From Halarcobacter bivalviorum (GTDB lineage: Bacteria > Campylobacterota > Campylobacteria > Campylobacterales > Arcobacteraceae), in the NCBI RefSeq assembly GCF_003346815.1, contig NZ_CP031217.1, positions 1,860,001 to 1,924,000 on the forward strand: a stretch of 64,000 nt of DNA, in the 5' to 3' direction. The position numbers and the translations under genes were made by a program. This document shows, one piece after another, positions 1 through 64,000 of the stretch (positions within the stretch are counted from its first letter, which is position 1; each line of letters begins with the position of its first letter). The notes below the pieces were generated by a model. That model was not told the DNA's origin and did no database searches. It saw nothing but the letters and a program-made list of their open reading frames with translations.

Positions 1-1184
1 TATTACAAGAGACAATAGATAAAGCTAAAGAAGGTTCAATTCTAAAACTTTCAAAAGGAGTATATAAAGGTTCAATCTTAATAAATAAACCTCTTACAAT
101 TATTGGGAAAGAAGAAGGTGTAATCATTGATGGAGAAGGAGAAGGTACTGTAGTTACAATTAAAAGTCCTTATGTTACTTTAAAAAACTTAACTATTCAA
201 GGAAGTGGGGATAAACATGAGAATATAGACTCTGGAATAAAAATTTCAGATTCAAAACAATCAGAAATTTCTAATTGTATTATTAGAGACTCTCTTTTTG
301 GTATTGATATCTCAACAACAAATAATTCAATTTTCTCAAACAACTATATAACTTCAAAAAAGTTAGATTTAGGCCTTAGAGGTGATGGGGTTAGACTATG
401 GTATTCAAATGACAATATCATTACAAAAAACAAATTAGTAAAATCAAGAGACATGGTAGTTTGGTACTCTCATGGAAATGAAATATCAGAAAACTTTGGA
501 GAATATAATAGATATTCTTTACATTTTATGTATGCAGGTAAAAACTTTGTAAGAAATAATACTTATCAATATAACTCTGTAGGTATTTTCTTTATGTATA
601 GTAAAGACACTATTGCTACAGGAAATGTTGTAAAAAGTTCTTTAGGTACTACTGGTATGGGAATAGGACTTAAAGATGTTTCAAATTTCACTCTTAAAAA
701 AAATACAGTTATTTACAATGCAATAGGAATTTATATTGATCGTTCTCCTTTTGAACCAGACACAAATAATTGGATAGAAGAAAATCAAATTTTATATAAC
801 TCAGAAGGTATTCATTTTCACTCACTTAGTGAAAACAATATTATTAAAGGAAACTATATTTCTGGAAATATTGAGGATGTTGTAAATGATAGTAGAGGTG
901 CGAGAACCTATCAAAATGAAATAGTTGGAAATTATTGGGATAGTTATGAAGGTTTTGATAAAAATAGAGACAATATAGGAGATACTCCGCATAAAATATA
1001 TCAATATGCAGATCAACTTTGGGTATATAACCCAACAGTTAAATTTTTTTATGGTTCTCCTGTTATCTCATTATTAAACTTTCTTGCAAAACTAGCTCCT
1101 TTTAGTGAACCAATATTTTTATTACAAGATGAAAAACCAAAGTTAAAAAAACAAGGATTTAATTATGATAAAAAAGAGCAATAA
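1..1184 (+). CDS. nosD: NosD, periplasmic maturation protein for nitrous oxide reductase (5' end missing)
   Basis: The reading frame is open from base 3, so the gene begins upstream of the window; about 393 C-terminal residues are present. The protein is a string of short beta-strand repeats rich in Asn, Gly and Ile, the parallel beta-helix of the NosD / CASH family. NosD works in the periplasm with the NosFY ABC transporter in assembling the copper centres of NosZ. The first in-frame ATG visible (453) lies inside a beta-helix repeat and is not the start. The last 20 bases overlap the next gene, nosG. Identity rests on the fold and on the unmistakable nos context downstream; nosZ itself should lie upstream of the window. 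Confidence 0.9.
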   Translation, partial: LQETIDKAKEGSILKLSKGVYKGSILINKPLTIIGKEEGVIIDGEGEGTVVTIKSPYVTLKNLTIQGSGDKHENIDSGIKISDSKQSEISNCIIRDSLFGIDISTTNNSIFSNNYITSKKLDLGLRGDGVRLWYSNDNIITKNKLVKSRDMVVWYSHGNEISENFGEYNRYSLHFMYAGKNFVRNNTYQYNSVGIFFMYSKDTIATGNVVKSSLGTTGMGIGLKDVSNFTLKKNTVIYNAIGIYIDRSPFEPDTNNWIEENQILYNSEGIHFHSLSENNIIKGNYISGNIEDVVNDSRGARTYQNEIVGNYWDSYEGFDKNRDNIGDTPHKIYQYADQLWVYNPTVKFFYGSPVISLLNFLAKLAPFSEPIFLLQDEKPKLKKQGFNYDKKEQ

Positions 1185-1908
1185 AAGAAGAGATTTTATT
1201 AAGTTCTCAACACTTGGTATTTTAGGGTTGAGTCTTGGTGGAGGTATTATAATAAGTCCTTATGCACTACAAGCAGAGATGAGACTTAGACCTCCTGGAG
1301 CAGTAGAAGAAAAGGAGTTTTTAGCACTTTGTATTAAATGTGGACAATGTTTACAAGTTTGTCCATACCACTCAATCAAATTAGCAGATATGGCAAAGGG
1401 GCACGGAGTAGGAACTCCATATATAGATGCCAGAGAAAGAGGCTGTTATGCTTGTAGTGCTGTACCTTGTGTTTTAGCCTGTCCAAGTGGAGCTTTAGAC
1501 CATAAAATTGAAAAACCAGAAGAGATACAAATGGGAATTGCAGTTTTAGAGTTTAAAAATAGGTGTATTGCATTAACAAATACTCCTGTTCCTAAAGGTC
1601 ATAGTAAAAGAATCCATGATTTTGTTAACAAGCAAAATAATATAACCCAACTAGAACTTGATATGTTAGAAAAACTTGATAAGTTTGAAGGAGAGCCTTG
1701 TACTATTTGTGCAGATATGTGCCCTTTACCAAATCCTTTAAGTGCAATCTCTATGGTTCCTGAAGAAGAAGGAAAAAGACCTGAAATATATGAAGGATGT
1801 GTTGGATGTGGTGTTTGTGAAGAGTTATGTCCAGCAAATGAACCAGCTATTGTTGTAAAACCTAGATTAACATATGAAGATTATTATATCAAAGGATTAA
1901 AATCATGA
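1165..1908 (+). CDS. nosG: NosG, periplasmic polyferredoxin (NapG-like) of the nos operon
   Basis: This 247-residue protein has a Tat-type leader (NKRRDFIKF, twin arginines at residues 8-9, then a hydrophobic stretch). It carries four cysteine clusters for [4Fe-4S] centres, near residues 56-66, 94-106, 179-186 and 212-222. It belongs to the NapG/MauM ferredoxin family. With the membrane partner NosH it is thought to pass electrons from menaquinol towards the periplasmic cytochromes that feed NosZ in clade II denitrifiers. It overlaps nosD by 20 bases and nosC1 by 4 (ATGA), so translation is probably coupled. Confidence 0.9.
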   Translation: MIKKSNKRRDFIKFSTLGILGLSLGGGIIISPYALQAEMRLRPPGAVEEKEFLALCIKCGQCLQVCPYHSIKLADMAKGHGVGTPYIDARERGCYACSAVPCVLACPSGALDHKIEKPEEIQMGIAVLEFKNRCIALTNTPVPKGHSKRIHDFVNKQNNITQLELDMLEKLDKFEGEPCTICADMCPLPNPLSAISMVPEEEGKRPEIYEGCVGCGVCEELCPANEPAIVVKPRLTYEDYYIKGLKS

Positions 1909-2492
1909 TAAAAAAAATATTATTACTTGTAGCACTTCTTTTAATAAGTTCTGGTTGTACAGAAAAAAAAGAGAAAAGTACTCTTATAGAAAAAGAGAGT
2001 GAACTTAAAATTGAAATAGAAGAAAATCAAAACAAAGAAGAGATAAAAGTTGCTCAAAAAGAGCATGTAAATAAAAAAAATGAAACTTATTATTTCAATT
2101 ATAATGGAGTTAAAAGTGAGTATGACCCTAATTCTAAGCCAGCAAATGAAGATGCTGCTGTAAGAGTTACCCCTCGTACAAATATTGAAGCAAATCTTCA
2201 TATTAGAAGTCCTTATGAACAAGTACAAATTTCATTACTTGTAAAAAAACTTAGTAAAGAATTTATTGTCAAATGTTCTGCTTGTCACAATGATTACGCA
2301 AATGGAATAATAGGTCCTTCTTTATTAGATAAAGATGCTGATTTTATTTATAACTCTATTCTTAAATTTAAAAACAATAAAGATGCAAATGTTTTAATGA
2401 CTGATTTAGTAAAACAAATGAGTGATGAAAATATAAAAAAACTTGCAAATGAAATCTATGAGTTTAACAAAGAAGTTAGGAAAATAAAATGA
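1905..2492 (+). CDS. nosC1: NosC1, lipoprotein monohaem cytochrome c
   Basis: The 195-residue product begins with a lipoprotein signal (lipobox ending SSGC, Cys at about residue 18) followed by a Lys/Glu-rich linker of about 50 residues. One haem-binding motif, CSACH, lies in the C-terminal half, with a Met well downstream as a possible sixth ligand. It is probably a small class I cytochrome c tethered to a membrane that relays electrons to NosZ. Both ends use ATGA-type 4-base overlaps with nosG and nosC2. Naming follows the usual C1-C2 order in campylobacterotal nos operons; the sequence itself only shows a monohaem lipoprotein. Confidence 0.85.
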   Translation: MIKKILLLVALLLISSGCTEKKEKSTLIEKESELKIEIEENQNKEEIKVAQKEHVNKKNETYYFNYNGVKSEYDPNSKPANEDAAVRVTPRTNIEANLHIRSPYEQVQISLLVKKLSKEFIVKCSACHNDYANGIIGPSLLDKDADFIYNSILKFKNNKDANVLMTDLVKQMSDENIKKLANEIYEFNKEVRKIK

Positions 2493-2977
2493 AAAAGATA
2501 ATTGCTATTCTTTCTACACTCTGTATTTTAGGTTTAATGATATACACCTACAATAATGGAAGAGCATTTCATGGAGGAAAAGGAAGCCATGCTATTTCAG
2601 ACTTAGCAAAAATTGAACAAAAAACTAAAATTGATCCTATTAAAGAAAAAGATATAGAACAAGAAAAACTAAAAGCACTTAGGGATAAAGCGGGAAATAC
2701 TGCAACTTTTGAAATCAGTAATGCTTATAGAAGTAAATGTGCTTCATGCCATGGGGTGGATGGTTCAGGCTTACAAAATGGTAAAAAACTAATGGGCCCT
2801 GCTCTTATTGGGCAATCAGAAGAAAAACTATATACAGATTTAGTTGATTTTAAAGCAGGAAGAAAAGAGAACCTTATTATGAAAGGTTTATTATTAAATC
2901 TTTCAGAAGAAGAACTTAAAGATTTTGCAAAAGAAATTTCACAATTTAAAGCTAAAAAAGAAGCTTTAAATAATTAA
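2489..2977 (+). CDS. nosC2: NosC2, membrane-anchored monohaem cytochrome c
   Basis: This 162-residue protein has an N-terminal hydrophobic segment (residues 3-20) without a lipobox, so it is either an uncleaved anchor or a signal peptide. A charged linker follows, then one CASCH haem motif in a GVDGSG context typical of class I cytochromes c, and the sequence MGPALIG that may supply the axial Met. It resembles NosC1 in layout and probably arose by duplication. It starts 4 bases inside nosC1 and is followed after 17 bases by nosH. The likely role is periplasmic electron transfer to nitrous oxide reductase. Confidence 0.85.
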   Translation: MKKIIAILSTLCILGLMIYTYNNGRAFHGGKGSHAISDLAKIEQKTKIDPIKEKDIEQEKLKALRDKAGNTATFEISNAYRSKCASCHGVDGSGLQNGKKLMGPALIGQSEEKLYTDLVDFKAGRKENLIMKGLLLNLSEEELKDFAKEISQFKAKKEALNN

Positions 2978-2994
2978 AGAGATAAGGATTAAAA

Positions 2995-3900
2995 ATGGAT
3001 AAATGGAATAATAAAGAGACAATAAAAAATTCATCCTTTATATCAACATTCTTTGATAAAACAAAAGAAGGGAAAACATATTTTTCTTATAGAATGAAAA
3101 GATGGTTAGTAGTAATTGCTATTCATTTACTCTTTTTCTTATCTTTTTCAATTGATATTCAAATATTAGAAGGAACACTAAATGGCTCAAGATTTTTAGG
3201 TTTTCATTTAATTGACCCTTTTACTACCATTCAGATGTTTCTTGCTACTTATGAAATGCCTGTAAATATAATAATTGGAACAACTACAATTATAGTTTTC
3301 TATCTTCTTATAGGAGGAAGAACATACTGTTCATGGGTCTGTCCTTATGGACTATTAAGTGAAATTGCTGAAAAAATTCATAATAGTTTGGTTTCAAAAA
3401 AAATTATAAAAGAGCGAAGATTTAATCATAGAGTAAGACATGTTTTTTGGATTATGTTTATGATTTTAGCCTTTACAAGTGGTTATTTAGTTTTTGAAAC
3501 TATTAATATAGTTGGTATTTTAAGTAGATTTGTTGCCTACGGTTGGAGTTTAGCTCTTTCTTGGGTTTTAATTGTGTTTTTAATAGAAGTCTTCTTTTCA
3601 AGAAGAGCTTGGTGTACATATATTTGTCCTATAGGAACAACTTATGGTTATTTAGGAAAAGTTAGTGCTTTAAGAATCCAATGGAATGATAATTGTGACC
3701 ATTGTATGGTTTGTCATGATGTTTGTTTTGAAAATCAAGTTTTAGAATTAACAAAAGCCAAATATGACAAAGAAAGAGAAGAGAAAAATATAAAAAAAGA
3801 GTATATAACAGGTGCTGACTGCACTTTATGTGGTAGGTGCATAGATGTATGTCACTCTGATGCCTTAAAATATGATTTTAGATTAAAAGGGTTAATATAA
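2995..3900 (+). CDS. nosH: NosH, membrane quinol dehydrogenase subunit (NapH-like)
   Basis: The 301-residue protein has about four membrane helices. Two CxxxCP motifs follow membrane segments (Cys 112/116 and 207/211), and two C-terminal ferredoxin-type clusters lie near residues 234-244 and 276-286. This is the NapH/NosR-C layout. In the family, NapH oxidises menaquinol in the membrane and passes electrons to NapG; here the partner would be NosG. The second ferredoxin cluster ends CxxxCH rather than CxxxCP, which still supplies four cysteines. The ATG is preceded by AAGGATTAAAA. The gene is followed after 1 base by nosF. Confidence 0.9.
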   Translation: MDKWNNKETIKNSSFISTFFDKTKEGKTYFSYRMKRWLVVIAIHLLFFLSFSIDIQILEGTLNGSRFLGFHLIDPFTTIQMFLATYEMPVNIIIGTTTIIVFYLLIGGRTYCSWVCPYGLLSEIAEKIHNSLVSKKIIKERRFNHRVRHVFWIMFMILAFTSGYLVFETINIVGILSRFVAYGWSLALSWVLIVFLIEVFFSRRAWCTYICPIGTTYGYLGKVSALRIQWNDNCDHCMVCHDVCFENQVLELTKAKYDKEREEKNIKKEYITGADCTLCGRCIDVCHSDALKYDFRLKGLI

Positions 3901-3901
3901 A

Positions 3902-4552
3902 ATGATAGAAATTTCAAATCTTACAAAAAAATTTGCTTCACATCTATCCTTAGATGATGTAAGTATAGCTTTTAATAAAAATGATCATGTCGCTATTATG
4001 GGACCTAATGGTGCAGGAAAAACAACTCTGATTCGATCAATTATGGGATATTACCACCCTACTTCAGGTGAAGTATTAATTGAAGGGCTAAATCCTATAA
4101 AAAATAGAATTGAGATATTAGAAAAAATCTCTTTTGTTCCACAACTTCCTCCTCCTATAAAATTAAATCTTGAGGAGTTAATAAAATACATTGAAATAAG
4201 TGCAAAAGTAGAAAAAGAGTTAATACTACACTATGCAAATGAGATAAAACTAGATATTAAAAACAATCTACATAAATCTTTTTTTAAACTCTCAGGAGGA
4301 ATGAAACAAAAGATGCTTATTGCAATTAGTTTAGCTAAAAAGAGCGATATTCTTATTTATGATGAACCAACAGCTAATTTAGACCCTGAAGCAAGAGATG
4401 ATTTTTTCAGACTTCTTAAACAAAATGAAAAAGAGAAAATCTCTTTATTTGTTACTCATAGACTTGATGAAGTTAAAGATATTGTAAATAGACAAATTTA
4501 TATGGATTTAGGAAAAGTTATTTCAGATAAAAAAATAAAGGAGTTTTTATGA
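3902..4552 (+). CDS. nosF: NosF, ABC transporter ATPase for NosZ maturation
   Basis: This is a complete ABC ATPase of 216 residues with Walker A GPNGAGKTT, a Q-loop region (SFVPQ), signature LSGGMKQK, Walker B LIYDEPTANLD and the switch histidine in FVTHR. In the nos system NosF drives the NosY permease, which with NosD is needed for assembly of the CuZ sulfide-bridged copper centre. It follows nosH by 1 base and overlaps nosL by 4, so it is part of one transcript. Confidence 0.93.
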   Translation: MIEISNLTKKFASHLSLDDVSIAFNKNDHVAIMGPNGAGKTTLIRSIMGYYHPTSGEVLIEGLNPIKNRIEILEKISFVPQLPPPIKLNLEELIKYIEISAKVEKELILHYANEIKLDIKNNLHKSFFKLSGGMKQKMLIAISLAKKSDILIYDEPTANLDPEARDDFFRLLKQNEKEKISLFVTHRLDEVKDIVNRQIYMDLGKVISDKKIKEFL

Positions 4553-5001
4553 AAAAAAATATATTTAAAATCTTATCAATTTTCTTTATAGCACTATTAT
4601 TTAGTGCCTGTGAGAAAAAAACACCAACTGAATATGCAGAAATTCATTGGGATAGAGATACTTGTGAAAGATGTAAAATGATTTTAAGTGATAGAAAACA
4701 TACAGTACAAGTTAAAAATCAAGAAGATAATAAAATATATAAGTTTGATGATATAGGTTGTGCTATTTTATGGTTTAAAGAAAATAAAATCTCATGGAAA
4801 GATAAAGCAAAAATTTGGATTACAGATGTAAAAACTTCAAAATGGATAGATGCTAGAAGTGCTTTTTACGATACTGTACATAAAACACCAATGGCTTATG
4901 GTTTTTCTGCAAATGAAAAAAAAGAATCAATCACAGAAAAGAATTCTGAAATAATTGATTTTAAAGAAGTAGAAAAAAGAGTATTAGAAAAAGGAAGATA
5001 A
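4549..5001 (+). CDS. nosL: NosL, copper-chaperone lipoprotein
   Basis: The 150-residue product has a lipoprotein signal (lipobox LFSAC, then EKK). The diagnostic metal site near residue 40 reads CERCKM, where most NosL proteins have CxxCGM, so the Gly is replaced by Lys. A NosL/MerB-like alpha-beta core follows, including the YKFDDIGC and AYGFSA regions. NosL binds Cu(I) and delivers it for NosZ assembly. The gene sits between nosF and nosY, with a 4-base overlap upstream and a 1-base overlap (TAATG) downstream. Confidence 0.9.
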   Translation: MKKNIFKILSIFFIALLFSACEKKTPTEYAEIHWDRDTCERCKMILSDRKHTVQVKNQEDNKIYKFDDIGCAILWFKENKISWKDKAKIWITDVKTSKWIDARSAFYDTVHKTPMAYGFSANEKKESITEKNSEIIDFKEVEKRVLEKGR

Positions 5002-5828
5002 TGAAAAATCTATTTTTAATAGCCTATTTAGATTTAAAAGAATCAATTAGAACAAAATGGTTCATTGTCTACTCTTTAGTTTTTGGAGGGATGATTGCTC
5101 TATTTTTTATAGCAGGTGTAACTCAATCACAAGTTATGGGTTTTAGTGGATTAAGTAGGCTTTTACTTATGTATATTCAAATTACAATTGTGATTTTGCC
5201 TATTTTTATACTAATTACTACAGTTCGTTCTATTTCAGGAGATAGAGATACTCATATTTTAGAGTATATGCTCTCTTTCCCTATCTCTTTAAAACAATAT
5301 TATTGGGGGAAAATATTAGGAAGATTTACTACAGTATTTTTACCAGTATTTTTAGCAATGTTATTTGCCTTATTTTATGGCATGATAATAAGTACAACTA
5401 TTCCTTGGGATATTTTCTTTTTATACACAGCTTTATTATTTGCATTAACTTCTGCTTTTTTAGGAATTGCTTTTTTTATCTCCTCTTTTGTAAAAACAAG
5501 TGAAGTAGCTTTGGGAGTCTCTTTTTTTATTTGGATATTCTTATTAGCTTTTATAGATATTGCTCTTATTTCACTTATGATGCAAAATAGGTTTGAAGAA
5601 GGATTTATTATTACAATAGCCCTTCTAAATCCAATGGAGATATTTAGAGTGGCAGCTATATCTTTATTTGACCCCGAACTAACAGTTATGGGGCCTGTTG
5701 CTTTTTATATTTTAGATACATTTAAACAGACAACTTTTGTTCTTTTTTCTGTTTTTTATCCTATCTTATTAGGATTTATATTTGCTATCTTTGGATATAA
5801 AATATTTGCTAAAAAAGATTTAATTTAA
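5001..5828 (+). CDS. nosY: NosY, ABC-2 type permease for NosZ maturation
   Basis: This 275-residue membrane protein has six predicted hydrophobic helices and the ABC-2 permease layout. A short cytoplasmic N-terminus (KESIRTKWF) comes first, and the conserved loop containing GDRDTHILEYMLSFPIS follows the second helix. With NosF it forms the exporter that supplies a still debated sulfur species or other component to NosD/NosZ. Its start overlaps the nosL stop by 1 base. The next gene follows after 12 bases, so the operon continues. Confidence 0.92.
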   Translation: MKNLFLIAYLDLKESIRTKWFIVYSLVFGGMIALFFIAGVTQSQVMGFSGLSRLLLMYIQITIVILPIFILITTVRSISGDRDTHILEYMLSFPISLKQYYWGKILGRFTTVFLPVFLAMLFALFYGMIISTTIPWDIFFLYTALLFALTSAFLGIAFFISSFVKTSEVALGVSFFIWIFLLAFIDIALISLMMQNRFEEGFIITIALLNPMEIFRVAAISLFDPELTVMGPVAFYILDTFKQTTFVLFSVFYPILLGFIFAIFGYKIFAKKDLI

Positions 5829-5840
5829 AAGGATTTATTT

Positions 5841-6332
5841 ATGAAAAATTTATTAAACATTATTTTATTTTGTTGCTTTATCTTAGGTTTAAACCTTAAT
5901 GCAAAAGAGTCTTATTCAATGAATTTTGATAAAGAAACTAAAGGTCTAATCCGAAAATTCTTGGTTTATAAAAATCCAAGTTGGGTTGGAAAAGTTGTAA
6001 ATAAAGAGTCAAAAGAGTACTTTTTTGTAAGTCCAAAATCTATGTTAGAATTTTACTTCAATCCTCAAAAATGGCCTGATGCAAATATAAAAACACAAGA
6101 TGAAATAAAAGAGTTGATTGTTACTGATTATTCAACACTTAAAGCAATTGATGCTAAAAAAGCTTATTATGTATATGGAAGTAATAAAATCTCACCAGCA
6201 GGAGATGACCTACCTGCTTTTAAAACATATGAAGAGGCTGAAAAATTTGCAAAAAATAATAATGGGAAAAGAGTTTTAAGTTTTAAAGAACTAAAAAACT
6301 CTTTAATCCAATTATTAAATGGACGAATTTAA
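5841..6332 (+). CDS. Second NosL-family protein at the end of the nos operon
   Basis: A 163-residue exported protein with a plain signal peptide (hydrophobic residues 5-20, cleavage near LNA-KE). The C-terminal half (AKKAYYVYGS, then GDDLPAFKTYEEAEKFAKNNNGK and a VLSF strand) resembles the core repeat of NosL. It lacks both a lipobox and the CxxC copper site seen in the nosL product 840 bases upstream. The start has AAAAGGATTTATTT before the ATG. It is probably the last gene of the nos transcript, being followed by a 13-bp inverted repeat. A metal-related accessory role is inferred from family and place only. Confidence 0.65.
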   Translation: MKNLLNIILFCCFILGLNLNAKESYSMNFDKETKGLIRKFLVYKNPSWVGKVVNKESKEYFFVSPKSMLEFYFNPQKWPDANIKTQDEIKELIVTDYSTLKAIDAKKAYYVYGSNKISPAGDDLPAFKTYEEAEKFAKNNNGKRVLSFKELKNSLIQLLNGRI

Positions 6333-6342
6333 TCTTCTCAAA

Positions 6343-6374
6343 TAATCTATTGACATAAAAGTGTCAATAGATTA
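6343..6374 (+). terminator. Perfect 13-bp inverted repeat after the nos operon
   Basis: TAATCTATTGACA and its exact complement flank a 6-base loop (TAAAAG). It starts 11 bases after the last nos stop codon. No T-run follows on the plus strand, so it may act as an RNA-stabilising or factor-assisted 3' end rather than a classic intrinsic terminator. Confidence 0.55.
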
Positions 6375-6459
6375 AAAAAAGAAATTCTTTAAATAAAATC
6401 TTATATTATAAAATCTTATACTTCTTTTTTACTGATTTTATCTCTTATAAAAAATTGGC

Positions 6460-6465
6460 TATAAT
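6460..6465 (+). promoter_or_regulatory. Promoter -10 box for the transsulfuration gene pair
   Basis: TATAAT lies 22 bases before the ATG at 6488 and is preceded by a T-rich stretch (CTTCTTTTTTACTGATTTTA), the usual vegetative promoter style of Campylobacterota. The predicted transcript would have a leader of about 16 bases containing the AGGA-like site CTAGGAC. Confidence 0.6.
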
Positions 6466-6487
6466 CCACGAAAAAACTAGGACTATT

Positions 6488-7642
6488 ATGAAAGATTTGC
6501 ATGTTGAAACCTCATTAAGCCATATAGCTAAATTTGCTCCATTTGAAGATGTAGCAGGTGCTTCACACTTTCCTATTTATAATACAGGAACTTTTGATTT
6601 AAAAAAGCAAGATGGTGATAAAATTTATGACTATACAAGAAGTGATAACCCAACAAGAGAGATGCTTGAAAATTTATTTACACAAGTAGAAGGTGGAGCG
6701 GGTTGTGTTTGTACTCATACAGGGATTGCTTCAGTTGCACTTTTATTTGAAACAGTTTTAAAAGCAAACTCACAAATTTTAGTTGAAGCTGATTGTTATG
6801 GTGGAACATTTAGATTATTAAAAGTATTTAAAGAGAAATATAATGTAATAGTTCATTTTGCTGACTTTACAAACTTTGAGGAACTAGAAGGGATATTAAA
6901 AAACAATCCTATTGATTTAGTTCTTTGTGAAAGTCCTACAAATCCTGGGCTTAAAATTATTGATTTAGAAGAAGTTGCTAAATTATCTCATAAATACCAT
7001 GCACTTTTTGCAGTTGATAACTCTCTTGCAACATTTATCTCTCAAAAACCTTTAGATTTAGGTGCAGATTTCTCTTTATTTTCTACAACAAAGTATATTT
7101 CTGGACATGGAGCAGTAGTTGCCGGTGCAATTGTTGCTAAAACAGAAGAGTTAAGTAAAGAGATTCATTATTATGCAAATGCAGGAGGAAGAAGCCAAAA
7201 TCCAATGGATGTATATCTAATCTCTCTTGGAATTCCAACTCTAAAAATTAGAATGAAAGAGCATCAAGACATCTCTATAAAAATCGCTAAATTTTTAGAA
7301 GAACAGCCATATATTACAAAAGTAACTCACCCTGCTTTAGAGTCTCATTCTCAATATGACTTAGCTAAAAAACAGATGAAATATATTCCTGGTGTTTTTT
7401 GTGCAGACTTTGAAAGTTTAGAATTAGCAGAAAAATTTATTGAAAATACTAAAATCTTTGGAGAGAAGTGCTCTTTTGGAAGTCCTGATTCAAGGGTAGA
7501 AATTCCTGCAAAAATTTCTCATGCCTCTTTTTCAAAAGAAGAACTAGAAGCAATTGGAATAGCTGAAGGTACAGTTAGATTTTCTATTGGATTAGAGAAT
7601 ATTGAAGATTTAATAGCTGATATTGAACAGGCAGTGAAATAA
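6488..7642 (+). CDS. PLP-dependent transsulfuration enzyme (cystathionine gamma-synthase / beta-lyase family)
   Basis: The start was set at the ATG at 6488 because an upstream in-frame TTG (6455) overlaps the -10 box. The 384-residue product has the family hallmarks: YTRSDNPT in the substrate/PLP region, CVCTHTGIASVAL for phosphate binding, the Asp of FAVDNS, and the PLP lysine in STTKYISGHG. Members act in methionine and cysteine metabolism: cystathionine gamma-synthase, cystathionine beta-lyase, methionine gamma-lyase or O-acetylhomoserine sulfhydrylase. Sequence alone does not settle which. A second, larger enzyme of the same family begins 3 bases after it, suggesting two consecutive steps from an activated homoserine to homocysteine. 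Confidence 0.85.
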   Translation: MKDLHVETSLSHIAKFAPFEDVAGASHFPIYNTGTFDLKKQDGDKIYDYTRSDNPTREMLENLFTQVEGGAGCVCTHTGIASVALLFETVLKANSQILVEADCYGGTFRLLKVFKEKYNVIVHFADFTNFEELEGILKNNPIDLVLCESPTNPGLKIIDLEEVAKLSHKYHALFAVDNSLATFISQKPLDLGADFSLFSTTKYISGHGAVVAGAIVAKTEELSKEIHYYANAGGRSQNPMDVYLISLGIPTLKIRMKEHQDISIKIAKFLEEQPYITKVTHPALESHSQYDLAKKQMKYIPGVFCADFESLELAEKFIENTKIFGEKCSFGSPDSRVEIPAKISHASFSKEELEAIGIAEGTVRFSIGLENIEDLIADIEQAVK

Positions 7643-7644
7643 AA

Positions 7645-9147
7645 ATGAGTAATACCTATTTCAATCATATTCCTTGTGGGCAAACACTTCCTGTAAACAA
7701 TGTACACGCAGTATCTGTTTCAATGCCAAACTTACAAGATGTGATTGATTATGAAGAACAAACACCAGAAATTTTAGAAATAATAAAGAGTGGTTATCCA
7801 AGATTTATTCTTCATCCTTATTTAAAACAACTTGCCTCTTATATCAAAGAAAAATATGGAGTAAGTGATAGTTATGAGGTAGTACTTTTAAGTTCACAAA
7901 GAGCTGTTAAACTTGTAAGTGATAAATATTATATCCACAATAAAATAGAGATATATGAACCTTTTGGAGTGATTTTAGTACAAAATGGAACTTGTCAACT
8001 ACAAAGAGTATTATCATATATCCAACATGTAGGTTGTAATCTTTCATCAAGACTAGCAGAAAAATATCTTTTTGAAAAAGGTTTAATTGCAAGTTTACAT
8101 CAAGAAATACTAGAAGATAAAGATACTTCAAAAGATATAGTTATATCAACTTTAGCAAATGCTTATAAACAACCAAAAGAGAATGTACATTTAGCTCCAT
8201 CTGGAATGAATGCTATTTATTCAGTTGTTAGAGGAATAAATTCAATACAAGCCAAAAATGGAAGAACTGTTTTAGTTCAATTAGGATGGCTCTATCTTGA
8301 TACCATGAATATAGTAAATCATCACTATCAAGAGCAGAAAAGTTTTCCACATCTTGATAAATTAGAGTTATTAGAAGAGTACTTAAAAGAGAATGGTTTA
8401 AAAGTAAGTGCAATTATTACAGAGATACCAACTAACCCTCTCTTAAAATGTTTTGACTTAAAAAGAGTAAGAGCCCTTTGTGATAAATATAATATTCCTT
8501 TAATCATTGATACAACATTTGCAACGCCTTATAATCTTGACCTAACTTCATATGCAGATATTTTTGTGGAATCTCTTACAAAATTTGCCTGTGGAAATGC
8601 AGATGTTTTAATGGGAGCTATTATTTTAAATAAAAAGCATCCCCTATCACATATGAATTGGGAATTTTTTAAACACTGTGAGCCTGTTTATATCAAAGAG
8701 ATACAAAGACTTGCTTTTCAAATAAAAGATTATGAAAAAAGAGTAAAAACAATCTCTTCAAATACAAAAAAATTAATCTCATATCTTGAAAAAGCAAGCT
8801 TTATAAAAAAAGTATATCACTGTATGGATGAAAACAATAAAGAACTTTATTCACAAGCAATAATTGATGAAAATTCTTATTGTGGAGTTATCTCAGTTGA
8901 ATTTACTAAGCCTCTAACACAAAGCTATGATAAGCTTAATTTTGCAAAAGGACCTAGCTTAGGTACTGAATTCACACTTCTTATGCCATACACTTATCTT
9001 GCTCATTATGATTTAATTCAAACTAAACAAGGAAGAGAACACTTAAAAGAAGTCGGATTACCTATTGATTTAATTCGTATTTCTGTAGGAGTTGAACCCA
9101 TTGAAGAGATAATCAATGAGTTCGAAAAATTAAAAAATAGCAATTAG
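7645..9147 (+). CDS. Large transsulfuration enzyme resembling fungal-type cystathionine gamma-synthase
   Basis: The 500-residue protein has two parts. The first 160 or so residues begin with a glycine/proline-rich stretch and contain HAVSVSMPNLQDVIDYEE and SGYPRFILHP. From memory these strongly resemble the N-terminal region of fungal STR2/met-7 cystathionine gamma-synthases. The rest is a PLP fold-type I domain: APSGMNAIYSVV in the phosphate-binding position, IIDTTFATP with the PLP-pyridine Asp, and VESLTKFACG with the PLP lysine. The usual YxRxxNPT segment is not evident. It is translated 3 bases after the preceding paralogue and ends 4 bases into the convergent cupin gene. Confidence 0.75.
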   Translation: MSNTYFNHIPCGQTLPVNNVHAVSVSMPNLQDVIDYEEQTPEILEIIKSGYPRFILHPYLKQLASYIKEKYGVSDSYEVVLLSSQRAVKLVSDKYYIHNKIEIYEPFGVILVQNGTCQLQRVLSYIQHVGCNLSSRLAEKYLFEKGLIASLHQEILEDKDTSKDIVISTLANAYKQPKENVHLAPSGMNAIYSVVRGINSIQAKNGRTVLVQLGWLYLDTMNIVNHHYQEQKSFPHLDKLELLEEYLKENGLKVSAIITEIPTNPLLKCFDLKRVRALCDKYNIPLIIDTTFATPYNLDLTSYADIFVESLTKFACGNADVLMGAIILNKKHPLSHMNWEFFKHCEPVYIKEIQRLAFQIKDYEKRVKTISSNTKKLISYLEKASFIKKVYHCMDENNKELYSQAIIDENSYCGVISVEFTKPLTQSYDKLNFAKGPSLGTEFTLLMPYTYLAHYDLIQTKQGREHLKEVGLPIDLIRISVGVEPIEEIINEFEKLKNSN

Positions 9148-9485
9148 AGTTTAAGTACACCTTTTACTCTATTTGTATTATCATTTTTAGATAAACTTAA
9201 TCTTACAATTGAGTTCTCATTTGCTTTTAGATTATGCATAATATCACCCTCTAAAGCTATTATATCACCTTTTTTTAGAGTATAAACTTGCTCTTCTATA
9301 CCAAAGTCTATAGAACCCTCTACTAACTCAACAATAATAGGAAACTTTGTTTTATGGTCTTTCATAATTTGATTTTTTGAAAAAACAATTCGAATCTCTT
9401 TTCTTATTTCATCATCAAACATAACTGAAATTAAAACTTTTTCTTGACTATATTCTAAATTATCATAAATATTAAACTTTTTCAT
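9144..9485 (-). CDS. Small cupin-domain protein
   Basis: The start was placed at the ATG at 9485, preceded by AAAGG; a longer frame adds ten residues but has no ribosome site. The 113-residue protein shows a single RmlC-type cupin. An IVELVEGSID strand is followed by the second cupin motif (TLKKGDIIALEGDIMHNLKA) with one His, plus DHK as a possible first-motif ligand. The function is unknown; small cupins of this type often sit in redox or nitrosative-stress regulons. A perfect TTGAT-N4-ATCAA box is centred about 41.5 bases before the predicted transcription start, so it is probably switched on by a Crp/Fnr-family activator. It is convergent with the upstream transsulfuration gene, overlapping it by 4 bases. 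Confidence 0.75.
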   Translation of the reverse strand: MKKFNIYDNLEYSQEKVLISVMFDDEIRKEIRIVFSKNQIMKDHKTKFPIIVELVEGSIDFGIEEQVYTLKKGDIIALEGDIMHNLKANENSIVRLSLSKNDNTNRVKGVLKL

Positions 9486-9504
9486 TTGAAACCTTTTTAT
9501 TGGA

Positions 9505-9510
9505 AGTATA
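9505..9510 (-). promoter_or_regulatory. Promoter -10 box for the cupin gene
   Basis: TATACT on the minus strand, 19 bases before the ATG. Transcription would start near 9498. This places the Fnr-type palindrome at 9533-9546 at about -41.5, the standard class II activator position. Confidence 0.55.
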
Positions 9511-9532
9511 ATCAATTAGAAAAGTTTAATTG

Positions 9533-9546
9533 TTGATTTTAATCAA
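9533..9546 (-). promoter_or_regulatory. Crp/Fnr-type operator, perfect TTGAT-N4-ATCAA
   Basis: TTGATTTTAATCAA is a perfect palindrome matching the Fnr/Nnr consensus. It ends 1 base before the stop codon of the minus-strand NicO gene and reads into the cupin promoter. A related half (AATCAATTA) occurs again at 9510-9518. The spacing to the -10 box supports activation by an oxygen- or nitric-oxide-sensing Crp/Fnr protein, but no such regulator is encoded in the window. Confidence 0.6.
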
Positions 9547-11016
9547 TTAAAAAATTTGTGCATTTAAAAATAAAAAAATACCTAAAATAAACATTACTAT
9601 AGGTGCAATTATCTCTAAAGCATAAGTTACTCTATGCGATTTTTCACTTAAATTTTTTAAACTTACTCCTAAAAATGAACTTGCAAATATTACTAAGCCC
9701 ATCCCAAAACTAATAGCAATTGAAGCTAAGATAACTGCAAAATATGTCTTTAAAACAAAAGCATAAATAAATAAAACTACTGTACCAGGACAAGGAATAA
9801 GTCCAGAAGTTAAAACAAAATATAAATCTTGCTTCATAAAGTTTGGTTTTAAACTATTTACCTCTTTAGGTTTGTCTATACTCCAAAGGGAATTAGTCTT
9901 ATTTGTTGGAGAATTTGAACAACAAGAGCTACAAGAACAACCTTTATTTTTAATTTTTCTATATAAAATAAAAATAGCTAAGAGCATAATCAATACAGCT
10001 GAAACCTTAGTAAGTATTTCTACTGAATCATTTACAAAATTGTTTAAAACTGATTGTAAAACAAAAATTGAAACAATAACTAAAATCAAAGCTCCAATAA
10101 TATGAATAAAAGCACTAGCTTGAGAAATCATAAAAGCTTTAGAGTAAGAACTCTTATTTGCCATAAAATATGAAAAGGCTAAAGATTTACCATGACCTGG
10201 ACCTAAAGCATGAATAATTCCATAAATAAACGAGACTACTAAAAGCATAAGTAAAGCTAGATTATCTCCATTTTCTATTCTTACAAGATAATATTTTACC
10301 TTTGTTACAAACTCTTTTAAAATAGTCTCTTCTTGCTCTTTGCTCTGTTCTTCATATAAAGATTCATTTATTTTCTCTTCTACTTTTTCTATTTGCTTAA
10401 ACTCATTTTGCTCTAAACTCTCTTCTTTTTTTGCATTTAATAAAGAAAAACTAAAAATAAGTTCATCCCTTGTAGAAATTTTTGTAGTTTTTATATCTTT
10501 TATTCTATTTATTTTTGAAAGTTTATCAAAATGAACCAGAATAAAATAGTTTTCATTGTCATTTATTCTAAAATACAAGACATGTTCATTTTTGATTTGA
10601 AAATTTAAATCTAAAGTATACTCAAAATGTAAAATAGAGTTTTTAATATATACACTCTTTTTAGAAACTTTTACATCTAAACTATTCTCTTTATCTAAAA
10701 TCTTCCCATAAGATAGTTGAACTAAATAGTTTCGAGGAATTACATACTCATAAATTGCCTCACCAATTACTTCTAACTCCTCTTTATCGAAAAAGTTATT
10801 AGCATTTGTATCATAAACCTCTTTTAAAGAATCAGTAAAATCTCTTGTAAGTACCCAAGTGATTTTTGCAGTTTCAATCTCTTTTTCTGAACTTTTAACT
10901 TCAATATAAAATTTTGTTTCAGGAGAGTAAACAGTACAAATAGCACACCCAAAAAGTGTGCTACTTAAAAGAAAAGATAGTAGGAATAATCTATTTATAA
11001 GAGTTTGCAATTTCAT
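9547..11016 (-). CDS. DUF1007 / NicO fusion metal transporter, probably zinc-linked
   Basis: The 489-residue protein has an N-terminal signal (LLSFLLSSTLFGC) and a DUF1007-type extracytoplasmic domain to about residue 240 (ITWVLTRDFTDSL, YDTNANNFFDKEEL). A NicO-family membrane domain follows with the motif HALGPGHGKSLAFSYF, a Cys-rich cytoplasmic loop (KGCSCSSCCSN) and the second-half motif TSGLIPCPGTVV. NicO proteins move divalent metals such as Ni, Co or Zn. The gene overlaps the znuA-like gene by 26 bases and shares its Zur-type operators, so zinc is the likely substrate. No ATPase or ABC permease lies beside it. The direction of transport is uncertain. Confidence 0.75.
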   Translation of the reverse strand: MKLQTLINRLFLLSFLLSSTLFGCAICTVYSPETKFYIEVKSSEKEIETAKITWVLTRDFTDSLKEVYDTNANNFFDKEELEVIGEAIYEYVIPRNYLVQLSYGKILDKENSLDVKVSKKSVYIKNSILHFEYTLDLNFQIKNEHVLYFRINDNENYFILVHFDKLSKINRIKDIKTTKISTRDELIFSFSLLNAKKEESLEQNEFKQIEKVEEKINESLYEEQSKEQEETILKEFVTKVKYYLVRIENGDNLALLMLLVVSFIYGIIHALGPGHGKSLAFSYFMANKSSYSKAFMISQASAFIHIIGALILVIVSIFVLQSVLNNFVNDSVEILTKVSAVLIMLLAIFILYRKIKNKGCSCSSCCSNSPTNKTNSLWSIDKPKEVNSLKPNFMKQDLYFVLTSGLIPCPGTVVLFIYAFVLKTYFAVILASIAISFGMGLVIFASSFLGVSLKNLSEKSHRVTYALEIIAPIVMFILGIFLFLNAQIF

Positions 11017-11914
11017 TTGCTACTTTTAATAAATTTTCATCCCAATTTAGAGCTAAAGGATCAATTGTTACAACATTTGCTTTTATACTTTTAGAGATAG
11101 TATTTGCACCTTTTTTAGAAAATTGAGGTGCTACAAAAACAACTTTAATATCATGTTTTTTAGCCTCATCAATTAATTCAATAAGTTGAGAAGGTTTTGG
11201 CTCTTTTCCTTCAATTTCGATAGCAATTTGCTCTAAATGATATTTTTTAGCAAAATATCCCCATGATGGATGGAAAACCATAAAAGCTTTATGTTCATAT
11301 TTTTCTAAAATAGTTTTTATATTTTGGTCTAAAGTCTCTAGTTCAATTAAAAACTTTTTTAAATTCTTTTTATAAAACTCTTCATTCTCTTTGTCAAGTT
11401 TAACTAGCTCTCTATAGATAATCTTTGCTTGATTTTTTACTAATGTTGGCTCTAACCAAATATGTGGATCTAATCCAGAATGTTCATGGGCTTCTTCTTT
11501 ATGTTCATGTCCTTCTGGTCCATGGTCATGATGATTATGTCCTTCTTCTTCATGTTTTGAAAGATGTTCTTCATGCTCATGATGAGAGTGAGCTTCCATT
11601 TCTAACTTTTTTATACCCTCTGAAGTATCAACAATTTTCATATTTTTATTAGCATTTTCAAATTTTTCTAACCAAGCATTTTCAAAAGGAACACCAATTG
11701 AAAAATAAATTTCTGAATTTGCTAATTTTTTCATTTGAGAAACTTTTGGTTCATAAGTTGCTGGTGAAGCTCCTGGTTTAACCATAACATTTACATTTAT
11801 TTTATCTCCTGCAATCTTTTCTACAAAAAACTTCTGAGGCGTGATACTAACAGTAACCTCTTTAGAAATCAATAGAGAAGATAATGCAAAAAAAGCTAAT
11901 AGAATTTTTTTCAT
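10991..11914 (-). CDS. znuA: ZnuA-like zinc-binding periplasmic protein with a His-rich loop
   Basis: A 307-residue cluster A-I metal-binding protein with a signal peptide (MKKILLAFFALSSLLIS). The helical backbone carries GASPATYEP and SGLDPHIWLEP. A long His/Glu-rich loop (about residues 107-147, HSHHEHEEH to HEHKEEAHEHS) is the signature of zinc-specific members. Further metal-site segments are FHPSWGYFAKKY and the C-terminal NVVTIDPL. It normally feeds a ZnuBC ABC transporter, but here the only partner is the downstream DUF1007-NicO gene, overlapped by 26 bases. A perfect TGCAAC-N3-GTTGCA palindrome lies 22 bases upstream of the start, indicating zinc repression. Confidence 0.88.
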   Translation of the reverse strand: MKKILLAFFALSSLLISKEVTVSITPQKFFVEKIAGDKINVNVMVKPGASPATYEPKVSQMKKLANSEIYFSIGVPFENAWLEKFENANKNMKIVDTSEGIKKLEMEAHSHHEHEEHLSKHEEEGHNHHDHGPEGHEHKEEAHEHSGLDPHIWLEPTLVKNQAKIIYRELVKLDKENEEFYKKNLKKFLIELETLDQNIKTILEKYEHKAFMVFHPSWGYFAKKYHLEQIAIEIEGKEPKPSQLIELIDEAKKHDIKVVFVAPQFSKKGANTISKSIKANVVTIDPLALNWDENLLKVANEIANSYK

Positions 11915-11935
11915 CTTATACCTTTAATTTATTTT

Positions 11936-11950
11936 TGCAACACAGTTGCA
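11936..11950. promoter_or_regulatory. Zur-type operator 1
   Basis: TGCAACACAGTTGCA is a perfect 6-3-6 palindrome. It covers the likely transcription start of the minus-strand znuA-like gene, whose -10 candidate TAAAAT lies at 11955-11950. Together with the second copy nearby and the divergent zinc genes, it is best read as a Zur binding site. Confidence 0.65.
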
Positions 11951-11983
11951 TTTTATTTGGAATATTAATATATTAAAACTTTT

Positions 11984-12000
11984 ATGCAACTTAGTTGTAT
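11984..12000. promoter_or_regulatory. Zur-type operator 2
   Basis: ATGCAACTTAGTTGTAT is a 7-3-7 palindrome with one mismatch and the same core as operator 1, TGCAAC-N3-GTTG(C/T)A. Centres of the two sites are 49 bases apart, between the divergent znuA-like and zur-like genes. It would suit autoregulation of the regulator. Confidence 0.6.
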
Positions 12001-12053
12001 TTTTTAGATATTCAAGTATAGGAAATTTAAAATTAATAAGATATAATTTATTC

Positions 12054-12428
12054 ATGAACGTTGAAAAAATAGCCAATAAATCAAATGTAAAACTTACAAC
12101 TGCAAGAAGAGCAATCTTAGAAATTCTTATTAAAAATAGTCATCCTTTATCTTATGAAGATATAAAAGATGAGTTATCTATGGATAAAGCTACTTTTTAT
12201 AGAAATATTTCTATTTTCGAGGATGAAAATATAATTACCTCTTTTGAATCTAATGATAGAAAAAGATATTTTGAGATTCAAAAAAATGTACATTCTCACT
12301 TCATATGCACCAATTGTTCGAAAATTGAGTGTATACACGAAAAACCCACTTTTAATTTAGTAGGATATAAAATAGATAATATTGTTATAAAGGGTATCTG
12401 CCCAAATTGTTTACATAAAGGAAATTAA
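12054..12428 (+). CDS. zur: Fur-family regulator, probably Zur
   Basis: The start was set at the ATG at 12054; upstream in-frame sequence runs back through the operators and is not coding. The 124-residue protein has a winged-helix domain (TTARRAILEILIKNSHPLSYEDI, then DKATFYRNISIFED) and two zinc-site cysteine pairs (CTNCSKIECIH and CPNCLHKGN) for the structural Zn. Divergent pairing with znuA and the two TGCAAC palindromes point to zinc sensing rather than iron; a separate Fur is encoded at 51832-52281. No ribosome site precedes the ATG, and a TATAAT at 12042-12047 would give a nearly leaderless mRNA. NhaA follows 3 bases downstream. Confidence 0.8.
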   Translation: MNVEKIANKSNVKLTTARRAILEILIKNSHPLSYEDIKDELSMDKATFYRNISIFEDENIITSFESNDRKRYFEIQKNVHSHFICTNCSKIECIHEKPTFNLVGYKIDNIVIKGICPNCLHKGN

Positions 12429-12431
12429 CGT

Positions 12432-13712
12432 ATGATTCAACCATTGATTACTTTAGAAAAGTTTATCAATAAAGAAGCCCTAAGTGGTATTTTACTTTTT
12501 GTTGCAACTGTTGCTGCTGTAATAGTTGCTAATTCTAGTCTTGGACAAGCTTATTACGACTTATGGCATTTACCTCTTGGAATAAATATTGGTGAGATAA
12601 AAGTCTCTATGACCTTAACTTATTGGATTGATGATGCATTAATGGCATTATTCTTCTTAATGGTTGGTTTAGAAATTAAAAGAGAGATGTTAATTGGAGA
12701 ACTTTCAACTGTAAATAAAGCTTCTTTTCCTTTAATTGCAGCAGTTGGTGGTATGGCAGTTCCTGCATTAATTTATGTTGCTTTAAATCCTGATAATCCA
12801 TTAGGATTTGGTGTTCCCATGGCAACTGATATTGCCTTTGCACTTGGTATTTTAATGCTATTAGGGAAAAGAGTAAATCCTGCATTAAAACTATTTTTAG
12901 TTGCATTAGCAGTAGTTGATGATTTAGGTGCTGTTTTAGTTGTTGCAACTGTTTATACAAGTGAAATTCAATCACAGTACTTTATTCATGCGGGTATAGT
13001 TTATGCACTTATTTGGATTTTAAATAAAAGAGGTGTAACTAATCTTTTACCTTACCTTTTATTAGGTATTGCTCTTTGGGTTTATATTCATGCCATTGGT
13101 ATTCACGCAACTATCGCTGGTGTATTACTTGCATTTGCAATTCCAATTAGCTCTAAAATTGATGAAAAAGAGTTTATTAGTGATACTAGAGAATCAATTG
13201 ATGAGTTTGAAAAAAATATGGATGATGTTCCTGTTTTAAATCATCATCAAATTGATGCACTTGAAACTATTGGATATGGATATGATAAAGTTCAAAACCC
13301 TTTAGTAAGATTAGAGCATAATTTACATGGTTTATCAGCATTTTTTATTATGCCATTATTTGCATTTTCAAATGCAGGAGTTTTAATTGACTTCTCAACT
13401 GTTCATGCAAACTTACCAATCGTTCTTGGTGTTGTTTTAGGTCTAGTATTTGGTAAACCAGTAGGTATCTTAGGATTTACATATTTAGCTCACAAATTTA
13501 ATATTGTTAAAAAACCAGATACTATTTCTTGGAGTGAAATCCTAGCAGTTGGATTTATTGCAGGTATTGGTTTTACAATGTCAATTTTTATTACTCACTT
13601 AGCTTTTGCTAGTGAAGAAGTAATCTCAGCAGTTAAACTTGGTGTATTTGCAGCTTCATTCGTTGCTGCTGTAATTGGTGTGTTTTTATTATTAAGAGTT
13701 AAGAAAAATTAA
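12432..13712 (+). CDS. nhaA: NhaA sodium/proton antiporter
   Basis: The 426-residue integral membrane protein has the NhaA family segments FLMVGLEIKREMLIGELS, VPMATDIAFALGILML with the paired Asp residues of the ion site (VVDDLGAVLVV), and ATIAGVLLAF. It exchanges Na+ for H+ across the inner membrane for pH and salt homeostasis. A cytoplasmic loop around residues 235-275 is enriched in Asp/Glu/His (DDVPVLNHHQIDALE). It starts 3 bases after the zur-like gene and may share its transcript. Confidence 0.95.
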   Translation: MIQPLITLEKFINKEALSGILLFVATVAAVIVANSSLGQAYYDLWHLPLGINIGEIKVSMTLTYWIDDALMALFFLMVGLEIKREMLIGELSTVNKASFPLIAAVGGMAVPALIYVALNPDNPLGFGVPMATDIAFALGILMLLGKRVNPALKLFLVALAVVDDLGAVLVVATVYTSEIQSQYFIHAGIVYALIWILNKRGVTNLLPYLLLGIALWVYIHAIGIHATIAGVLLAFAIPISSKIDEKEFISDTRESIDEFEKNMDDVPVLNHHQIDALETIGYGYDKVQNPLVRLEHNLHGLSAFFIMPLFAFSNAGVLIDFSTVHANLPIVLGVVLGLVFGKPVGILGFTYLAHKFNIVKKPDTISWSEILAVGFIAGIGFTMSIFITHLAFASEEVISAVKLGVFAASFVAAVIGVFLLLRVKKN

Positions 13713-13768
13713 CAATTATTTAACAAATAATTTGTACAATAATTATAAAATTAATTAAAGGCTTATAA

Positions 13769-14224
13769 ATGAAAAAGACACTACTTGGTTTATTAGTTGC
13801 AGGAACAGCTCTATTTGCTTCAAGCATTGAAGTAAAAGATTCATATGTTAGAGCGACACCTCCAGGATTACCAAATTCAGCTGCATTTATGACAGTTGTA
13901 AATATTAGTGATAAAGATATAGCAATTGTAAAAGCTACATCTAAAGTATCAAAAGTTGTAGAACTTCATACACATGACATGAAAGATGGTGTTATGAAGA
14001 TGTATCAAGTTCCTAAAATTGATGTAGCTGCTAACTCTGAAACAGTATTAAAACCAGGTGGTTTTCATATTATGTTAATTGGATTATATAATCCTTTAAA
14101 AGTAGGAGAAAATGTTGAGTTAACATTAGAATTATCTAATGGAGAGACAAAAACTATAATTGCTCCTGTTAAAACTGTAATGGGTGGAATGAAACACCAC
14201 GGACATAAGGGAATGAAAAACTAA
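13769..14224 (+). CDS. PCuAC-type periplasmic copper chaperone
   Basis: A 151-residue exported protein (signal MKKTLLGLLVAGTALFA) of the DUF461/PCuAC family. The copper motif is visible as LHTHDMKDGVMKMYQV followed by GGFHIMLIGL, giving the expected His and Met ligands. The C-terminus adds an extra Met/His-rich tail (MGGMKHHGHKGM). Family members bind Cu(I) and help load the CuA or CuB site of haem-copper oxidases. Two genes follow closely, an anchored small protein and Sco1, so this is a copper-delivery operon. Confidence 0.88.
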   Translation: MKKTLLGLLVAGTALFASSIEVKDSYVRATPPGLPNSAAFMTVVNISDKDIAIVKATSKVSKVVELHTHDMKDGVMKMYQVPKIDVAANSETVLKPGGFHIMLIGLYNPLKVGENVELTLELSNGETKTIIAPVKTVMGGMKHHGHKGMKN

Positions 14225-14229
14225 TTGTT

Positions 14230-14715
14230 ATGGCTGAAAAACAACAAAACAATATAAAAAGTATAATACTACAACTTGGTATTGTACTTTTTATTGTTGT
14301 AGGTTATTTTCTTATTGACTTTAATAAAATTTATCAATCTTTAAAAGGTGAAGCAAAATTTATTACACAAAATAGTCAATGTGACCTACATAAAAGCTCT
14401 TGTACTATCAAAATTCAAGATGGAACTATTTTTACTTTAGATGTAGAACCAAAAACTATTCCTTTAATGAAACCTCTTAAATTTACTATTAAAAGTAATA
14501 ATGCCAATTTAAAAAACTTAGCTTTAAATATCTATGCTACAAATATGGCAATGGGTGAATTTTATCTTCCTGTTAAAAACTTAGGAAATGGTAATTATGA
14601 AGCGATAGGAACACTTCCTACATGTCCTTTAGGGAAAATGGAATGGAATGCAGATATAAGAATAGAAAAAGCCACAGAAAATATTGGGGCAAGATTTCAA
14701 TTTAAAACGGACTAA
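14230..14715 (+). CDS. Membrane-anchored periplasmic protein of the copper-delivery operon
   Basis: A 161-residue protein with one N-terminal membrane helix (about residues 11-28) and an extracytoplasmic beta-rich domain. It contains CDLHKSSCTIKI, ATNMAMGEFYLPV and LPTCPLGKMEW, so three Cys and several Met residues might bind copper. The layout recalls FixH or YtkA-like small domains, but I do not recognise the family with certainty. It lies 5 bases after the PCuAC gene and 2 bases before sco1, so a role in copper handling or cytochrome oxidase assembly is inferred from position. Confidence 0.7.
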   Translation: MAEKQQNNIKSIILQLGIVLFIVVGYFLIDFNKIYQSLKGEAKFITQNSQCDLHKSSCTIKIQDGTIFTLDVEPKTIPLMKPLKFTIKSNNANLKNLALNIYATNMAMGEFYLPVKNLGNGNYEAIGTLPTCPLGKMEWNADIRIEKATENIGARFQFKTD

Positions 14716-14717
14716 TA

Positions 14718-15290
14718 ATGAAAAACTTTTTAAGACTTGGGATAATTTTTGTAATCTCAGTTATTTTAATCTCTTTTTTAAAACCTTTTGTTGAACAATA
14801 TAAAGAGAAACAAAAATATGACTTTACAGTTGAAACCGTTGATGGAAAAATATCAAAAGATGATTTTAAAGGTAAGGCTTTAGCAATCTATTTTGGATAT
14901 ACATACTGTCCTGATGTATGCCCTACTTCTCTTAGTTCTTTATCTCAAGCTTTAAAGAGTTTTAGTGAAGAAGAAACAAAAGATTTTACAGGTTTATTTA
15001 TAAGTGTAGACCCAGATAGAGATAAATTAGCAAGCTTAAAAGAGTATGCTAAATATTTTCATAAAAACTTTATTGGTGCAACTTCAAATAAACAAAATAT
15101 TGATGATATAACTAAAAGATATGATACTTATTATGAGAAAGTTGCATTAAATGACTCAGCAATGGGTTATTCTGTATCTCATACTTCTTACATTTATTTA
15201 TTTGATAAAGAAGGAAACTTTGTAGCAAAAGTAGACCATTTCTCTGATCCAAGTAAAATAAAAGAGAGTCTTTTAGCTATTTTAAAATAG
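14718..15290 (+). CDS. Sco1/SenC-family copper chaperone
   Basis: The 190-residue protein has an N-terminal anchor (residues 6-24) and a thioredoxin-like domain with the Sco copper motif CPDVCP (GYTYCPDVCPTSL). The distant His ligand lies in VSHTSYIYLFD. ISVDPDRD is another Sco signature. Sco proteins move copper to, or reduce, the CuA/CuB sites of terminal oxidases. It ends the three-gene copper operon begun by PCuAC. Confidence 0.93.
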   Translation: MKNFLRLGIIFVISVILISFLKPFVEQYKEKQKYDFTVETVDGKISKDDFKGKALAIYFGYTYCPDVCPTSLSSLSQALKSFSEEETKDFTGLFISVDPDRDKLASLKEYAKYFHKNFIGATSNKQNIDDITKRYDTYYEKVALNDSAMGYSVSHTSYIYLFDKEGNFVAKVDHFSDPSKIKESLLAILK

Positions 15291-15323
15291 CAATATTATT
15301 CTAGTAATTTCTAATAGTTTTGC

Positions 15324-15329
15324 TATAAT
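15324..15329 (+). promoter_or_regulatory. Promoter -10 box of the AraC-type gene, apparently leaderless
   Basis: TATAAT (in TTTTGCTATAATTTCGTATG) ends only 5 bases before the ATG at 15335. A transcript started at the usual distance would begin on or next to the start codon, with no room for a ribosome site. Confidence 0.5.
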
Positions 15330-15334
15330 TTCGT

Positions 15335-16108
15335 ATGGGAAGACTATTAGAAAATATACTTTTTGAAAATGTTAAACTTTCAAATGATGACTTTACAAAA
15401 CATTACCATGATACCTATACAATTGGTCTTACCTATGAAGGTCTATTAAAATCTTATAATACTTATCAATCATATACTTCATATGAACAATCAATTAGAA
15501 TAAATAATCCAGGAGAAGTTCATTGTGGAAAATCATCACAATGGTCTCATGTAAACTTTTACCCAACAGTTGAGCTTATCTCAAATCTTTATGAACAAAT
15601 TTTTCATGAGAGAAAGACACCTTTTTTTGAAAGACATATTATTGATAATAAAGAACTCTTTTTTAAACTTCACATTTTTTTTAATGCTTACTTTAAAAAA
15701 GAAGAAGAATTAGTAATTGAAACACTTTTAATTGATGCTCTTTCAAGTTTGATTCTATCAAATACAATTTATATAAAAGAGTATAAAAAAATATTTGAAG
15801 ATAAAAAAATAGTAAAAGATACCTATGAATTTATTAAAGATTCAATTGACTGTGACTTTACATTAGATATTTTAGCTAAAAATGTAAATTTAAGTAAATT
15901 TCACTTCTTAAGACTATTTAAAAAAGAGTTTGGAATAACTCCCCATGCTTTTATTATAAATGAAAGACTTAATCAAGCAAATAATCTAATAAAAAATGGT
16001 TCTAAAATTAGTGAAGCAAGTTTAAATGTTGGATTTAATGACCAATCTCACTTTGGTAGAAACTTTAAAAAATACTTCGGTTATTCTCCCTCTTACTTAA
16101 AAAAATAA
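15335..16108 (+). CDS. AraC-family transcription regulator
   Basis: The 257-residue protein has an N-terminal cupin-like ligand domain of the AraC type (KHYHDTYTIGLTYEG, NPGEVHCG) and a C-terminal double helix-turn-helix: FTLDILAKNVNLSKFHFLRLFKKEFG, then NQANNLIKNGSKISEASLNVGFNDQSHFGRNFKKYFG. Regulators of this subtype often control amino-acid exporters. The genes immediately downstream encode a DMT-family exporter and an APC-type permease, which are plausible targets. There is no ribosome binding site before the ATG. Confidence 0.85.
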   Translation: MGRLLENILFENVKLSNDDFTKHYHDTYTIGLTYEGLLKSYNTYQSYTSYEQSIRINNPGEVHCGKSSQWSHVNFYPTVELISNLYEQIFHERKTPFFERHIIDNKELFFKLHIFFNAYFKKEEELVIETLLIDALSSLILSNTIYIKEYKKIFEDKKIVKDTYEFIKDSIDCDFTLDILAKNVNLSKFHFLRLFKKEFGITPHAFIINERLNQANNLIKNGSKISEASLNVGFNDQSHFGRNFKKYFGYSPSYLKK

Positions 16109-16156
16109 TTTTTATATTTCGCAATTTTATTCTAGACAAATACCTTGACTAAATAG

Positions 16157-16162
16157 TATAAT
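16157..16162 (+). promoter_or_regulatory. Promoter -10 box for the DMT / APC exporter pair
   Basis: TATAAT 21 bases before the ATG at 16183, after TTGACTAAATAG. The predicted leader is about 14 bases. Confidence 0.5.
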
Positions 16163-16182
16163 CCAATCAAAAAGATTATATT

Positions 16183-17082
16183 ATGACAGATTCAAATAAA
16201 AATATTTTTTATATACTAATGTTCTTTGCTATGATTGGCTGGGGTGGCTCTTGGGTAAATGTAAAAATACTAAGTAGCTATATAAATGAATATGCTGTTA
16301 TGTTCTTTAGATATATTATTACAGCTATCACAATGATACCTATAATGCTAGTTCTTAGAAAAAAGTTTACTATTGATAAAAAAAGTTTTTTTCTTGTAAT
16401 TGTTACTTCTATAATTTTAGTAGCTTATATGAAATACTTTTTTCTAGGTACAAAATTAGGAACTGCAAGTTTAGGTGGAGCTTTTGTTACGACTCTTATT
16501 CCTATTAATACTTTTTTAATCCTTGCACTTTTAGGAAGTAAAAAAATAGAAAAAAAAGATTACTTTGCCCTACTTTTAGGTGCTATTGGTGTTTTAACTA
16601 TGTTAAATGTTTGGGGTGCAAACTTTGATGAAATTTTTGTTGTTCATAATTTATATTTTATTTTAGCTTCAATTTTATGGCCTTTATTAACAATTGTAAG
16701 TTCTAAAGCTACAAATATTTCACCTATTGTTTTTACTTTTTATATGTATATAGTCACTTCATTAATGTCTATGTTTTTTATGGATTTTTCTACAATTGCT
16801 TATGAAAAATTTGATTATATTTTTTATATAAATCTATTTGCAATTACTATTTTTGCATCTACTTTTGCAAATACTATTTTCTTCTTAGGCATAGAAAAAT
16901 TAGGAGCGGCAAATGTAAGTAGTTTTATTTTTTTAGTACCTTTTGCAGCAATTACACTAAGTGCAATATTTTTAAAAGAAAATATCACAATTTCAATTAT
17001 TATTGGGACAATAATGACTATAATTGCAGTTAAAATATTAAATAATATTAAACTATATAAAAAGAAAAAAATTGAACAATAA
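16183..17082 (+). CDS. EamA/DMT-family transporter (probable metabolite exporter)
   Basis: A 299-residue protein with ten hydrophobic helices in two EamA halves; WGGSWVNVKIL and FFRYIITAITMIP mark the first half, and GAANVSSFIFLVPFAAITLSAIFLKE the second. RhtA/YdcZ-type relatives export amino acids or other small molecules. An AraC-type regulator lies upstream in the same direction, and the APC-type gene overlaps its 3' end by 11 bases. Confidence 0.85.
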   Translation: MTDSNKNIFYILMFFAMIGWGGSWVNVKILSSYINEYAVMFFRYIITAITMIPIMLVLRKKFTIDKKSFFLVIVTSIILVAYMKYFFLGTKLGTASLGGAFVTTLIPINTFLILALLGSKKIEKKDYFALLLGAIGVLTMLNVWGANFDEIFVVHNLYFILASILWPLLTIVSSKATNISPIVFTFYMYIVTSLMSMFFMDFSTIAYEKFDYIFYINLFAITIFASTFANTIFFLGIEKLGAANVSSFIFLVPFAAITLSAIFLKENITISIIIGTIMTIIAVKILNNIKLYKKKKIEQ

Positions 17083-18262
17083 AAAATTAAATACTTTTAC
17101 ACTATCGGGTCTAATTATAGGCCCTATTTTAGGTTCTGGGATTATTTTACTTCCACCTTTAGTTTATAATATGATAGGCTCTTTCTCTTTAATAATTTGG
17201 GGGATAATCTTAATATTAGGTTTTATTTTTGCACTTATTTTTGGAAAACTTGCAACTCTTTTCCCAGGAGAAGGTGGAGTAAGTTTAGCCACTAAAGAAG
17301 TTATGGGTAAAAAATATCAACTATTAACCTCTTTTTATCTAATCTGTGCTGTTTTTTTTGGACCAGTTGCCGTACTTATTATTGCAGCAAAGTTTATTCA
17401 AAATCTTTTCCCTAATACAAACCTTGAAGTTTTAGCTCTTTTAGTATATCTAGTTACTTATTTGCTTTTATTATCAAAGGTTAATTTTATTGGAAAACTA
17501 ATGCTAATTGTAAGTTCAGTAATAACTGTTGTTTTTTTACTTTCAAGTATAATTATTCTTTTAAATGTAAACCAATATAGTTTTACTCTTCCACAAATCA
17601 GTTTTAATGAATTTGGATATTCATTACTTGTTGTTTTTTGGTCTATTGTTGGATGGGAAGTAATAGGAAACTACTCTAAAGAAGTAGATGATACAAAAAC
17701 ACTTACAAAATCAATTGTTTTTTCAGCAATAGTTATTTCAATAGTTTATATTTTTTTAGCTCTTGCGATTACTTTAGGAGAGTTCCCAAGAGAGCAAGAG
17801 TTTAAACTTGTGTGGTTGATTGAACCTATTTTTGGTTCTTTTTCAAATATTGTTTTAGCGACTATCTCTTTAATTCTTTGTATTGGTACATTAATCTTAT
17901 TTGTTGGAGCAGTAGCAAGATTAATTGCTTCACTAAAACTTACTTCATATACATCAATGCATTCAAGTAATAACTCTCCAATTGGAGCATTAAATGTTTT
18001 ATCATCTTTATATCTTATTACTTTGTTTTTAGTTTATTTAGATTTTATTACCTTAGATGAATTAGTAGCCTATTCAGATGCCTTTTTTATAGCAAATGCC
18101 TTAATTGGTCTTATTACTGCAATTATGCTTTTTGAAAAAGGTTTTTTAAAAAGTGCTTCTTTTATACTTTCTATACTGTTTTTTACTATTTTGATTTTTT
18201 CAAATATTATTATTTTATCAATAATTATTTCACTATTTATTTTTACCTATTTAAAAAAATAA
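17072..18262 (+). CDS. APC-superfamily amino-acid permease or exporter (YjeH-like)
   Basis: The start is a TTG at 17072 within the 3' end of the previous gene; no ATG or GTG exists before the first membrane helix. The 396-residue product has 11-12 hydrophobic segments. The APC N-terminal motif is GPILGSGIILLPPLVYNMIG, with FPGEGGVSLATKEVMG in the next loop and VVFWSIVGWEVIGNYSKEVDD in the middle. The length and pattern recall the E. coli YjeH methionine/branched-chain exporter. Its stop codon lies within a 13-bp hairpin shared with the convergent symporter gene. Confidence 0.8.
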   Translation: MNNKKLNTFTLSGLIIGPILGSGIILLPPLVYNMIGSFSLIIWGIILILGFIFALIFGKLATLFPGEGGVSLATKEVMGKKYQLLTSFYLICAVFFGPVAVLIIAAKFIQNLFPNTNLEVLALLVYLVTYLLLLSKVNFIGKLMLIVSSVITVVFLLSSIIILLNVNQYSFTLPQISFNEFGYSLLVVFWSIVGWEVIGNYSKEVDDTKTLTKSIVFSAIVISIVYIFLALAITLGEFPREQEFKLVWLIEPIFGSFSNIVLATISLILCIGTLILFVGAVARLIASLKLTSYTSMHSSNNSPIGALNVLSSLYLITLFLVYLDFITLDELVAYSDAFFIANALIGLITAIMLFEKGFLKSASFILSILFFTILIFSNIIILSIIISLFIFTYLKK

Positions 18263-18284
18263 GTCTTTAAAAAAGACTTATTTT
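18256..18284. terminator. Bidirectional terminator between convergent genes
   Basis: AAAATAAGTCTTT and its exact complement AAAGACTTATTTT flank an AAA loop. The stop codons of both neighbouring genes fall within the hairpin arms. Confidence 0.75.
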
Positions 18285-19575
18285 AAGCAGTTTTAATCTC
18301 TTCTGCAACTTTTTTAGCCTCTACTGAAAAATTTGTTAGTCTTCTCATCACTATTGAAGCAGTTAAATCTCCTGTAACATTAATAGTAGTTCTACACATA
18401 TCTAAAATTCTATCAACACCTAAAATCAAAGCAATTCCTTCAACTGGTACACCAATACCTTGTAAAATTGTTGCTAAGATAACGATACCTACCCCAGGAG
18501 TACTTGGAGCTCCAATTGAAGCACCAACAGTTGTAAGAGCTAAAACAACAACCTCTACTAAGGATAACTCAACTCCAAAAAGTTGGGTTAAAAATAGTGC
18601 TGCGATAACTTGATAAATTGCAGTTCCATCCATATTTATAGTAGCTCCTAAAGGAATAACAAATTTTGATATTGGTGTTGGAATATTTAACTGCTCTTCT
18701 GCTGTTTTCATAGAAAGAGGCATAACAGCAGCTGAAGAAGAGGTAGAAAAAGCCATAAGTTGAACTTCTCTAATTCTTCTTAAAAAATCTAATGGTTTTA
18801 TTTTGCCTACAGTATAAACAATAATTAAATAAAAACATAAAAGAGAAAAAAGTCCAAGTAATACAGTAAAAACATACATTGACATAGAAAAAATAGCATC
18901 AAATCCTATTTTAATAGTAATACTACATAATAGACCAAAAACAGCATATGGAGCAAGTTTCATTGCCCATTGAACAATTGTCATAGAAAAAGCTTGAAAA
19001 GATTTTGCTAAATCCTTCATAGGCTTTGCCTCTTCTTCATTCATCGTCATTAAAGCAACTCCTACAAAAATTGCTAAAATTACAAAGGCTAAAATATTTC
19101 CATCCAAATTAGCTTGTGCCGTATTTACAGGTATTAATCCAACTATTAAATCAGGTAAAGAAATCTCATTAAAAGTAGTAACTTCTTTAATAGCAACAGT
19201 AGCCGTTGAAATAGTATTTAAAATATCTTTTGATACAAAATCTCCAGGCATAATAATATATGAGATGATAACTCCAATAGTAACTGCAACAATAGTAGTA
19301 AAAACAAAATATGGAGCAATTTTTATTCCTAAGTTTTTTAAAGTATCCATATCTTGGGAACTTGTTATTCCTAGTATTATTGAACTCATAACAAGTGGAA
19401 TTACAACCATTTTTATTAAAGCTAGAAAAATATTTCCTATTAAGGCAACCCAAGGTGCAATGTTTAATGCAATATGTTCTGGTACTAATGCAAAAGCACT
19501 AGGAGAAAGTATAAGACCTAAAGCAACCCCAAGTATCATTCCAAGAAGAACTTGAAACCAAAGTTTTTTTAACAT
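18283..19575 (-). CDS. DAACS-family sodium/proton-dicarboxylate or glutamate symporter
   Basis: The start was set at the ATG at 19575, which is 10 bases after AAAAGG; a GTG 6 bases earlier is too close to it. The 430-residue protein has the GltP/DctA fold signatures: IPLVMSSIILGI, the serine-rich re-entrant loop AFSTSSSAAVMPLSM, and the substrate and cation motif GATINMDGTAIYQVIAALF. Near the C-terminus, DRILDMCRTTINVTGD contains the residues that set substrate choice. An Arg in that motif (MCRTTINV) is typical of acidic amino acid or dicarboxylate carriers. Confidence 0.9.
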   Translation of the reverse strand: MLKKLWFQVLLGMILGVALGLILSPSAFALVPEHIALNIAPWVALIGNIFLALIKMVVIPLVMSSIILGITSSQDMDTLKNLGIKIAPYFVFTTIVAVTIGVIISYIIMPGDFVSKDILNTISTATVAIKEVTTFNEISLPDLIVGLIPVNTAQANLDGNILAFVILAIFVGVALMTMNEEEAKPMKDLAKSFQAFSMTIVQWAMKLAPYAVFGLLCSITIKIGFDAIFSMSMYVFTVLLGLFSLLCFYLIIVYTVGKIKPLDFLRRIREVQLMAFSTSSSAAVMPLSMKTAEEQLNIPTPISKFVIPLGATINMDGTAIYQVIAALFLTQLFGVELSLVEVVVLALTTVGASIGAPSTPGVGIVILATILQGIGVPVEGIALILGVDRILDMCRTTINVTGDLTASIVMRRLTNFSVEAKKVAEEIKTA

Positions 19576-19703
19576 TATCACTTACCTTTTATATATAAAA
19601 TAATTATCTATTATACATAAACTTATGTTAATGACCTATGTCAATAAATTCAAATACTTTTTCTGATAAAATTATATGAATAACTATTCAGTAAAGGATA
19701 AAA

Positions 19704-20387
19704 ATGATTAAAAAATTAACTATTGCTTGTGTGGGAACATTACTTACAGTAAATACACTTTTAGCAGCAGATAAACTACATACAGGAAAAATTTTAGAGA
19801 TAAAAGATTCTGGTGCTTATGTATATATTAAAATTAAAAAAGAGAAAGAAGATATTTGGGCTGCAATTCCAAAAACTGATGTAAAAGTTGGAGATAACGT
19901 AACTTTAAAAGAATCAACATGGATGAAAAACTTCGAGAGTAAAACTTTAGGAAGAACTTTTGATAAAGTACTTTTTGCAGAGATAGATGGTCAAAAGAAA
20001 GCTATTCATGGAGTTGACAATATTCATGGAATTCATGGACAAGCTATGAAAAAACCAAATCCAGAATTTGGCAAAATCACAACTTCAAATGAAAAAGCTA
20101 TTCAAACAAATATTGAAGCTATTCAAAAAAACAAAGAGAAATATAAAAATAAAAACGTAACTTTGGAAGGTGAAGTTGTTGAAGTTTCAAATAAAGTTAT
20201 GGGAAATACTTGGATTAAAATTAAAAACAACAATGATGCAATGATTTTTAGGTCAATGAATGAAGATGAAAAAGTAAAAATTGGTGATAAAATAAAAGTT
20301 ACTGGAACTATAAATACGGATGTGGATTATGGTTATGGTTTTAAATATAATGTTATCGGTGTTAATGGAAAAGTAGAAAAATTATAA
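19704..20387 (+). CDS. Periplasmic protein with two OB-fold-like domains
   Basis: A 227-residue exported protein (signal to about LLAADK). Two similar beta-rich halves are visible. The first is HTGKILEIKDSGAYVYIKIKK... to KVGDNVTLKE; the second is VTLEGEVVEVSNKVMGNTWIKIKN... to KIGDKIKVTGTI. Each has the G-x-V/I-x-x-x...Y/W-I-K-I-K pattern of OB-type domains such as those in NrfJ-related proteins. A central HGVDNIHGIHGQAMKKPN segment is His-rich and might bind a metal or haem. The ATG follows AAAGGATAAAA. The function is not known; it is monocistronic. Confidence 0.65.
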   Translation: MIKKLTIACVGTLLTVNTLLAADKLHTGKILEIKDSGAYVYIKIKKEKEDIWAAIPKTDVKVGDNVTLKESTWMKNFESKTLGRTFDKVLFAEIDGQKKAIHGVDNIHGIHGQAMKKPNPEFGKITTSNEKAIQTNIEAIQKNKEKYKNKNVTLEGEVVEVSNKVMGNTWIKIKNNNDAMIFRSMNEDEKVKIGDKIKVTGTINTDVDYGYGFKYNVIGVNGKVEKL

Positions 20388-20409
20388 GATAGGTTTTAAA
20401 ACCTATCTT
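20386..20409. terminator. Perfect 24-bp palindrome between convergent genes
   Basis: AAGATAGGTTTT is followed directly by its complement AAAACCTATCTT. It spans the stop codon of the OB-fold gene and that of the dehydrogenase gene, as expected of a bidirectional terminator, though there is no long T-run after it. Confidence 0.55.
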
Positions 20410-21107
20410 GGATAAAAACAATTATTTATATCTATTGTAATTCCATTTATATATTCTGGACAATCAGTTGCTAACCAAAAAATTGCTTCTGCAACCTCTT
20501 TTGGTTCTGCAAATCTATTTGTTACAACGGCAGCTTTAAAAGCTGCTTTTCTTGCTTCATCATTATCTTTTTGCATATCAGTTTCAGCAGCACTTGGTGC
20601 AACACAATTTACAGTAATACCCTCACTTCCTAAAAGCTTAGCATAAATTTTTGTAGCATTTATAAGTCCTGCTTTTGCAATTCCATACCAAACATCAGGA
20701 TGTCCAATTTGTCCTGCAATTGAAGCTGTATTTACAATTCTTCCAAAACCTCTTTTTTTCATTCCCTCACTAAAAAGATTTATTAATTCAACTGGAGCAT
20801 AAAGGTCAACATTCATAATATGTTCTTTCGCTTCTTTTGGATAGTTATTGTAAGTATATTTTGGTTGCATATAACCTGCATTATTAATCAAAATATCAAT
20901 ATCCCCTACTTCTTTAGCTAAAGAAGCTAATCCATCAACATCAGATAAGTCATACTCTATAGTAGTAATATTTTTATTATCCTTATATGGAAAGCCATCA
21001 TAATTTCTTGCAACAGTAATAATCTCATAATCCAATTCTAAAAATCTCTCTACAACTTTTAGACCAATTCCTTTATTTCCACCCGTTACTAATACTCTTT
21101 TTGACAT
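20403..21107 (-). CDS. Short-chain dehydrogenase/reductase
   Basis: A 234-residue classical SDR: TGGNKGIG at residues 8-15 for NAD(P) binding, NNAG at about 89, the catalytic Ser in NTASIAG and YGIAK as YxxxK. ITVNCVAPSAAETDM is the usual C-terminal substrate-lid region. Residue 36-40 (VARNYDG) suggests NADP use. The substrate cannot be told; relatives include 3-oxoacyl-ACP reductases and sugar or steroid dehydrogenases. It is a single gene, convergent with the OB-fold protein. Confidence 0.88.
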   Translation of the reverse strand: MSKRVLVTGGNKGIGLKVVERFLELDYEIITVARNYDGFPYKDNKNITTIEYDLSDVDGLASLAKEVGDIDILINNAGYMQPKYTYNNYPKEAKEHIMNVDLYAPVELINLFSEGMKKRGFGRIVNTASIAGQIGHPDVWYGIAKAGLINATKIYAKLLGSEGITVNCVAPSAAETDMQKDNDEARKAAFKAAVVTNRFAEPKEVAEAIFWLATDCPEYINGITIDINNCFYPR

Positions 21108-21194
21108 TATTAAATCCTTGTAATCATTTTTTCAAATCAATAAAGCTATTATTTTAGCTATTAGCTTACAATAAATTAAATTTAGGAGTTCTTT

Positions 21195-21890
21195 ATGAAA
21201 AGTCTTATTCTTACTCTTTTTGCTTTTGTTTATCTAAATGCAACGAATCCAATAATGCTTCCCCTAAAAGGAGTAGAAGTAGAACATACTTACTCAAATG
21301 GGATAAAAAAGAAATATCTAATAGAAAGAAATAGTTATAAAGAGTGTTTAAATCTTGCAGTAGATGTAGAAACTTTCCAAAGTGAGAACCTAGCATCTTC
21401 TAAAGTAAATGAAAAATGTAAAAAAACATTTATCACTACAAAAGGAACCATTCAGCCCCTACAACTTCATAAAGATATCAAAACTTATGCTGAACTTGAA
21501 GTCTTAGAGTTTATAGAAAACAATCTAAAACAAAATCCAGAGAGCTACATTTTAGTAGATAGTAGAACAAAGGATTGGTTTGATAAGGGAACTATTCCTA
21601 GTGCTACAAATATTCCTTATGATGAGTTAGAGTATGATGAAGATTTTGAATTAGAGTATAAGCGAGCCTTTAATCTTTTAGGAATAAAAATACTAAAAAA
21701 AGATGAATATGATTTTTCAAAGGTAAAAACTGCTCTATTTTTTTGTAATGCTTCATGGTGTGCGCAATCACCTAGAGCTATAAAAACATTGATAAAAATA
21801 GGATTTCCAAAGGATAAGATTCTTTGGTATAGAGGAGGAGTTGCTTCTTGGGTAGGAGTTTCCCTACCACTTACAGAAGAACTAAAATAA
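21195..21890 (+). CDS. Exported rhodanese-domain protein
   Basis: The 231-residue protein has a signal peptide (MKSLILTLFAFVYLNA), an N-terminal region of about 95 residues with two paired Cys, and a C-terminal rhodanese fold. The fold shows ILVDSRTKDWFDKGTIPSATNIPY and the active loop FFCNASWCAQSPRAI, where the first Cys is the probable sulfur carrier, then WYRGGVASWVGVSLP. Periplasmic single-domain rhodaneses of this kind handle sulfane sulfur. It is convergent with the AsmA-like gene, with only 3 bases between the stops. Confidence 0.85.
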   Translation: MKSLILTLFAFVYLNATNPIMLPLKGVEVEHTYSNGIKKKYLIERNSYKECLNLAVDVETFQSENLASSKVNEKCKKTFITTKGTIQPLQLHKDIKTYAELEVLEFIENNLKQNPESYILVDSRTKDWFDKGTIPSATNIPYDELEYDEDFELEYKRAFNLLGIKILKKDEYDFSKVKTALFFCNASWCAQSPRAIKTLIKIGFPKDKILWYRGGVASWVGVSLPLTEELK

Positions 21891-21893
21891 CTA

Positions 21894-24011
21894 TTAGTTT
21901 TGACCAAACATCTCTTTAAAAGCTCTTGCAATCTCTTCATTTGAAGCAGGCTTTCTAATCTGTTCTTGAGGAGTTGGAGCTTTATTAAAAAGATCTTTTA
22001 AAATAGAATCTTTTAATTTCTCTTCCAACTTCTCTTTTACTTTACTTTTTATTTTATCTTTTACAAATTTACTTGTATCTACTTTTACTTTTGGATTAGA
22101 TAAATTTCCTTTAATTTTAGTATCAAACTCATACTCTTTAATTTGAGTTTTAACTAAAACGTCAATACTATTTTTCTTTGTATCTAAAGTACTATTTGAA
22201 ACTTTAATTCTTGTATATTTACTTTGCATATCAACTAAAGTATTAATGATATTATCATTTATTTTACTATCAATATCTACACTTTTATAAATCTCTTTTG
22301 TAATATCAAATTTAGCAAAACTATTAATTATTGTTGAAAATTCATTTTCAATAAATTGTCCATTTACAAGACTTCCCTTGATAGTACCCATTTTTGAAGT
22401 TGTATTAAAGTTTACATCAATATTTGATTTAGAAGTAAAAATCTCTGGATAATACATCATATGTGTTAAATCTTTTACTTCAACACCAGCAATTTTTGCA
22501 TTAAAATTATCATTTAAAAGTGTAAAATTAAAATCCCCTCCAAAAAGTTTTGAAGTTCCATCTACTTTTAACTCATCTTTTGCTTGTTTAATATTTCCAT
22601 TTAATAAGATTTCACCTCTCATTTTTTGTCCAGTTACATCATTAAGTTTACTTAAATTAGCTACAGTTAAAAGATAATCACTTGTAAATACTAAATCTTT
22701 TAAATTATAAACTGCTTCTTTCATATCAATATTTGCAAGAGATGAGTTTACATCAACAATAGAACTTGCAATAGTTTTATCTAAAGAAGTATCTATTTGA
22801 GTATCAAAACTTATTTTATCTATTAGTTTTTTATCAAACTCTTTATTTACAACAGCATTATTTACTATTCCATTTGATAAAGTTGTAAGAACTTTACCAT
22901 CTAAATTATTTATATCTGCATTTAAAATATTTGCATCAATATTTAACTTTCCAATGGCAAATTTAGGTTGATTTAAAAAGTTTAAAATATAAGCAAGTTC
23001 AGCATCAGTTACCTTAACTTTTACCGTTTTTGCTTTATTATTTTCTGTTGTAATATTGTAAGTTGTATTTGATTTAAAGATATCACTTATTCCAGATAAT
23101 TTTAAATTTCCATTTTTATACTCAACATCACCACTTGCTGTAAAGTTTCCATTAAATCTTTGATTTATTAACTGCTCTAAGTTTGCTAAACTCTTTACAA
23201 AAAGTTTATAATCACTAACTAAAGAACTATCTTTTAAATTGAAATCTGCTTTTTTAATATTTAAACTTGCTATTGAACTATCAAAATCAACTTTTGAAGA
23301 GGCAATATTCCCTGAAAGCTTAGTTGTTGTTTTAGAAGAGTAAACAATTGGAGGGTATGCTCTTTTATCTGCTTTTGGCTGAATTGCCATTCTATTTAAA
23401 ACTGCATTTGTAATTGTAGAACTAACAATTCCATCAAGATTATTTATATCTGCATTTTTAATTACAGCATCAATATTTAAAAGACCTGTTGAATATTTTG
23501 GTTGATTAACCATGTGCAATAGTTCATCAATTTTTGCGTCTTTTATAGAAAATAAAATCTCTTTTGGATTAAAGTTTACTAAAGAAATATCATATGTTGT
23601 TTTACCAGAAGCAACAAAACTCTCACCTTCTACAACTGCAAACTCTTGATTACCTTTTACTATACCTTTCGTAGCAAAAGAACCATTTAGTTTCTGTTTT
23701 GTTAGATTTTCTAATTTTGCTAAATCATTAATATTAATATCATATTTTAAATCTACACTCTTTGCAAAAATATTTAACTTACCTTCAATATTAATAACTG
23801 AGTTATCATCTATAGTAGCTTTAAATAAAATATCATTTGGAGTTAGAACAAAATCATTTACTTTTAAACTCACATCTTTTTGACCTTCATTAACTTTATT
23901 TTCAATTATTGATGCAACAAAAGAGTTTCCAGGAGAAGTAAAGAGAATTCCGTAAACAGCGACAATAATTAATAAAATCAAGATAGTAAGAGAGATAAAG
24001 AGTTTTTTCAT
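21894..24011 (-). CDS. AsmA-like anchored repeat protein
   Basis: The start at 24011 is preceded by GAAGGA; the longer frame adds 12 residues without a ribosome site. The 705-residue protein has one N-terminal membrane helix and otherwise exported beta-rich sequence. Three repeats of about 110 residues are clear (about 97-207, 275-389, 455-565). Each starts L-x-x-L...T/Q-x-x-G and contains a NQPK(Y/F) or YYPE segment, then ADINNLDG. The C-terminus is a Lys-rich helix ending APTPQEQIRKP. The design recalls AsmA/TamB proteins thought to act in lipid transport between membranes. No partner gene is nearby. Confidence 0.65.
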   Translation of the reverse strand: MKKLFISLTILILLIIVAVYGILFTSPGNSFVASIIENKVNEGQKDVSLKVNDFVLTPNDILFKATIDDNSVINIEGKLNIFAKSVDLKYDININDLAKLENLTKQKLNGSFATKGIVKGNQEFAVVEGESFVASGKTTYDISLVNFNPKEILFSIKDAKIDELLHMVNQPKYSTGLLNIDAVIKNADINNLDGIVSSTITNAVLNRMAIQPKADKRAYPPIVYSSKTTTKLSGNIASSKVDFDSSIASLNIKKADFNLKDSSLVSDYKLFVKSLANLEQLINQRFNGNFTASGDVEYKNGNLKLSGISDIFKSNTTYNITTENNKAKTVKVKVTDAELAYILNFLNQPKFAIGKLNIDANILNADINNLDGKVLTTLSNGIVNNAVVNKEFDKKLIDKISFDTQIDTSLDKTIASSIVDVNSSLANIDMKEAVYNLKDLVFTSDYLLTVANLSKLNDVTGQKMRGEILLNGNIKQAKDELKVDGTSKLFGGDFNFTLLNDNFNAKIAGVEVKDLTHMMYYPEIFTSKSNIDVNFNTTSKMGTIKGSLVNGQFIENEFSTIINSFAKFDITKEIYKSVDIDSKINDNIINTLVDMQSKYTRIKVSNSTLDTKKNSIDVLVKTQIKEYEFDTKIKGNLSNPKVKVDTSKFVKDKIKSKVKEKLEEKLKDSILKDLFNKAPTPQEQIRKPASNEEIARAFKEMFGQN

Positions 24012-24138
24012 ATTAGTTCCTTCTGTGAATAAAGACCAATTATACATTAAACAAATTGAACTTTTTATTATTTATTTTTTCTAATATTTTTTTCATAAAA
24101 ACAGCTGTTTTCTAATAGAACTTTAAAGTTCATTGAGG

Positions 24139-24144
24139 TAAAAT
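24139..24144 (+). promoter_or_regulatory. Promoter -10 box for atpE
   Basis: TAAAAT, about 83 bases before the atpE ATG. Transcription from here would produce a leader of about 70 bases that is richer in G+C than its surroundings and can close a stem (CAAAGT at 24154-24159 with ACTTTG at 24188-24193). Confidence 0.45.
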
Positions 24145-24221
24145 CTTGCCAATCAAAGTGATAAGTAGGGATACGCAAGCCGAACAGACTTTGAATATAA
24201 AATTTTTATAAGGAATCTAGA

Positions 24222-24536
24222 ATGAAAAAAATCGTTCTTTTAATGCTAGCTATCGCTGGTGCTGCATTCGCTGCTGATGGTGCGGTTGCAAACGAAACTT
24301 TAAAAGCTTACTCTGTAGTTGCTGCAGGTATTGGTCTTGGTCTTGCTGCACTTGGTGGTGCTATCGGTATGGGTAACACTGCTGCTGCAACAATCGCTGG
24401 TACTGCTAGAAACCCAGGTTTAGGTGGAAAATTAATGACTACTATGTTCATTGCATTAGCGATGATCGAAGCTCAAGTTATTTATGCATTAGTTATTGCG
24501 ATGATCGCATTATATGCTAACCCATTCCTAGGGTAA
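24222..24536 (+). CDS. atpE: ATP synthase F0 subunit c
   Basis: A 104-residue, two-helix proteolipid. The ion-carrying Glu is in the second helix (ALAMIEAQVIYALV), the first helix has the glycine ladder GIGLGLAALGGAIGMG, and the polar loop is GTARNPG. An N-terminal extension (MKKIVLLMLAIAGAAFA) looks like a cleavable signal, as in other Campylobacterota. The gene stands alone, away from the other atp genes, which is usual for this phylum. Codon use is visibly more GC-rich (many GCT, GGT, ATC) than the neighbours, in keeping with very high expression. A strong terminator follows. Confidence 0.95.
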   Translation: MKKIVLLMLAIAGAAFAADGAVANETLKAYSVVAAGIGLGLAALGGAIGMGNTAAATIAGTARNPGLGGKLMTTMFIALAMIEAQVIYALVIAMIALYANPFLG

Positions 24537-24566
24537 TTTATAAAACTACAGATTTTATAAATACTT

Positions 24567-24601
24567 AAAAAGGTCAAGAGTTTTACTCTTGGCCTTTTTT
24601 T
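24567..24601 (+). terminator. Intrinsic terminator after atpE
   Basis: AAAAAGGTCAAGAG, a TTTTA loop and CTCTTGGCCTTTTTTT form a 14-bp stem with one G-T pair, followed by a T-run. Confidence 0.85.
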
Positions 24602-24708
24602 ATGTCTAAATTTTTCTCTTATACTTTTTATCCTAGTTATTAAAATATTGCAAGTTCTAAAAATACATAAGAAGACTAAAAAATTATTTTCATTTTACTT
24701 AAAAAATT

Positions 24709-24714
24709 TATAAT
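24709..24714 (+). promoter_or_regulatory. Promoter -10 box for the nik operon
   Basis: TATAAT, 19 bases before the nikA ATG. No NikR-type palindrome (GTATGA / TCATAC) was seen in the region 24602-24732. Confidence 0.45.
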
Positions 24715-24732
24715 TAATTAAAAAGAAATTAA

Positions 24733-26316
24733 ATGAAAAACATAATAACTACACTTCTTATTGCTCTTTTTGCAATAATTTTTACTGCTTGCTCAGAACC
24801 AAACAATAACAAAGTAAAAAATGAACTTGTCTATGCTAGTACAAAAGATATACGAGATATCAATCCACACTTGTATAGTGGAGAAATGGCTGCACAAAAT
24901 ATGGTATTTGAACCTTTAGTTATAAATACTAAAGAAGGTATAAAACCTTGGCTTGCAAAAAGTTGGAAAATTTCGAATAATGCAAAAACTTATACCTTTG
25001 AGTTAAAAGAAAATATTTTTTTTACAGATGGGACAAAATTAAATGCAAATACTATAAAAGCAAATTTTGATGCCATATTAAATAATAGAACTAGGCACGC
25101 TTGGTTAGAACTTGTAAATACAATTGAATCTACTAAAGTTATTAATGAATATACCTTTGAATTAAATTTAAAAAATGCATATTATCCTACCCTGACAGAA
25201 TTATCTATGACAAGACCTTTTAGATTTATTTCACCTTCTTGTTTTAAAAATAATGAAACAAAAAAAGGAGTCTCTTGTTATGTGGGAACAGGACCTTGGA
25301 TATTAAAAGAATATCAAAAAAACAATTATGCATTATTTGAAAAGAATTCAAAACATTGGAATAATATTCCTAAAATTAATTCAATTAAATGGAGAGTAAT
25401 TCCTAGCCATCAGTCAATTTTATTATCTCTTCAAAAAGAGGAAATTGATTTAATTTTTGGTTCAAATGGAGATATGATAAATTTAAATGCTTTTACTCAA
25501 ATTCAACAAGAAAAAAAACTAAAAACATTAATTAGTAATCCTATCGCATCAAGAACAATACTTTTAAATACAAAAAGAGAGTTTACTAAAGATATAGAGG
25601 TTAGAAAAGCTTTATCACATGCTATTAACAAAGAAGCAATTATAAAAGGAATTTTAAATAATTCAGAAACTATTGCAAACACCTTATTTTCTAAAACTAC
25701 ACCTTACTGCAATATTGACTTAGAAAAAAAAGAATTTAATATAGAAAAATCAAAAAGTATTCTAAATAATGCTGGATGGATTTTACAAGAGAATGGCTTA
25801 CGATATAAAAATGGACAAGAGCTTATTTTAAAGTTATATTATAATGCAAATAATGCTCAAGAAAAAATAATTAGCGAATACATTCAAAGTAATCTAAAAT
25901 CAATAGGTATAAAATTAAATATTATTGGAGAGGAGAAACAAGCTTTTTTTGATAGGCAGAAAACTGGTAATTTTGATTTGATGTACGCTCTATCATGGGG
26001 AATACCTTATGACCCACAATCATTTATTTCATCATGGAGAATACCCTCACATGGAGACTTTCAAGCACAAAGTGGTTTAGCTAAAAAAAGTTGGCTTGAT
26101 GAAACAATTAAAAATATATTAATTGAAGAAAATAAGATAAAAAGAGAGCTCCTATATAAAAATATTCTTACTTATATTCATGAAGAAAATATATATATTC
26201 CATTAAGTTATTCAAGAGTAAAAGTTGTCTTTAATCCAAAACTAAAAGGCGTTGATTTCAATCTTTCTCAATATGAAATACCTTTTGAGAAATTCTATTT
26301 TGATAATACTAAATGA
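24733..26316 (+). CDS. nikA: NikA, nickel (metallophore) binding lipoprotein of an ABC importer
   Basis: The 527-residue protein is a family 5 extracellular solute-binding protein with a lipobox (IIFTAC). It follows E. coli NikA closely from memory: INPHLYSGEMAAQNMVFEPLV, RHAWLELVNTIES, YYPTLTELSMTRPFRFI with the conserved Arg, GTGPWILKE, SWGIPYDPQSF and IPSHGDFQAQ. These include equivalents of the Arg, Trp and His that hold nickel-chelator complexes. Expression of a lipid-anchored form differs from the soluble E. coli protein. It starts a six-gene operon with ATGA overlaps. Confidence 0.88.
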   Translation: MKNIITTLLIALFAIIFTACSEPNNNKVKNELVYASTKDIRDINPHLYSGEMAAQNMVFEPLVINTKEGIKPWLAKSWKISNNAKTYTFELKENIFFTDGTKLNANTIKANFDAILNNRTRHAWLELVNTIESTKVINEYTFELNLKNAYYPTLTELSMTRPFRFISPSCFKNNETKKGVSCYVGTGPWILKEYQKNNYALFEKNSKHWNNIPKINSIKWRVIPSHQSILLSLQKEEIDLIFGSNGDMINLNAFTQIQQEKKLKTLISNPIASRTILLNTKREFTKDIEVRKALSHAINKEAIIKGILNNSETIANTLFSKTTPYCNIDLEKKEFNIEKSKSILNNAGWILQENGLRYKNGQELILKLYYNANNAQEKIISEYIQSNLKSIGIKLNIIGEEKQAFFDRQKTGNFDLMYALSWGIPYDPQSFISSWRIPSHGDFQAQSGLAKKSWLDETIKNILIEENKIKRELLYKNILTYIHEENIYIPLSYSRVKVVFNPKLKGVDFNLSQYEIPFEKFYFDNTK

Positions 26317-27245
26317 TAAAGTCTATAATACAAAGAGTTCTTCTAATAGTTCCCCTTTCTTTAGGTGTTACTTTAATCTGTTTTATACTTATGAATCTAA
26401 ATCCAAGTAGTCCAGCAGAAGTAACTCTAAGAGTCAATAATATTATTATCATAACTCCTGAAGCCATTAAAGAAACAGAAAAAGAATTAGGACTAGATAA
26501 ACCTTTACATATACAATATCTTCTATGGTTAAAAAATATTTTTAAAGGAAATCTTGGACTTAGTTATGAAACAAAAGAGCCTGTACTAAAGGAGATTTTA
26601 AAAGCACTTCCTACTACTCTAACTTTAACAATTATTGCTTTAATATTAATTGCTTTTTTTGGTTTAACAATTGGAATTATTTGTGCTATTTATGAAAACA
26701 CTATTTTTGATAAACTGATTAGAATTGCTATTTTTATTTCATCTGCAACACCTAGTTTTTGGCTTGCATTATTGTTGATATGGCTTTTTTCTATTCACTT
26801 AAATATTTTACCTTCTAATGGCATGGAAAAAATGAATGGTTTAATTCTTCCTGCAATTACTTTAACTATTGTATATATTTGTACTTTTATTCGAATAATA
26901 AGAAACTCTTTAATACAAGTAAGAAGCTCCTTATTTATTACTTATGCAAAAGCTAGAGGATTATATAAATATCAAATTTTGAAACATCAGATAAAAAGTA
27001 TAATTAACCCTTTTATTATAGCTTTAAGTATGTCTATACCTAGATTATTAGCAGGAACAGTAATCATTGAAAATATTTTTGCTTTACCAGGATTAGGAAG
27101 ACTATGTATTCATGCTATTTTTTCAAGAGATTATCCAATGATTCAAGCTTATGTTCTTTTTACTGCAATACTTTTTATTATATTTAATCTTTTTGCAGAT
27201 ATTTGGATACAAATAAGAGATCCTAGATTAAGAGCTAATAAATGA
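26313..27245 (+). CDS. nikB: NikB, nickel ABC importer permease
   Basis: A 310-residue DppB-type permease with six hydrophobic helices. The N-terminal signature is VPLSLGVTLICFILMNLNPSSPAE, and the EAA loop reads YAKARGLYKYQILKHQIKS followed by PRLLAGTVIIENIFALPGLGRL. It pairs with NikC to form the membrane channel. It overlaps nikA and nikC by 4 bases each. Confidence 0.88.
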   Translation: MIKSIIQRVLLIVPLSLGVTLICFILMNLNPSSPAEVTLRVNNIIIITPEAIKETEKELGLDKPLHIQYLLWLKNIFKGNLGLSYETKEPVLKEILKALPTTLTLTIIALILIAFFGLTIGIICAIYENTIFDKLIRIAIFISSATPSFWLALLLIWLFSIHLNILPSNGMEKMNGLILPAITLTIVYICTFIRIIRNSLIQVRSSLFITYAKARGLYKYQILKHQIKSIINPFIIALSMSIPRLLAGTVIIENIFALPGLGRLCIHAIFSRDYPMIQAYVLFTAILFIIFNLFADIWIQIRDPRLRANK

Positions 27246-28090
27246 GAAAAGATTTTATATTAAAAATACAAAAAGACAAACTTGCTTTTACTAGTTTTTG
27301 TTTTATATTTTGTATCATTTTATTAGGAGTTTTTGCCCCTTTTGTTTCTCCAAATGATCCTTATTTAGTTGATTTAGACAACAAACTTTTATCTTCAAGT
27401 TTTACTTATCCTTTAGGAACTGACCATTTAGGAAGATGTACTGCTTCAAGACTTATTTATGGAATTAGAACAACTTTATTTTATGCCCTACTTGCAATGA
27501 TAATTACTGTTTTTATTGCATTAGTATTAGGAGTTTTGGCAAGTTTTTTTAAAAGTTTACAAGCTATAATTTTACGAGTTTGTGATATTTTGTTATCTTT
27601 TCCAAGTGAATTAATGATGTTAGCAATTATTGGTTTTTTAGGAACAGGTATAGAAAATATCATAATTGCAGCTATAATCTCGAAAGTAGCTTGGTATACA
27701 AGAATGATATACTCTTTTACAATAGAACACATAGATAAAAATTACATCCATTATTCAAAAGCTATTGGTATTCCTTCTACTATTATATTAAGAAAACATC
27801 TTATACCTCTAATTTTAAGTGACCTTATAATGCTTGCAACATTAAATGTTGGAACAATTATTTTAAGTATTTCTGCACTCTCTTTTTTAGGGCTAGGAAT
27901 TCAAGCTCCTGCTTGTGAATGGGGAGTTATGTTAAATGAAGCAAAAGAGTTAATGACTATTAATCCTTACTTAATGCTACCTCCTGGAATAATGATACTT
28001 CTTGTTGTACTATCTTTTAATATTTTAGGAGATTCTATTAGAGATGCTTTAGATCCTCATTATAATTTAAATGTGAAAGATGAATCATGA
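27242..28090 (+). CDS. nikC: NikC, nickel ABC importer permease
   Basis: A 282-residue DppC-type permease. LGTDHLGRCTASRLIYGIRTTL is the family's N-terminal motif, the EAA loop is YIHYSKAIGIPSTIILRKHLIP, and SALSFLGLGIQAPACEWGVML is the conserved C-terminal segment. It forms the transmembrane pore with NikB. ATGA overlaps occur at both ends. Confidence 0.88.
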   Translation: MRKDFILKIQKDKLAFTSFCFIFCIILLGVFAPFVSPNDPYLVDLDNKLLSSSFTYPLGTDHLGRCTASRLIYGIRTTLFYALLAMIITVFIALVLGVLASFFKSLQAIILRVCDILLSFPSELMMLAIIGFLGTGIENIIIAAIISKVAWYTRMIYSFTIEHIDKNYIHYSKAIGIPSTIILRKHLIPLILSDLIMLATLNVGTIILSISALSFLGLGIQAPACEWGVMLNEAKELMTINPYLMLPPGIMILLVVLSFNILGDSIRDALDPHYNLNVKDES

Positions 28091-28854
28091 GTTATTTACA
28101 AATAAATAATTTAACTATTGAAAATAAGACAACAAAAGAGATTTTATTAAACAATATAAATTTAACTATAGATAAAAATAAAATATTAGGAATAATAGGA
28201 GAGAGTGGGAGTGGTAAATCTTTACTTTGTAAAACACTCTTAGGCATTCTTCCTTCAAACTTAAAAGTAAAAGGAAGTATTAAATTAAATAATATTGAAC
28301 TTTTAGAAAATAGTAAAATTATTAAAAATAGTTTTTCTATTATTTTACAAGAAGCTATGAATGCATTCAATCCTTTATATAAAATTAAATCTCACATGTT
28401 GGAGAGTATTCAAATACCTTTATCAAAAGAGAAAAAAATAGAGCTTTGTAAGAAGACCCTTAAAAGAGTAGGATTAAATAACACTGAAAAAATACTTACT
28501 AGTTATGCTCATGAATTAAGTGGTGGTCAACTACAAAGAGTAATGATTGCTATCGCTTTAGTTCAAAATAAGCATATTATTGTTGCTGATGAACCTACTT
28601 CTTCATTAGATACTATAAATCAAAAAGAGATTATTGAAATTTTCAAAAATTTAAAAAAAACAATAATATTTGTATCCCATGATTTAGCTCTTATTTCATA
28701 CCTTGCTGATGAAGTTATCATTTTAAAAGAGGGAAATATAAAAGAAAAATCAACAAAAAACAATATTTTTTATAAACCCAAAAATAGTTATACAAAGTTT
28801 TTGCTAAAAACACAAAAAAATTTATCTGAAGGTTTTATTTCATGCTTGAAATAA
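28087..28854 (+). CDS. nikD: NikD, nickel ABC importer ATPase
   Basis: A 255-residue ABC ATPase of the oligopeptide/nickel group: Walker A GESGSGKS, Q-loop ILQEAMNAFNPL, signature LSGGQLQRVMIAIAL, Walker B IIVADEPTSSLD and switch VSHDLAL. It is followed by nikE with a 13-base overlap, so the two ATPases are almost certainly made together. Confidence 0.88.
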   Translation: MSYLQINNLTIENKTTKEILLNNINLTIDKNKILGIIGESGSGKSLLCKTLLGILPSNLKVKGSIKLNNIELLENSKIIKNSFSIILQEAMNAFNPLYKIKSHMLESIQIPLSKEKKIELCKKTLKRVGLNNTEKILTSYAHELSGGQLQRVMIAIALVQNKHIIVADEPTSSLDTINQKEIIEIFKNLKKTIIFVSHDLALISYLADEVIILKEGNIKEKSTKNNIFYKPKNSYTKFLLKTQKNLSEGFISCLK

Positions 28855-29546
28855 TAAATGTATCTAAAAAATACAAAACAGAAACAGCTTTAGATAATAT
28901 AAACCTTTCTATAGATAGTTCAACTTCTATTGCAGTAATAGGAGAGAGTGGCTCTGGAAAAACTACTCTTTGTAAATTAATCTTAGATATTGAGAAACCT
29001 TCTGAAGGTAAGATAATAAAAAATATTCCCAAAATTAATATTGTTTTTCAAGATTATAGAAGCTCTGTAAATCCTTTATTTAAAGTAAAGCAAATTATAA
29101 AAGAACCCTTTTGGTTAGAAAAGAAATTTTTTAATGAAATTAAATTAAATAAATTTTTAGAAGAGTTAAATCTTTTACCAAATATTTTAGATAAGTTTCC
29201 ACATGAATTAAGTGGAGGACAATTACAAAGAGTTTGTATTTTAAGGGCTATTCTAGCTAAACCTTCTTTTTTAATTCTGGATGAAGCATTAAATGCTCTT
29301 GATATATTTACTAAAAATAAAGTTATTACTTTTTTAAAAAGATTAAAAAAAGAGGAAAATTTAAACTATTTTCTTATTACCCATGATTTACAAGTTGCTA
29401 GTTCTTTATGTGATGAGATAAAAATATTAAAAAAAGGAAAAATTATAGAAAGCTTGAAAATAAATTCTTTAAAAAAAGCACAAAATTCTTATACAAAAGA
29501 ATTAATTAATTCTGTAATATTTATAAAGGAAAAAAATGAAAAATGA
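28842..29546 (+). CDS. nikE: NikE, nickel ABC importer ATPase
   Basis: A 234-residue ABC ATPase with Walker A GESGSGKTT, FQDYRSSVNPLF after the Q-loop, signature LSGGQLQRVCILRAI, Walker B LILDEALNALD (Ala-Leu-Asn replaces the common Pro-Thr-Ser) and switch THDLQVA. It lacks the long C-terminal extension of many Opp/Dpp ATPases, consistent with NikE. It overlaps the GNAT gene by 11 bases. Confidence 0.87.
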   Translation: MLEIINVSKKYKTETALDNINLSIDSSTSIAVIGESGSGKTTLCKLILDIEKPSEGKIIKNIPKINIVFQDYRSSVNPLFKVKQIIKEPFWLEKKFFNEIKLNKFLEELNLLPNILDKFPHELSGGQLQRVCILRAILAKPSFLILDEALNALDIFTKNKVITFLKRLKKEENLNYFLITHDLQVASSLCDEIKILKKGKIIESLKINSLKKAQNSYTKELINSVIFIKEKNEK

Positions 29547-30054
29547 GTTAGAACTTAGTTTTTTACAAGTAACTAGTAGCTTTGAAAAAAAGACTAAAGA
29601 CTATATTATAAAAGAATATATTAAACATTATGATAAACGCATTTCAAAATCACAATATATTAAACTTTATGAAAAAATGGGAGAATTAATAAAGAATAAA
29701 AAAGAGAATGCTTTTTTTATTGCTTTAACAGAAAAAGAAGAGATAATAGGAGCAATAAGCATCTCTTTATATGATAATAGAATCATTAATTTACAGAAAA
29801 GATATGATAAGAAAAATATTGCTGAGATTGGAAGATGTTATATTCAAGAAGAGTTTAGAAGAAAAGGTATAGCCTCAAAATTACTCCAATTATGTAATAT
29901 ATTTGCTAGTGAGAAAAAATATGAGAAAATGTATCTACATACCCACTATTTCCTACCGGGAGGGTTCCCTTTTTGGAAGGAAATGGGGTTTAAAATAATA
30001 CTTGATGAAAAGAACTCTTTACAAACAGTTCATATGGAAAAATCACTTACTTAA
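29536..30054 (+). CDS. GNAT-family acetyltransferase at the end of the nik operon
   Basis: A 172-residue protein with the GNAT core. EIGRCYIQEEFRRKGIASKLLQL includes the acetyl-CoA binding R/Q-x-x-G-x-A (RRKGIA), and FPFWKEMGFKI is the usual strand-helix near the C-terminus. The acceptor is unknown. Its 11-base overlap with nikE ties it to the nickel importer, so a role in making or altering a nickel chelator, or in regulating the system, is possible but not shown. The 3' end overlaps the convergent DUF808 gene by 12 bases. Confidence 0.75.
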   Translation: MKNELELSFLQVTSSFEKKTKDYIIKEYIKHYDKRISKSQYIKLYEKMGELIKNKKENAFFIALTEKEEIIGAISISLYDNRIINLQKRYDKKNIAEIGRCYIQEEFRRKGIASKLLQLCNIFASEKKYEKMYLHTHYFLPGGFPFWKEMGFKIILDEKNSLQTVHMEKSLT

Positions 30055-31164
30055 TTTAAATTTTAAAATCAATTTAAAAAAAGGTTCATGTAACTTTACA
30101 GCTATAAAACCTACTACTGCTCCTAAAACTATTTCACTTAGAAAAATGAAAGTAGAACCAATATATGCAATAGTTTTTAAATACTCTTGTAAAGTACTTA
30201 ATATATGAGTTTCATGGGCAATAATCCCACCACCAACAGCAAGCATTGCAACTGTTCCTATAATAGAAATAGCTTTTATAATTTTTGGCATAGAGTTTAC
30301 AAAAAGTGTTCCCACAGCTTTTGATATACTATTTCTCTTTTCTTGAAGATAAAAACCAATATCATCAAGTTTGATAATAAGAGCAACTACACCATAAACA
30401 ACTATTGTTGCGATAAGCCCTATTAATACTAATACTGAAAGTTTTGTAACAAAATCACTATTCTCCACTAAACTTAAAGTTATAACAATAATTTCAAAAG
30501 ATAAAATAAAGTCCGTTTTTATTGCACTTTTTACTTTTTCTTCTTCTAAACTTTCACTTGACAGCTCTTGTAAAGTCTCTTTTTCATCTTTTTGTTCATG
30601 TGATTTGCTTAACTTTTCTAATATAGATTCAACACCTTCATAAGCTAAATAAATTCCACCCAAAATTAGAGTTGGAGCAATCAGCCAAGGTGCTAAAAAG
30701 CTCATAAGTAAAACAAGAGGTATAATAACAAACTTATTTTTTAAACTCCCTAGGGCAATCTTATAAACAATAGGAAGTTCTCTTTTTGCAGCTTTTCTTT
30801 TTGCTTCAAAAAGTGCAACTTCTCTTATTTGCTCTAACTCTTTTACTATTTTTTCTTGTTCTTCTTTTGGAAGCTTTTTAATATTTGTTTTAAACTCATC
30901 TACACTACTTGCATCTTTTAACTCTTTTTTTAAAATATCTGAAGTAGTTTCATTTGTAAAACTAGCAATTGCTGCTAAATCATCAATAACTAAACCTGAA
31001 GATTTAACACTTGCTAGTTTTGTATAAGTTACAATATCATCAAAAAGAACTGCTACATCATCAAAAGATGTTGCAATCGTTTTTGTAGTTGTAGCCATTG
31101 TTTTACCAGCTAAGGAGCTAATATCATCTGATAAAACAGATAAATAACCTAATAATCCAGCCAT
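30043..31164 (-). CDS. YedI/DUF808-family inner membrane protein
   Basis: The start was placed at the second ATG (31164), six bases after GAGG; the first ATG abuts the ribosome site. The 373-residue product matches E. coli YedI from memory in SLLDDI-like repeats (FDDVAVLFDDIVTYTKLA), RELPIVYKIALGSLKNK, LAPWLIAPTLILGGIYLAYEGVE, IKTDFILSFEIIVITL and IGTVAMLAVGGGIIAHE. It carries about 50 extra residues of charged helix (TSDILKKELKDASSV to EAKRKAAKRE) between the repeats and the first membrane segment. The function of the family is unknown. Confidence 0.85.
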   Translation of the reverse strand: MAGLLGYLSVLSDDISSLAGKTMATTTKTIATSFDDVAVLFDDIVTYTKLASVKSSGLVIDDLAAIASFTNETTSDILKKELKDASSVDEFKTNIKKLPKEEQEKIVKELEQIREVALFEAKRKAAKRELPIVYKIALGSLKNKFVIIPLVLLMSFLAPWLIAPTLILGGIYLAYEGVESILEKLSKSHEQKDEKETLQELSSESLEEEKVKSAIKTDFILSFEIIVITLSLVENSDFVTKLSVLVLIGLIATIVVYGVVALIIKLDDIGFYLQEKRNSISKAVGTLFVNSMPKIIKAISIIGTVAMLAVGGGIIAHETHILSTLQEYLKTIAYIGSTFIFLSEIVLGAVVGFIAVKLHEPFFKLILKFKLSK

Positions 31165-31252
31165 TTTCATCCTCTAAAATAAAAGTATAATTGTAATTTT
31201 ATTTTATTGTCTATTAATAAAAACTTGAATTAAATAGTATCTATTATTATAT

Positions 31253-32044
31253 TTATTTCATAGGTTTTGCTTCAATCCAAATAACTGCATCTTGACTTAA
31301 TTCTTTGCCTTTATACTCTTTGTCAACACCAACACCTAATGCACAAAATCCCCAAAAACCAGCTTTTGGGATAGTAAAAGTAAACTCCCCATCTTTATTT
31401 GCTTTAATTGTCATTGTCACAAAAGAGTCTTGAGGAGCTTCAATTAAAGATTTTCCCATTTTATTATTTTCCAAATCAATATCTCTATTTAAAAACTCTA
31501 CTTCAATTTCTGCATAAGGTACTGGTTTTTTATTTGATTTTACAATACCTGTAAAGCTTCCACCTTCCCAAAGTGCATATGGTTTTGTCAAAGGTACAAT
31601 CTCTGCTTTTAGACCAAGTTCACTATCCCAATCAGTAGGAGTTCCAGCTACATTTATAATAGTTTTAGTGATTTGTTGAATATAAGCATCTTCATTTTTT
31701 TCATAATAAGGCTTAGGCTTCAAAATAAATAGATGATCTCCCATTCTTTGGGCTTTATATTTAGATTCAAAAGCCTTTGCACTATTATGTGTTCCTTTAA
31801 ATGTAATCTCTTTTAGGCTATCTTTTAAATCTTTTTTCTTGTTTTTATTAATAACATAAAACTCTTCTACTCCTACCATATCCATTGTATGTTCATCAGA
31901 AAAAGGATGAGTAAAGATGTGTCTAAACTCTATTGTTTTAGCCTTTTTTAAAGCAGTATTTGGAGTATATACCATTTGAAAGTGAGCTAAAAGGTCACTT
32001 GAAAGAACAAAACCAGAAACAATTAAAAAAATCATTTTTTTCAT
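31253..32044 (-). CDS. DUF4198-family periplasmic protein (possible metal-uptake component)
   Basis: A 263-residue exported protein with a signal peptide; the mature N-terminus begins AHFQMVYTPN, placing a His near the new terminus, a feature of COG5266/DUF4198 proteins such as NikK of nickel/cobalt transporters. Other segments are RHIFTHPFSDEHTMDM, VAGTPTDWDSELGLKAEIVPLTKPYAL and FWGFCALGVGVDKEY. The ATG follows AAAGGAAAAAAT. A Fur-box-like element lies upstream at 32096-32113. Its nearness to nikABCDE hints at nickel, but iron is equally possible given that element. Confidence 0.75.
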   Translation of the reverse strand: MKKMIFLIVSGFVLSSDLLAHFQMVYTPNTALKKAKTIEFRHIFTHPFSDEHTMDMVGVEEFYVINKNKKKDLKDSLKEITFKGTHNSAKAFESKYKAQRMGDHLFILKPKPYYEKNEDAYIQQITKTIINVAGTPTDWDSELGLKAEIVPLTKPYALWEGGSFTGIVKSNKKPVPYAEIEVEFLNRDIDLENNKMGKSLIEAPQDSFVTMTIKANKDGEFTFTIPKAGFWGFCALGVGVDKEYKGKELSQDAVIWIEAKPMK

Positions 32045-32362
32045 ATTTTTTCCTTTATTTTTTTAAATATATAAAAAATATTTATATATTTTGTTAATGA
32101 TATTGATTATTAACTTTATTATTACTTAATTTTTTTATAAATATATTATTAATTTTTTTAATTTATAAAATAATAAGAATAGTGACAAATAAGTGACTAT
32201 ATAGGCTTTGACAAGTAACTAGATTTTTTTTATCTAAAATTTTATTATCTAAATAAGAGTAAAGAATTAAAAAATAAATAAATTTTATAATTTGGTCATT
32301 TTTGTTACCTTTTTGATATGTTTTCATGTTATCATTATTTAATATCTTTCAAGGAAACTCAC
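32045..32362. other. AT-rich divergent intergenic region
   Basis: This 318-base stretch separates the DUF4198 gene from the chemoreceptor gene. It holds a Fur-box-like element (32096-32113), runs of A and T, and RBS AAGGAAA for the chemoreceptor. No open reading frame with a credible start or ribosome site and no clear sigma-54 or sigma-28 promoter was seen. Confidence 0.6.
32096..32113 (-). promoter_or_regulatory. Fur-box-like element upstream of the DUF4198 gene
   Basis: AATGATATTGATTATTAA matches 13 of 15 positions of the TGATAAT-N-ATTATCA Fur core. It lies about 52 bases before the DUF4198 start, upstream of TATATA-rich -10 candidates. In such AT-rich DNA this match is suggestive only. 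Confidence 0.35.
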
Positions 32363-34483
32363 ATGAAAATAAATAGTATCAAAAGTAAAATTCTAACAGT
32401 TGTACTATTAAGTACCTTTATATCTTTTGTTATACTTGGTTTTTATAATACAAAAAGTAGTTATACCTCAGAGTATAATCTTGTAAAACAAGAGGAATTA
32501 AGTATTGCAGTTGATACTTCTAATTTTATCAATAGTTATATACAGTCAAAAACAGATATTCTTGAAGCAATTGTTGATGAACTTCAAGATATTTCTATTA
32601 CAGCAGATAATGATGTAGTTATAGATAAATTAAGATTAGGAACAAAAGCTGGTAATTTTGTTGATGTCTATATTGGTTTTGAAGATAGTGGTTCTTTAGT
32701 CTTATCAAATAAAGATATTCTAAGTATAGAAAAAGACAACTATGATGCAAGAACAAGACCTTGGTATCAAGATGCAGTTAAAACAAAGAAATCTGGTGTA
32801 TCAAATCCCTATGTAGATGTATCTACAAAAAAATTAGTAGTATCAGTTTATACTCCTTTGATTCAAAAAGGAAAACTTGTAGGTGTTCTTGGTTCTGATA
32901 TTTTTATTGATACAATTGTTGAAACTATTTTGAATATTAAAATTCCAGGTATTGGAGTTGCTTATTTAGCAAATAAAGAGAACAATGTAATCATTCATAA
33001 AAACAAAGAACTTTTAAATAAACCAGATAGCATACTTCCACAAGTTTTAACAAACAATAAATCAGACTTCAAAGAAGCGTCAAGAGATAATATTGAAAAA
33101 CTTGTAGCTTATAGTACAATTGAAAATACAAACTGGAAAACAGTAATTGAAGTAGAAAAAGACTCAATCTATGAAGAGATAAATAATAATGTCTTAAAAG
33201 AGATTGTTCTTTATATTGTTTTATTACTTATTATTGTAGTTTTTATTTTCTATTCACTATTAAAAGTACTTGCTCCAATTAAAAAAGTTGAAAGTGGATT
33301 ACAATTTTTCTTTAGATATTTAAAAGGTGAAGAATCAAATATCTCTAAACTTGAAATAAAAACAAATGATGAATTTGGAAATATGGCAAATATGATTGAC
33401 CAAGAGATGGTATCAGTTGCAACAAGTTTAGAAAAAGACAAAGAACTTATAGAAGAAGTAAAACAAGTTGTAAATCATATAAATGATGGAAAATTAAATA
33501 TCAAAGTAAATAAAAGTACAACAAATAAATCTCTTGATGAATTAAAAGATATCTTAAATAGTATGATTGAAACTATTCAAGTAAATGTAAATGAAGATAT
33601 CAATCCAATTGTACAACAATTAAAAGAGTACTCAAACTTCAACTTTGTAGACACAATTCCAAATGCAAATGGTAATGTAGCAAAAGGATTAAATGACCTT
33701 TGTAATATCATCAATAAAATGCTTCAAGAAAATAAAGCAAATGGTTTAGAACTTCAAAAAAGTTCTGATGTACTTTTATCTAATGTTGATACTTTAAATA
33801 GATCATCAAATACAACAGCTGTATCACTTGAGGAGACTGCTGCCTCTATTGAAGAAATTACAAGTACCGTTGTAAGTAACACAAATAGAATAGCTGAAAT
33901 GACTGAACACTCAAATGAGTTATCTCAATCTATTGCACAAGGTCAAAATCTAGCAACATCAACTGTAAAATCAATGGATGAAATCAATGAACAAACACAA
34001 TCAATTGCTGAAGCTATTACTGTGATTGATCAAATTGCATTTCAAACAAATATTCTATCACTAAATGCAGCTGTTGAAGCAGCTACTGCAGGAGAGGCAG
34101 GAAAAGGATTTGCAGTTGTTGCACAAGAAGTTAGAAACCTTGCAACAAGAAGTGCAGAAGCAGCAAGAGAGATTAAAACACTTGTTGAAAATGCAACAGA
34201 TAAAACAAATAATGGTAAAAAAATAGCTGATCATATGATTGCTGGATATACAAAATTAAATGAGAACATTGAAAAAACAACAAGAGCAATAAAAGATATT
34301 TCTGATGCTTCAAAAGAACAAAAAACAAGTATTGAACAAATAAATGATGTAATCAATAAACTTGACCAACAAACACAAAACAATGCTTCAGTGGCAGCTC
34401 AAACACACGATATTGCTAAAAACACTTCTGACTTAGCAAACAAAATTCTTGCAAATGTACATAAAAAGAAATTTAGAGAATAA
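32363..34483 (+). CDS. Methyl-accepting chemotaxis protein with dCache sensor
   Basis: The start at 32363 has AAGGAAACTCAC before it; a longer frame from 32318 lacks one. The 706-residue protein has TM1 at about residues 8-28, a double-Cache periplasmic domain, TM2 near 280-300, a HAMP region and a signalling domain. The hairpin tip reads [18 protein letters not shown]. In the distal sensor pocket, [13 protein letters not shown] with a later GSD fits the amino-acid-binding motif described for dCache_1 domains (Y..R.R.WY...D), so an amino acid ligand is inferred. No C-terminal CheR-tethering pentapeptide is present. Confidence 0.9.
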
Positions 34484-34579
34484 GCCTTTGGCTTTTCTCT
34501 AAATACAATTTTGCTTAAAATCAATAATTAGTTAAGAAAATTTATAAGATGAAAAAGCTATAATTTCACTCTTTTAACT

Positions 34580-34665
34580 GCGACCGTGGTGAAATTGGTA
34601 GACACGCCATCTTGAGGGGGTGGTGCGCTCAGCGTGTACGAGTTCAAATCTCGTCGGTCGCACCA
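34580..34665 (+). tRNA. tRNA-Leu, anticodon GAG
   Basis: An 86-base gene including encoded CCA. The acceptor stem GCGACCG pairs with CGGTCGC, the anticodon stem CCATC/GGTGG encloses the loop TTGAGGG (anticodon GAG), and a long variable arm is typical of leucine tRNA. The T-arm ACGAG-TTCAAAT-CTCGT is intact. Confidence 0.97.
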
Positions 34666-34677
34666 TATTTTACAAGC

Positions 34678-34695
34678 AAAAGGCAAAAGCCTTTT
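34678..34695. terminator. Bidirectional terminator between tRNA-Leu and katG
   Basis: AAAAGGC and GCCTTTT flank an AAAA loop, 12 bases after the tRNA gene and just before the katG stop on the other strand. Confidence 0.7.
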
Positions 34696-34699
34696 ACTC

Positions 34700-36937
<2,238 letters not shown>

Positions 36938-37014
36938 CTACAATCAAGTTTCACATAAAAAAGATAAAAATCTCTTTAAGTGGATAAAAATTATCAATAA
37001 ATAAATATTATATT

Positions 37015-38184
37015 TTATATTTTTTCTTTTGCAATAATTATTTGATTTCTTCCCTCTTCTTTTGCTCTATAAAGTGCTTCATCTGCTATTTTAAAGGCAT
37101 TTTTAAAATTTCTTGCCTCATTTGGATATAAATTTACTCCTATTGAAACACTAATAGAGATTGTTTCTCCAATTGAAGTTCTAAATTTTTTCTTTTGAAT
37201 ATTTGTATGAATTCTTTCAATTACACTTAAACTTTTTTCTTCATTACCTTTTATTTTTTTAGCAAGGATAATAAACTCTTCCCCTCCATATCTTATAATA
37301 ATATCTTCTTTAGAACGAGTAGATTCTAAGATAGTTTTAGAAACCTCTTTTAAGACTAAATCTCCAGCATTATGACCAAAAGTATCATTAACTTTTTTAA
37401 AATAGTCAATATCAAGTGCAGCTAACACATAATCCTCTAAATTTATTTTATCTTCATTCTCTTGTAAATAGTTTCTATTATAAACATTTGTAAGCTTATC
37501 AATATATGCAGTTTTTTTAACAGTATAATATTTGAGTGTTTGAATTATTAAAATTAAAATAAAAATAACAACTAATATATTTATTGAGATAATAATATCT
37601 TTCACTAAAGTTATAACTTCATTTACATCCTTTGTTTTTTCAATAGAAAAATCAATTACTAAGAGAAGTTCAACTTTTTCATCTTTTAAGATAGGTTCTA
37701 AATAAGTAATTGAAAGTTGGTGTAGTAAAGGTTGTTTGATTAAGATAGCTTCTTTAGTTTTATAAATATCATACCATTGAGAACTCTCTACATCAAATTT
37801 TTGATTTAAAAAAGCTTTATATTCCCCAGAAGCTCCATCTGCTAAAAATCTAAAAACATCATTTTTATCTTTATAAAGTAAGTACGCATATTTAATATTT
37901 TCTGTTAAAAGAACACTTAACTTATTTTCAATATTTATTCTAGTCATAGTTGATTTTTTAATTGTTTCTATATAGTTATCTGAACCTTTTAAATTATCCT
38001 CTATAGACTTAGATGTATTTTTTATAATACCTATAATATCAGCAGTTACAACCTCTAATACTTTATTTTCAAACCTCTCTTCAAATTTAGTTATTCCAGA
38101 AAGAAGAAGAAATAAAGATATAGAGACAAAAATAGAGATAAAAATTAAAAAAAATCTACTTAAAAAAGGATTTTGTGTTTTCAT
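37015..38184 (-). CDS. Membrane diguanylate cyclase of the TonB-receptor operon
   Basis: The 389-residue protein has TM1 (about residues 10-30), a periplasmic Cache-like sensor of about 150 residues, TM2 (about 195-215) and a C-terminal GGDEF domain with LAALDIDYFKKVNDTFGHNAGD and the active loop RYGGEEF. The autoinhibitory RxxD site is not present: the four residues before IIIRY are SKED. It makes cyclic di-GMP. Its ATG overlaps the stop of the preceding small periplasmic protein (ATGA). A TonB receptor, small periplasmic protein and sensor cyclase in one operon suggest nutrient- or metal-linked signalling. Confidence 0.88.
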   Translation of the reverse strand: MKTQNPFLSRFFLIFISIFVSISLFLLLSGITKFEERFENKVLEVVTADIIGIIKNTSKSIEDNLKGSDNYIETIKKSTMTRINIENKLSVLLTENIKYAYLLYKDKNDVFRFLADGASGEYKAFLNQKFDVESSQWYDIYKTKEAILIKQPLLHQLSITYLEPILKDEKVELLLVIDFSIEKTKDVNEVITLVKDIIISINILVVIFILILIIQTLKYYTVKKTAYIDKLTNVYNRNYLQENEDKINLEDYVLAALDIDYFKKVNDTFGHNAGDLVLKEVSKTILESTRSKEDIIIRYGGEEFIILAKKIKGNEEKSLSVIERIHTNIQKKKFRTSIGETISISVSIGVNLYPNEARNFKNAFKIADEALYRAKEEGRNQIIIAKEKI

Positions 38185-38642
38185 TTTATATCCTCAATAT
38201 ATCTTTCATACTCTTTTGATAATTCAACTTTTTTTTGCTTTAATCGTTCTCTTACAAGAACAATATTAGGTCTACTTTTACTCCAAAAAAAAGCTCCTAA
38301 AAAATTGTTATTTGACAATAACTGTTTATAATTATTAGTTAAAAGATAGTGAGGATTTTGTTTTTTCTCACAAGGGTAAGGTTTACTATACTTTACAAAA
38401 ATAAAATTTGCTTTATTACAATTTTGTACTACTTTTACACTTAATGAATAGATTTTTTTATCTAACTCTTGCATATGAGGAATATACAAATAAATAGGTT
38501 TATCTACTAAAATATCTTTTGCTATTTTTGTAACAATTTTTGCCTCCAGTTCCGTCTCTTTTTGATATTTATCCAATAAATATGTATATTTATTAGCATT
38601 AAGTATTAAAGGTATTAATATGGTTATAAAAAATAGTTTCAT
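38181..38642 (-). CDS. Small exported protein between TonB receptor and diguanylate cyclase
   Basis: The start was set at the ATG at 38642, 8 bases after AGGTGG and overlapping the receptor stop (TGATG). An upstream GTG lies inside the ribosome site. The product is about 153 residues with a signal peptide (MKLFFITILIPLILNA). The rest has a C...C pair (VVQNCNKANF, KPYPCEKK) and a C-terminal GAFFWSKSRPNIVLVRERLKQKKVEL. I do not place it in a named family with confidence. Its place resembles that of YfiR-type periplasmic regulators beside diguanylate cyclases, so it may be the signal-sensing partner of the next gene. Confidence 0.65.
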   Translation of the reverse strand: MKLFFITILIPLILNANKYTYLLDKYQKETELEAKIVTKIAKDILVDKPIYLYIPHMQELDKKIYSLSVKVVQNCNKANFIFVKYSKPYPCEKKQNPHYLLTNNYKQLLSNNNFLGAFFWSKSRPNIVLVRERLKQKKVELSKEYERYIEDIK

Positions 38643-40552
38643 CAAAATAACCACCTAATTCCAAAAGTTACCTTTTTTTCATAATCTTCAAAAGAGATAT
38701 TTTCTCCTCCAATCCCATTATTAAAAAGAGAAGCTGTAGATTTATTTGAAAGGTTTTCAGCTTTTAGGCTAAAACTTAGATTTTTTGTATAGTTATATGT
38801 AAAACCTAAATTAAGGTTATAACTATCATCAATCTCAACATCTAAATATTCATATGAGTTTTTATAAATTAATGAAGCAAAATAATCAATTTTCTCATAT
38901 TTTCCCATATATTTAAGAAAACCACCTTTATTAGAATTATTTAATTTTGTATTTAAATTGCTTGTATAATAGTTCAGTTTAATTTTATTATTTTTATTAA
39001 TTATATATTCATAATCAAAAATAACACCACTTGTTTTAATTCTATCTTCAATATTTACAAATCCAATAGGAGTTAAGTAAACAAAATCATCTATATTTAC
39101 TTTATAATAATCAATATTCAATTTTGAATTACCAAAAGTAAATACACTTGCAAAAGTAAAATATTTATATTTTTGAGTATCTATTTCTTCACTATTATTA
39201 CTTTTAAAATCTATGTTATAAAAAGTAGGAGGTATATAACTTTTTGTATAAAAAGATTTAAAACCTAAATAATCATTTAATAAATAAATTGCTCCAACCC
39301 TATAAAGTTGTTGGGTTTCATCTTTTAAAACCTCTCCTGCTCTCTCATATTTATCAATTTTATAGTTAGCTATTAAATGTAGATTATCAAATAGTTTATA
39401 ATCATCTTGAAACATAAAAGAAAAAACATTTGTTCTATCAAAATTATTGTATTGACCAATATCATTCTTATTACCTAAAAAATTAATAGCTTCTCTATTA
39501 TTTGTTTTATATTCTTCTCTTTTAAAATTTATTGCAGTAAAAACTTCATGTCTATCAAAGTTAAACTCTTTTGATAAAGAGCTTGAAAGTTTTGTAAGTT
39601 TAATATCTTCATTGTACTCTTTTGGCATAGTTAAACCTACCTTTGATAAATCAATTATAGGAACTATAAACATACCTTCTTTATTTTTTTCTTCATAAGT
39701 AAAATTATTTATATCATAAGAAAAAGTTGCTTTTAAAGAATTATCTTTTAAAAAATATCTACTTGTATGAATAAAAAAATTACTAGAATCTAACTCTCCA
39801 TCAGAAGGAATAAAGTCAGAAGAGTATCCAGTATAAATATCTTTTTCAATTTTTGAATATCCAATATCAATATTGCTCTTTTCATTATTCAAGTTTATAA
39901 AAAAATATTGAGAATTTAGATTATTATTAATTGAAGAAGAGTTATATTCTCTTTTTGAAAAGCTATTGTTATTTGTAAAATGTAAAAGATAAGCCCACCC
40001 ATTTCCTAAAAGTGAAGAGTGAGTAAAGCTTTGAGAGTTTGAACTTTTATTTGATTGAGTAACATAAAGTTCATTTCCATTCTCTTTTTTTGCATCTTTT
40101 GTATATACTCTAATAAATTGAATTCCTGTTTCATTTCCTAAGGTAAAAGAACCCTCTCCATAATACACTTCAATATGGTCTATCATAGAAACTGGCATTT
40201 GTAGCCAAGTTAAAGAAGGAGATTGATTATAAATAGCACTTACTTCATGGTCATTTATATAAAGTCTAAAAAAGCCTGTTACATCTGTTTTACTACCTGA
40301 TAAAGAAATAGTATTAAGACCAAATCTATTTATATTAGAATTATTTGCTGGAATCTCTTTTAATACATCAGAAAGATTATTGTATTGCATAAGTTCTAGT
40401 TCTTCTTTTGTATAAACAATTACATAACCCATTTTTTCATTTAATGTTTTCAAAGAGTTCTTAGATGAACTTTCATACTCTTTTAATAAGTTTTCTAACT
40501 CCGTAGAAAATAAAGAGCTTATAATAAAAAGAGAAATAAATAGTAGTCTCAT
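38642..40552 (-). CDS. TonB-dependent outer-membrane receptor
   Basis: A 636-residue protein with a short signal, a plug domain (LSDVLKEIPANNSNINRFGLNTISLSG, then IDHIEVYYGEGSFTLGNETGIQFIRVYTKD) and a beta-barrel rich in aromatic residues, ending in the terminal Phe of FGIRWLF. The plug is shorter than usual and no clear TonB box was identified. Substrate unknown; siderophores, haem and vitamins are the usual cargo. It heads a three-gene operon with a small periplasmic protein and a diguanylate cyclase. A TATAAT -10 box (40584-40579, minus) lies 27 bases upstream of the start. Confidence 0.85.
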   Translation of the reverse strand: MRLLFISLFIISSLFSTELENLLKEYESSSKNSLKTLNEKMGYVIVYTKEELELMQYNNLSDVLKEIPANNSNINRFGLNTISLSGSKTDVTGFFRLYINDHEVSAIYNQSPSLTWLQMPVSMIDHIEVYYGEGSFTLGNETGIQFIRVYTKDAKKENGNELYVTQSNKSSNSQSFTHSSLLGNGWAYLLHFTNNNSFSKREYNSSSINNNLNSQYFFINLNNEKSNIDIGYSKIEKDIYTGYSSDFIPSDGELDSSNFFIHTSRYFLKDNSLKATFSYDINNFTYEEKNKEGMFIVPIIDLSKVGLTMPKEYNEDIKLTKLSSSLSKEFNFDRHEVFTAINFKREEYKTNNREAINFLGNKNDIGQYNNFDRTNVFSFMFQDDYKLFDNLHLIANYKIDKYERAGEVLKDETQQLYRVGAIYLLNDYLGFKSFYTKSYIPPTFYNIDFKSNNSEEIDTQKYKYFTFASVFTFGNSKLNIDYYKVNIDDFVYLTPIGFVNIEDRIKTSGVIFDYEYIINKNNKIKLNYYTSNLNTKLNNSNKGGFLKYMGKYEKIDYFASLIYKNSYEYLDVEIDDSYNLNLGFTYNYTKNLSFSLKAENLSNKSTASLFNNGIGGENISFEDYEKKVTFGIRWLF

Positions 40553-40578
40553 GAATTCCCTATTTCAAAATTTGTTAA

Positions 40579-40584
40579 ATTATA
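40579..40584 (-). promoter_or_regulatory. Promoter -10 box for the TonB receptor operon
   Basis: TATAAT on the minus strand, giving a predicted leader of about 20 bases. TTGATAATCAA, a loose Fur-like element, lies farther upstream at 40637-40647. Confidence 0.4.
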
Positions 40585-40729
40585 TGTTATTATTCATAAA
40601 AAACAATTAAAATTATTTGTTATTTAAATAAATAATTTGATAATCAATAAACATAAAAAAGCTGTTTTAATAAAATTTTCATAGACATTAAGTTATCATT
40701 AATTAAATTATTTTTTAAGAAGAGAACAC

Positions 40730-41740
40730 ATGAATAATATTTCAAATATTGAAAAAGGTAAACTAAACTTATTTGAACATTTTTGGACTAACTCAAAAGA
40801 CAATATGTTTCTTGCAACATTGGATAAAGATGGAGATTTTATTGCTGAGGAAATGAATCCTTCTCAAATGGAAAACCTAGGTCAAAATGAAAAGATTATA
40901 AATAAAAAACTAAAAGATTTTTTAGGAGAAGAAAATGCTTGTTTTCTAGAAAAGAAGTATCTTAAATGTCTTGAAGAAAATACTCCAATAATGGAAGAAG
41001 AATCAGTTCAAGTTGATGGAGAAGAAAGATACTATAATACAATGATTATTCCTATTAATGATGAAAAAAGTGGAGAGAAAAAAATCATTGGTATTTCAAG
41101 AGAAATTACTGAATTAAAACTTGCAAAACAAAATTTAGAAAAACTAAATAAAGAACTAGACTTGTTAATCAATCAAAAAGATGAAGAGCTATTTAATGCA
41201 AATGAAAAATTAAAAGCACTTGCTTTTGAAGATTCACTTACTGGTATTGGAAATAGAAGATATTTAAATGACCATGCTAATAAAGCAATCTCATTAGCAC
41301 ATAGATATGATAGCTGCCTTACACTAATGGTTTTAGATATTGATGGCTTAACACAAGTAAATGAGACTTGTAGCCATACCTTTGGAGATTCAATTCTAAA
41401 AGAATTTGCAAATTTATTAAAAGATAGTATTAGGGATTCTGATATTTTAGCTAGATATAGTGGAGAAGAGTTTTTATTACTATTACCTATGACTTCACTT
41501 GCTGCTGCTCAAACTTTAGGAAAAAGATTATTAGAACAAACAAGAGAATTAAAATTTGAATTTAAAGAACAAAAAATAGCTATTACTACAAGTATAGGTG
41601 CTGCTGCACTAGAAAGTCCTCAAGATAATCTAGACTCTTTACTACACAAAACTTATGATGCACTTTCTGTGGCAAAAAAAGAGGGTAAAAATAAACTTGT
41701 ATCTTTTATAGATAAAAACTCTTATAAAATCGATACTTGA
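40730..41740 (+). CDS. Cytoplasmic PAS-GGDEF protein with an altered active loop
   Basis: A 336-residue soluble protein. A PAS domain covers about residues 10-125, a coiled coil follows (TELKLAKQNLEKLNKELDLL), and a GGDEF domain ends the protein. The active loop reads RYSGEEF instead of GGEEF, and the metal/substrate segment DIDGLTQVNETCSHTFGD departs from the usual F-K-x-x-N-D-x-x-G-H. The RxxD inhibitory site (RDSD) is kept. Reduced activity, or a role as a GTP- or c-di-GMP-binding receptor, is possible. Its 3' end overlaps the convergent cyclase gene by 19 bases. Confidence 0.82.
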   Translation: MNNISNIEKGKLNLFEHFWTNSKDNMFLATLDKDGDFIAEEMNPSQMENLGQNEKIINKKLKDFLGEENACFLEKKYLKCLEENTPIMEEESVQVDGEERYYNTMIIPINDEKSGEKKIIGISREITELKLAKQNLEKLNKELDLLINQKDEELFNANEKLKALAFEDSLTGIGNRRYLNDHANKAISLAHRYDSCLTLMVLDIDGLTQVNETCSHTFGDSILKEFANLLKDSIRDSDILARYSGEEFLLLLPMTSLAAAQTLGKRLLEQTRELKFEFKEQKIAITTSIGAAALESPQDNLDSLLHKTYDALSVAKKEGKNKLVSFIDKNSYKIDT

Positions 41741-43152
41741 TTTTTCCCATTATTTTTAGATAGATACATGGCTTTATCTGCTCTTGATATTGCCTCTTCT
41801 ATCGTGTCTTTTTCATCTAATTTTGTTATTCCAAAACTTGCTGTTATTGTTCCACTCATAAGTTTATTTAAAGTAATATCACCTTCAATAAGAACTCTTA
41901 ATTTCTGGGCTAGATTTTTAGAATCACTAACACTTGAATCAATTAAAGCAATAATAAACTCTTCTCCTCCCCATCTAGCTAAAATATCACTTTCTCGAAT
42001 ATCTGATTTTAATATTTTTGCAACTCTTACTAATACTTTATCTCCTATATGATGTCCCAATCTATCATTTAAATATTTAAAATTATCAATATCTATAAAA
42101 ATTAAAGAGATATTGTTTTTCTTTCTTTTCATTAGACTAAATTGTAATCTTAGTTTAGCCTCAAAATCTCTTCTATTTGAGATTTTTGTTAGTGTGTCAT
42201 GGTGTGATAGAAACTCTAATTTTTTACTATAGTTTTTAATAATCAAAGATACTAAAAAGGCTATTACAAAGGTTATTATTAAAGAAGCAAAAATATTGAA
42301 ATATAATACATTTACAGCTTTTGAATTAAACTCTTTTAGATTTGCTTCAACTGTTAAATAAAGGTCTAACTCTGGAATAAACTTAGAATTTAAAAGATAA
42401 GTATTCCCATCCTTTTTATACTCAATGATTGTTGACTTTTCTTGTAAAATTTCATCTTTATACTTTAATAACTCTTTTTTATCAAAGATACTACTTGCAG
42501 AATTTATATTTCTCTCAGAAAGAATAATTTTCCCACTCTTATTATAAAAAGTAACTATAAAATTATGGTTTGTTCTAAAAGTTTTTAAAAGTTCATTTAT
42601 ATAAGAGATATTAAGAGCAACACCAGTAACTCCTAAAAGCTTTTTATCTTCATCATAAATTTTATAATTTAAAAACATAATTAAGTTATTTGACATAAAC
42701 TTATTTAAATCTAAATTTATCTCATGTTTTTTATCTTTAGAAATAAAGTCAAAATACCATCTATTTAAAGAGTTTGCGTTAGACACAACCTCTAAAAAAC
42801 CATTTTGTGAATAATACTTTCTACTTTTTTCAGATACTAAAAAAGTATTAAATAAGCCATACTCTTTTTTTATATCTTTTAAATAATTTTTAATCTCTTC
42901 TAAGTCTTCTTCTTTTTTTAACCACTCTTTTAAAAAACTATTATTTGCCATAGTTGAAGCAAGAAAATGTGGTCTAATAATATGCTTTTGAATATCAGTA
43001 TAAATATTATCTAAAGACAATGGTAAAGCTTGATTTCTAAGCTGCTTTTGCATTGAAGAAGAAGAGATATAATAGTTTAAAAAAGAGATACTAAGAGATA
43101 GAATAATTAATAAAAATGTGATTAACAATACTACTTTATATTTTGATTTCAT
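41722..43152 (-). CDS. Membrane sensor diguanylate cyclase
   Basis: The 476-residue protein has TM1 (about 8-28), a large periplasmic dCache-like domain (about 30-280, with NRWYFDFISKDKK and VTGVALNISYINELL), TM2 (about 285-305) and a C-terminal GGDEF domain. FIDIDNFKYLNDRLGHHIGD, the loop RWGGEEF and the RxxD inhibitory site (RESD) are all intact, so it should be an active, feedback-inhibited c-di-GMP synthase. It is transcribed towards the PAS-GGDEF gene. Confidence 0.9.
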   Translation of the reverse strand: MKSKYKVVLLITFLLIILSLSISFLNYYISSSSMQKQLRNQALPLSLDNIYTDIQKHIIRPHFLASTMANNSFLKEWLKKEEDLEEIKNYLKDIKKEYGLFNTFLVSEKSRKYYSQNGFLEVVSNANSLNRWYFDFISKDKKHEINLDLNKFMSNNLIMFLNYKIYDEDKKLLGVTGVALNISYINELLKTFRTNHNFIVTFYNKSGKIILSERNINSASSIFDKKELLKYKDEILQEKSTIIEYKKDGNTYLLNSKFIPELDLYLTVEANLKEFNSKAVNVLYFNIFASLIITFVIAFLVSLIIKNYSKKLEFLSHHDTLTKISNRRDFEAKLRLQFSLMKRKKNNISLIFIDIDNFKYLNDRLGHHIGDKVLVRVAKILKSDIRESDILARWGGEEFIIALIDSSVSDSKNLAQKLRVLIEGDITLNKLMSGTITASFGITKLDEKDTIEEAISRADKAMYLSKNNGKNQVSIL

Positions 43153-43262
43153 ATAATTCCATAAGTTATAATATAATTTTATTATAACTTCTTTCTAATT
43201 AATAAATAATCAACATTACTATTAATAACTTATATTTTTATAGAAAATAAAGCTTTTTAGAC

Positions 43263-43268
43263 TATAAT
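43263..43268 (+). promoter_or_regulatory. Promoter -10 box for the ABC transporter pair
   Basis: TATAAT after GCTTTTTAGAC, 40 bases before the ATG at 43309. It overlaps the left end of a Fur-box-like element. Confidence 0.55.
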
Positions 43269-43287
43269 CAATATCAATTATCATAAT
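43264..43287. promoter_or_regulatory. Fur-box-like element overlapping the ABC transporter promoter
   Basis: On the minus strand this reads as consecutive hexamer-like units GATAAT-T-GATATT-GATTAT, the array form of a Fur box. It covers the -10 box and predicted start site, so it could repress the ABC genes when iron is plentiful. Confidence 0.45.
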
Positions 43288-43308
43288 TATAAATACTTTA
43301 GGCTTTTT

Positions 43309-44145
43309 ATGGAAAACAAATATATAATAGAAATAGAGAATTTATCTCATAGTTATTCAAAGAAAATCATTTACAAAGACCTTAACCTAAAAATAAAAAA
43401 AGGTTCAATCTTTGGAATATTAGGGAAAAATGGTGTAGGAAAATCTACTTTAATCAATATCTTAATGGGTTATATCAAACCCAAAAATGGTTTATGCAAA
43501 ATATTTAATGAACCCTCTCATAATCTTTCTGTAAAAGCAAAAAAAGAGATAGCTTTACTTCATGAAGGATTTATATCCTATGACTTTATGAGTATAAAAG
43601 AGTATGAAAAATTTTTTTCATCTTTTTATACAAACTGGGATGAAAAGATATTTTATGAACTAATTGATTTAATGGGTTTTGCTTATGAACAAAAACTAAG
43701 TACCTTATCTTTTGGGCAAAAATCTCAAGTAGTTTTAGGAAGTCTTTTTGCACAAAATGCAAAACTACTAATTTTAGATGATTATTCAATGGGCTTAGAT
43801 GCAGGATATAGAAGGCTTTTTATTGATTATTTAAAAGAGTATATAAAAGAAAAAGAGATTACAGTTTTAATAACATCTCATGTAATGGAAGATTTAGTTG
43901 ATTTAATTGATGATTTTATAATAGTTCAAAAAGGTGGAGAAATCTATCAAAACAAAATTAATAACTTTATAAAAGAGTTTAGATGTTATGAATTTAATAA
44001 TGAAAAGATAGAAAAGAGATTGATTCATAGGGTTGAGGAGTATAAAAACAATAAAAAGCTTTATAGCTTTTATGATATTAAAAATTTAAAAGAACTTGAA
44101 ACAACTTTTGAAGATAAATTTTTAGGTTTTGTGGGGAAATACTAA
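43309..44145 (+). CDS. ABC transporter ATPase with an altered Walker B
   Basis: A 278-residue ABC ATPase: Walker A GKNGVGKST, signature LSFGQKSQ (for LSGGQ) and Walker B LLILDDYSMGLD, where the usual catalytic Glu is Asp. The switch His is in ITSHVMEDL. About 60 extra C-terminal residues follow the core. The altered signature and Walker B recall the ABC-2 export subfamily of YtrB/BcrA type. It overlaps the permease gene by 1 base. Confidence 0.85.
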   Translation: MENKYIIEIENLSHSYSKKIIYKDLNLKIKKGSIFGILGKNGVGKSTLINILMGYIKPKNGLCKIFNEPSHNLSVKAKKEIALLHEGFISYDFMSIKEYEKFFSSFYTNWDEKIFYELIDLMGFAYEQKLSTLSFGQKSQVVLGSLFAQNAKLLILDDYSMGLDAGYRRLFIDYLKEYIKEKEITVLITSHVMEDLVDLIDDFIIVQKGGEIYQNKINNFIKEFRCYEFNNEKIEKRLIHRVEEYKNNKKLYSFYDIKNLKELETTFEDKFLGFVGKY

Positions 44146-45755
44146 TGATAAAAGCAATTATAAAAAAAGAGTGGCTTAAAATCAAGTATTTAGTTTTATT
44201 TCTATTTCTTATTACTATTTCTGTCTTAATTCACTTTTATATTAATTTAGAGTTTCTATTTAAAACTGTAGAACCAGAATCAATGATGTGGTATAGGTTT
44301 TCTAGTTTAGAACAAAAACCTTATGATTATTTAGCGTATCTATTTTATTTAATAAGTATTGCTATCTCTTTATTTCAGTTTATTCCAGAAAGAGTAAAAA
44401 ATAGAGTTAAAATGATAATTCATTTTCCAATAAGTATCTCAAAATCTATTTTTTTACATCTTTTTGTAGGAGCTATTTATATATCTATTCTATCTTTGTT
44501 TATAAGTTCTTCTACTTCTTATATTCTTAGTTTTTATTACCCAAGTGAAATTATAACTATTGCATTAAAAGATTTTTTCTTCTATTTTTTAGGCTCTTTG
44601 ATTTTATATTTTGGAGTAAGTAGTGCTATTATAGAAAAAAACTCTACTATAAGTATTATAAAACTCTCGCTTTCAATTTTATTTATTTTTATTTTTCATA
44701 AAAATATTTTTAATACAAATGATTTATTATGGATTATTGTCTCATTATTTCTGATAACGCTAGTTCTTGATAGTTTTTATAGTATTAAAGAGCAAAGAGT
44801 AAATACTATTTCTTTTAAGTTTTTAACTATAAGTTCTATCTTTATAGTAGGCTATTTTGCAAGTATTTCCTATAAAGAAGAGTTTAAAAAAGAGTTTAAT
44901 AAATATTATATTTTCTACTCTCCTATTATAAAAGAGTTTGTTTATCAAAAAAACTTTGGAGAGCATAATTTTGAGTATGGAATAAAAGATAAAAAAACTT
45001 TTGATAGAGAGACTTATGAATCATATTTACCTTTTGTATATTGGAGAAATTTAGATATTCAAAAAAAGCTTCCTATTATGATTGATACTGAAACTTTTGA
45101 TAAAGAGCTAATTCGAGACTCAAGGTTAAGCTTCTCTTTTAAACCAGAATTTTTAAAAGAACAAGAACTTAAACTCTACCCTTTTTTAAATCCAAATAGT
45201 AAAATAGGAATGATTAAATTTCCAGAAGAAGTTTTAATTTTTGAAGATAAGAAAATTACAGCTTATAATTTTGATGAAAAACTTGACAAAAAACTAAGTG
45301 AAGAACTTACCTCTTTAACAAAAAAACATAAGGTATCTTTTCCTATCAAAAAAGTGTGGGGGAAAGCTACAAATTTAAAACCTTTTGATTTAGGATACTT
45401 CTTTCTTGATTCAAAAAATAGACTCTTTAGATTAAATAGAGCCGATGATATAACTTATTTAAATGAGATTTCATATCCCAAAGAGATTGATTTAGCTTAT
45501 ATTAGAATAAGTGAAAATAGACAAAAGCAGTTTGCTGGTTATGCAATTAGTAAAAATAGTGATTTTTATTTGCTTGATTACCATAGTTTTGAGTTTAAAA
45601 AAATTGACTTAAAAGAGTTTGATTATAAAAAGATGAGACTACAACTTATCTCAAATCCAAAATATTATTTGATTAGATATACAGATGAAGAAAACTATTT
45701 TGTAAGCTTATTTGATAAAAAATTAAATAAATTAGAAGAAGAGGTTTTCAAATAA
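44145..45755 (+). CDS. ABC-2-like permease with a large soluble C-terminal domain
   Basis: The 536-residue protein has six or seven hydrophobic segments in the first 250 residues and then about 280 hydrophilic residues (SYKEEFKKEFNKYYIFYSP onwards) with no further helix. The end of the protein contains repeated Y/F-rich strand-like segments, for example LGYFFLDSKNRLFRLNRADDITYL, that suggest a beta-propeller-like sensor domain. It forms a two-gene operon with the upstream ATPase. Substrate unknown; the Fur-like promoter element hints at an iron link. Confidence 0.7.
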   Translation: MIKAIIKKEWLKIKYLVLFLFLITISVLIHFYINLEFLFKTVEPESMMWYRFSSLEQKPYDYLAYLFYLISIAISLFQFIPERVKNRVKMIIHFPISISKSIFLHLFVGAIYISILSLFISSSTSYILSFYYPSEIITIALKDFFFYFLGSLILYFGVSSAIIEKNSTISIIKLSLSILFIFIFHKNIFNTNDLLWIIVSLFLITLVLDSFYSIKEQRVNTISFKFLTISSIFIVGYFASISYKEEFKKEFNKYYIFYSPIIKEFVYQKNFGEHNFEYGIKDKKTFDRETYESYLPFVYWRNLDIQKKLPIMIDTETFDKELIRDSRLSFSFKPEFLKEQELKLYPFLNPNSKIGMIKFPEEVLIFEDKKITAYNFDEKLDKKLSEELTSLTKKHKVSFPIKKVWGKATNLKPFDLGYFFLDSKNRLFRLNRADDITYLNEISYPKEIDLAYIRISENRQKQFAGYAISKNSDFYLLDYHSFEFKKIDLKEFDYKKMRLQLISNPKYYLIRYTDEENYFVSLFDKKLNKLEEEVFK

Positions 45756-45785
45756 AAAGCAAGAGTTTAAATACTCTTACTTTTT
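45754..45785. terminator. Bidirectional terminator between ABC permease and P-type ATPase genes
   Basis: AAAAAGCAAGAGT and ACTCTTACTTTTT form a 13-base stem with one mismatch around a TTAAAT loop. The ABC permease stop is just before it, and the minus-strand ATPase stop falls in the loop. Confidence 0.75.
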
Positions 45786-47887
45786 ACTTTTACCCCTTTT
45801 ATAGAGTTTAATAATAAGCCAATAGTTGTACCATTATGTAGTACTGCTGTTTGTATTGGAGAAAATAGTCCAAAGGTAGCTCCTGCTAAAATAGCAGAGT
45901 TTATTCCTACTGTTGCATTAAAATTATTGTTGATTAATTTCATTGTATCATTTGCCAGCTCTTTAGCCTCTACAACTGCCGCAATATCATCTTTTAATAA
46001 ACTTACATCTGCTGTTGCTTTTGCAATATCAGCTCCCCTACTCATAGAGATACCCACATGAGCAGAAATAAGTGCGGGAGCATCATTGATTCCATCACCT
46101 ACAAAGGCTACTTTTTTACCTTCATCCATAAGCTCTTTTACAATTTTTGCTTTATCAGTTGGTAAAAGCTCTGCTCTTACCTCATCAATATCTAATTCTT
46201 CAGCAATCATTGAAGCTTTTTTCTTGGTGTCTCCTGTTAACATAACAATATTTTTAACACCTAGCTCTCTTAATCTCTTAATTGAAGCTTTTGCATTTTT
46301 TCTTAAGTTGTCAGCTAAAGAGATTGTGCCTAAAAGTTTTCCATCAAAACCTATATAAAGAAGTGTTTTCCCATTGTCTAAAGACTTTTGAATTCTTGTT
46401 TTTGCATTTCCAAAATCAATCTTTTCATCATCTTCTAAGAAGTGTCTACTTCCAATTACAACTTGTTTTCCTTCAACCTCTGTTTTTACCCCATGAGCTA
46501 CAATAAACTCAACCTCTTCATGGTGCATATGAACAAAGCCCTTCTCTTTTGCTGCTTTTACAACTGCTTCAGCAACAGGATGGAAATAGTGCTCTTCTGT
46601 TGAAGCTGTAAGATTTAATAAATCTTCTTCACTCCACTGCTCATCATATGACTCTACAGAGATAACTTCAAGTTCCCCTTCTGTCAGAGTTCCTGTTTTA
46701 TCAAAAACAAAAGTATCAGCACTACTTAAAGATTCAATAGATTTTGCACCTTTAATCATAATACCATTATGCCCTGCTTTTGAAATTGTTGTTTTAAAAG
46801 CAACTGGGGTTGCAAGCTTTAAAGCACAAGAGTAATCAGCTTGTAAGATAGAAGCCATTCTTTCAAAATCTTTCGTTAAAAGATATGAAGTTCCAGCAAG
46901 TCCTAAGGTTACAGGCACTAACTTATCAGCTAGTTTTGTAGCTTTTAATTGTACTGAAGATTTTTCATTTAAAGAGTTTTCTATGTAGTGTTTAATTCTT
47001 TGTGTTGCAGTATCAGCACCCACGTATTCAGCCCAAATTCTTAATCTTCCATCTTCTACAATAGTACCAGAGATAACTCTATCTCCTCTTTGTTTCATAA
47101 TAGGTTCAGCTTCTCCTGTCATTGAAACTTCATTTACACTTGCACTTCCATCTAAGATATGTCCATCTACAGGTACAGTATTTCCTACACCTACAATTAC
47201 AACATCACCTGTTTTAATCTCACTACTTTTAACTAAAACCTCTGTAACTTTACCCTTAACAATCTTTTCAATCCAAGCCTCTTCAACATTTGGCTTAGCA
47301 AGCTCTTTTAATAAATCATCACTTTTATGTACAGTTGTTTCTTCTATATACTCTCCTAACTCTAACATTGCATTTGTAGAGTTAGCAGCTAAATAATCTT
47401 TTCTATATAAAGAGATACCAACTGCTGCACTTTCTAATACTTTAGAAGTAAGCCCTTCTTCAAAAAGTTCTTTGCTTCCTTCAAGTAATAAAGGAGCTGC
47501 AGCAAAAGAAGAGATTGAAGCTTTAAGAAAATCATTTTTAGTAAGCCTTTCTGCAAGTAATGCAGAACTAGCTCTTATAATTCCTTTTAAACTTGGGTCT
47601 TCCTCACTAATACAAGAGACGCATACAGCCTCATTTTTACAAGACTCTAATAAATCCTCTAAAGTTAAAGTTACTAATCTCTTCTCTACTTCTTTTATAG
47701 TAGCTTCATCTTCAAAATTTATAATAACACTTTTAGCTGTTTTATTAACTCTTACAGCTTCTACACCCTTTAGTTTTTCTAAATCCTTTTTTAAAATATT
47801 CTCATCTAAATATTGATTATCTAAAAGTGAATATTTATATCTAATTCTATTTTTAGTTTGGTGTACTATTTTAAATTGATTATTCAT
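45767..47887 (-). CDS. P1B-type ATPase with SCA motif (P1B-6-like, FezB-like)
   Basis: A 706-residue metal-pumping P-type ATPase. The first 75 residues form an HMA-like fold with no CxxC metal site but a TKNRIRYKY segment; a CVSC pair follows at 89-92. The actuator TGE is at 257-259, the catalytic DKTGT at 396-400, an HP-type motif in HYFHPVAEAVV, and VGDGINDAPAL further on. The transmembrane site, usually CPC, reads DYSCALKLATP (353-355 SCA). From memory SCA marks the P1B-6 subgroup, whose FezB members load iron into ferrosomes. Weak ribosome site; it starts 2 bases after the preceding gene's stop, last in a six-gene operon. Confidence 0.85.
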   Translation of the reverse strand: MNNQFKIVHQTKNRIRYKYSLLDNQYLDENILKKDLEKLKGVEAVRVNKTAKSVIINFEDEATIKEVEKRLVTLTLEDLLESCKNEAVCVSCISEEDPSLKGIIRASSALLAERLTKNDFLKASISSFAAAPLLLEGSKELFEEGLTSKVLESAAVGISLYRKDYLAANSTNAMLELGEYIEETTVHKSDDLLKELAKPNVEEAWIEKIVKGKVTEVLVKSSEIKTGDVVIVGVGNTVPVDGHILDGSASVNEVSMTGEAEPIMKQRGDRVISGTIVEDGRLRIWAEYVGADTATQRIKHYIENSLNEKSSVQLKATKLADKLVPVTLGLAGTSYLLTKDFERMASILQADYSCALKLATPVAFKTTISKAGHNGIMIKGAKSIESLSSADTFVFDKTGTLTEGELEVISVESYDEQWSEEDLLNLTASTEEHYFHPVAEAVVKAAKEKGFVHMHHEEVEFIVAHGVKTEVEGKQVVIGSRHFLEDDEKIDFGNAKTRIQKSLDNGKTLLYIGFDGKLLGTISLADNLRKNAKASIKRLRELGVKNIVMLTGDTKKKASMIAEELDIDEVRAELLPTDKAKIVKELMDEGKKVAFVGDGINDAPALISAHVGISMSRGADIAKATADVSLLKDDIAAVVEAKELANDTMKLINNNFNATVGINSAILAGATFGLFSPIQTAVLHNGTTIGLLLNSIKGVKVKSKSI

Positions 47888-47889
47888 AA

Positions 47890-48279
47890 CTATTGATTTT
47901 GATTTGCTTCCATTTGAGCTTTTGCATCTTCATATCTCTCTTTTAACTCTTCCATTCCTGCTTGAAAAAGTTCACTTCCTTTTGAAGCTGCTTTCATAAT
48001 AGTCTCTTGAGCCCCTTTATTTGTTAAAAGAAAAGTTACTGCTGCACCAATTAAAGCACCCTTTACAAAATCAGAGTTATTAAATAAACCTTGATTTTGA
48101 GTAGCAGGAGCCCCAAACTGTTGATTAGGTTGAGGATTGATATATGGATTTTGATTTATATTCATTGAAGGAGTTGCTCCAACTCTTGTATTATCTATAT
48201 TTAAATCATACATATTTTGTTGATTTGGATTCATTCCCATTTGATTCATATTCATATTTTGATTATTGTTTTGATTCAT
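47890..48279 (-). CDS. Asn/Gln-rich small protein with a YtxH-like hydrophobic segment
   Basis: A 129-residue protein. The first 60 residues are almost entirely Asn, Gln, Met and Pro (low-complexity, prion-like). A hydrophobic, glycine-containing segment follows (FVKGALIGAAVTFLLTN, about residues 73-89), then an amphipathic helix ending KERYEDAKAQMEANQ. The second half recalls YtxH-type proteins. In this operon it may line or bind the membrane of an iron-storage body, but that is inference. ATG after GCAGGAGTAATTTT. I know no exact homologue. Confidence 0.7.
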   Translation of the reverse strand: MNQNNNQNMNMNQMGMNPNQQNMYDLNIDNTRVGATPSMNINQNPYINPQPNQQFGAPATQNQGLFNNSDFVKGALIGAAVTFLLTNKGAQETIMKAASKGSELFQAGMEELKERYEDAKAQMEANQNQ

Positions 48280-48283
48280 AAAA

Positions 48284-48643
48284 TTACTCCTGCTCTACTA
48301 AGTTAGTCTCTTCACAAACTAACTCATTGCATTGATTATTTAACTTGTCATCTAAAACTTCAAGGGCATAAATACCAGCCATTCCAACTGAAATAGTTGT
48401 TAAAGCTTTAAATAAACCACCTTTTTGTGTTAAATAGTTAGCTGTAGCTACTGCTGCTCCTGTTGCAATTGCACCTTGAGAAGTTCTTTTTAAAGTATCT
48501 CTTAAAGCCTCTTGTGTAGAGATTTCTTCATTTTTTACTTTTCTCATATTTATAGTTCCAGAAGCTACGGCAGAAGCTACGGCTCCTGTAATAACACTTC
48601 TTAAAATTGGATTTGCTGGATTATTTATAAGAGGTTGATTCAT
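48284..48643 (-). CDS. Small glycine-zipper-like membrane protein of the ATPase operon
   Basis: A 119-residue protein with two hydrophobic, small-residue-rich segments: SVITGAVASAVASGTINM and SQGAIATGAAVATANYL, with a third in LTTISVGMAGIYALEVL. Gly/Ala spacing every four residues suggests helix packing in a membrane. The C-terminus has two Cys (NQCNELVCEET) that might bind metal. The start follows GGAAGAAAAATAG and overlaps the region of the previous stop. Such small hydrophobic proteins accompany P1B-6 ATPases in ferrosome clusters. Confidence 0.7.
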   Translation of the reverse strand: MNQPLINNPANPILRSVITGAVASAVASGTINMRKVKNEEISTQEALRDTLKRTSQGAIATGAAVATANYLTQKGGLFKALTTISVGMAGIYALEVLDDKLNNQCNELVCEETNLVEQE

Positions 48644-48898
48644 CTATTTTTCTTCCTTTTTTTCTGACTCTTTTGCTAATTTCTGTTGCTCTTTTTTTTC
48701 TTTAATGCAAGCTGCTGTTGCATTGATTGTATCTTTTACATCTTCAACTTTCTCTTTTCCTTTTTCTAAAGATGAATTTGCTACATCTTTTGATTTAGAA
48801 AATAAAGATACTGCTTTCTCTTTTATCTTATCTGATTTACTAAAAGCAATAACTGCACCTGCTCCTACTGCTAATCCTAATACAAATGGTAAAGCCAT
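48644..48898 (-). CDS. YtxH-like small anchored protein
   Basis: An 84-residue protein: an N-terminal membrane helix (ALPFVLGLAVGAGAVIAFS) followed by a Lys/Glu-rich amphipathic helix typical of YtxH or apolipophorin-like tails (KIKEKAVSLFSKSKDVANSSLE). It could coat a membrane or body surface. It lies immediately before the stop-adjacent start of the glycine-zipper-like gene and after the ferritin-like gene. ATG after AAGGAGTAAGTC. Confidence 0.72.
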   Translation of the reverse strand: MALPFVLGLAVGAGAVIAFSKSDKIKEKAVSLFSKSKDVANSSLEKGKEKVEDVKDTINATAACIKEKKEQQKLAKESEKKEEK

Positions 48899-48901
48899 GA
48901 C

Positions 48902-49579
48902 TTACTCCTTATTTTGTTTATTCATATAGTCATTTAAAAACGCAACCGCTGCTGCACCTAATGCTGCACCTGAAACCATTGAGATATTTAACTTTGAAAA
49001 TAACTTTGTAAGTTTTGTTTCATCCATATTTCCATTTAACATATCTTCTAAAATCATCTGATATTCGCCAATTTTATTCATAACTTGTTCTTGATTAAAA
49101 CCTTGAACATCATTTGCTACACTATAATGGTTTAAAATACAATTTCTAAAAGCAGGAAGATGATTATTATATGAGTGTGCTTGTAGTTGATAAAAAACAT
49201 CTCTAATATCAGCTTCTTGAACATGTTGTAAAAGATTATCATACATAGCTATATTTTGTATCTCACTTGCTACACCTAGTTCGCATGCTTCTATAAAACT
49301 ATTTGGTGCTTCAATTTTTAAGTGCCAATCATTAACTGGTACTTCCACATTATACTTTTGTAATAAAGAGATTAAAGCTGAATAGTGTCTAGCTTCAGAC
49401 TCTTTTATATGAACAAAAGGTTGAACTAACCCAAACTTTTCAATAATTCTTACATAAGCTTCATAGGCTTTACATTCATCATAAATTGCAATTCTAAGAG
49501 CTTGAGAAACTATTGGTTGAGGATCATTCACATCAATCCGTTGGCTAATTAATAAAGCCTCATCTAAATTTACTGGCAA
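48902..49579 (-). CDS. Ferritin-like (DUF2202-type) protein of the ATPase operon
   Basis: A 225-residue helical protein. Metal-ligand-like residues recur at ferritin spacing: AIYDECKAYEAYVRII, HIKESEARHYSALISLL (ExxxH), ASEIQNIAMYDNLL and LQAHSYNNHLPAFRNC. That pattern is the DUF2202 / ferritin-like fold. The C-terminus (LNISMVSGAALGAAAVAFL) is hydrophobic and could anchor it to a membrane. The start is a TTG directly after the upstream stop, supported by a near-ideal ribosome site AAAGGAGG 8 bases before it. Iron oxidation or storage is likely; anchoring in the ATPase-bearing membrane is inference. Confidence 0.78.
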   Translation of the reverse strand: MPVNLDEALLISQRIDVNDPQPIVSQALRIAIYDECKAYEAYVRIIEKFGLVQPFVHIKESEARHYSALISLLQKYNVEVPVNDWHLKIEAPNSFIEACELGVASEIQNIAMYDNLLQHVQEADIRDVFYQLQAHSYNNHLPAFRNCILNHYSVANDVQGFNQEQVMNKIGEYQMILEDMLNGNMDETKLTKLFSKLNISMVSGAALGAAAVAFLNDYMNKQNKE

Positions 49580-49894
49580 CTACACAACCTCCTTTGCTAG
49601 ATTATTTATTAACTCTGTTATTTCATCTAAATTTCTATTGGCAATTAAATCTTCCCAAAGAGCTGGAGAAAAAACTGTTGGATCATAAGTAATAGTTACT
49701 GAAGCTATTATTTTTTTTATAGTAATACTATTTATTCCATTTATTTTATTTGGAAGATTTTCAATATCTTCTAAAGTGATATTTCCACTTTCACTTTTAA
49801 TCTTTGGATTAACTCTTACTCTTAGTCTTCCAGGAGTATGAGCTATTACTGTAAAATAACTTGCTATTTTAATAATATCTTCTGTACTTATCAT
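49580..49894 (-). CDS. HMA-like protein heading the putative iron-storage operon
   Basis: The ATG at 49894 follows AAAAAGGAAATTG. The 104-residue protein has the beta-alpha-beta-beta-alpha-beta pattern of heavy-metal-associated domains but no CxxC. Instead it has AHTPGRLRVRVN, close in form to TKNRIRYKY in the N-terminus of the operon's ATPase (T-x-x-R-x-R). Such HMA-like proteins with Arg-rich first strands occur with P1B-6 ATPases. It is the first gene of the operon, downstream of a Fur-box-like promoter element. Confidence 0.75.
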   Translation of the reverse strand: MISTEDIIKIASYFTVIAHTPGRLRVRVNPKIKSESGNITLEDIENLPNKINGINSITIKKIIASVTITYDPTVFSPALWEDLIANRNLDEITELINNLAKEVV

Positions 49895-49940
49895 CAATTT
49901 CCTTTTTATAATTATTCTATCTTAAACTTAATGCTAACTT

Positions 49941-49946
49941 ATTATA
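49941..49946 (-). promoter_or_regulatory. Promoter -10 box of the ferritin-like / ATPase operon
   Basis: TATAAT on the minus strand, about 47 bases before the ATG at 49894. The Fur-like element at 49948-49966 lies immediately upstream and would cover the -35/spacer region. Confidence 0.5.
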
Positions 49947-49947
49947 A

Positions 49948-49966
49948 ACTTATAATCACTATCAAT
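49948..49966 (-). promoter_or_regulatory. Fur-box-like element before the ferritin-like / ATPase operon
   Basis: ATTGATAGTGATTATAAGT on the minus strand is a 9-1-9 inverted repeat with three mismatches and keeps the GATA...TTAT core of Fur sites. Weaker than those at 52465 and 53008, but ideally placed to repress the promoter. Confidence 0.45.
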
Positions 49967-49980
49967 AAATGTTATTTTTT

Positions 49981-51825
49981 TTAATAAAAAACAACCCTAT
50001 TCCTTCCATTTTTTTTAGCTTCATATAAAGCTTCATCGGCTCTTTTATAAATTATTTCAAACTCTTCATCATAAATACAAACCGTACATCCCATAGAAAT
50101 AGTTATATAAATTTTATGTTCATCTACAAGGAAAAGTTTGGCTTCAACCACTTTTCTTATTCTATTTGCTATTTTAATTATATTTAAACTTGAAGTATCA
50201 TCTATCAAAAGTAAGAACTCTTCTCCACCAAATCTTCCTAAAATATCATTTTTAGAGATTTCAGAAGAGATAAGTTTTGATAACTCTTTTAAAATTACAT
50301 CTCCCACATAATGTCCATAAGTATCATTGATTTTTTTAAAGTAATCAATATCAAAAATTATCATAGAGAAGTCTTTATTCTCTAACCATCTTTTTGCATA
50401 ATTTGTTATTGTAGCTTTATTATAAACACTTGTAAGCTCATCTGTTGTTGCTCTAAAAGTTAGATGATTAATTTTATGATTTAAAGTAGAAACATCATTC
50501 ATACAAATTAAATATTTTCTAATATCTAATTTAGAAACATGAAAAGTAAAGTATCTTTCTTCATCAGTAAATTTAAATTTTGCAGGAATATCTTTATTGT
50601 TATATCGTTTTGCAACAGCAATAAAATTTGCTTTTGTTTTATTATCAATTAGGGCAATATTTTCTAAAAAGTTTTCTGTACTATTAAAAATTTCATGGAA
50701 TTTTCTATTTACACTTTGAATCTCTTTTCCATCTGTAATCATAATAATATTTTGTTGAGTATCTAAAACAGACTGTAAAAAATCTCTCTCTTTTTTTAAT
50801 GTTAAATCTTGCTGAGCATTTATAACACGAAACATCTCATTTATTTTTCTTACTAAATATGAAATTTCATCATCATAACTAACTTTCAACTTATATTTTA
50901 AAGTCTCATTTAAAGAGACTTTTTTTACTACACTGGTAATATAATTTATTCTATTTACAAAAAGTTTATTCATAAAAATAAAGAAGATAATCATTGTTAT
51001 TAAAAACATAGCTAAAAAAAGAGATAAAATATACTTTAATTCAATAATCATATTATTGTAAACTTCTCGTTTATTTTGGAATCTAATATAAAAATTCTCT
51101 TTTTCAAATAAATCATAAAACTCTAAATAATAAAATAGATTCTCTTCACTATTTTTTTTAATACTATAACTTATCTCTTCATTTTCATATTTTAATTTTT
51201 GAATATCTTTTAAACCATAATTTGTAACTAAACTTGCATAATCCTCTATTACTTCACTCACTTTTGTTAAAAAAGTAGAGTTAATAGCTCTTGCAGTAAA
51301 AATATAACCTTCTATCTCATTATTAACTATAATCTTTTCAACACTAAATAGTATCTTTTCAAAATTTAAAGTTAGATATTTGTTTTTAGAATCTAGTTTA
51401 CTTAAATCACTCTTTTTTAGATATGTAAAAAGCTCTTTAGAAGCATATAGTTCCTCATCTGAAGTTAGATCATAATATTTAGAAAATAAAGGATTTTTAT
51501 CTTTATCCAAAAGAATAAAATAAGTTAAATTGAGTTTCTTCATAAAATCTGGTTTATTATTAAAAAAGCTATTTAGTTTCTCCTTATCTCTATTTTTTAC
51601 AATATCAATAATATGGCTATGAGTAGAGTATTCATAACTAATATTCTTAATCTTTTCATAATAGTTATTAAGAATATTTTGAACTTTTTTTATATTATTT
51701 ATAATAATTTTCTCTTCTATATTTTCAATATTTACTATTCTATTTTTTACAATTATTGAAATGAATAAAAAAGAAAGTATAAAAATCAAAACAAAAAGAA
51801 GAGAAACTTTTTTATTAATATTCAT
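49981..51825 (-). CDS. Membrane sensor PAS-diguanylate cyclase
   Basis: A 614-residue protein: TM1 (about 8-26), a periplasmic Cache-like domain to about 255, TM2 (about 265-288), a HAMP-like linker, a PAS domain (about 345-440, ITDGKEIQSVNRKFHEIF) and a GGDEF domain. IFDIDYFKKINDTYGHYVGD and the loop RFGGEEF are intact; the RxxD site is replaced by SKND, so product inhibition is probably lost. It lies 6 bases after fur on the same strand, which suggests co-transcription with the iron regulator. Confidence 0.9.
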   Translation of the reverse strand: MNINKKVSLLFVLIFILSFLFISIIVKNRIVNIENIEEKIIINNIKKVQNILNNYYEKIKNISYEYSTHSHIIDIVKNRDKEKLNSFFNNKPDFMKKLNLTYFILLDKDKNPLFSKYYDLTSDEELYASKELFTYLKKSDLSKLDSKNKYLTLNFEKILFSVEKIIVNNEIEGYIFTARAINSTFLTKVSEVIEDYASLVTNYGLKDIQKLKYENEEISYSIKKNSEENLFYYLEFYDLFEKENFYIRFQNKREVYNNMIIELKYILSLFLAMFLITMIIFFIFMNKLFVNRINYITSVVKKVSLNETLKYKLKVSYDDEISYLVRKINEMFRVINAQQDLTLKKERDFLQSVLDTQQNIIMITDGKEIQSVNRKFHEIFNSTENFLENIALIDNKTKANFIAVAKRYNNKDIPAKFKFTDEERYFTFHVSKLDIRKYLICMNDVSTLNHKINHLTFRATTDELTSVYNKATITNYAKRWLENKDFSMIIFDIDYFKKINDTYGHYVGDVILKELSKLISSEISKNDILGRFGGEEFLLLIDDTSSLNIIKIANRIRKVVEAKLFLVDEHKIYITISMGCTVCIYDEEFEIIYKRADEALYEAKKNGRNRVVFY

Positions 51826-51831
51826 TTTAAT

Positions 51832-52281
51832 TTATTGACAATCTTCACATAAACCATAAATAATCATTGCATGATCTTTTAAGATAAAATTATTTTCTTT
51901 TGCAATATCTTCTTGTTTTTCTTCAATTACTTCATCTGTAAATTCAATTATTTTATGACAAGAAGTGCAAACTAAATGGTCATGATGTTCAGCAATTTTA
52001 AGCTCATATCTTTTTACACTGTCTCCAACATCTAAACTATCAATTAAATTTAAATCTTCAAAAAACTTTACAGTTCTATATACTGTAGCAATACCAACAT
52101 CAATGTTGTACTCAACTTTTACTTTATGTGCAATCTGTTCTGCAGTTAAGTGTTCATCACAATAGAAAAGAATCTTTAAAATATAATCTTTTTGAATTGA
52201 GTTTTTAAACCCTAACTTAGAAACATGCAGTTTAAAGTTTTTTAAAAATGTTTCAAAAGTTATTCCATGCTTTTTATTCAT
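51832..52281 (-). CDS. fur: Fur, ferric uptake regulator
   Basis: A 149-residue Fur protein: winged helix (SIQKDYILKILFYCDEHLTAEQI, then VGIATVYRTVKFFEDLNLI), the regulatory metal site HHDHLVCTSCHK, and C-terminal CEDCQ for the structural zinc pairs. It represses iron-uptake genes when loaded with Fe2+. It is divergent from an unknown 129-residue gene, and the 268 bases between them contain three Fur-box-like elements. The ATG follows AAAAGGGTAAGA. Confidence 0.92.
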   Translation of the reverse strand: MNKKHGITFETFLKNFKLHVSKLGFKNSIQKDYILKILFYCDEHLTAEQIAHKVKVEYNIDVGIATVYRTVKFFEDLNLIDSLDVGDSVKRYELKIAEHHDHLVCTSCHKIIEFTDEVIEEKQEDIAKENNFILKDHAMIIYGLCEDCQ

Positions 52282-52306
52282 TCTTACCCTTTTATATAAA
52301 TAATTA

Positions 52307-52372
52307 TTAGACTAAGCAGTAAAGTTACTGTGTAAACTTTCCATAGATTACTATGGATTTTTATATTTTTTT
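52307..52372 (+). ncRNA. Possible small RNA: two hairpins followed by a T-rich tract
   Basis: In the fur/129-aa intergenic region, AAAGTT...AACTTT (52321-52340) and CCATAG-ATTA-CTATGG (52341-52356) lie next to each other and are followed by ATTTTTATATTTTTTTT. A TATAAA (52295-52300) could serve as its -10 box. The structure looks like a short transcript with an intrinsic terminator, but the stems are only 6 bp and may be chance. Confidence 0.25.
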
Positions 52373-52415
52373 TATGCAAATTTGAGTTTATATTATCACT
52401 TTTCATCTTTTAACC

Positions 52416-52432
52416 TTAATAATCAGTATCAA
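52416..52432. promoter_or_regulatory. Fur-box-like element 1 in the fur intergenic region
   Basis: TTAATAATCAGTATCAA (minus strand TTGATACTGATTATTAA) fits 13 of 15 bases of the Fur core. It may serve fur autoregulation or add to the two stronger boxes downstream. Confidence 0.4.
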
Positions 52433-52464
52433 AATACTATATTAACTATACTTAATATTATATT

Positions 52465-52483
52465 AATGATAGTTATTATCATT
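52465..52483. promoter_or_regulatory. Strong Fur box upstream of the unknown 129-residue gene
   Basis: AATGATAGTTATTATCATT is a 9-1-9 inverted repeat with one mismatch and matches the Fur consensus closely. Confidence 0.7.
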
Positions 52484-52510
52484 TTAAACAGTTTTTAAGA
52501 ATTCTTCCCT

Positions 52511-52534
52511 TATAATTTTGATAGCTATTATCAA
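52511..52534 (+). promoter_or_regulatory. Promoter with overlapping Fur box
   Basis: TATAAT (52511-52516) is followed at once by the Fur-like palindrome TTGATAGCTATTATCAA (52518-52534). It covers the predicted transcription start. The gene starts at 52550 with AAAAGGATTTTAA before the ATG. Confidence 0.65.
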
Positions 52535-52549
52535 TGAAAAGGATTTTAA

Positions 52550-52939
52550 ATGATTGCACTTCCTGCAATAAATACAATTGCTAGCAATGCCCTATTTGGA
52601 ACTATTGCTACAAAACTAATTGATTCAGTAATCAGTTCAAAAATTTCTCAAAAACAAGACAGTAAAAAATGGCTAAGAGAGAAAAAGCTTAGTGCCTTCT
52701 CAAATTTAAGCGATGAAGTTGTAACAATCACTTGTGAAAACTTAACAGAAAAAAAAGTTATTATTAGAACAATTATCTCAAAACTCGTCCTACTAATAGA
52801 AGATAAGAAACTAATCAATACATTAAATAACTATATGTTCATTTTAGAAGAATATGAATGTTTTAAAAATGAAATAGATATGAAAACAATCAATAATGAA
52901 TTAATAAATACTATTAGAAATCATTTAAAAAATCTATAA
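52550..52939 (+). CDS. Unknown 129-residue protein under Fur-type control
   Basis: A small, mostly helical protein with a mildly hydrophobic start (MIALPAINTIASNALFGTIATKLIDSVISS) and a Lys/Glu-rich remainder (QDSKKWLREKKLSAFSNLSDEVV). One Cys pair, CENL and ECFKN, is present. There is no signal peptide cleavage site; the N-terminus might bind a membrane. I do not recognise a family. Two Fur-like boxes overlap its promoter and two more lie between it and the downstream imelysin gene, so it is likely made under iron shortage. Confidence 0.7.
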   Translation: MIALPAINTIASNALFGTIATKLIDSVISSKISQKQDSKKWLREKKLSAFSNLSDEVVTITCENLTEKKVIIRTIISKLVLLIEDKKLINTLNNYMFILEEYECFKNEIDMKTINNELINTIRNHLKNL

Positions 52940-52942
52940 TTC

Positions 52943-52961
52943 ATTGATAAGAGCTATCAAT
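52943..52961. promoter_or_regulatory. Fur box 1 of the imelysin operon
   Basis: ATTGATAAGAGCTATCAAT, a 9-1-9 inverted repeat with two central mismatches, directly after the stop codon of the 129-residue gene. Confidence 0.6.
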
Positions 52962-53007
52962 ATTAAGTATTGATTAAGTGTATTTTTTTTAAAATCATTT
53001 CAAATTA

Positions 53008-53026
53008 TTTGATAACGACTATCATT
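53008..53026. promoter_or_regulatory. Fur box 2 of the imelysin operon
   Basis: TTTGATAACGACTATCATT lies 22-40 bases upstream of the ATG at 53048 and overlaps a TATCAT -10 candidate (53020-53025). The pair of boxes spaced 65 bases apart suggests strong iron repression. Confidence 0.6.
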
Positions 53027-53047
53027 TTAACAATCAAAAGGAAAATT

Positions 53048-54388
53048 ATGAATAAAACAAAACTATTAACAGCAAGTATTAGTTTTGCAGCTGCATTAGC
53101 TTTTGCTGGTTGTGCCGCTTCAAATACAGATGCTAAAACTCATTCTCATATGCAAATGAAAAAAGTAGATATCCTAAGTGCTTATGCAAAAATTGCAAAT
53201 GAAAATTATACAGATGCTTTAAATGATGCAAAAGCTTTACAGAGTGCTATTAATGACTTTGCTAAAAACCCTACAGAAGAGACTTTACAAGAAGCAAAAA
53301 ATGCTTGGTTAAAATCAAGAGAATCTTATGGACAAACTGAAATTTTCAGATTATCAAATGGTCCAATTGATGCAGAAGAAGGTTGGGTATCTGAAAAATA
53401 TGGTGCTTTAGAAGGACAATTAAATGCTTGGCCTTTAGATGAAAATATGATTGACTATACAATTGATGCAAATGGGAAAAGAACTGCTGGGAATATTATT
53501 GATACAACTGGAGAATTTAATCCAGGTGGAGAAGATTCAAAAGCTGTAGATGTAACTACTATCACTATTGATGCGTTAACTGATTTAAATGAAAATGGTG
53601 GAGAAGCTAATGTTTCTACTGGATACCATGCCGTTGAATTTATCTTATGGGGACAAGACCAAGATTACTCAAACTTTGTAAAAGATGCAATAACAAATGG
53701 TGCTAAAACTGCGGGACAAAGACCACTTTCTGATTTTACATCTGATGTTAATTCTCAAAGAAGATTAGCATATTTAAAAGCTGCATCTGAAAAAATTGTT
53801 GCAGATTTAGAAGTAGTTGCAAGTGCTTGGTCTAAAGATGGTTTATATCAAGCTGCTTTCCAAGGAAAACTAAGCGGTGAAAATAGTTCTAAAAACCTAT
53901 CAAGAGAAGAAGCTTTAAAACAAGTTATTGCAGGAATGGGTGTATTTATTAAATCAGAACTTGCAAATGAAAGAATCGCAGTTGCTGTTTTAACTCCATC
54001 AGAAGAGGATGAACACTCTTGCTTCTCTGATAATACACATAGAGATATAGTAACAAATTATCAAGGTTTTAAAAATATTTTAACTTCAACATATAATGGT
54101 AAGTCTTATGGACTTTCACTATTAGATAAAGTATCAACAGAAGATAAAGCAAGAATTGAAAAATTAATGGCTTCAATCGAAGAAAAAATTGCTTTAGTTG
54201 ATAAAACTGCAAAAACAAAAGAGCACTTTGATTATCAAATTCAACCAGATAATCCAATGGCAAAAGTTATTGTAAAACTTAAAAATGAGATGAGAAAACT
54301 TGGTGATGAAATGGTAACTGTTGCAAAAGCAAATGGAATCTCTTTAAGTACAGATGATGTTACAGATCCAGAAGAAACAAAAATCTAA
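53048..54388 (+). CDS. IrpA-type imelysin lipoprotein (peptidase M75 family)
   Basis: The start at 53048 follows AAAAGGAAAATT; the longer frame from 52970 runs through a Fur box. The 446-residue product has a lipobox (LAFAGC) and an imelysin domain with two-helix repeats. The family's GxHxxE motif is intact (STGYHAVEFILWG). RPLSDF and SDNTHRDIVTNYQGFKNIL are features of iron-regulated protein A. Imelysin proteins bind iron or haem at the cell surface; peptidase activity is doubted. It leads an operon with a dihaem DUF1111 protein and others. Confidence 0.85.
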   Translation: MNKTKLLTASISFAAALAFAGCAASNTDAKTHSHMQMKKVDILSAYAKIANENYTDALNDAKALQSAINDFAKNPTEETLQEAKNAWLKSRESYGQTEIFRLSNGPIDAEEGWVSEKYGALEGQLNAWPLDENMIDYTIDANGKRTAGNIIDTTGEFNPGGEDSKAVDVTTITIDALTDLNENGGEANVSTGYHAVEFILWGQDQDYSNFVKDAITNGAKTAGQRPLSDFTSDVNSQRRLAYLKAASEKIVADLEVVASAWSKDGLYQAAFQGKLSGENSSKNLSREEALKQVIAGMGVFIKSELANERIAVAVLTPSEEDEHSCFSDNTHRDIVTNYQGFKNILTSTYNGKSYGLSLLDKVSTEDKARIEKLMASIEEKIALVDKTAKTKEHFDYQIQPDNPMAKVIVKLKNEMRKLGDEMVTVAKANGISLSTDDVTDPEETKI

Positions 54389-55757
54389 GTTCAAATCAAG
54401 CTATAAAACCCTTATAAATAAAAGCCTCGTAGCATTTTTTGCTACTGGGCTTTTTGCAGTTTTAGCTAATGGCTCTGAAATAACAGAAAAAAGAGACAAA
54501 ACTACTTTATTAAAGCCTGTAAAAAATCTTAGTGATGAAGAGTATGACAAGTTTATATTAGGAAGAAGTTTTTTTAAAATTCCTTGGGTTGAAGCTCCAA
54601 GTGCAACGACAGCAAGGGATGGATTAGGACCACTTTTTAATGCAAACACCTGTAATAGTTGTCATCCAAATAATGGTAGAGGTAATCTTTTTAATGAAGA
54701 GGGAAAACTATCAAGAGCAGTTATTGCTAAACTTTCACTTCCTTCAAAAGGTTTAAAAGAACAGTTAGAGTTTTTAGAAAAAAATGCTTTACTTCCAGAG
54801 CCTACTTATGGAGGACAAATAGCAATAAATGGTATTCATGATGTAAAATATGAAGCTAAACCTGAAATAAAATTTGAAGAGATAAAAGTTAAATTTCCAG
54901 ATGGAGAAGTTGATACTATTTTAAAACCTACTTATGTATTAAATGATTTACAGTATGGAGAACTTCATAAAGATACAATTATTACTTTTAGAATTGCACC
55001 TTCATTAAATGGTTTAGGGCTTTTAGAAGATATTTCAGAAGAAGACATTTTAGCAAATGTTGATGAATTTGATAAAAACAAAGATGGTATTTCTGGACGA
55101 GCAAATTTTGCTTATTCTCCCCTTACAAAGAAAAAAGAGTTAGGAAAATACTCTTGGAAAGCTAATAATACCTCAATTATTCATCAAACAGCTGATGCTG
55201 CTATAAATGATATGGGTTTAACAACAACTATCTTTAATGAAGATAGATGTACCGAAAAACAAAAAGCTTGTAAAGAAGCACCAAAAGCAAGAGATAAGAT
55301 AGATCTTCCTGATTTTAGACTTCAAGCAATTGAGTTTTATATTAAAAAAAGAGAGACTTTTAGTACTAAAAAAGATAAAGATTATAAAGAGGGATTAGCC
55401 CTATTTAAAGAGATTTCTTGTGCAAAATGTCATATGGATTCTTTTACTACAAAAAGTGGTATTGAGATTTCACCTTTTACAGACTTACTTCTACATGATA
55501 TGGGAGAAGGTTTAGCTGATGGAAGAAGTGAATTTATAGCAAATGGACAAGAGTGGAGAACTGCACCTTTATGGGGATTATCTCTCCATGACAAAATAAA
55601 TACAGAAAAACCAAGATTATTACATGATGGAAGAGCTAGAGATTTCCAAGAGGCAATACTTTGGCATGGTGGTGAAGCAAAAGCTTCAAAAGAGGCTTTT
55701 ATGAATTTACCAAAAGAGAAAAGAGAACAATTATTAAAATTTTTAGAGAGGTTATAG
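54354..55757 (+). CDS. DUF1111 di-haem oxidoreductase-like protein
   Basis: A 467-residue exported protein. The first ATG lies 35 bases inside the preceding gene; its hydrophobic signal (LVAFFATGLFAVLANGSE) sits about 30 residues in, and no later start codon precedes it. Two haem motifs, CNSCH (near residue 100) and CAKCH (near 360), mark the DUF1111/'dihaem thiol oxidoreductase' family distantly related to MauG and CcpA. In the Fur-regulated irpA-DUF1111-imelysin gene set this protein probably changes the iron redox state or handles periplasmic electrons. The next imelysin gene begins 1 base after its stop. Confidence 0.82.
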   Translation: MMLQIQKKQKSKFKSSYKTLINKSLVAFFATGLFAVLANGSEITEKRDKTTLLKPVKNLSDEEYDKFILGRSFFKIPWVEAPSATTARDGLGPLFNANTCNSCHPNNGRGNLFNEEGKLSRAVIAKLSLPSKGLKEQLEFLEKNALLPEPTYGGQIAINGIHDVKYEAKPEIKFEEIKVKFPDGEVDTILKPTYVLNDLQYGELHKDTIITFRIAPSLNGLGLLEDISEEDILANVDEFDKNKDGISGRANFAYSPLTKKKELGKYSWKANNTSIIHQTADAAINDMGLTTTIFNEDRCTEKQKACKEAPKARDKIDLPDFRLQAIEFYIKKRETFSTKKDKDYKEGLALFKEISCAKCHMDSFTTKSGIEISPFTDLLLHDMGEGLADGRSEFIANGQEWRTAPLWGLSLHDKINTEKPRLLHDGRARDFQEAILWHGGEAKASKEAFMNLPKEKREQLLKFLERL

Positions 55758-55758
55758 G

Positions 55759-56745
55759 ATGAAATTATTTAAGATAATTTTTACACTTGTATGTTTAATT
55801 ACTCTATCAAATGCAGCCATTGATAAAAAAAATGAGAGAGTATTAAATACAATTTATGAAAATGTGATTTTAAAAGATTCACAAAAAGCAGTTGAAGATG
55901 CAACAAAATTACAAGAAGCTATTTTTCAACAAAACATTGAACTAAGTAAAAAAAGTTTTCAAGAGTTAATTGTATCTTGGAAAAGTATTCAATCTTTATA
56001 TATCTTAGGAGATTTAAATGAAGAGTATATTGATACACCTAGATTAATTGATATATATCATCATGGAAATGAAGATATAAAAGCACAACTGGATAGAGCT
56101 TTATTAAGCAAAGATGAGCCAAAAATTGCTCTGTTTAAAAACTCACTTAAATCAATAAATGCCTTAGAATATCTTTTATATGCTAAAGATTTAAAAGATG
56201 AAAGAGTTAAAGACTTTGCATTAACAATCACTAAAAAAATCACTTCTCACTTAGAAGATATTAATACTGAATATAAAAAACAACATAAAAACTTTTTATC
56301 TGATTTAAAAAAAGCAAATGGAGTTTTAATCAATAAACTTATTCAAAATACTTACAAACTAAAAGAGTGGAGAATTGGAGATGTTGTAGGATTAAGTAAA
56401 AAATATAAAGATAGTTTTGATAATAAAAGAGCTGAATATGCTCTTAGTAAAAACTCCTCTTTAGCAATTGGTGCAATTTTAAATACTTATAAAAATGTTT
56501 TTGATAACAAAGCCTATTACGATTATGGAAACTACTTAGAAGACTTAACTCATAACAAACAAGTTAATGTTTTAAGAGAGTCTATTTCAAAAGCTATCTC
56601 TTTAAATAAACAAATCAAAAATGATAATTTTAAAGAGGCAAAAAAGCTTTATGATGAAGCAAACACTATTCATGTAGTTCTATTTTTAGATTTGATTGAA
56701 GAGTTATCAATCAATGCAAAAATCATTGATGCAGATGGGGATTAA
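55759..56745 (+). CDS. Second imelysin-family periplasmic protein
   Basis: A 328-residue exported protein with a plain signal (MKLFKIIFTLVCLITLSNA). It is helical and shows imelysin-type pairing: the N-terminal half (AVEDATKLQEAIFQQ, then SWKSIQSLYILG) aligns in style with the IrpA product. The position of the GxHxxE motif reads SINALEYLLYA, so the His and Gly are missing while Glu is kept. This suggests a structural or altered-ligand partner of the first imelysin. It lies between the DUF1111 and membrane hydroxylase genes. Confidence 0.75.
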   Translation: MKLFKIIFTLVCLITLSNAAIDKKNERVLNTIYENVILKDSQKAVEDATKLQEAIFQQNIELSKKSFQELIVSWKSIQSLYILGDLNEEYIDTPRLIDIYHHGNEDIKAQLDRALLSKDEPKIALFKNSLKSINALEYLLYAKDLKDERVKDFALTITKKITSHLEDINTEYKKQHKNFLSDLKKANGVLINKLIQNTYKLKEWRIGDVVGLSKKYKDSFDNKRAEYALSKNSSLAIGAILNTYKNVFDNKAYYDYGNYLEDLTHNKQVNVLRESISKAISLNKQIKNDNFKEAKKLYDEANTIHVVLFLDLIEELSINAKIIDADGD

Positions 56746-56747
56746 AC

Positions 56748-57650
56748 TTGAATTCTCCTTTACTCTTTGAGTACTTAATAAACCCAGATAAAAGAACTTT
56801 CTGGGTTTATATTATCTCATCAATTGCTATTGGAATAATCTATTTATACTTTAATAAAAAATATAAAAGAGTAAATTTCTCTAAAACTCTTTGGCTACAC
56901 CCTAGTGCAAAGCTAGATTATTACTACTTTATTCTTTCATATTTTATTAAGACATTAATGATTTTTCCAATAGTAATTAGTGCAAATAGTGTTGCTTTAT
57001 ATATAAGAAAGGTTCTATATTTAGAGTTTGGTTTTAATCATATAAACTCAATCTCTTATGAAGTTGTTATTATTTTTTATACAGTTACACTTTTTGTTGT
57101 AAGTGATTTTACTAGATATTGGTTACATAGATTCCTTCATACAATTCCTTTTCTTTGGGAGTTTCACAAGATACATCATAGTGCAAAAGTTTTAAACCCT
57201 TTAACTTTTTATAGAGTTCATCCCATTGAAAATATTCTTTTTGGATTTAGATACTCATTAAGTATTGGTTTTACAACAGGTATCTTTTTATACTTTTTTG
57301 GCTCAAAAATTGGAGTTTATGAAGTAGTTGGAGCAAATATCTTTGTCTTTATTTTCTCATTATTAGGTTCAAATTTAAGACATTCTCATATTCCTCTTAA
57401 CTACTTTAGTTTTTTAGAGAAATGGTTTATCTCTCCAAAACAACATCAAATTCACCATAGTAAAAAGTTTTTTGATAAAAATTATGGTGGATATTTAGCC
57501 ATTTGGGATAGAGTTTTTGGAACACTAAAACTCTCAAATGAAGTTCAGGTTTTAAAATTTGGGCTAAGAAAAGAGCAAATGAAAGAGTATAACTCACTTA
57601 AAAACTTATTACTACTACCATTTATAAATATTTTAAGAAGGAGAAGTTAA
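56748..57650 (+). CDS. Fatty-acid hydroxylase / sterol desaturase family membrane protein
   Basis: The start is a TTG at 56748, 2 bases after the preceding stop, behind GATGGGG. The 300-residue protein has four or five membrane helices and the full diiron histidine set: HRFLH, HKIHHS, RHSH and HQIHHS. GGYLAIWDRVFGTL is the usual C-terminal signature. Family members hydroxylate or desaturate lipids using a non-haem diiron centre. Its place inside a Fur-controlled haem/imelysin operon is unusual; the substrate is unknown. Confidence 0.85.
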   Translation: MNSPLLFEYLINPDKRTFWVYIISSIAIGIIYLYFNKKYKRVNFSKTLWLHPSAKLDYYYFILSYFIKTLMIFPIVISANSVALYIRKVLYLEFGFNHINSISYEVVIIFYTVTLFVVSDFTRYWLHRFLHTIPFLWEFHKIHHSAKVLNPLTFYRVHPIENILFGFRYSLSIGFTTGIFLYFFGSKIGVYEVVGANIFVFIFSLLGSNLRHSHIPLNYFSFLEKWFISPKQHQIHHSKKFFDKNYGGYLAIWDRVFGTLKLSNEVQVLKFGLRKEQMKEYNSLKNLLLLPFINILRRRS

Positions 57651-58807
57651 TGAAATATTTAAATTTAGTTACTTTGGTAACTACTGCTTTAGTTTTTACT
57701 GCGTGTACAAACTCTACATTATCAAAAGAAGAGATTTTAAAGCAGACAAAGCAAAAAGAACAATTAGGGAAGGTTCTATTTTTTGATAAAAACCTTTCAA
57801 AAAATAGAACTCAAGCTTGTGCCACATGTCATAATCCAGATGCTGGTTTTGCAGATGACAGAGACAATGGAATTAAGAGTATGGCTTCACTAGGAGATGA
57901 TGGGAAATCTTTAGGTGATAGACAAGCTCCAAGTGCAGCTTATGCTATGTTTAGTCCAAAATTTCACTATGATAAAAAAAATGATAAATATATTGGTGGA
58001 CAATTTTGGGATGGAAGAGAAGATACTTTAGCCGGTCAAGCTGGAGGACCTCCCACAAATCCTATTGAAATGGGAATGCCTTCAAAAGAAGCTGTTGTTG
58101 AAAGATTAAAAGAGAACTCATATTATATTGAGACTTTTAAAACTATTTATGGAGAAGATATTTTCTCTTCAAATGAGAAAGCCTATAGTGCAATGACAGA
58201 TTCAATAGAAAAATTTGAACAAACAAAAGAGTTTGCTCCTTTTGATTCAAAATATGATAGATATTTAAGAGGAGAGTATGATTTAACACCTTTAGAGGAT
58301 TTAGGAAGATCACTATTTTTCTCAAATGCAAATAACTCTTGTGCAAATTGCCACCTTAGCAAAAAAGAGGATTCAGAAGGTGAAACATTTACAAATTTTG
58401 AATACCATAATATAGGAACACCAATTAACCATGAACTAAGAGCAGTAAATGGGGTAAAAGAGATTGATAAAGGTTTATTAGCAAATCCAAAAGTTATCGA
58501 TGAAAAACATTTAGGAAAATATAAAGTTCCAACTTTAAGAAATGTAGCAGTTACAGGTCCATATATGCACAATGGAGTATTTAAGGATTTAAAAACTGTT
58601 GTGGAGTTTTATGATAAATATAATAATAAAGAAAGAACAATTAATCCAGAAACAAATAAACCTTGGGATGAACCAGAAGTAAAAGAGACTATCTCTTTAG
58701 AAGAGTTAAAAGCTAAAAAACAAAATGATAGAAAAGTAGAAGCTTTAGTTGCTTTTATGAAATTACTAACAGATAAAAGATATGAACACTTATTAGAAGA
58801 GGAATAA
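57650..58807 (+). CDS. Di-haem cytochrome c peroxidase / MauG-family lipoprotein
   Basis: The 385-residue protein has a lipobox (VFTAC) and two haem motifs, CATCH (near residue 62) and CANCH (near 235). LGKVLFFDKNLSKNRTQACATCHNPDAGFADDR, only in part quoted here by its key ends, matches the CcpA/MauG N-terminal domain, and the C-terminal VPTLRNVAVTGPYMHNG is the family signature. It either reduces H2O2 or oxidises a partner protein. Its ATG overlaps the previous stop (TAATG), and a hairpin follows the gene. Confidence 0.88.
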   Translation: MKYLNLVTLVTTALVFTACTNSTLSKEEILKQTKQKEQLGKVLFFDKNLSKNRTQACATCHNPDAGFADDRDNGIKSMASLGDDGKSLGDRQAPSAAYAMFSPKFHYDKKNDKYIGGQFWDGREDTLAGQAGGPPTNPIEMGMPSKEAVVERLKENSYYIETFKTIYGEDIFSSNEKAYSAMTDSIEKFEQTKEFAPFDSKYDRYLRGEYDLTPLEDLGRSLFFSNANNSCANCHLSKKEDSEGETFTNFEYHNIGTPINHELRAVNGVKEIDKGLLANPKVIDEKHLGKYKVPTLRNVAVTGPYMHNGVFKDLKTVVEFYDKYNNKERTINPETNKPWDEPEVKETISLEELKAKKQNDRKVEALVAFMKLLTDKRYEHLLEEE

Positions 58808-58820
58808 TCCCCTCTTCTTT
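58796..58820 (+). terminator. Terminator ending the imelysin / haem-protein operon
   Basis: GAAGAGG and CCTCTTC flank an 8-base loop and are followed by TTTTCCC; the left arm overlaps the last codons of the peroxidase gene. Confidence 0.6.
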
Positions 58821-58920
58821 TCCCTTTTTAAACTACTTTACCCCTATTTTTAATAAGTTTATGCTAGCATAATATTATAAATTAAATTTTATATCTAAAC
58901 CAAAAAAAGTAAACTTCAAT

Positions 58921-59331
58921 ATGAAAATAGTAGGAAAAAAAGAACTTATTTCTATAATCGATTTAGAATTAGAAGAATTAGATGCCAAAATTGATACTGG
59001 TGCAGACTCAAATGCTTTGCATTGTGATGATATAATCATTGAAAATGAGATAGTACATTTTACATTAGTTGATGATGTACATCCATCTTACCATGGAAAA
59101 AGAATGAGTATGCCTTTATACAAATTAAAAAAAGTAAAAAGTTCAAATGGACAACTACAAATTAGACCTTCTATTAAAGTTAGTGTAGAGTTTATGGGCA
59201 AAAGATATAAAAGTATAATTACACTTACAAATAGAGCAGATATGAAATTACCTATGTTAATTGGAAGAAAATTTTTAAGTAAAAGATTTCTTGTTGATGT
59301 ATCAAAAGAATATCTATCAAAACAACAATAA
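58921..59331 (+). CDS. RimB-like retropepsin-type protease (DUF785)
   Basis: A 136-residue protein with the single-domain aspartic protease motif [13 protein letters not shown] (Asp-Thr-Gly near residue 22) and the second conserved segment [15 protein letters not shown]. This is the 'ATP-dependent zinc protease'/RimB family that accompanies RimK. It likely trims the glutamate tails RimK adds. It is cytoplasmic with no signal. It lies 11 bases before rimK. Confidence 0.85.
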
Positions 59332-59342
59332 AAGAGGACTAT

Positions 59343-60269
59343 ATGAGAGTATATATATTATCAAGAAACCCAAAATTATATTCAACAAAAAGATTAGTTG
59401 AAGCAGGTAGAAGTAAAGGTTGGGAAGTAAGAGTTGTTGATTATCTAAAGTGTACAATTGAGATTATCAAAGGTGAACTATTAATCAACTATTTAGGGAA
59501 AAAACTTCCTACTCCTGATGCGATTATTCCTAGAATCGGAGCAAGTAGAACATTCTATGGTACTGCTATGGTTAGACACTTTGAGATGATGGATGTATTT
59601 AGTACTTCTGGAAACTTGGCAATTGCTAGAAGTAGAGATAAACTAAGAAGTTTACAAGTTTTATCAAAAAATAGTGTTGATATGCCAAGAACAGTTTTTG
59701 CTTCAAATAAATCTACAGCAAAAGATGTTATTGCTCTAAGTGGTGGAGCTCCGTTAGTTCTTAAAATTTTAGAGGGAACTCAAGGTGTTGGTGTTGTTTT
59801 AGTAGATAGTGAAAAAGCTGCGAAGTCAGTATTAGATGCCTTTTATGGAATGGATGTAAACTTACTTGTACAAGAGTTTATTGAAGAAGCAGGAGGTGCT
59901 GATATTAGAGCCTTGGTTGTAGGAGGAGAAGTTGTTGGGGCTATGAAAAGACAAGGTGCAGAAGGAGATTTTAGATCAAACTTACACCAAGGAGGAAGTG
60001 CTACTTCTTATAAGTTAAATAGAAAAGAAAAAGCTACTGCTTTAGCTGCTGCAAAAGCTATGGGATTAGGAGTTTGTGGAGTTGATATGATTCCATCTAG
60101 TCGTGGTCCTCTTGTTATGGAAGTTAACTCAAGCCCTGGATTAGAAGGTATAGAAAAATCAACAGGTATTGATATTGCAGGAAAAATCATGGATTATATT
60201 GAAAAAAATGTACCAGAAGCAGGACCAAATAAAAAAAGGAAAATTAAAAGAGATAATATAGGAGCTTAA
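59343..60269 (+). CDS. rimK: RimK, ATP-grasp glutamate ligase
   Basis: A 308-residue ATP-grasp protein. The N-terminus [22 protein letters not shown] is typical of RimK; ATP-binding segments are [47 protein letters not shown] and [28 protein letters not shown]. In E. coli it adds glutamates to ribosomal protein S6. The C-terminus ends with a Lys/Arg-rich tail ([11 protein letters not shown]). The gene lies between RimB-like and AstE-like genes, spaced by 11 and 1 bases. Confidence 0.93.
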
Positions 60270-60270
60270 A

Positions 60271-61311
60271 ATGGAGAAGTTAATAATAGCTGATACGGAG
60301 ATAGAGAAAGGGACGAATATAACCCTTGATTTAAAACTTCCAAAGCTATATCACTCTCCTATGAGGCTTCCTGTAAGAATTATAAGAGGGAAAAGAGTTG
60401 GTCCTACTATCTTTGTAAGCGCTGCAATTCATGGGGATGAATTAAATGGTATAGAGATAATTAGAAGATTAAGAAAACTTACTATTTTAAAAAAGTTAAA
60501 AGGGACACTAATCTTAATTCCTATTGTAAATACTTATGGAGTTACTACTCTTTCACGATATATGCCAGATAGAAGAGACTTAAATCGCTCTTTTCCTGGT
60601 TCCAAAAAAGGTTCTTTAGCAAGTAGAATTGCAAAAATCTTTTTTGATGAAATCGTTACAAAATGTGATTTTGGTATCGATTTACATACTGCCTCTATTC
60701 ATAAATCAAACTTACCACAAATACGAACAGATATAAATAATCCTTTTACCTATGACTTAGCAAAATCCTTCGAAGCACCTGTTGTTTTACACTCTGAATT
60801 AAGAGATGGTTCTTTAAGAGAAGAAGCACAAAATAAAGGTATTCCCATCTTACTTTATGAAGCAGGAGAAGCACTAAGGTTTGATGAAAAGTCTATTAGA
60901 ATTGGAGTAAAAGGGATAGTAAATGTTCTAAGAGATTTAGATATGCTTCCTAAATCAACAAAAAGAAAAAAATATAAACTTCCAATTATTGCAAAGAATA
61001 GTCAATGGATAAGGTCAACAGAGAGTGGAATCATTAGAACTATTAAGGGTTTAGGAGAAACAGTAAAAGAGGATGAAATTATTGCTTATGTAGATGAACC
61101 TTTAGATGATATAAGCTATGAAATAAGAGCAACTTTTGATGGTATTATTATTGGGAAATCTGAAATTCCTTTAATTCAAGAAGGAGATGCAATATTTCAT
61201 ATTGCTAAATTAAAACACTTAGAAATGGCAGAAAATAAAATAGAGTATTTTCATGAAGATGCAATAAATGAAAATGAGTTTGTAGAATTAGATAAAGATG
61301 AAATTATCTAA
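60271..61311 (+). CDS. AstE/aspartoacylase-family zinc deacylase of the rimK operon
   Basis: A 346-residue zinc carboxypeptidase-like protein. Zinc ligands are visible in AAIHGDELNGIEIIRRL (HxDE), with a third His in DLHTASIHKSN; RDLNRSFPG is the substrate Arg motif, and LYEAGEALRFDE contains the catalytic Glu. A C-terminal beta-rich domain (about 245-330) resembles a biotinyl-like barrel (GLGETVKEDEIIAYVDEPLDD). Members cleave acyl-amino acids or peptides; here it may process a RimK product. It ends at a strong terminator. Confidence 0.85.
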   Translation: MEKLIIADTEIEKGTNITLDLKLPKLYHSPMRLPVRIIRGKRVGPTIFVSAAIHGDELNGIEIIRRLRKLTILKKLKGTLILIPIVNTYGVTTLSRYMPDRRDLNRSFPGSKKGSLASRIAKIFFDEIVTKCDFGIDLHTASIHKSNLPQIRTDINNPFTYDLAKSFEAPVVLHSELRDGSLREEAQNKGIPILLYEAGEALRFDEKSIRIGVKGIVNVLRDLDMLPKSTKRKKYKLPIIAKNSQWIRSTESGIIRTIKGLGETVKEDEIIAYVDEPLDDISYEIRATFDGIIIGKSEIPLIQEGDAIFHIAKLKHLEMAENKIEYFHEDAINENEFVELDKDEII

Positions 61312-61317
61312 AAGTGT

Positions 61318-61342
61318 AAAAAGAGCCAAAAGGCTCTTTTTT
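61318..61342. terminator. Bidirectional terminator between the rimK operon and the porin gene
   Basis: AAAAGAGCC and GGCTCTTTT flank an AAAA loop (9-bp perfect stem) with T-runs on both sides. Confidence 0.85.
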
Positions 61343-61345
61343 ATA

Positions 61346-62461
61346 TTAAAATGAGTACTCTATAGTTAAAGTTACTTTATCATAATCATCATCACTATTT
61401 TCAGCATCTAAATTTACATAAAGAGCTCCAACAGATAAGTTATCTGTAATACTATAATCTACAGTAAAATCAAACTCTTTATCTTTATCACTTCCATATT
61501 TCATTTCACCATACATTGCACCAAGTTCTACATCTGCAATTTTATAGTTTACATTTAAATAAGTTGTATCAGTATCTGCATCATAAACTCTTTCTCCATC
61601 TCCACCTCTTAAAGTATCAAAAGGATTGATATTGTCTCCAAGAGTTGACATAGAACCTGCTCCACCACTTTTATCAGTAGTTACATATCCAAGATTAAAT
61701 CCAAATCCTGCAATATTTAATCTACCTTCAAGATGAGCAATATCTCCATCATCTACATTATTTACATCTTCACTACTTTTTGCACCATGTAAAGTTATTC
61801 CAAATAAGTCAGTATCATAATCAAGTTTTAAACCATACCAATTTGCTAAATTATCAGCATCATAATAGTATGGATTAACAGTTAAACCTTTTATTCCTTC
61901 ATATTTTGCATCTATTACAGCTGCATAATCAATCTCTTTATTTTCATCAGTAGTTCCAAAATCTGCAAAATCTTCTAAAGGTGCATCTGCATCTGCAACA
62001 GCTTTTCTCTTTGTATATCCAAGAATAACTGTTGTATCTGGAATTGCTTTAATTCCAAGTACTGCAGCCTCATGAAAATCACCTAACCACTCTAAATCAA
62101 CCTCTTGTCTACCAAGAGTTAATCCTAAATACTCATTTGCATAAGAGATATTTGCAGTATGAACAATAGCCTCTTTTTCACTTCCATCAGAATAATCATC
62201 TTTTTCTACTTCTGAAAAATCATGATTTCCTCTAAAACCTACTGCTGCTTTAAAACCATTTAATTCTCCAGTTTCATAAGAAAGACCAATAGAACCCATA
62301 GTAAAACCAGAGTCTTTATTTCCACCACTATTATTTTGTCTCTCACCATATAGTGTAATATCACCACTTACAGTTCCAGCTTTAAATGCTTCATCAAAAC
62401 TATTTGCAACTAAATTAGTTGTTACTAATAATGAAGCTGCAATTAAACTTACTTTTTTCAT
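61346..62461 (-). CDS. Outer-membrane porin
   Basis: A 371-residue protein with a signal peptide (MKKVSLIAASLLVTTNLVA), alternating beta-strand sequence and a terminal Phe (VTLTIEYSF). Acidic loops and features such as LGLTLGRQEVDLEWLGDFHEAAVLGIKA resemble the Opr/major-porin family of Campylobacterota. Its long leader (from about 62515) contains an AATTCAA-N5-TTGAATT repeat. Substrate specificity cannot be told. ATG after ACAAGGAGAGTTAT. Confidence 0.85.
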   Translation of the reverse strand: MKKVSLIAASLLVTTNLVANSFDEAFKAGTVSGDITLYGERQNNSGGNKDSGFTMGSIGLSYETGELNGFKAAVGFRGNHDFSEVEKDDYSDGSEKEAIVHTANISYANEYLGLTLGRQEVDLEWLGDFHEAAVLGIKAIPDTTVILGYTKRKAVADADAPLEDFADFGTTDENKEIDYAAVIDAKYEGIKGLTVNPYYYDADNLANWYGLKLDYDTDLFGITLHGAKSSEDVNNVDDGDIAHLEGRLNIAGFGFNLGYVTTDKSGGAGSMSTLGDNINPFDTLRGGDGERVYDADTDTTYLNVNYKIADVELGAMYGEMKYGSDKDKEFDFTVDYSITDNLSVGALYVNLDAENSDDDYDKVTLTIEYSF

Positions 62462-62479
62462 ATAACTCTCCTTGTGTGT

Positions 62480-62498
62480 AATTCAACCAGCTTGAATT
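62480..62498. repeat. 7-bp inverted repeat in the porin leader
   Basis: AATTCAA, 5 bases, TTGAATT, situated 19-37 bases upstream of the porin ATG, between the ribosome site and the promoter. It could form a leader stem or a regulator site. Confidence 0.4.
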
Positions 62499-62559
62499 GA
62501 ACTTGAATAGTAACAAAATAAACTTTAATTTTTCTTGATTTTAAGAACAATTATCAATA

Positions 62560-63051
62560 CTATAATATAACTTTTATCTCATTACACCAGTTTGTAACTC
62601 TCTCATCTGTTAGTTCAGCTTGATTATCTTCATCAATTACTAAACCTACAAACTCCCCATCTACCTCAGCTTTTGAATATTCATACTCATAACCACTAAT
62701 TGAAGTTTTTCCATAAATTGAAGCATTCTTTTCATTTAGTGTTTCGTACATAATTCCTAAAGCATCAACAAACTCATGACCATAACTTTCCTGATCTCCT
62801 AATCCAAAAAGAGCAACTTTTTTACCAGAAAAATCTATTTCTTGAAGTTCATCAAAACAATCTTCCCAGTCATCTTGAAGCTCCCCCTCTCCCCAAGTTG
62901 ATACCCCAATAATAATTGAATCACATTCACTCATTCTAGATACTCCCTCACTTGAAATATCTATTAACTCAAATCCTTCTAATTTTTCATGAATCTTATT
63001 TGCTACCTCTTCTGTATTACCTGTACTTGTTGCATAAAATATTGCTTTCAT
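62560..63051 (-). CDS. fldA: Flavodoxin
   Basis: A 163-residue long-chain flavodoxin: FMN-phosphate loop YATSTGNTEEVA near residues 7-18, STWGEGELQDDW near 51-62 and LGDQESYGHEFVDALG for the isoalloxazine contact. In this phylum it is the electron acceptor of pyruvate and oxoglutarate oxidoreductases and is often essential. It comes after two genes of unknown function in the same direction, with 17 bases to the nearest. Confidence 0.95.
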   Translation of the reverse strand: MKAIFYATSTGNTEEVANKIHEKLEGFELIDISSEGVSRMSECDSIIIGVSTWGEGELQDDWEDCFDELQEIDFSGKKVALFGLGDQESYGHEFVDALGIMYETLNEKNASIYGKTSISGYEYEYSKAEVDGEFVGLVIDEDNQAELTDERVTNWCNEIKVIL

Positions 63052-63068
63052 TTTTTTCCTTTTTAAAT

Positions 63069-63824
63069 TTATCTTAGTGTTGAACGCATTGAATATGGAA
63101 TCAATTTAATCTCATATTCACTACTTAAAACATCATTACATCTAACACTTACGTGTTTATAAAATTTTTCATTTTTGGGATATACTAAATATACTTGTTT
63201 AAATTCACTTTTATTAATACAATCAATCGCTTTTTTAATATGTTTATCAATGTCTAGTTTCTTACTATTAATGAACTCCCAAAAAGTAAAAATTTTAGTT
63301 TGAAACATTAGCTCTTTTGAAACAATATCAATTGAATCCTCGAAAATATTAACTTCTCTATTTTTTGAAGAATTTAATATCTTATTTGAGACAAAATTTT
63401 TAAAAGATTCTTCTCCATCTAAAAAGAAAGAAAAATCATTTTCTAGCAGTATATTTATTAGGTCAGTAGATTTTTTTAATGATGAAATATCATTAGTAAG
63501 AATAGAATATTTAGTTGGCATTAATTCTGTTCTTAGGCTTAGTTTTTTAAAAAACTTATTTATTAAAAGTGTCTTTTTTATATCAATATTAATTTTTGAT
63601 GAGTATTTACTATTTACTTGCAGATTATAAAATACTTTTTTGATAAAAATATCAAAGAGTTGATTCTCTTTACATGAGTTTAATTCCTTTTTTGTAAATT
63701 TTAAAGAGCAAGGAACTTGTTGATTAAATAGCTTTAAAAACATTAATCTTTTATTCATATTACTTTGAAACTTATCAAAAGAAGGAAGAAACTCATTCTT
63801 ACTATTAAAACCAAATTTTTTCAT
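63069..63824 (-). CDS. Unknown 251-residue protein upstream of flavodoxin
   Basis: A charged, Lys/Asn/Phe-rich protein with no signal peptide and no membrane helix. Segments such as NKRLMFLKLFNQQVPCSLKFTKKEL and a late KQVYLVYPKNEKFYKHVSVRC give no family I can name. From memory, C. jejuni has two unknown genes (Cj1383c/Cj1384c) just upstream of fldA in the same direction, and this pair may correspond. Its start overlaps the preceding stop (TAATG) by one base. Confidence 0.7.
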   Translation of the reverse strand: MKKFGFNSKNEFLPSFDKFQSNMNKRLMFLKLFNQQVPCSLKFTKKELNSCKENQLFDIFIKKVFYNLQVNSKYSSKINIDIKKTLLINKFFKKLSLRTELMPTKYSILTNDISSLKKSTDLINILLENDFSFFLDGEESFKNFVSNKILNSSKNREVNIFEDSIDIVSKELMFQTKIFTFWEFINSKKLDIDKHIKKAIDCINKSEFKQVYLVYPKNEKFYKHVSVRCNDVLSSEYEIKLIPYSMRSTLR

Positions 63825-64000
63825 TAGGCTTTTGACTCATATAGAAGTTCATTTGTTAATAGAACTACTCTTCTTTTATCTAAATCTCTATATCTCATAT
63901 TCATTAGTTTTACAATTGAACATAACATTTTTGAATTTACTTCTTGTCCAGAGTTTCTAATAACACTTCTTATCTCTTTTTTTAAAATTAAATTAGACAT
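63824..64000 (-). CDS. Small unknown protein, start at the window edge
   Basis: From an ATG at 64000 this gives 58 residues (MSNLILKKEIR... ending LLYESKA). The ATG is the very last base triplet of the window, so the true gene may begin further upstream. Charged with a short helix-forming pattern (VVLLTNELLYES); no known domain. Its stop overlaps the start of the 251-residue gene, so both are in one transcript with flavodoxin. Confidence 0.6.
   Translation of the reverse strand: MSNLILKKEIRSVIRNSGQEVNSKMLCSIVKLMNMRYRDLDKRRVVLLTNELLYESKA

Follow-up and report, generated by a model that had tools for sequence, protein, structure and literature searches.

A conserved operon encoding a P1B-6-type ATPase, a ferritin-like protein and a MamC homologue as a probable ferrosome-type system in Halarcobacter bivalviorum

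Ferrosomes are iron-phosphate organelles built by a P1B-6 ATPase (FezB) together with small membrane proteins, and the fez clusters that encode them are known in Desulfovibrio, Shewanella, Rhodopseudomonas and Clostridioides. A 64,000-nucleotide stretch of the H. bivalviorum genome (contig NZ_CP031217.1, positions 1,860,001 to 1,924,000), here called the window, contains a group of minus-strand genes that raises the question of whether an Arcobacter-group bacterium possesses such a system as well. An earlier note on this DNA had proposed that it does, with a ferritin-like protein as an added part. As outlined below, the operon is likely to encode a ferrosome-type (Fez-like) iron-storage system.

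Six genes form a conserved operon

The closely packed arrangement described in the earlier note was recovered in full, with all six minus-strand open reading frames in place and gaps of 0-4 bases between them (Table 1), and the gene contents were as described: an HMA-like protein without CxxC, a ferritin-like protein, three small hydrophobic or YtxH-like proteins and an ATPase with an SCA motif. In loci fetched from relatives, the GC-rich ones compared by a six-frame HMM search, the same gene order was found in 23 Campylobacterota loci, on an Arcobacter plasmid, and also in Thauera/Pseudothauera. The order is therefore not a matter of chance, and the six genes constitute a real, conserved operon. 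In relatives the operon often has fur or feoAB as neighbours, and also TonB/FecR. Related clusters were also found in relatives of Shewanella and Desulfovibrio, groups with known ferrosomes.

Small membrane proteins are encoded together with an HMA_2-like protein lacking CxxC, as in Fez clusters. The two HMA-like domains of the operon, one in the ATPase and one in this small protein, match HMA_2 (PF19991) at 6e-10 and 1e-6, the second being 1 bit under the curated cut-off, and the start ATG of the small protein is probably its second codon. The YtxH-like protein is kept in all long operon types that were compared. Some relatives of the 84-aa protein match YtxH weakly, and a search for a DUF6110 or DUF1490 identity of this protein by Pfam match found none.

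Table 1. Features of the operon and its upstream region in the window
Feature	Position	Strand	Basis or remark
Whole operon	45767-49897	minus	six ORFs, intergenic gaps 0-4 bases
P1B-6-type ATPase (SCA in TM4, HN in TM6, N-terminal RxR HMA_2-like domain)	45767-47887	minus	motifs, Pfam, tree
YtxH-like protein (Asn/Gln-rich N-terminus, GxxxG-type TM helix, charged tail)	47890-48279	minus	PF12732 E 0.005, below cut-off
MamC-homologous two-TM membrane protein, 119 aa	48284-48643	minus	NCBIfam NF038051 3.1e-5
84-aa protein (N-terminal Gly/Ala-rich TM helix, then charged Lys/Glu-rich tail)	48644-48898	minus	some relatives match YtxH weakly
DUF2202 ferritin-like protein, 225 aa, with C-terminal hydrophobic GxxxG tail	48902-49579	minus	PF09968, model, conservation
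HMA_2-like small protein, GRLRVRV motif, no CxxC	49580-49897	minus	PF19991 E 1.2e-6, 29 bits versus cut-off 30; conserved in relatives
Fur-box-like element ATTGATAGTGATT	49954-49966	minus	~69 bases upstream of first gene
fur family regulator	51832-52281	minus	PF01475 3e-32; recurs beside operon in relatives

The ATPase and its putative regulation by Fur

The TM4 motif of the ATPase reads DYSCALK, that is SCA and not CPC, the HN motif of TM6 lies within LHNG, and the N-terminal RxR HMA-like domain has no CxxC. SCA is the motif of the P1B-6 group. The HN motif in TM6 is likewise a P1B-6 feature (PMC9374683), and P1B-6 pumps are listed as the Fe(II) group in a review (PMC7558416). A position among Cu, Zn or Mn exporters had been named in advance as the result that would refute the ferrosome reading, but in a maximum-likelihood tree of 78 rows the ATPase was placed with other SCA/HN P1B-6 pumps in a well-supported clade. 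The Cu/Zn-type CPC pumps, which included three from the same genome, Staphylococcus CadA and copper pumps of Moraxella, stood apart from it. The ferrosome side was represented in this tree by relatives of Desulfovibrio and Shewanella, whose SCA ATPases fell in the same larger clade. The apparent link to proven ferrosomes rests on the motif, the members of this clade and the gene content.

The earlier note had also pointed to Fur-box-like DNA ahead of the operon and to a fur gene close by. The gene is present (Table 1); a GGDEF/CHASE4 gene stands between it and the operon. The claimed site fared less simply, since on its own the window site agrees with the full 19-mer Fur box at 13/19 positions, which is not significant (shuffle p 0.10), but its core is shared by relatives. 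A 13-mer core, picked after the first scan had been seen, though part of the canonical box, was present at -69 to -86 with at least 11/13 matches in 18 of the 28 relatives, whereas 500 shuffles gave 0.87 on average and never more than 4. The Fur-box-like core thus appears clearly conserved at the same distance upstream in relatives, and the operon is probably iron-regulated, with Fur as the putative repressor.

The ferritin-like protein, the MamC homologue and the FezC-like partner

The ferritin-like protein belongs to the DUF2202 family (PF09968; 31.6 bits versus a gathering cut-off of 22), and its predicted four-helix model has MJ0754 of Methanocaldococcus (3q4n, 3q4r), also a DUF2202 protein, as the best PDB match (Z 15). 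Both share the ferritin-like four-helix fold and aligned ligands, which in the operon protein are E35, E62xxH65, E106 and H140, but unlike MJ0754 the latter carries the C-terminal hydrophobic GxxxG tail (glycines G204 and G208) and is encoded in a P1B-6 operon. Other ferritin-family genes exist elsewhere in the genome. Rather than being an added part, the protein proved to be a constant constituent of the system in Campylobacterota: in 200 genomes of this phylum each of the 62 copies shares its strand with a P1B-6 gene 812-1155 bp away. It is absent from Vibrio/Shewanella-type operons, and its conserved linkage marks it as a core part of the Campylobacterota operon type. The hydrophobic GxxxG tail is invariant and is retained even in Campylobacteraceae without the metal ligands, which keep the protein and the operon but have lost the ExxH motif and the helix-4 His. 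This ligand loss suggests that the shared role is structural, or that of a scaffold, and the lineage concerned offers a way to separate catalytic from structural roles of the protein.

The two-TM protein is, by profile comparison, a true homologue in the MamC superfamily but not MamC itself. The NCBIfam MamC model was matched by 19 of the 21 family members from the operons, and HHalign profile-profile comparison with true MamC gave a probability of 97.5%, versus at most 5.4% for the other operon families, which were used as controls. In a composition control, the profile similarity was 52.8 bits versus a maximum of 13 in 3000 shuffles. The score of the protein against NF038051, 24.2 bits, lies below the MamC equivalog cut-off of 100 bits. 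With its model as query, Foldseek gave nothing in the PDB better than E 1, and a PDB sequence search yielded no match; the small hydrophobic fold is uninformative in structure searches.

A FezC/DUF4405-like cytochrome is not part of every known ferrosome cluster. In most relatives the operon ends at its 3' end with a FezC/DUF4405-like two-TM protein, which is absent from the locus in the window, but a FezC-like gene in this genome lies beside feoAB at 1427709-1427939 (DUF4405 E 0.004, below the curated cut-off), and within the genus the protein is encoded in 15 of 16 genomes. H39 and H53 are invariant in the family, whose only Pfam match is DUF4405, below the curated cut-off, and the Campylobacterota form has no HMA half but in some cases carries a fused SpoIIAA-like domain. 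This two-His membrane protein is probably a cytochrome b. FezC itself has been experimentally shown to be a heme-b ferrosome protein (PMC10979944).

Alternative readings and proposed working

An operon that exports Cu, Zn/Cd, Mn or Co might be read from the generic NCBIfam matches of the ATPase to cadmium and copper P1B subfamilies, but this is very improbable given SCA instead of CPC, the HN motif, the HMA domain without CxxC and the well-supported clade apart from CPC pumps; the neighbours, moreover, are iron-related and the upstream site is Fur-like. For Cu, Zn or Mn such an exporter was rejected on the motifs and the tree, as neither the CPC motif nor the tree placement of Cu/Zn/Cd pumps of the P1B-1/2 type was found. 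Equally improbable is storage of iron mainly in the ferritin-like protein, which would form a cage tethered to the membrane or act as EncB-like cargo, while the ATPase would have an accessory part. The fold with its diiron-type ligands and a weak EncB family match would fit this, but EncB encapsulin cargo identity was rejected (NF058679, 22 bits versus a cut-off of 90), the closest relative with a solved structure is MJ0754, a DUF2202 protein and not a classical ferritin, and Campylobacteraceae retain protein and operon without ExxH and the helix-4 His. The presence of other ferritin-family genes in the genome and the Vibrio/Shewanella-type operons without the ferritin-like protein argue in the same direction.

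More serious, although still unlikely, is a plasma-membrane Fe(II) efflux platform, in which the ATPase would rid the cytosol of surplus iron by export into the periplasm, and the pump would be clustered and stabilised by the small GxxxG proteins without an organelle being formed. PacL1/CtpC of Mycobacterium is an experimentally shown precedent, in which a P1B-6-like pump with an HN motif and a small TM scaffold are encoded in one operon, and DUF6110 partners of P1B-6 pumps have been proposed to act likewise (PMC9374683). The layout of the 84-aa protein, a TM helix followed by a charged tail, is similar. However, CtpC has CPC and exports Zn, and PacL1 is a DUF1490 protein with a metal-binding tail, whereas the pump of the operon has SCA and neither DUF1490 nor DUF6110 was matched. 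Furthermore, the Fur-box-like site predicts expression when iron is low and efflux would be out of place, and the five or six partners, with a ferritin-like protein, a MamC homologue and one protein resembling a cytochrome, go beyond what is found in PacL-type platforms.

We therefore favour a ferrosome-type system because of the P1B-6 motifs and clade, the conserved gene set, the Fur-box-like footprint and the iron-related neighbours (fur/feo), together with the fold, ligands and linkage of the ferritin-like protein, the MamC homology and the FezC/DUF4405-like partner, and to this extent the proposal of the earlier note is supported. When iron falls, Fur would release the operon. The HMA_2-like and 84-aa proteins, together with the MamC homologue, the YtxH-like protein and the GxxxG tail of the ferritin-like protein, would gather in a membrane patch, which, judging from the TM and GxxxG patterns, may become a vesicle. 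Once iron returns, the P1B-6 ATPase would pump cytosolic Fe(II), its presumed substrate, into the lumen, where it would precipitate; the precipitate in known ferrosomes is iron phosphate. The tail may hold the ferritin-like domain on the cytosolic face, and its diiron site could bind or oxidise Fe(II), providing buffering at the pump or less peroxide damage. The FezC/DUF4405-like protein would handle iron redox.

In common with fez clusters, the system has a P1B-6 ATPase with an R-rich HMA-like N-terminus, small TM proteins, an HMA_2-like protein, a putative FezC/DUF4405-like partner and a probable Fur link. In contrast to them, it has an extra DUF2202 ferritin-like protein with a GxxxG tail and a MamC-type protein, and the FezC-like gene is without the HMA half and has moved beside feoAB in this genome. 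MamC (Mms13) is a magnetosome membrane protein, yet the locus has no magnetosome genes and the hosts are bacteria not known as magnetotactic. Searches of the literature on DUF2202, on MamC with ferrosomes and on MamC outside magnetotactic bacteria found nothing relevant, and the ferritin-like protein and the MamC relative would be two ferrosome components not reported in the literature searched, a scope outside which the primary ferrosome papers of 2022/2023 fall.

A further proposal, which we put forward tentatively and at slightly less than even confidence, is that a membrane module was inherited in common by ferrosomes and magnetosomes, with MamC derived from, or having a common ancestor with, a small protein of a P1B-6 iron-vesicle operon, and that the Campylobacterota ferrosome is a distinct type whose tail-anchored ferritin-like core component is first structural and secondarily catalytic. 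The MamC link would connect the evolution of two kinds of bacterial iron organelle in a concrete and testable way. If the ferrosome reading is true, lipid-bounded iron storage extends to a large group with human-associated species of Campylobacter and Helicobacter among its members; the pump gene was found in 66 of 200 sampled Campylobacterota genomes.

Operon layout and ATPase class

The earlier note had claimed six minus-strand genes here, and all are present, with intergenic gaps of 0-4 bases (see the table) and names backed by Pfam and NCBIfam; the source genome is complete, a single contig of 2.68 Mb. The order HMA, ferritin-like, small TM protein(s), MamC-like, YtxH-like and ATPase was kept across 23 fetched loci, in some of which greedy ORF calls hid the 84-aa gene, and an Arcobacter plasmid carries the same operon. 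A scan of named genomes, using the SCA region (alignment A1) as query, gave 80 loci, and a six-frame profile search of loci distinguished three layouts. The complete set, ferritin-like protein included, occurs in Campylobacterota, Thauera/Pseudothauera and two gammaproteobacterial MAGs. A set without it occurs in Azospirillum/Magnetospirillum and in Vibrio, Shewanella, Photobacterium and Kluyvera, the latter four having the ferritin-like slot filled by a His/Met/Pro-rich protein of 220-300 aa that includes a YtxH-like TM segment. The short form, ATPase and HMA-like neighbour, is found in Desulfovibrio, Treponema and related loci. On Arcobacter plasmid CP134847 the ATPase frame is split into two annotated genes, and on the other listed plasmid, CP129951, the ATPase aligns in one piece.

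Coordinates of operon genes and associated features (L-numbers denote compared loci)
Feature	Locus	Position	Strand	Remark
HMA_2-like 105-aa protein, without CxxC	window	49580-49897	minus	first in transcription order
DUF2202 ferritin-like protein	window	48902-49579	minus	second
84-aa one-TM protein	window	48644-48898	minus	third
119-aa two-TM protein (MamC-like)	window	48284-48643	minus	fourth
YtxH-like protein	window	47890-48279	minus	fifth
P1B ATPase, 706 aa, DYSCALK replacing CPC motif	window	45767-47887	minus	last
CHASE4-GGDEF gene	window	49981-51825	minus	between fur and operon
Periplasmic iron cluster	window	52970-58807		beside fur
FezC-like gene	source genome	1427709-1427939		divergent from feoA-feoB
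Split ATPase	L064	8001-10114		100 + 570 aa
Second CPC-type ATPase	L052	4365-6551
Second CPC-type ATPase	L054	4083-6236
Second CPC-type ATPase	L056	4107-6260
Second CPC-type ATPase	L057	4330-6483
Second CPC-type ATPase	L096	3924-6122
His/Met/Pro-rich YtxH-like substitute	L062	4670-5395		counterparts in L065, L066, L070, L072
Tandem MamC-like genes	L075	4210-4479, 4803-5105		Halochromatium
FezC-like, SpoIIAA-like C-terminus	L054	10569-11246		PF11964, E 2e-20
FezC-like, C-terminal extension	L057	10805-11470
FezC-like, C-terminal extension	L096	10266-10913

The substrate of P1B-6 pumps has been given as Fe(II) (PMC7558416), and both the HN motif and small TM partners have been described for this class (PMC9374683). 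Among 124 P1B sequences, the top scorers to the window family carry SCA and mostly have an N-terminal RxR HMA-like start and the LHNG (HN) motif. A 78-row maximum-likelihood tree groups the window ATPase with pumps from Proteobacteria and Campylobacterota in a clade that has full support and that the SCA pumps of Desulfovibrio, Clostridia and Treponema adjoin. The CPC pumps, which include three encoded in its own genome as well as CadA and a copper pump, fall elsewhere in the tree. Sequence evidence supports well the reading of the operon as a ferrosome-type system that would form a putative organelle; the strongest rival is a plasma-membrane efflux platform like mycobacterial PacL/CtpC. Compared with the accessible literature, which excludes the primary papers on ferrosomes, the gene content of this variant is new.

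Five genomes encode a second, CPC-type P1B ATPase of ~717-728 aa with an RxR-like N-terminus immediately upstream of the operon; these form a deep branch of their own in the tree.

The ferritin-like protein

The ferritin-like protein was present in 32 of 60 related genomes. AlphaFold2 predicts residues ~23-156 with confidence as a four-helix bundle and models the tail poorly. The closest solved structure is MJ0754, likewise DUF2202 (structural match Z 15.3, 2.5 A across 143 residues), and this assignment rests on the sequence match (E 8e-12), because other ferritins score barely lower. Among 200 phylum-wide genomes, 62 have a tailed copy, invariably on the same strand and 812-1155 bp before a P1B-6 gene (62/62); four P1B-6 pumps lack the protein, and none of the weak DUF2202-only matches accompanies such a pump (Fisher p 2e-47, kinship among genomes ignored). 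From this consistent linkage we conclude that the ferritin-like protein is a fixed component of this operon variant.

The predicted ligands E35, E62, H65, E106 and H140 are all intact in 34 of 55 sequences; E62, H65 and H140 are lost in 16, from Campylobacteraceae. The tail motif G204xxxG208 is kept in every aligned operon copy, the aligned glycines of the tailless L074 copy being coincidental. Since ligands are lost with tail and P1B-6 linkage retained, what all copies have in common is probably a structural function, and iron chemistry would belong to a subset.

MamC- and FezC-like membrane proteins

The NCBIfam MamC model, the sole recurrent match of the two-TM family, matches 19 of its 21 members (best 2.5e-9). 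Conversely, a profile built solely from Campylobacterota operons recovered the Paramagnetospirillum protein, a true MamC, with a value of 2e-7. True MamC reached 52.8 bits, whereas none of 3000 composition-preserving shuffles exceeded 13.0, and reversed MamC was absent from the top matches. In profile-profile comparison, 12 true MamC proteins matched the operon family with 97.5% probability over 91 columns, versus at most 5.4% for other Gly/Ala-rich operon families. Judged by sequence, the two-TM operon protein is a MamC homologue, not an equivalog. The tandem MamC-like genes of the Halochromatium operon have a central motif closely resembling MamC. Paramagnetospirillum caucaseum has both a P1B-6 operon and true MamC (L095, L145), so a single cell may contain the gene sets of both iron organelles.

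Most Campylobacterota operons are closed by another two-TM protein, of 72-109 aa, in which H39 and H53 are invariant. For several of these proteins the sole or top Pfam match is DUF4405, a match also reported for FezC, a heme-b ferrosome protein (PMC10979944). The gene is absent from the window locus and lies elsewhere in the source genome; it is found in 15 of 16 genomes of the genus, and the exception, G009, is without the ferritin-like gene as well. L078 and L079 encode the FezC-like segment as a fusion with an HMA_2 domain. The L054 ORF has a C-terminal SpoIIAA-like domain, and the extensions in L057 and L096 resemble it in sequence.

Fur-box-like site and iron-related neighbours

The fur gene lies close to the operon in the window, and neighbours in relatives include fur, feoAB, TonB receptors and FecR. 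Most Campylobacterota operons have a Fur-box-like core, ATTGATAATGATT, at -69 to -86; it scored at least 11/13 in 18 of 28 operons, whereas 500 dinucleotide shuffles averaged 0.87 such operons and never gave more than 4, the operons being related and non-independent and the core picked after a first look. Taken alone, the window's own site has a modest score. Between fur and the operon lies a diguanylate cyclase gene (CHASE4-GGDEF), a pairing seen again in several relatives (L037, L042, L046 and L049). The cluster beside fur comprises two imelysin (M75) genes, a di-haem oxidoreductase and a di-haem cytochrome c peroxidase-like gene, and its first imelysin gene is near the operon in several relatives.
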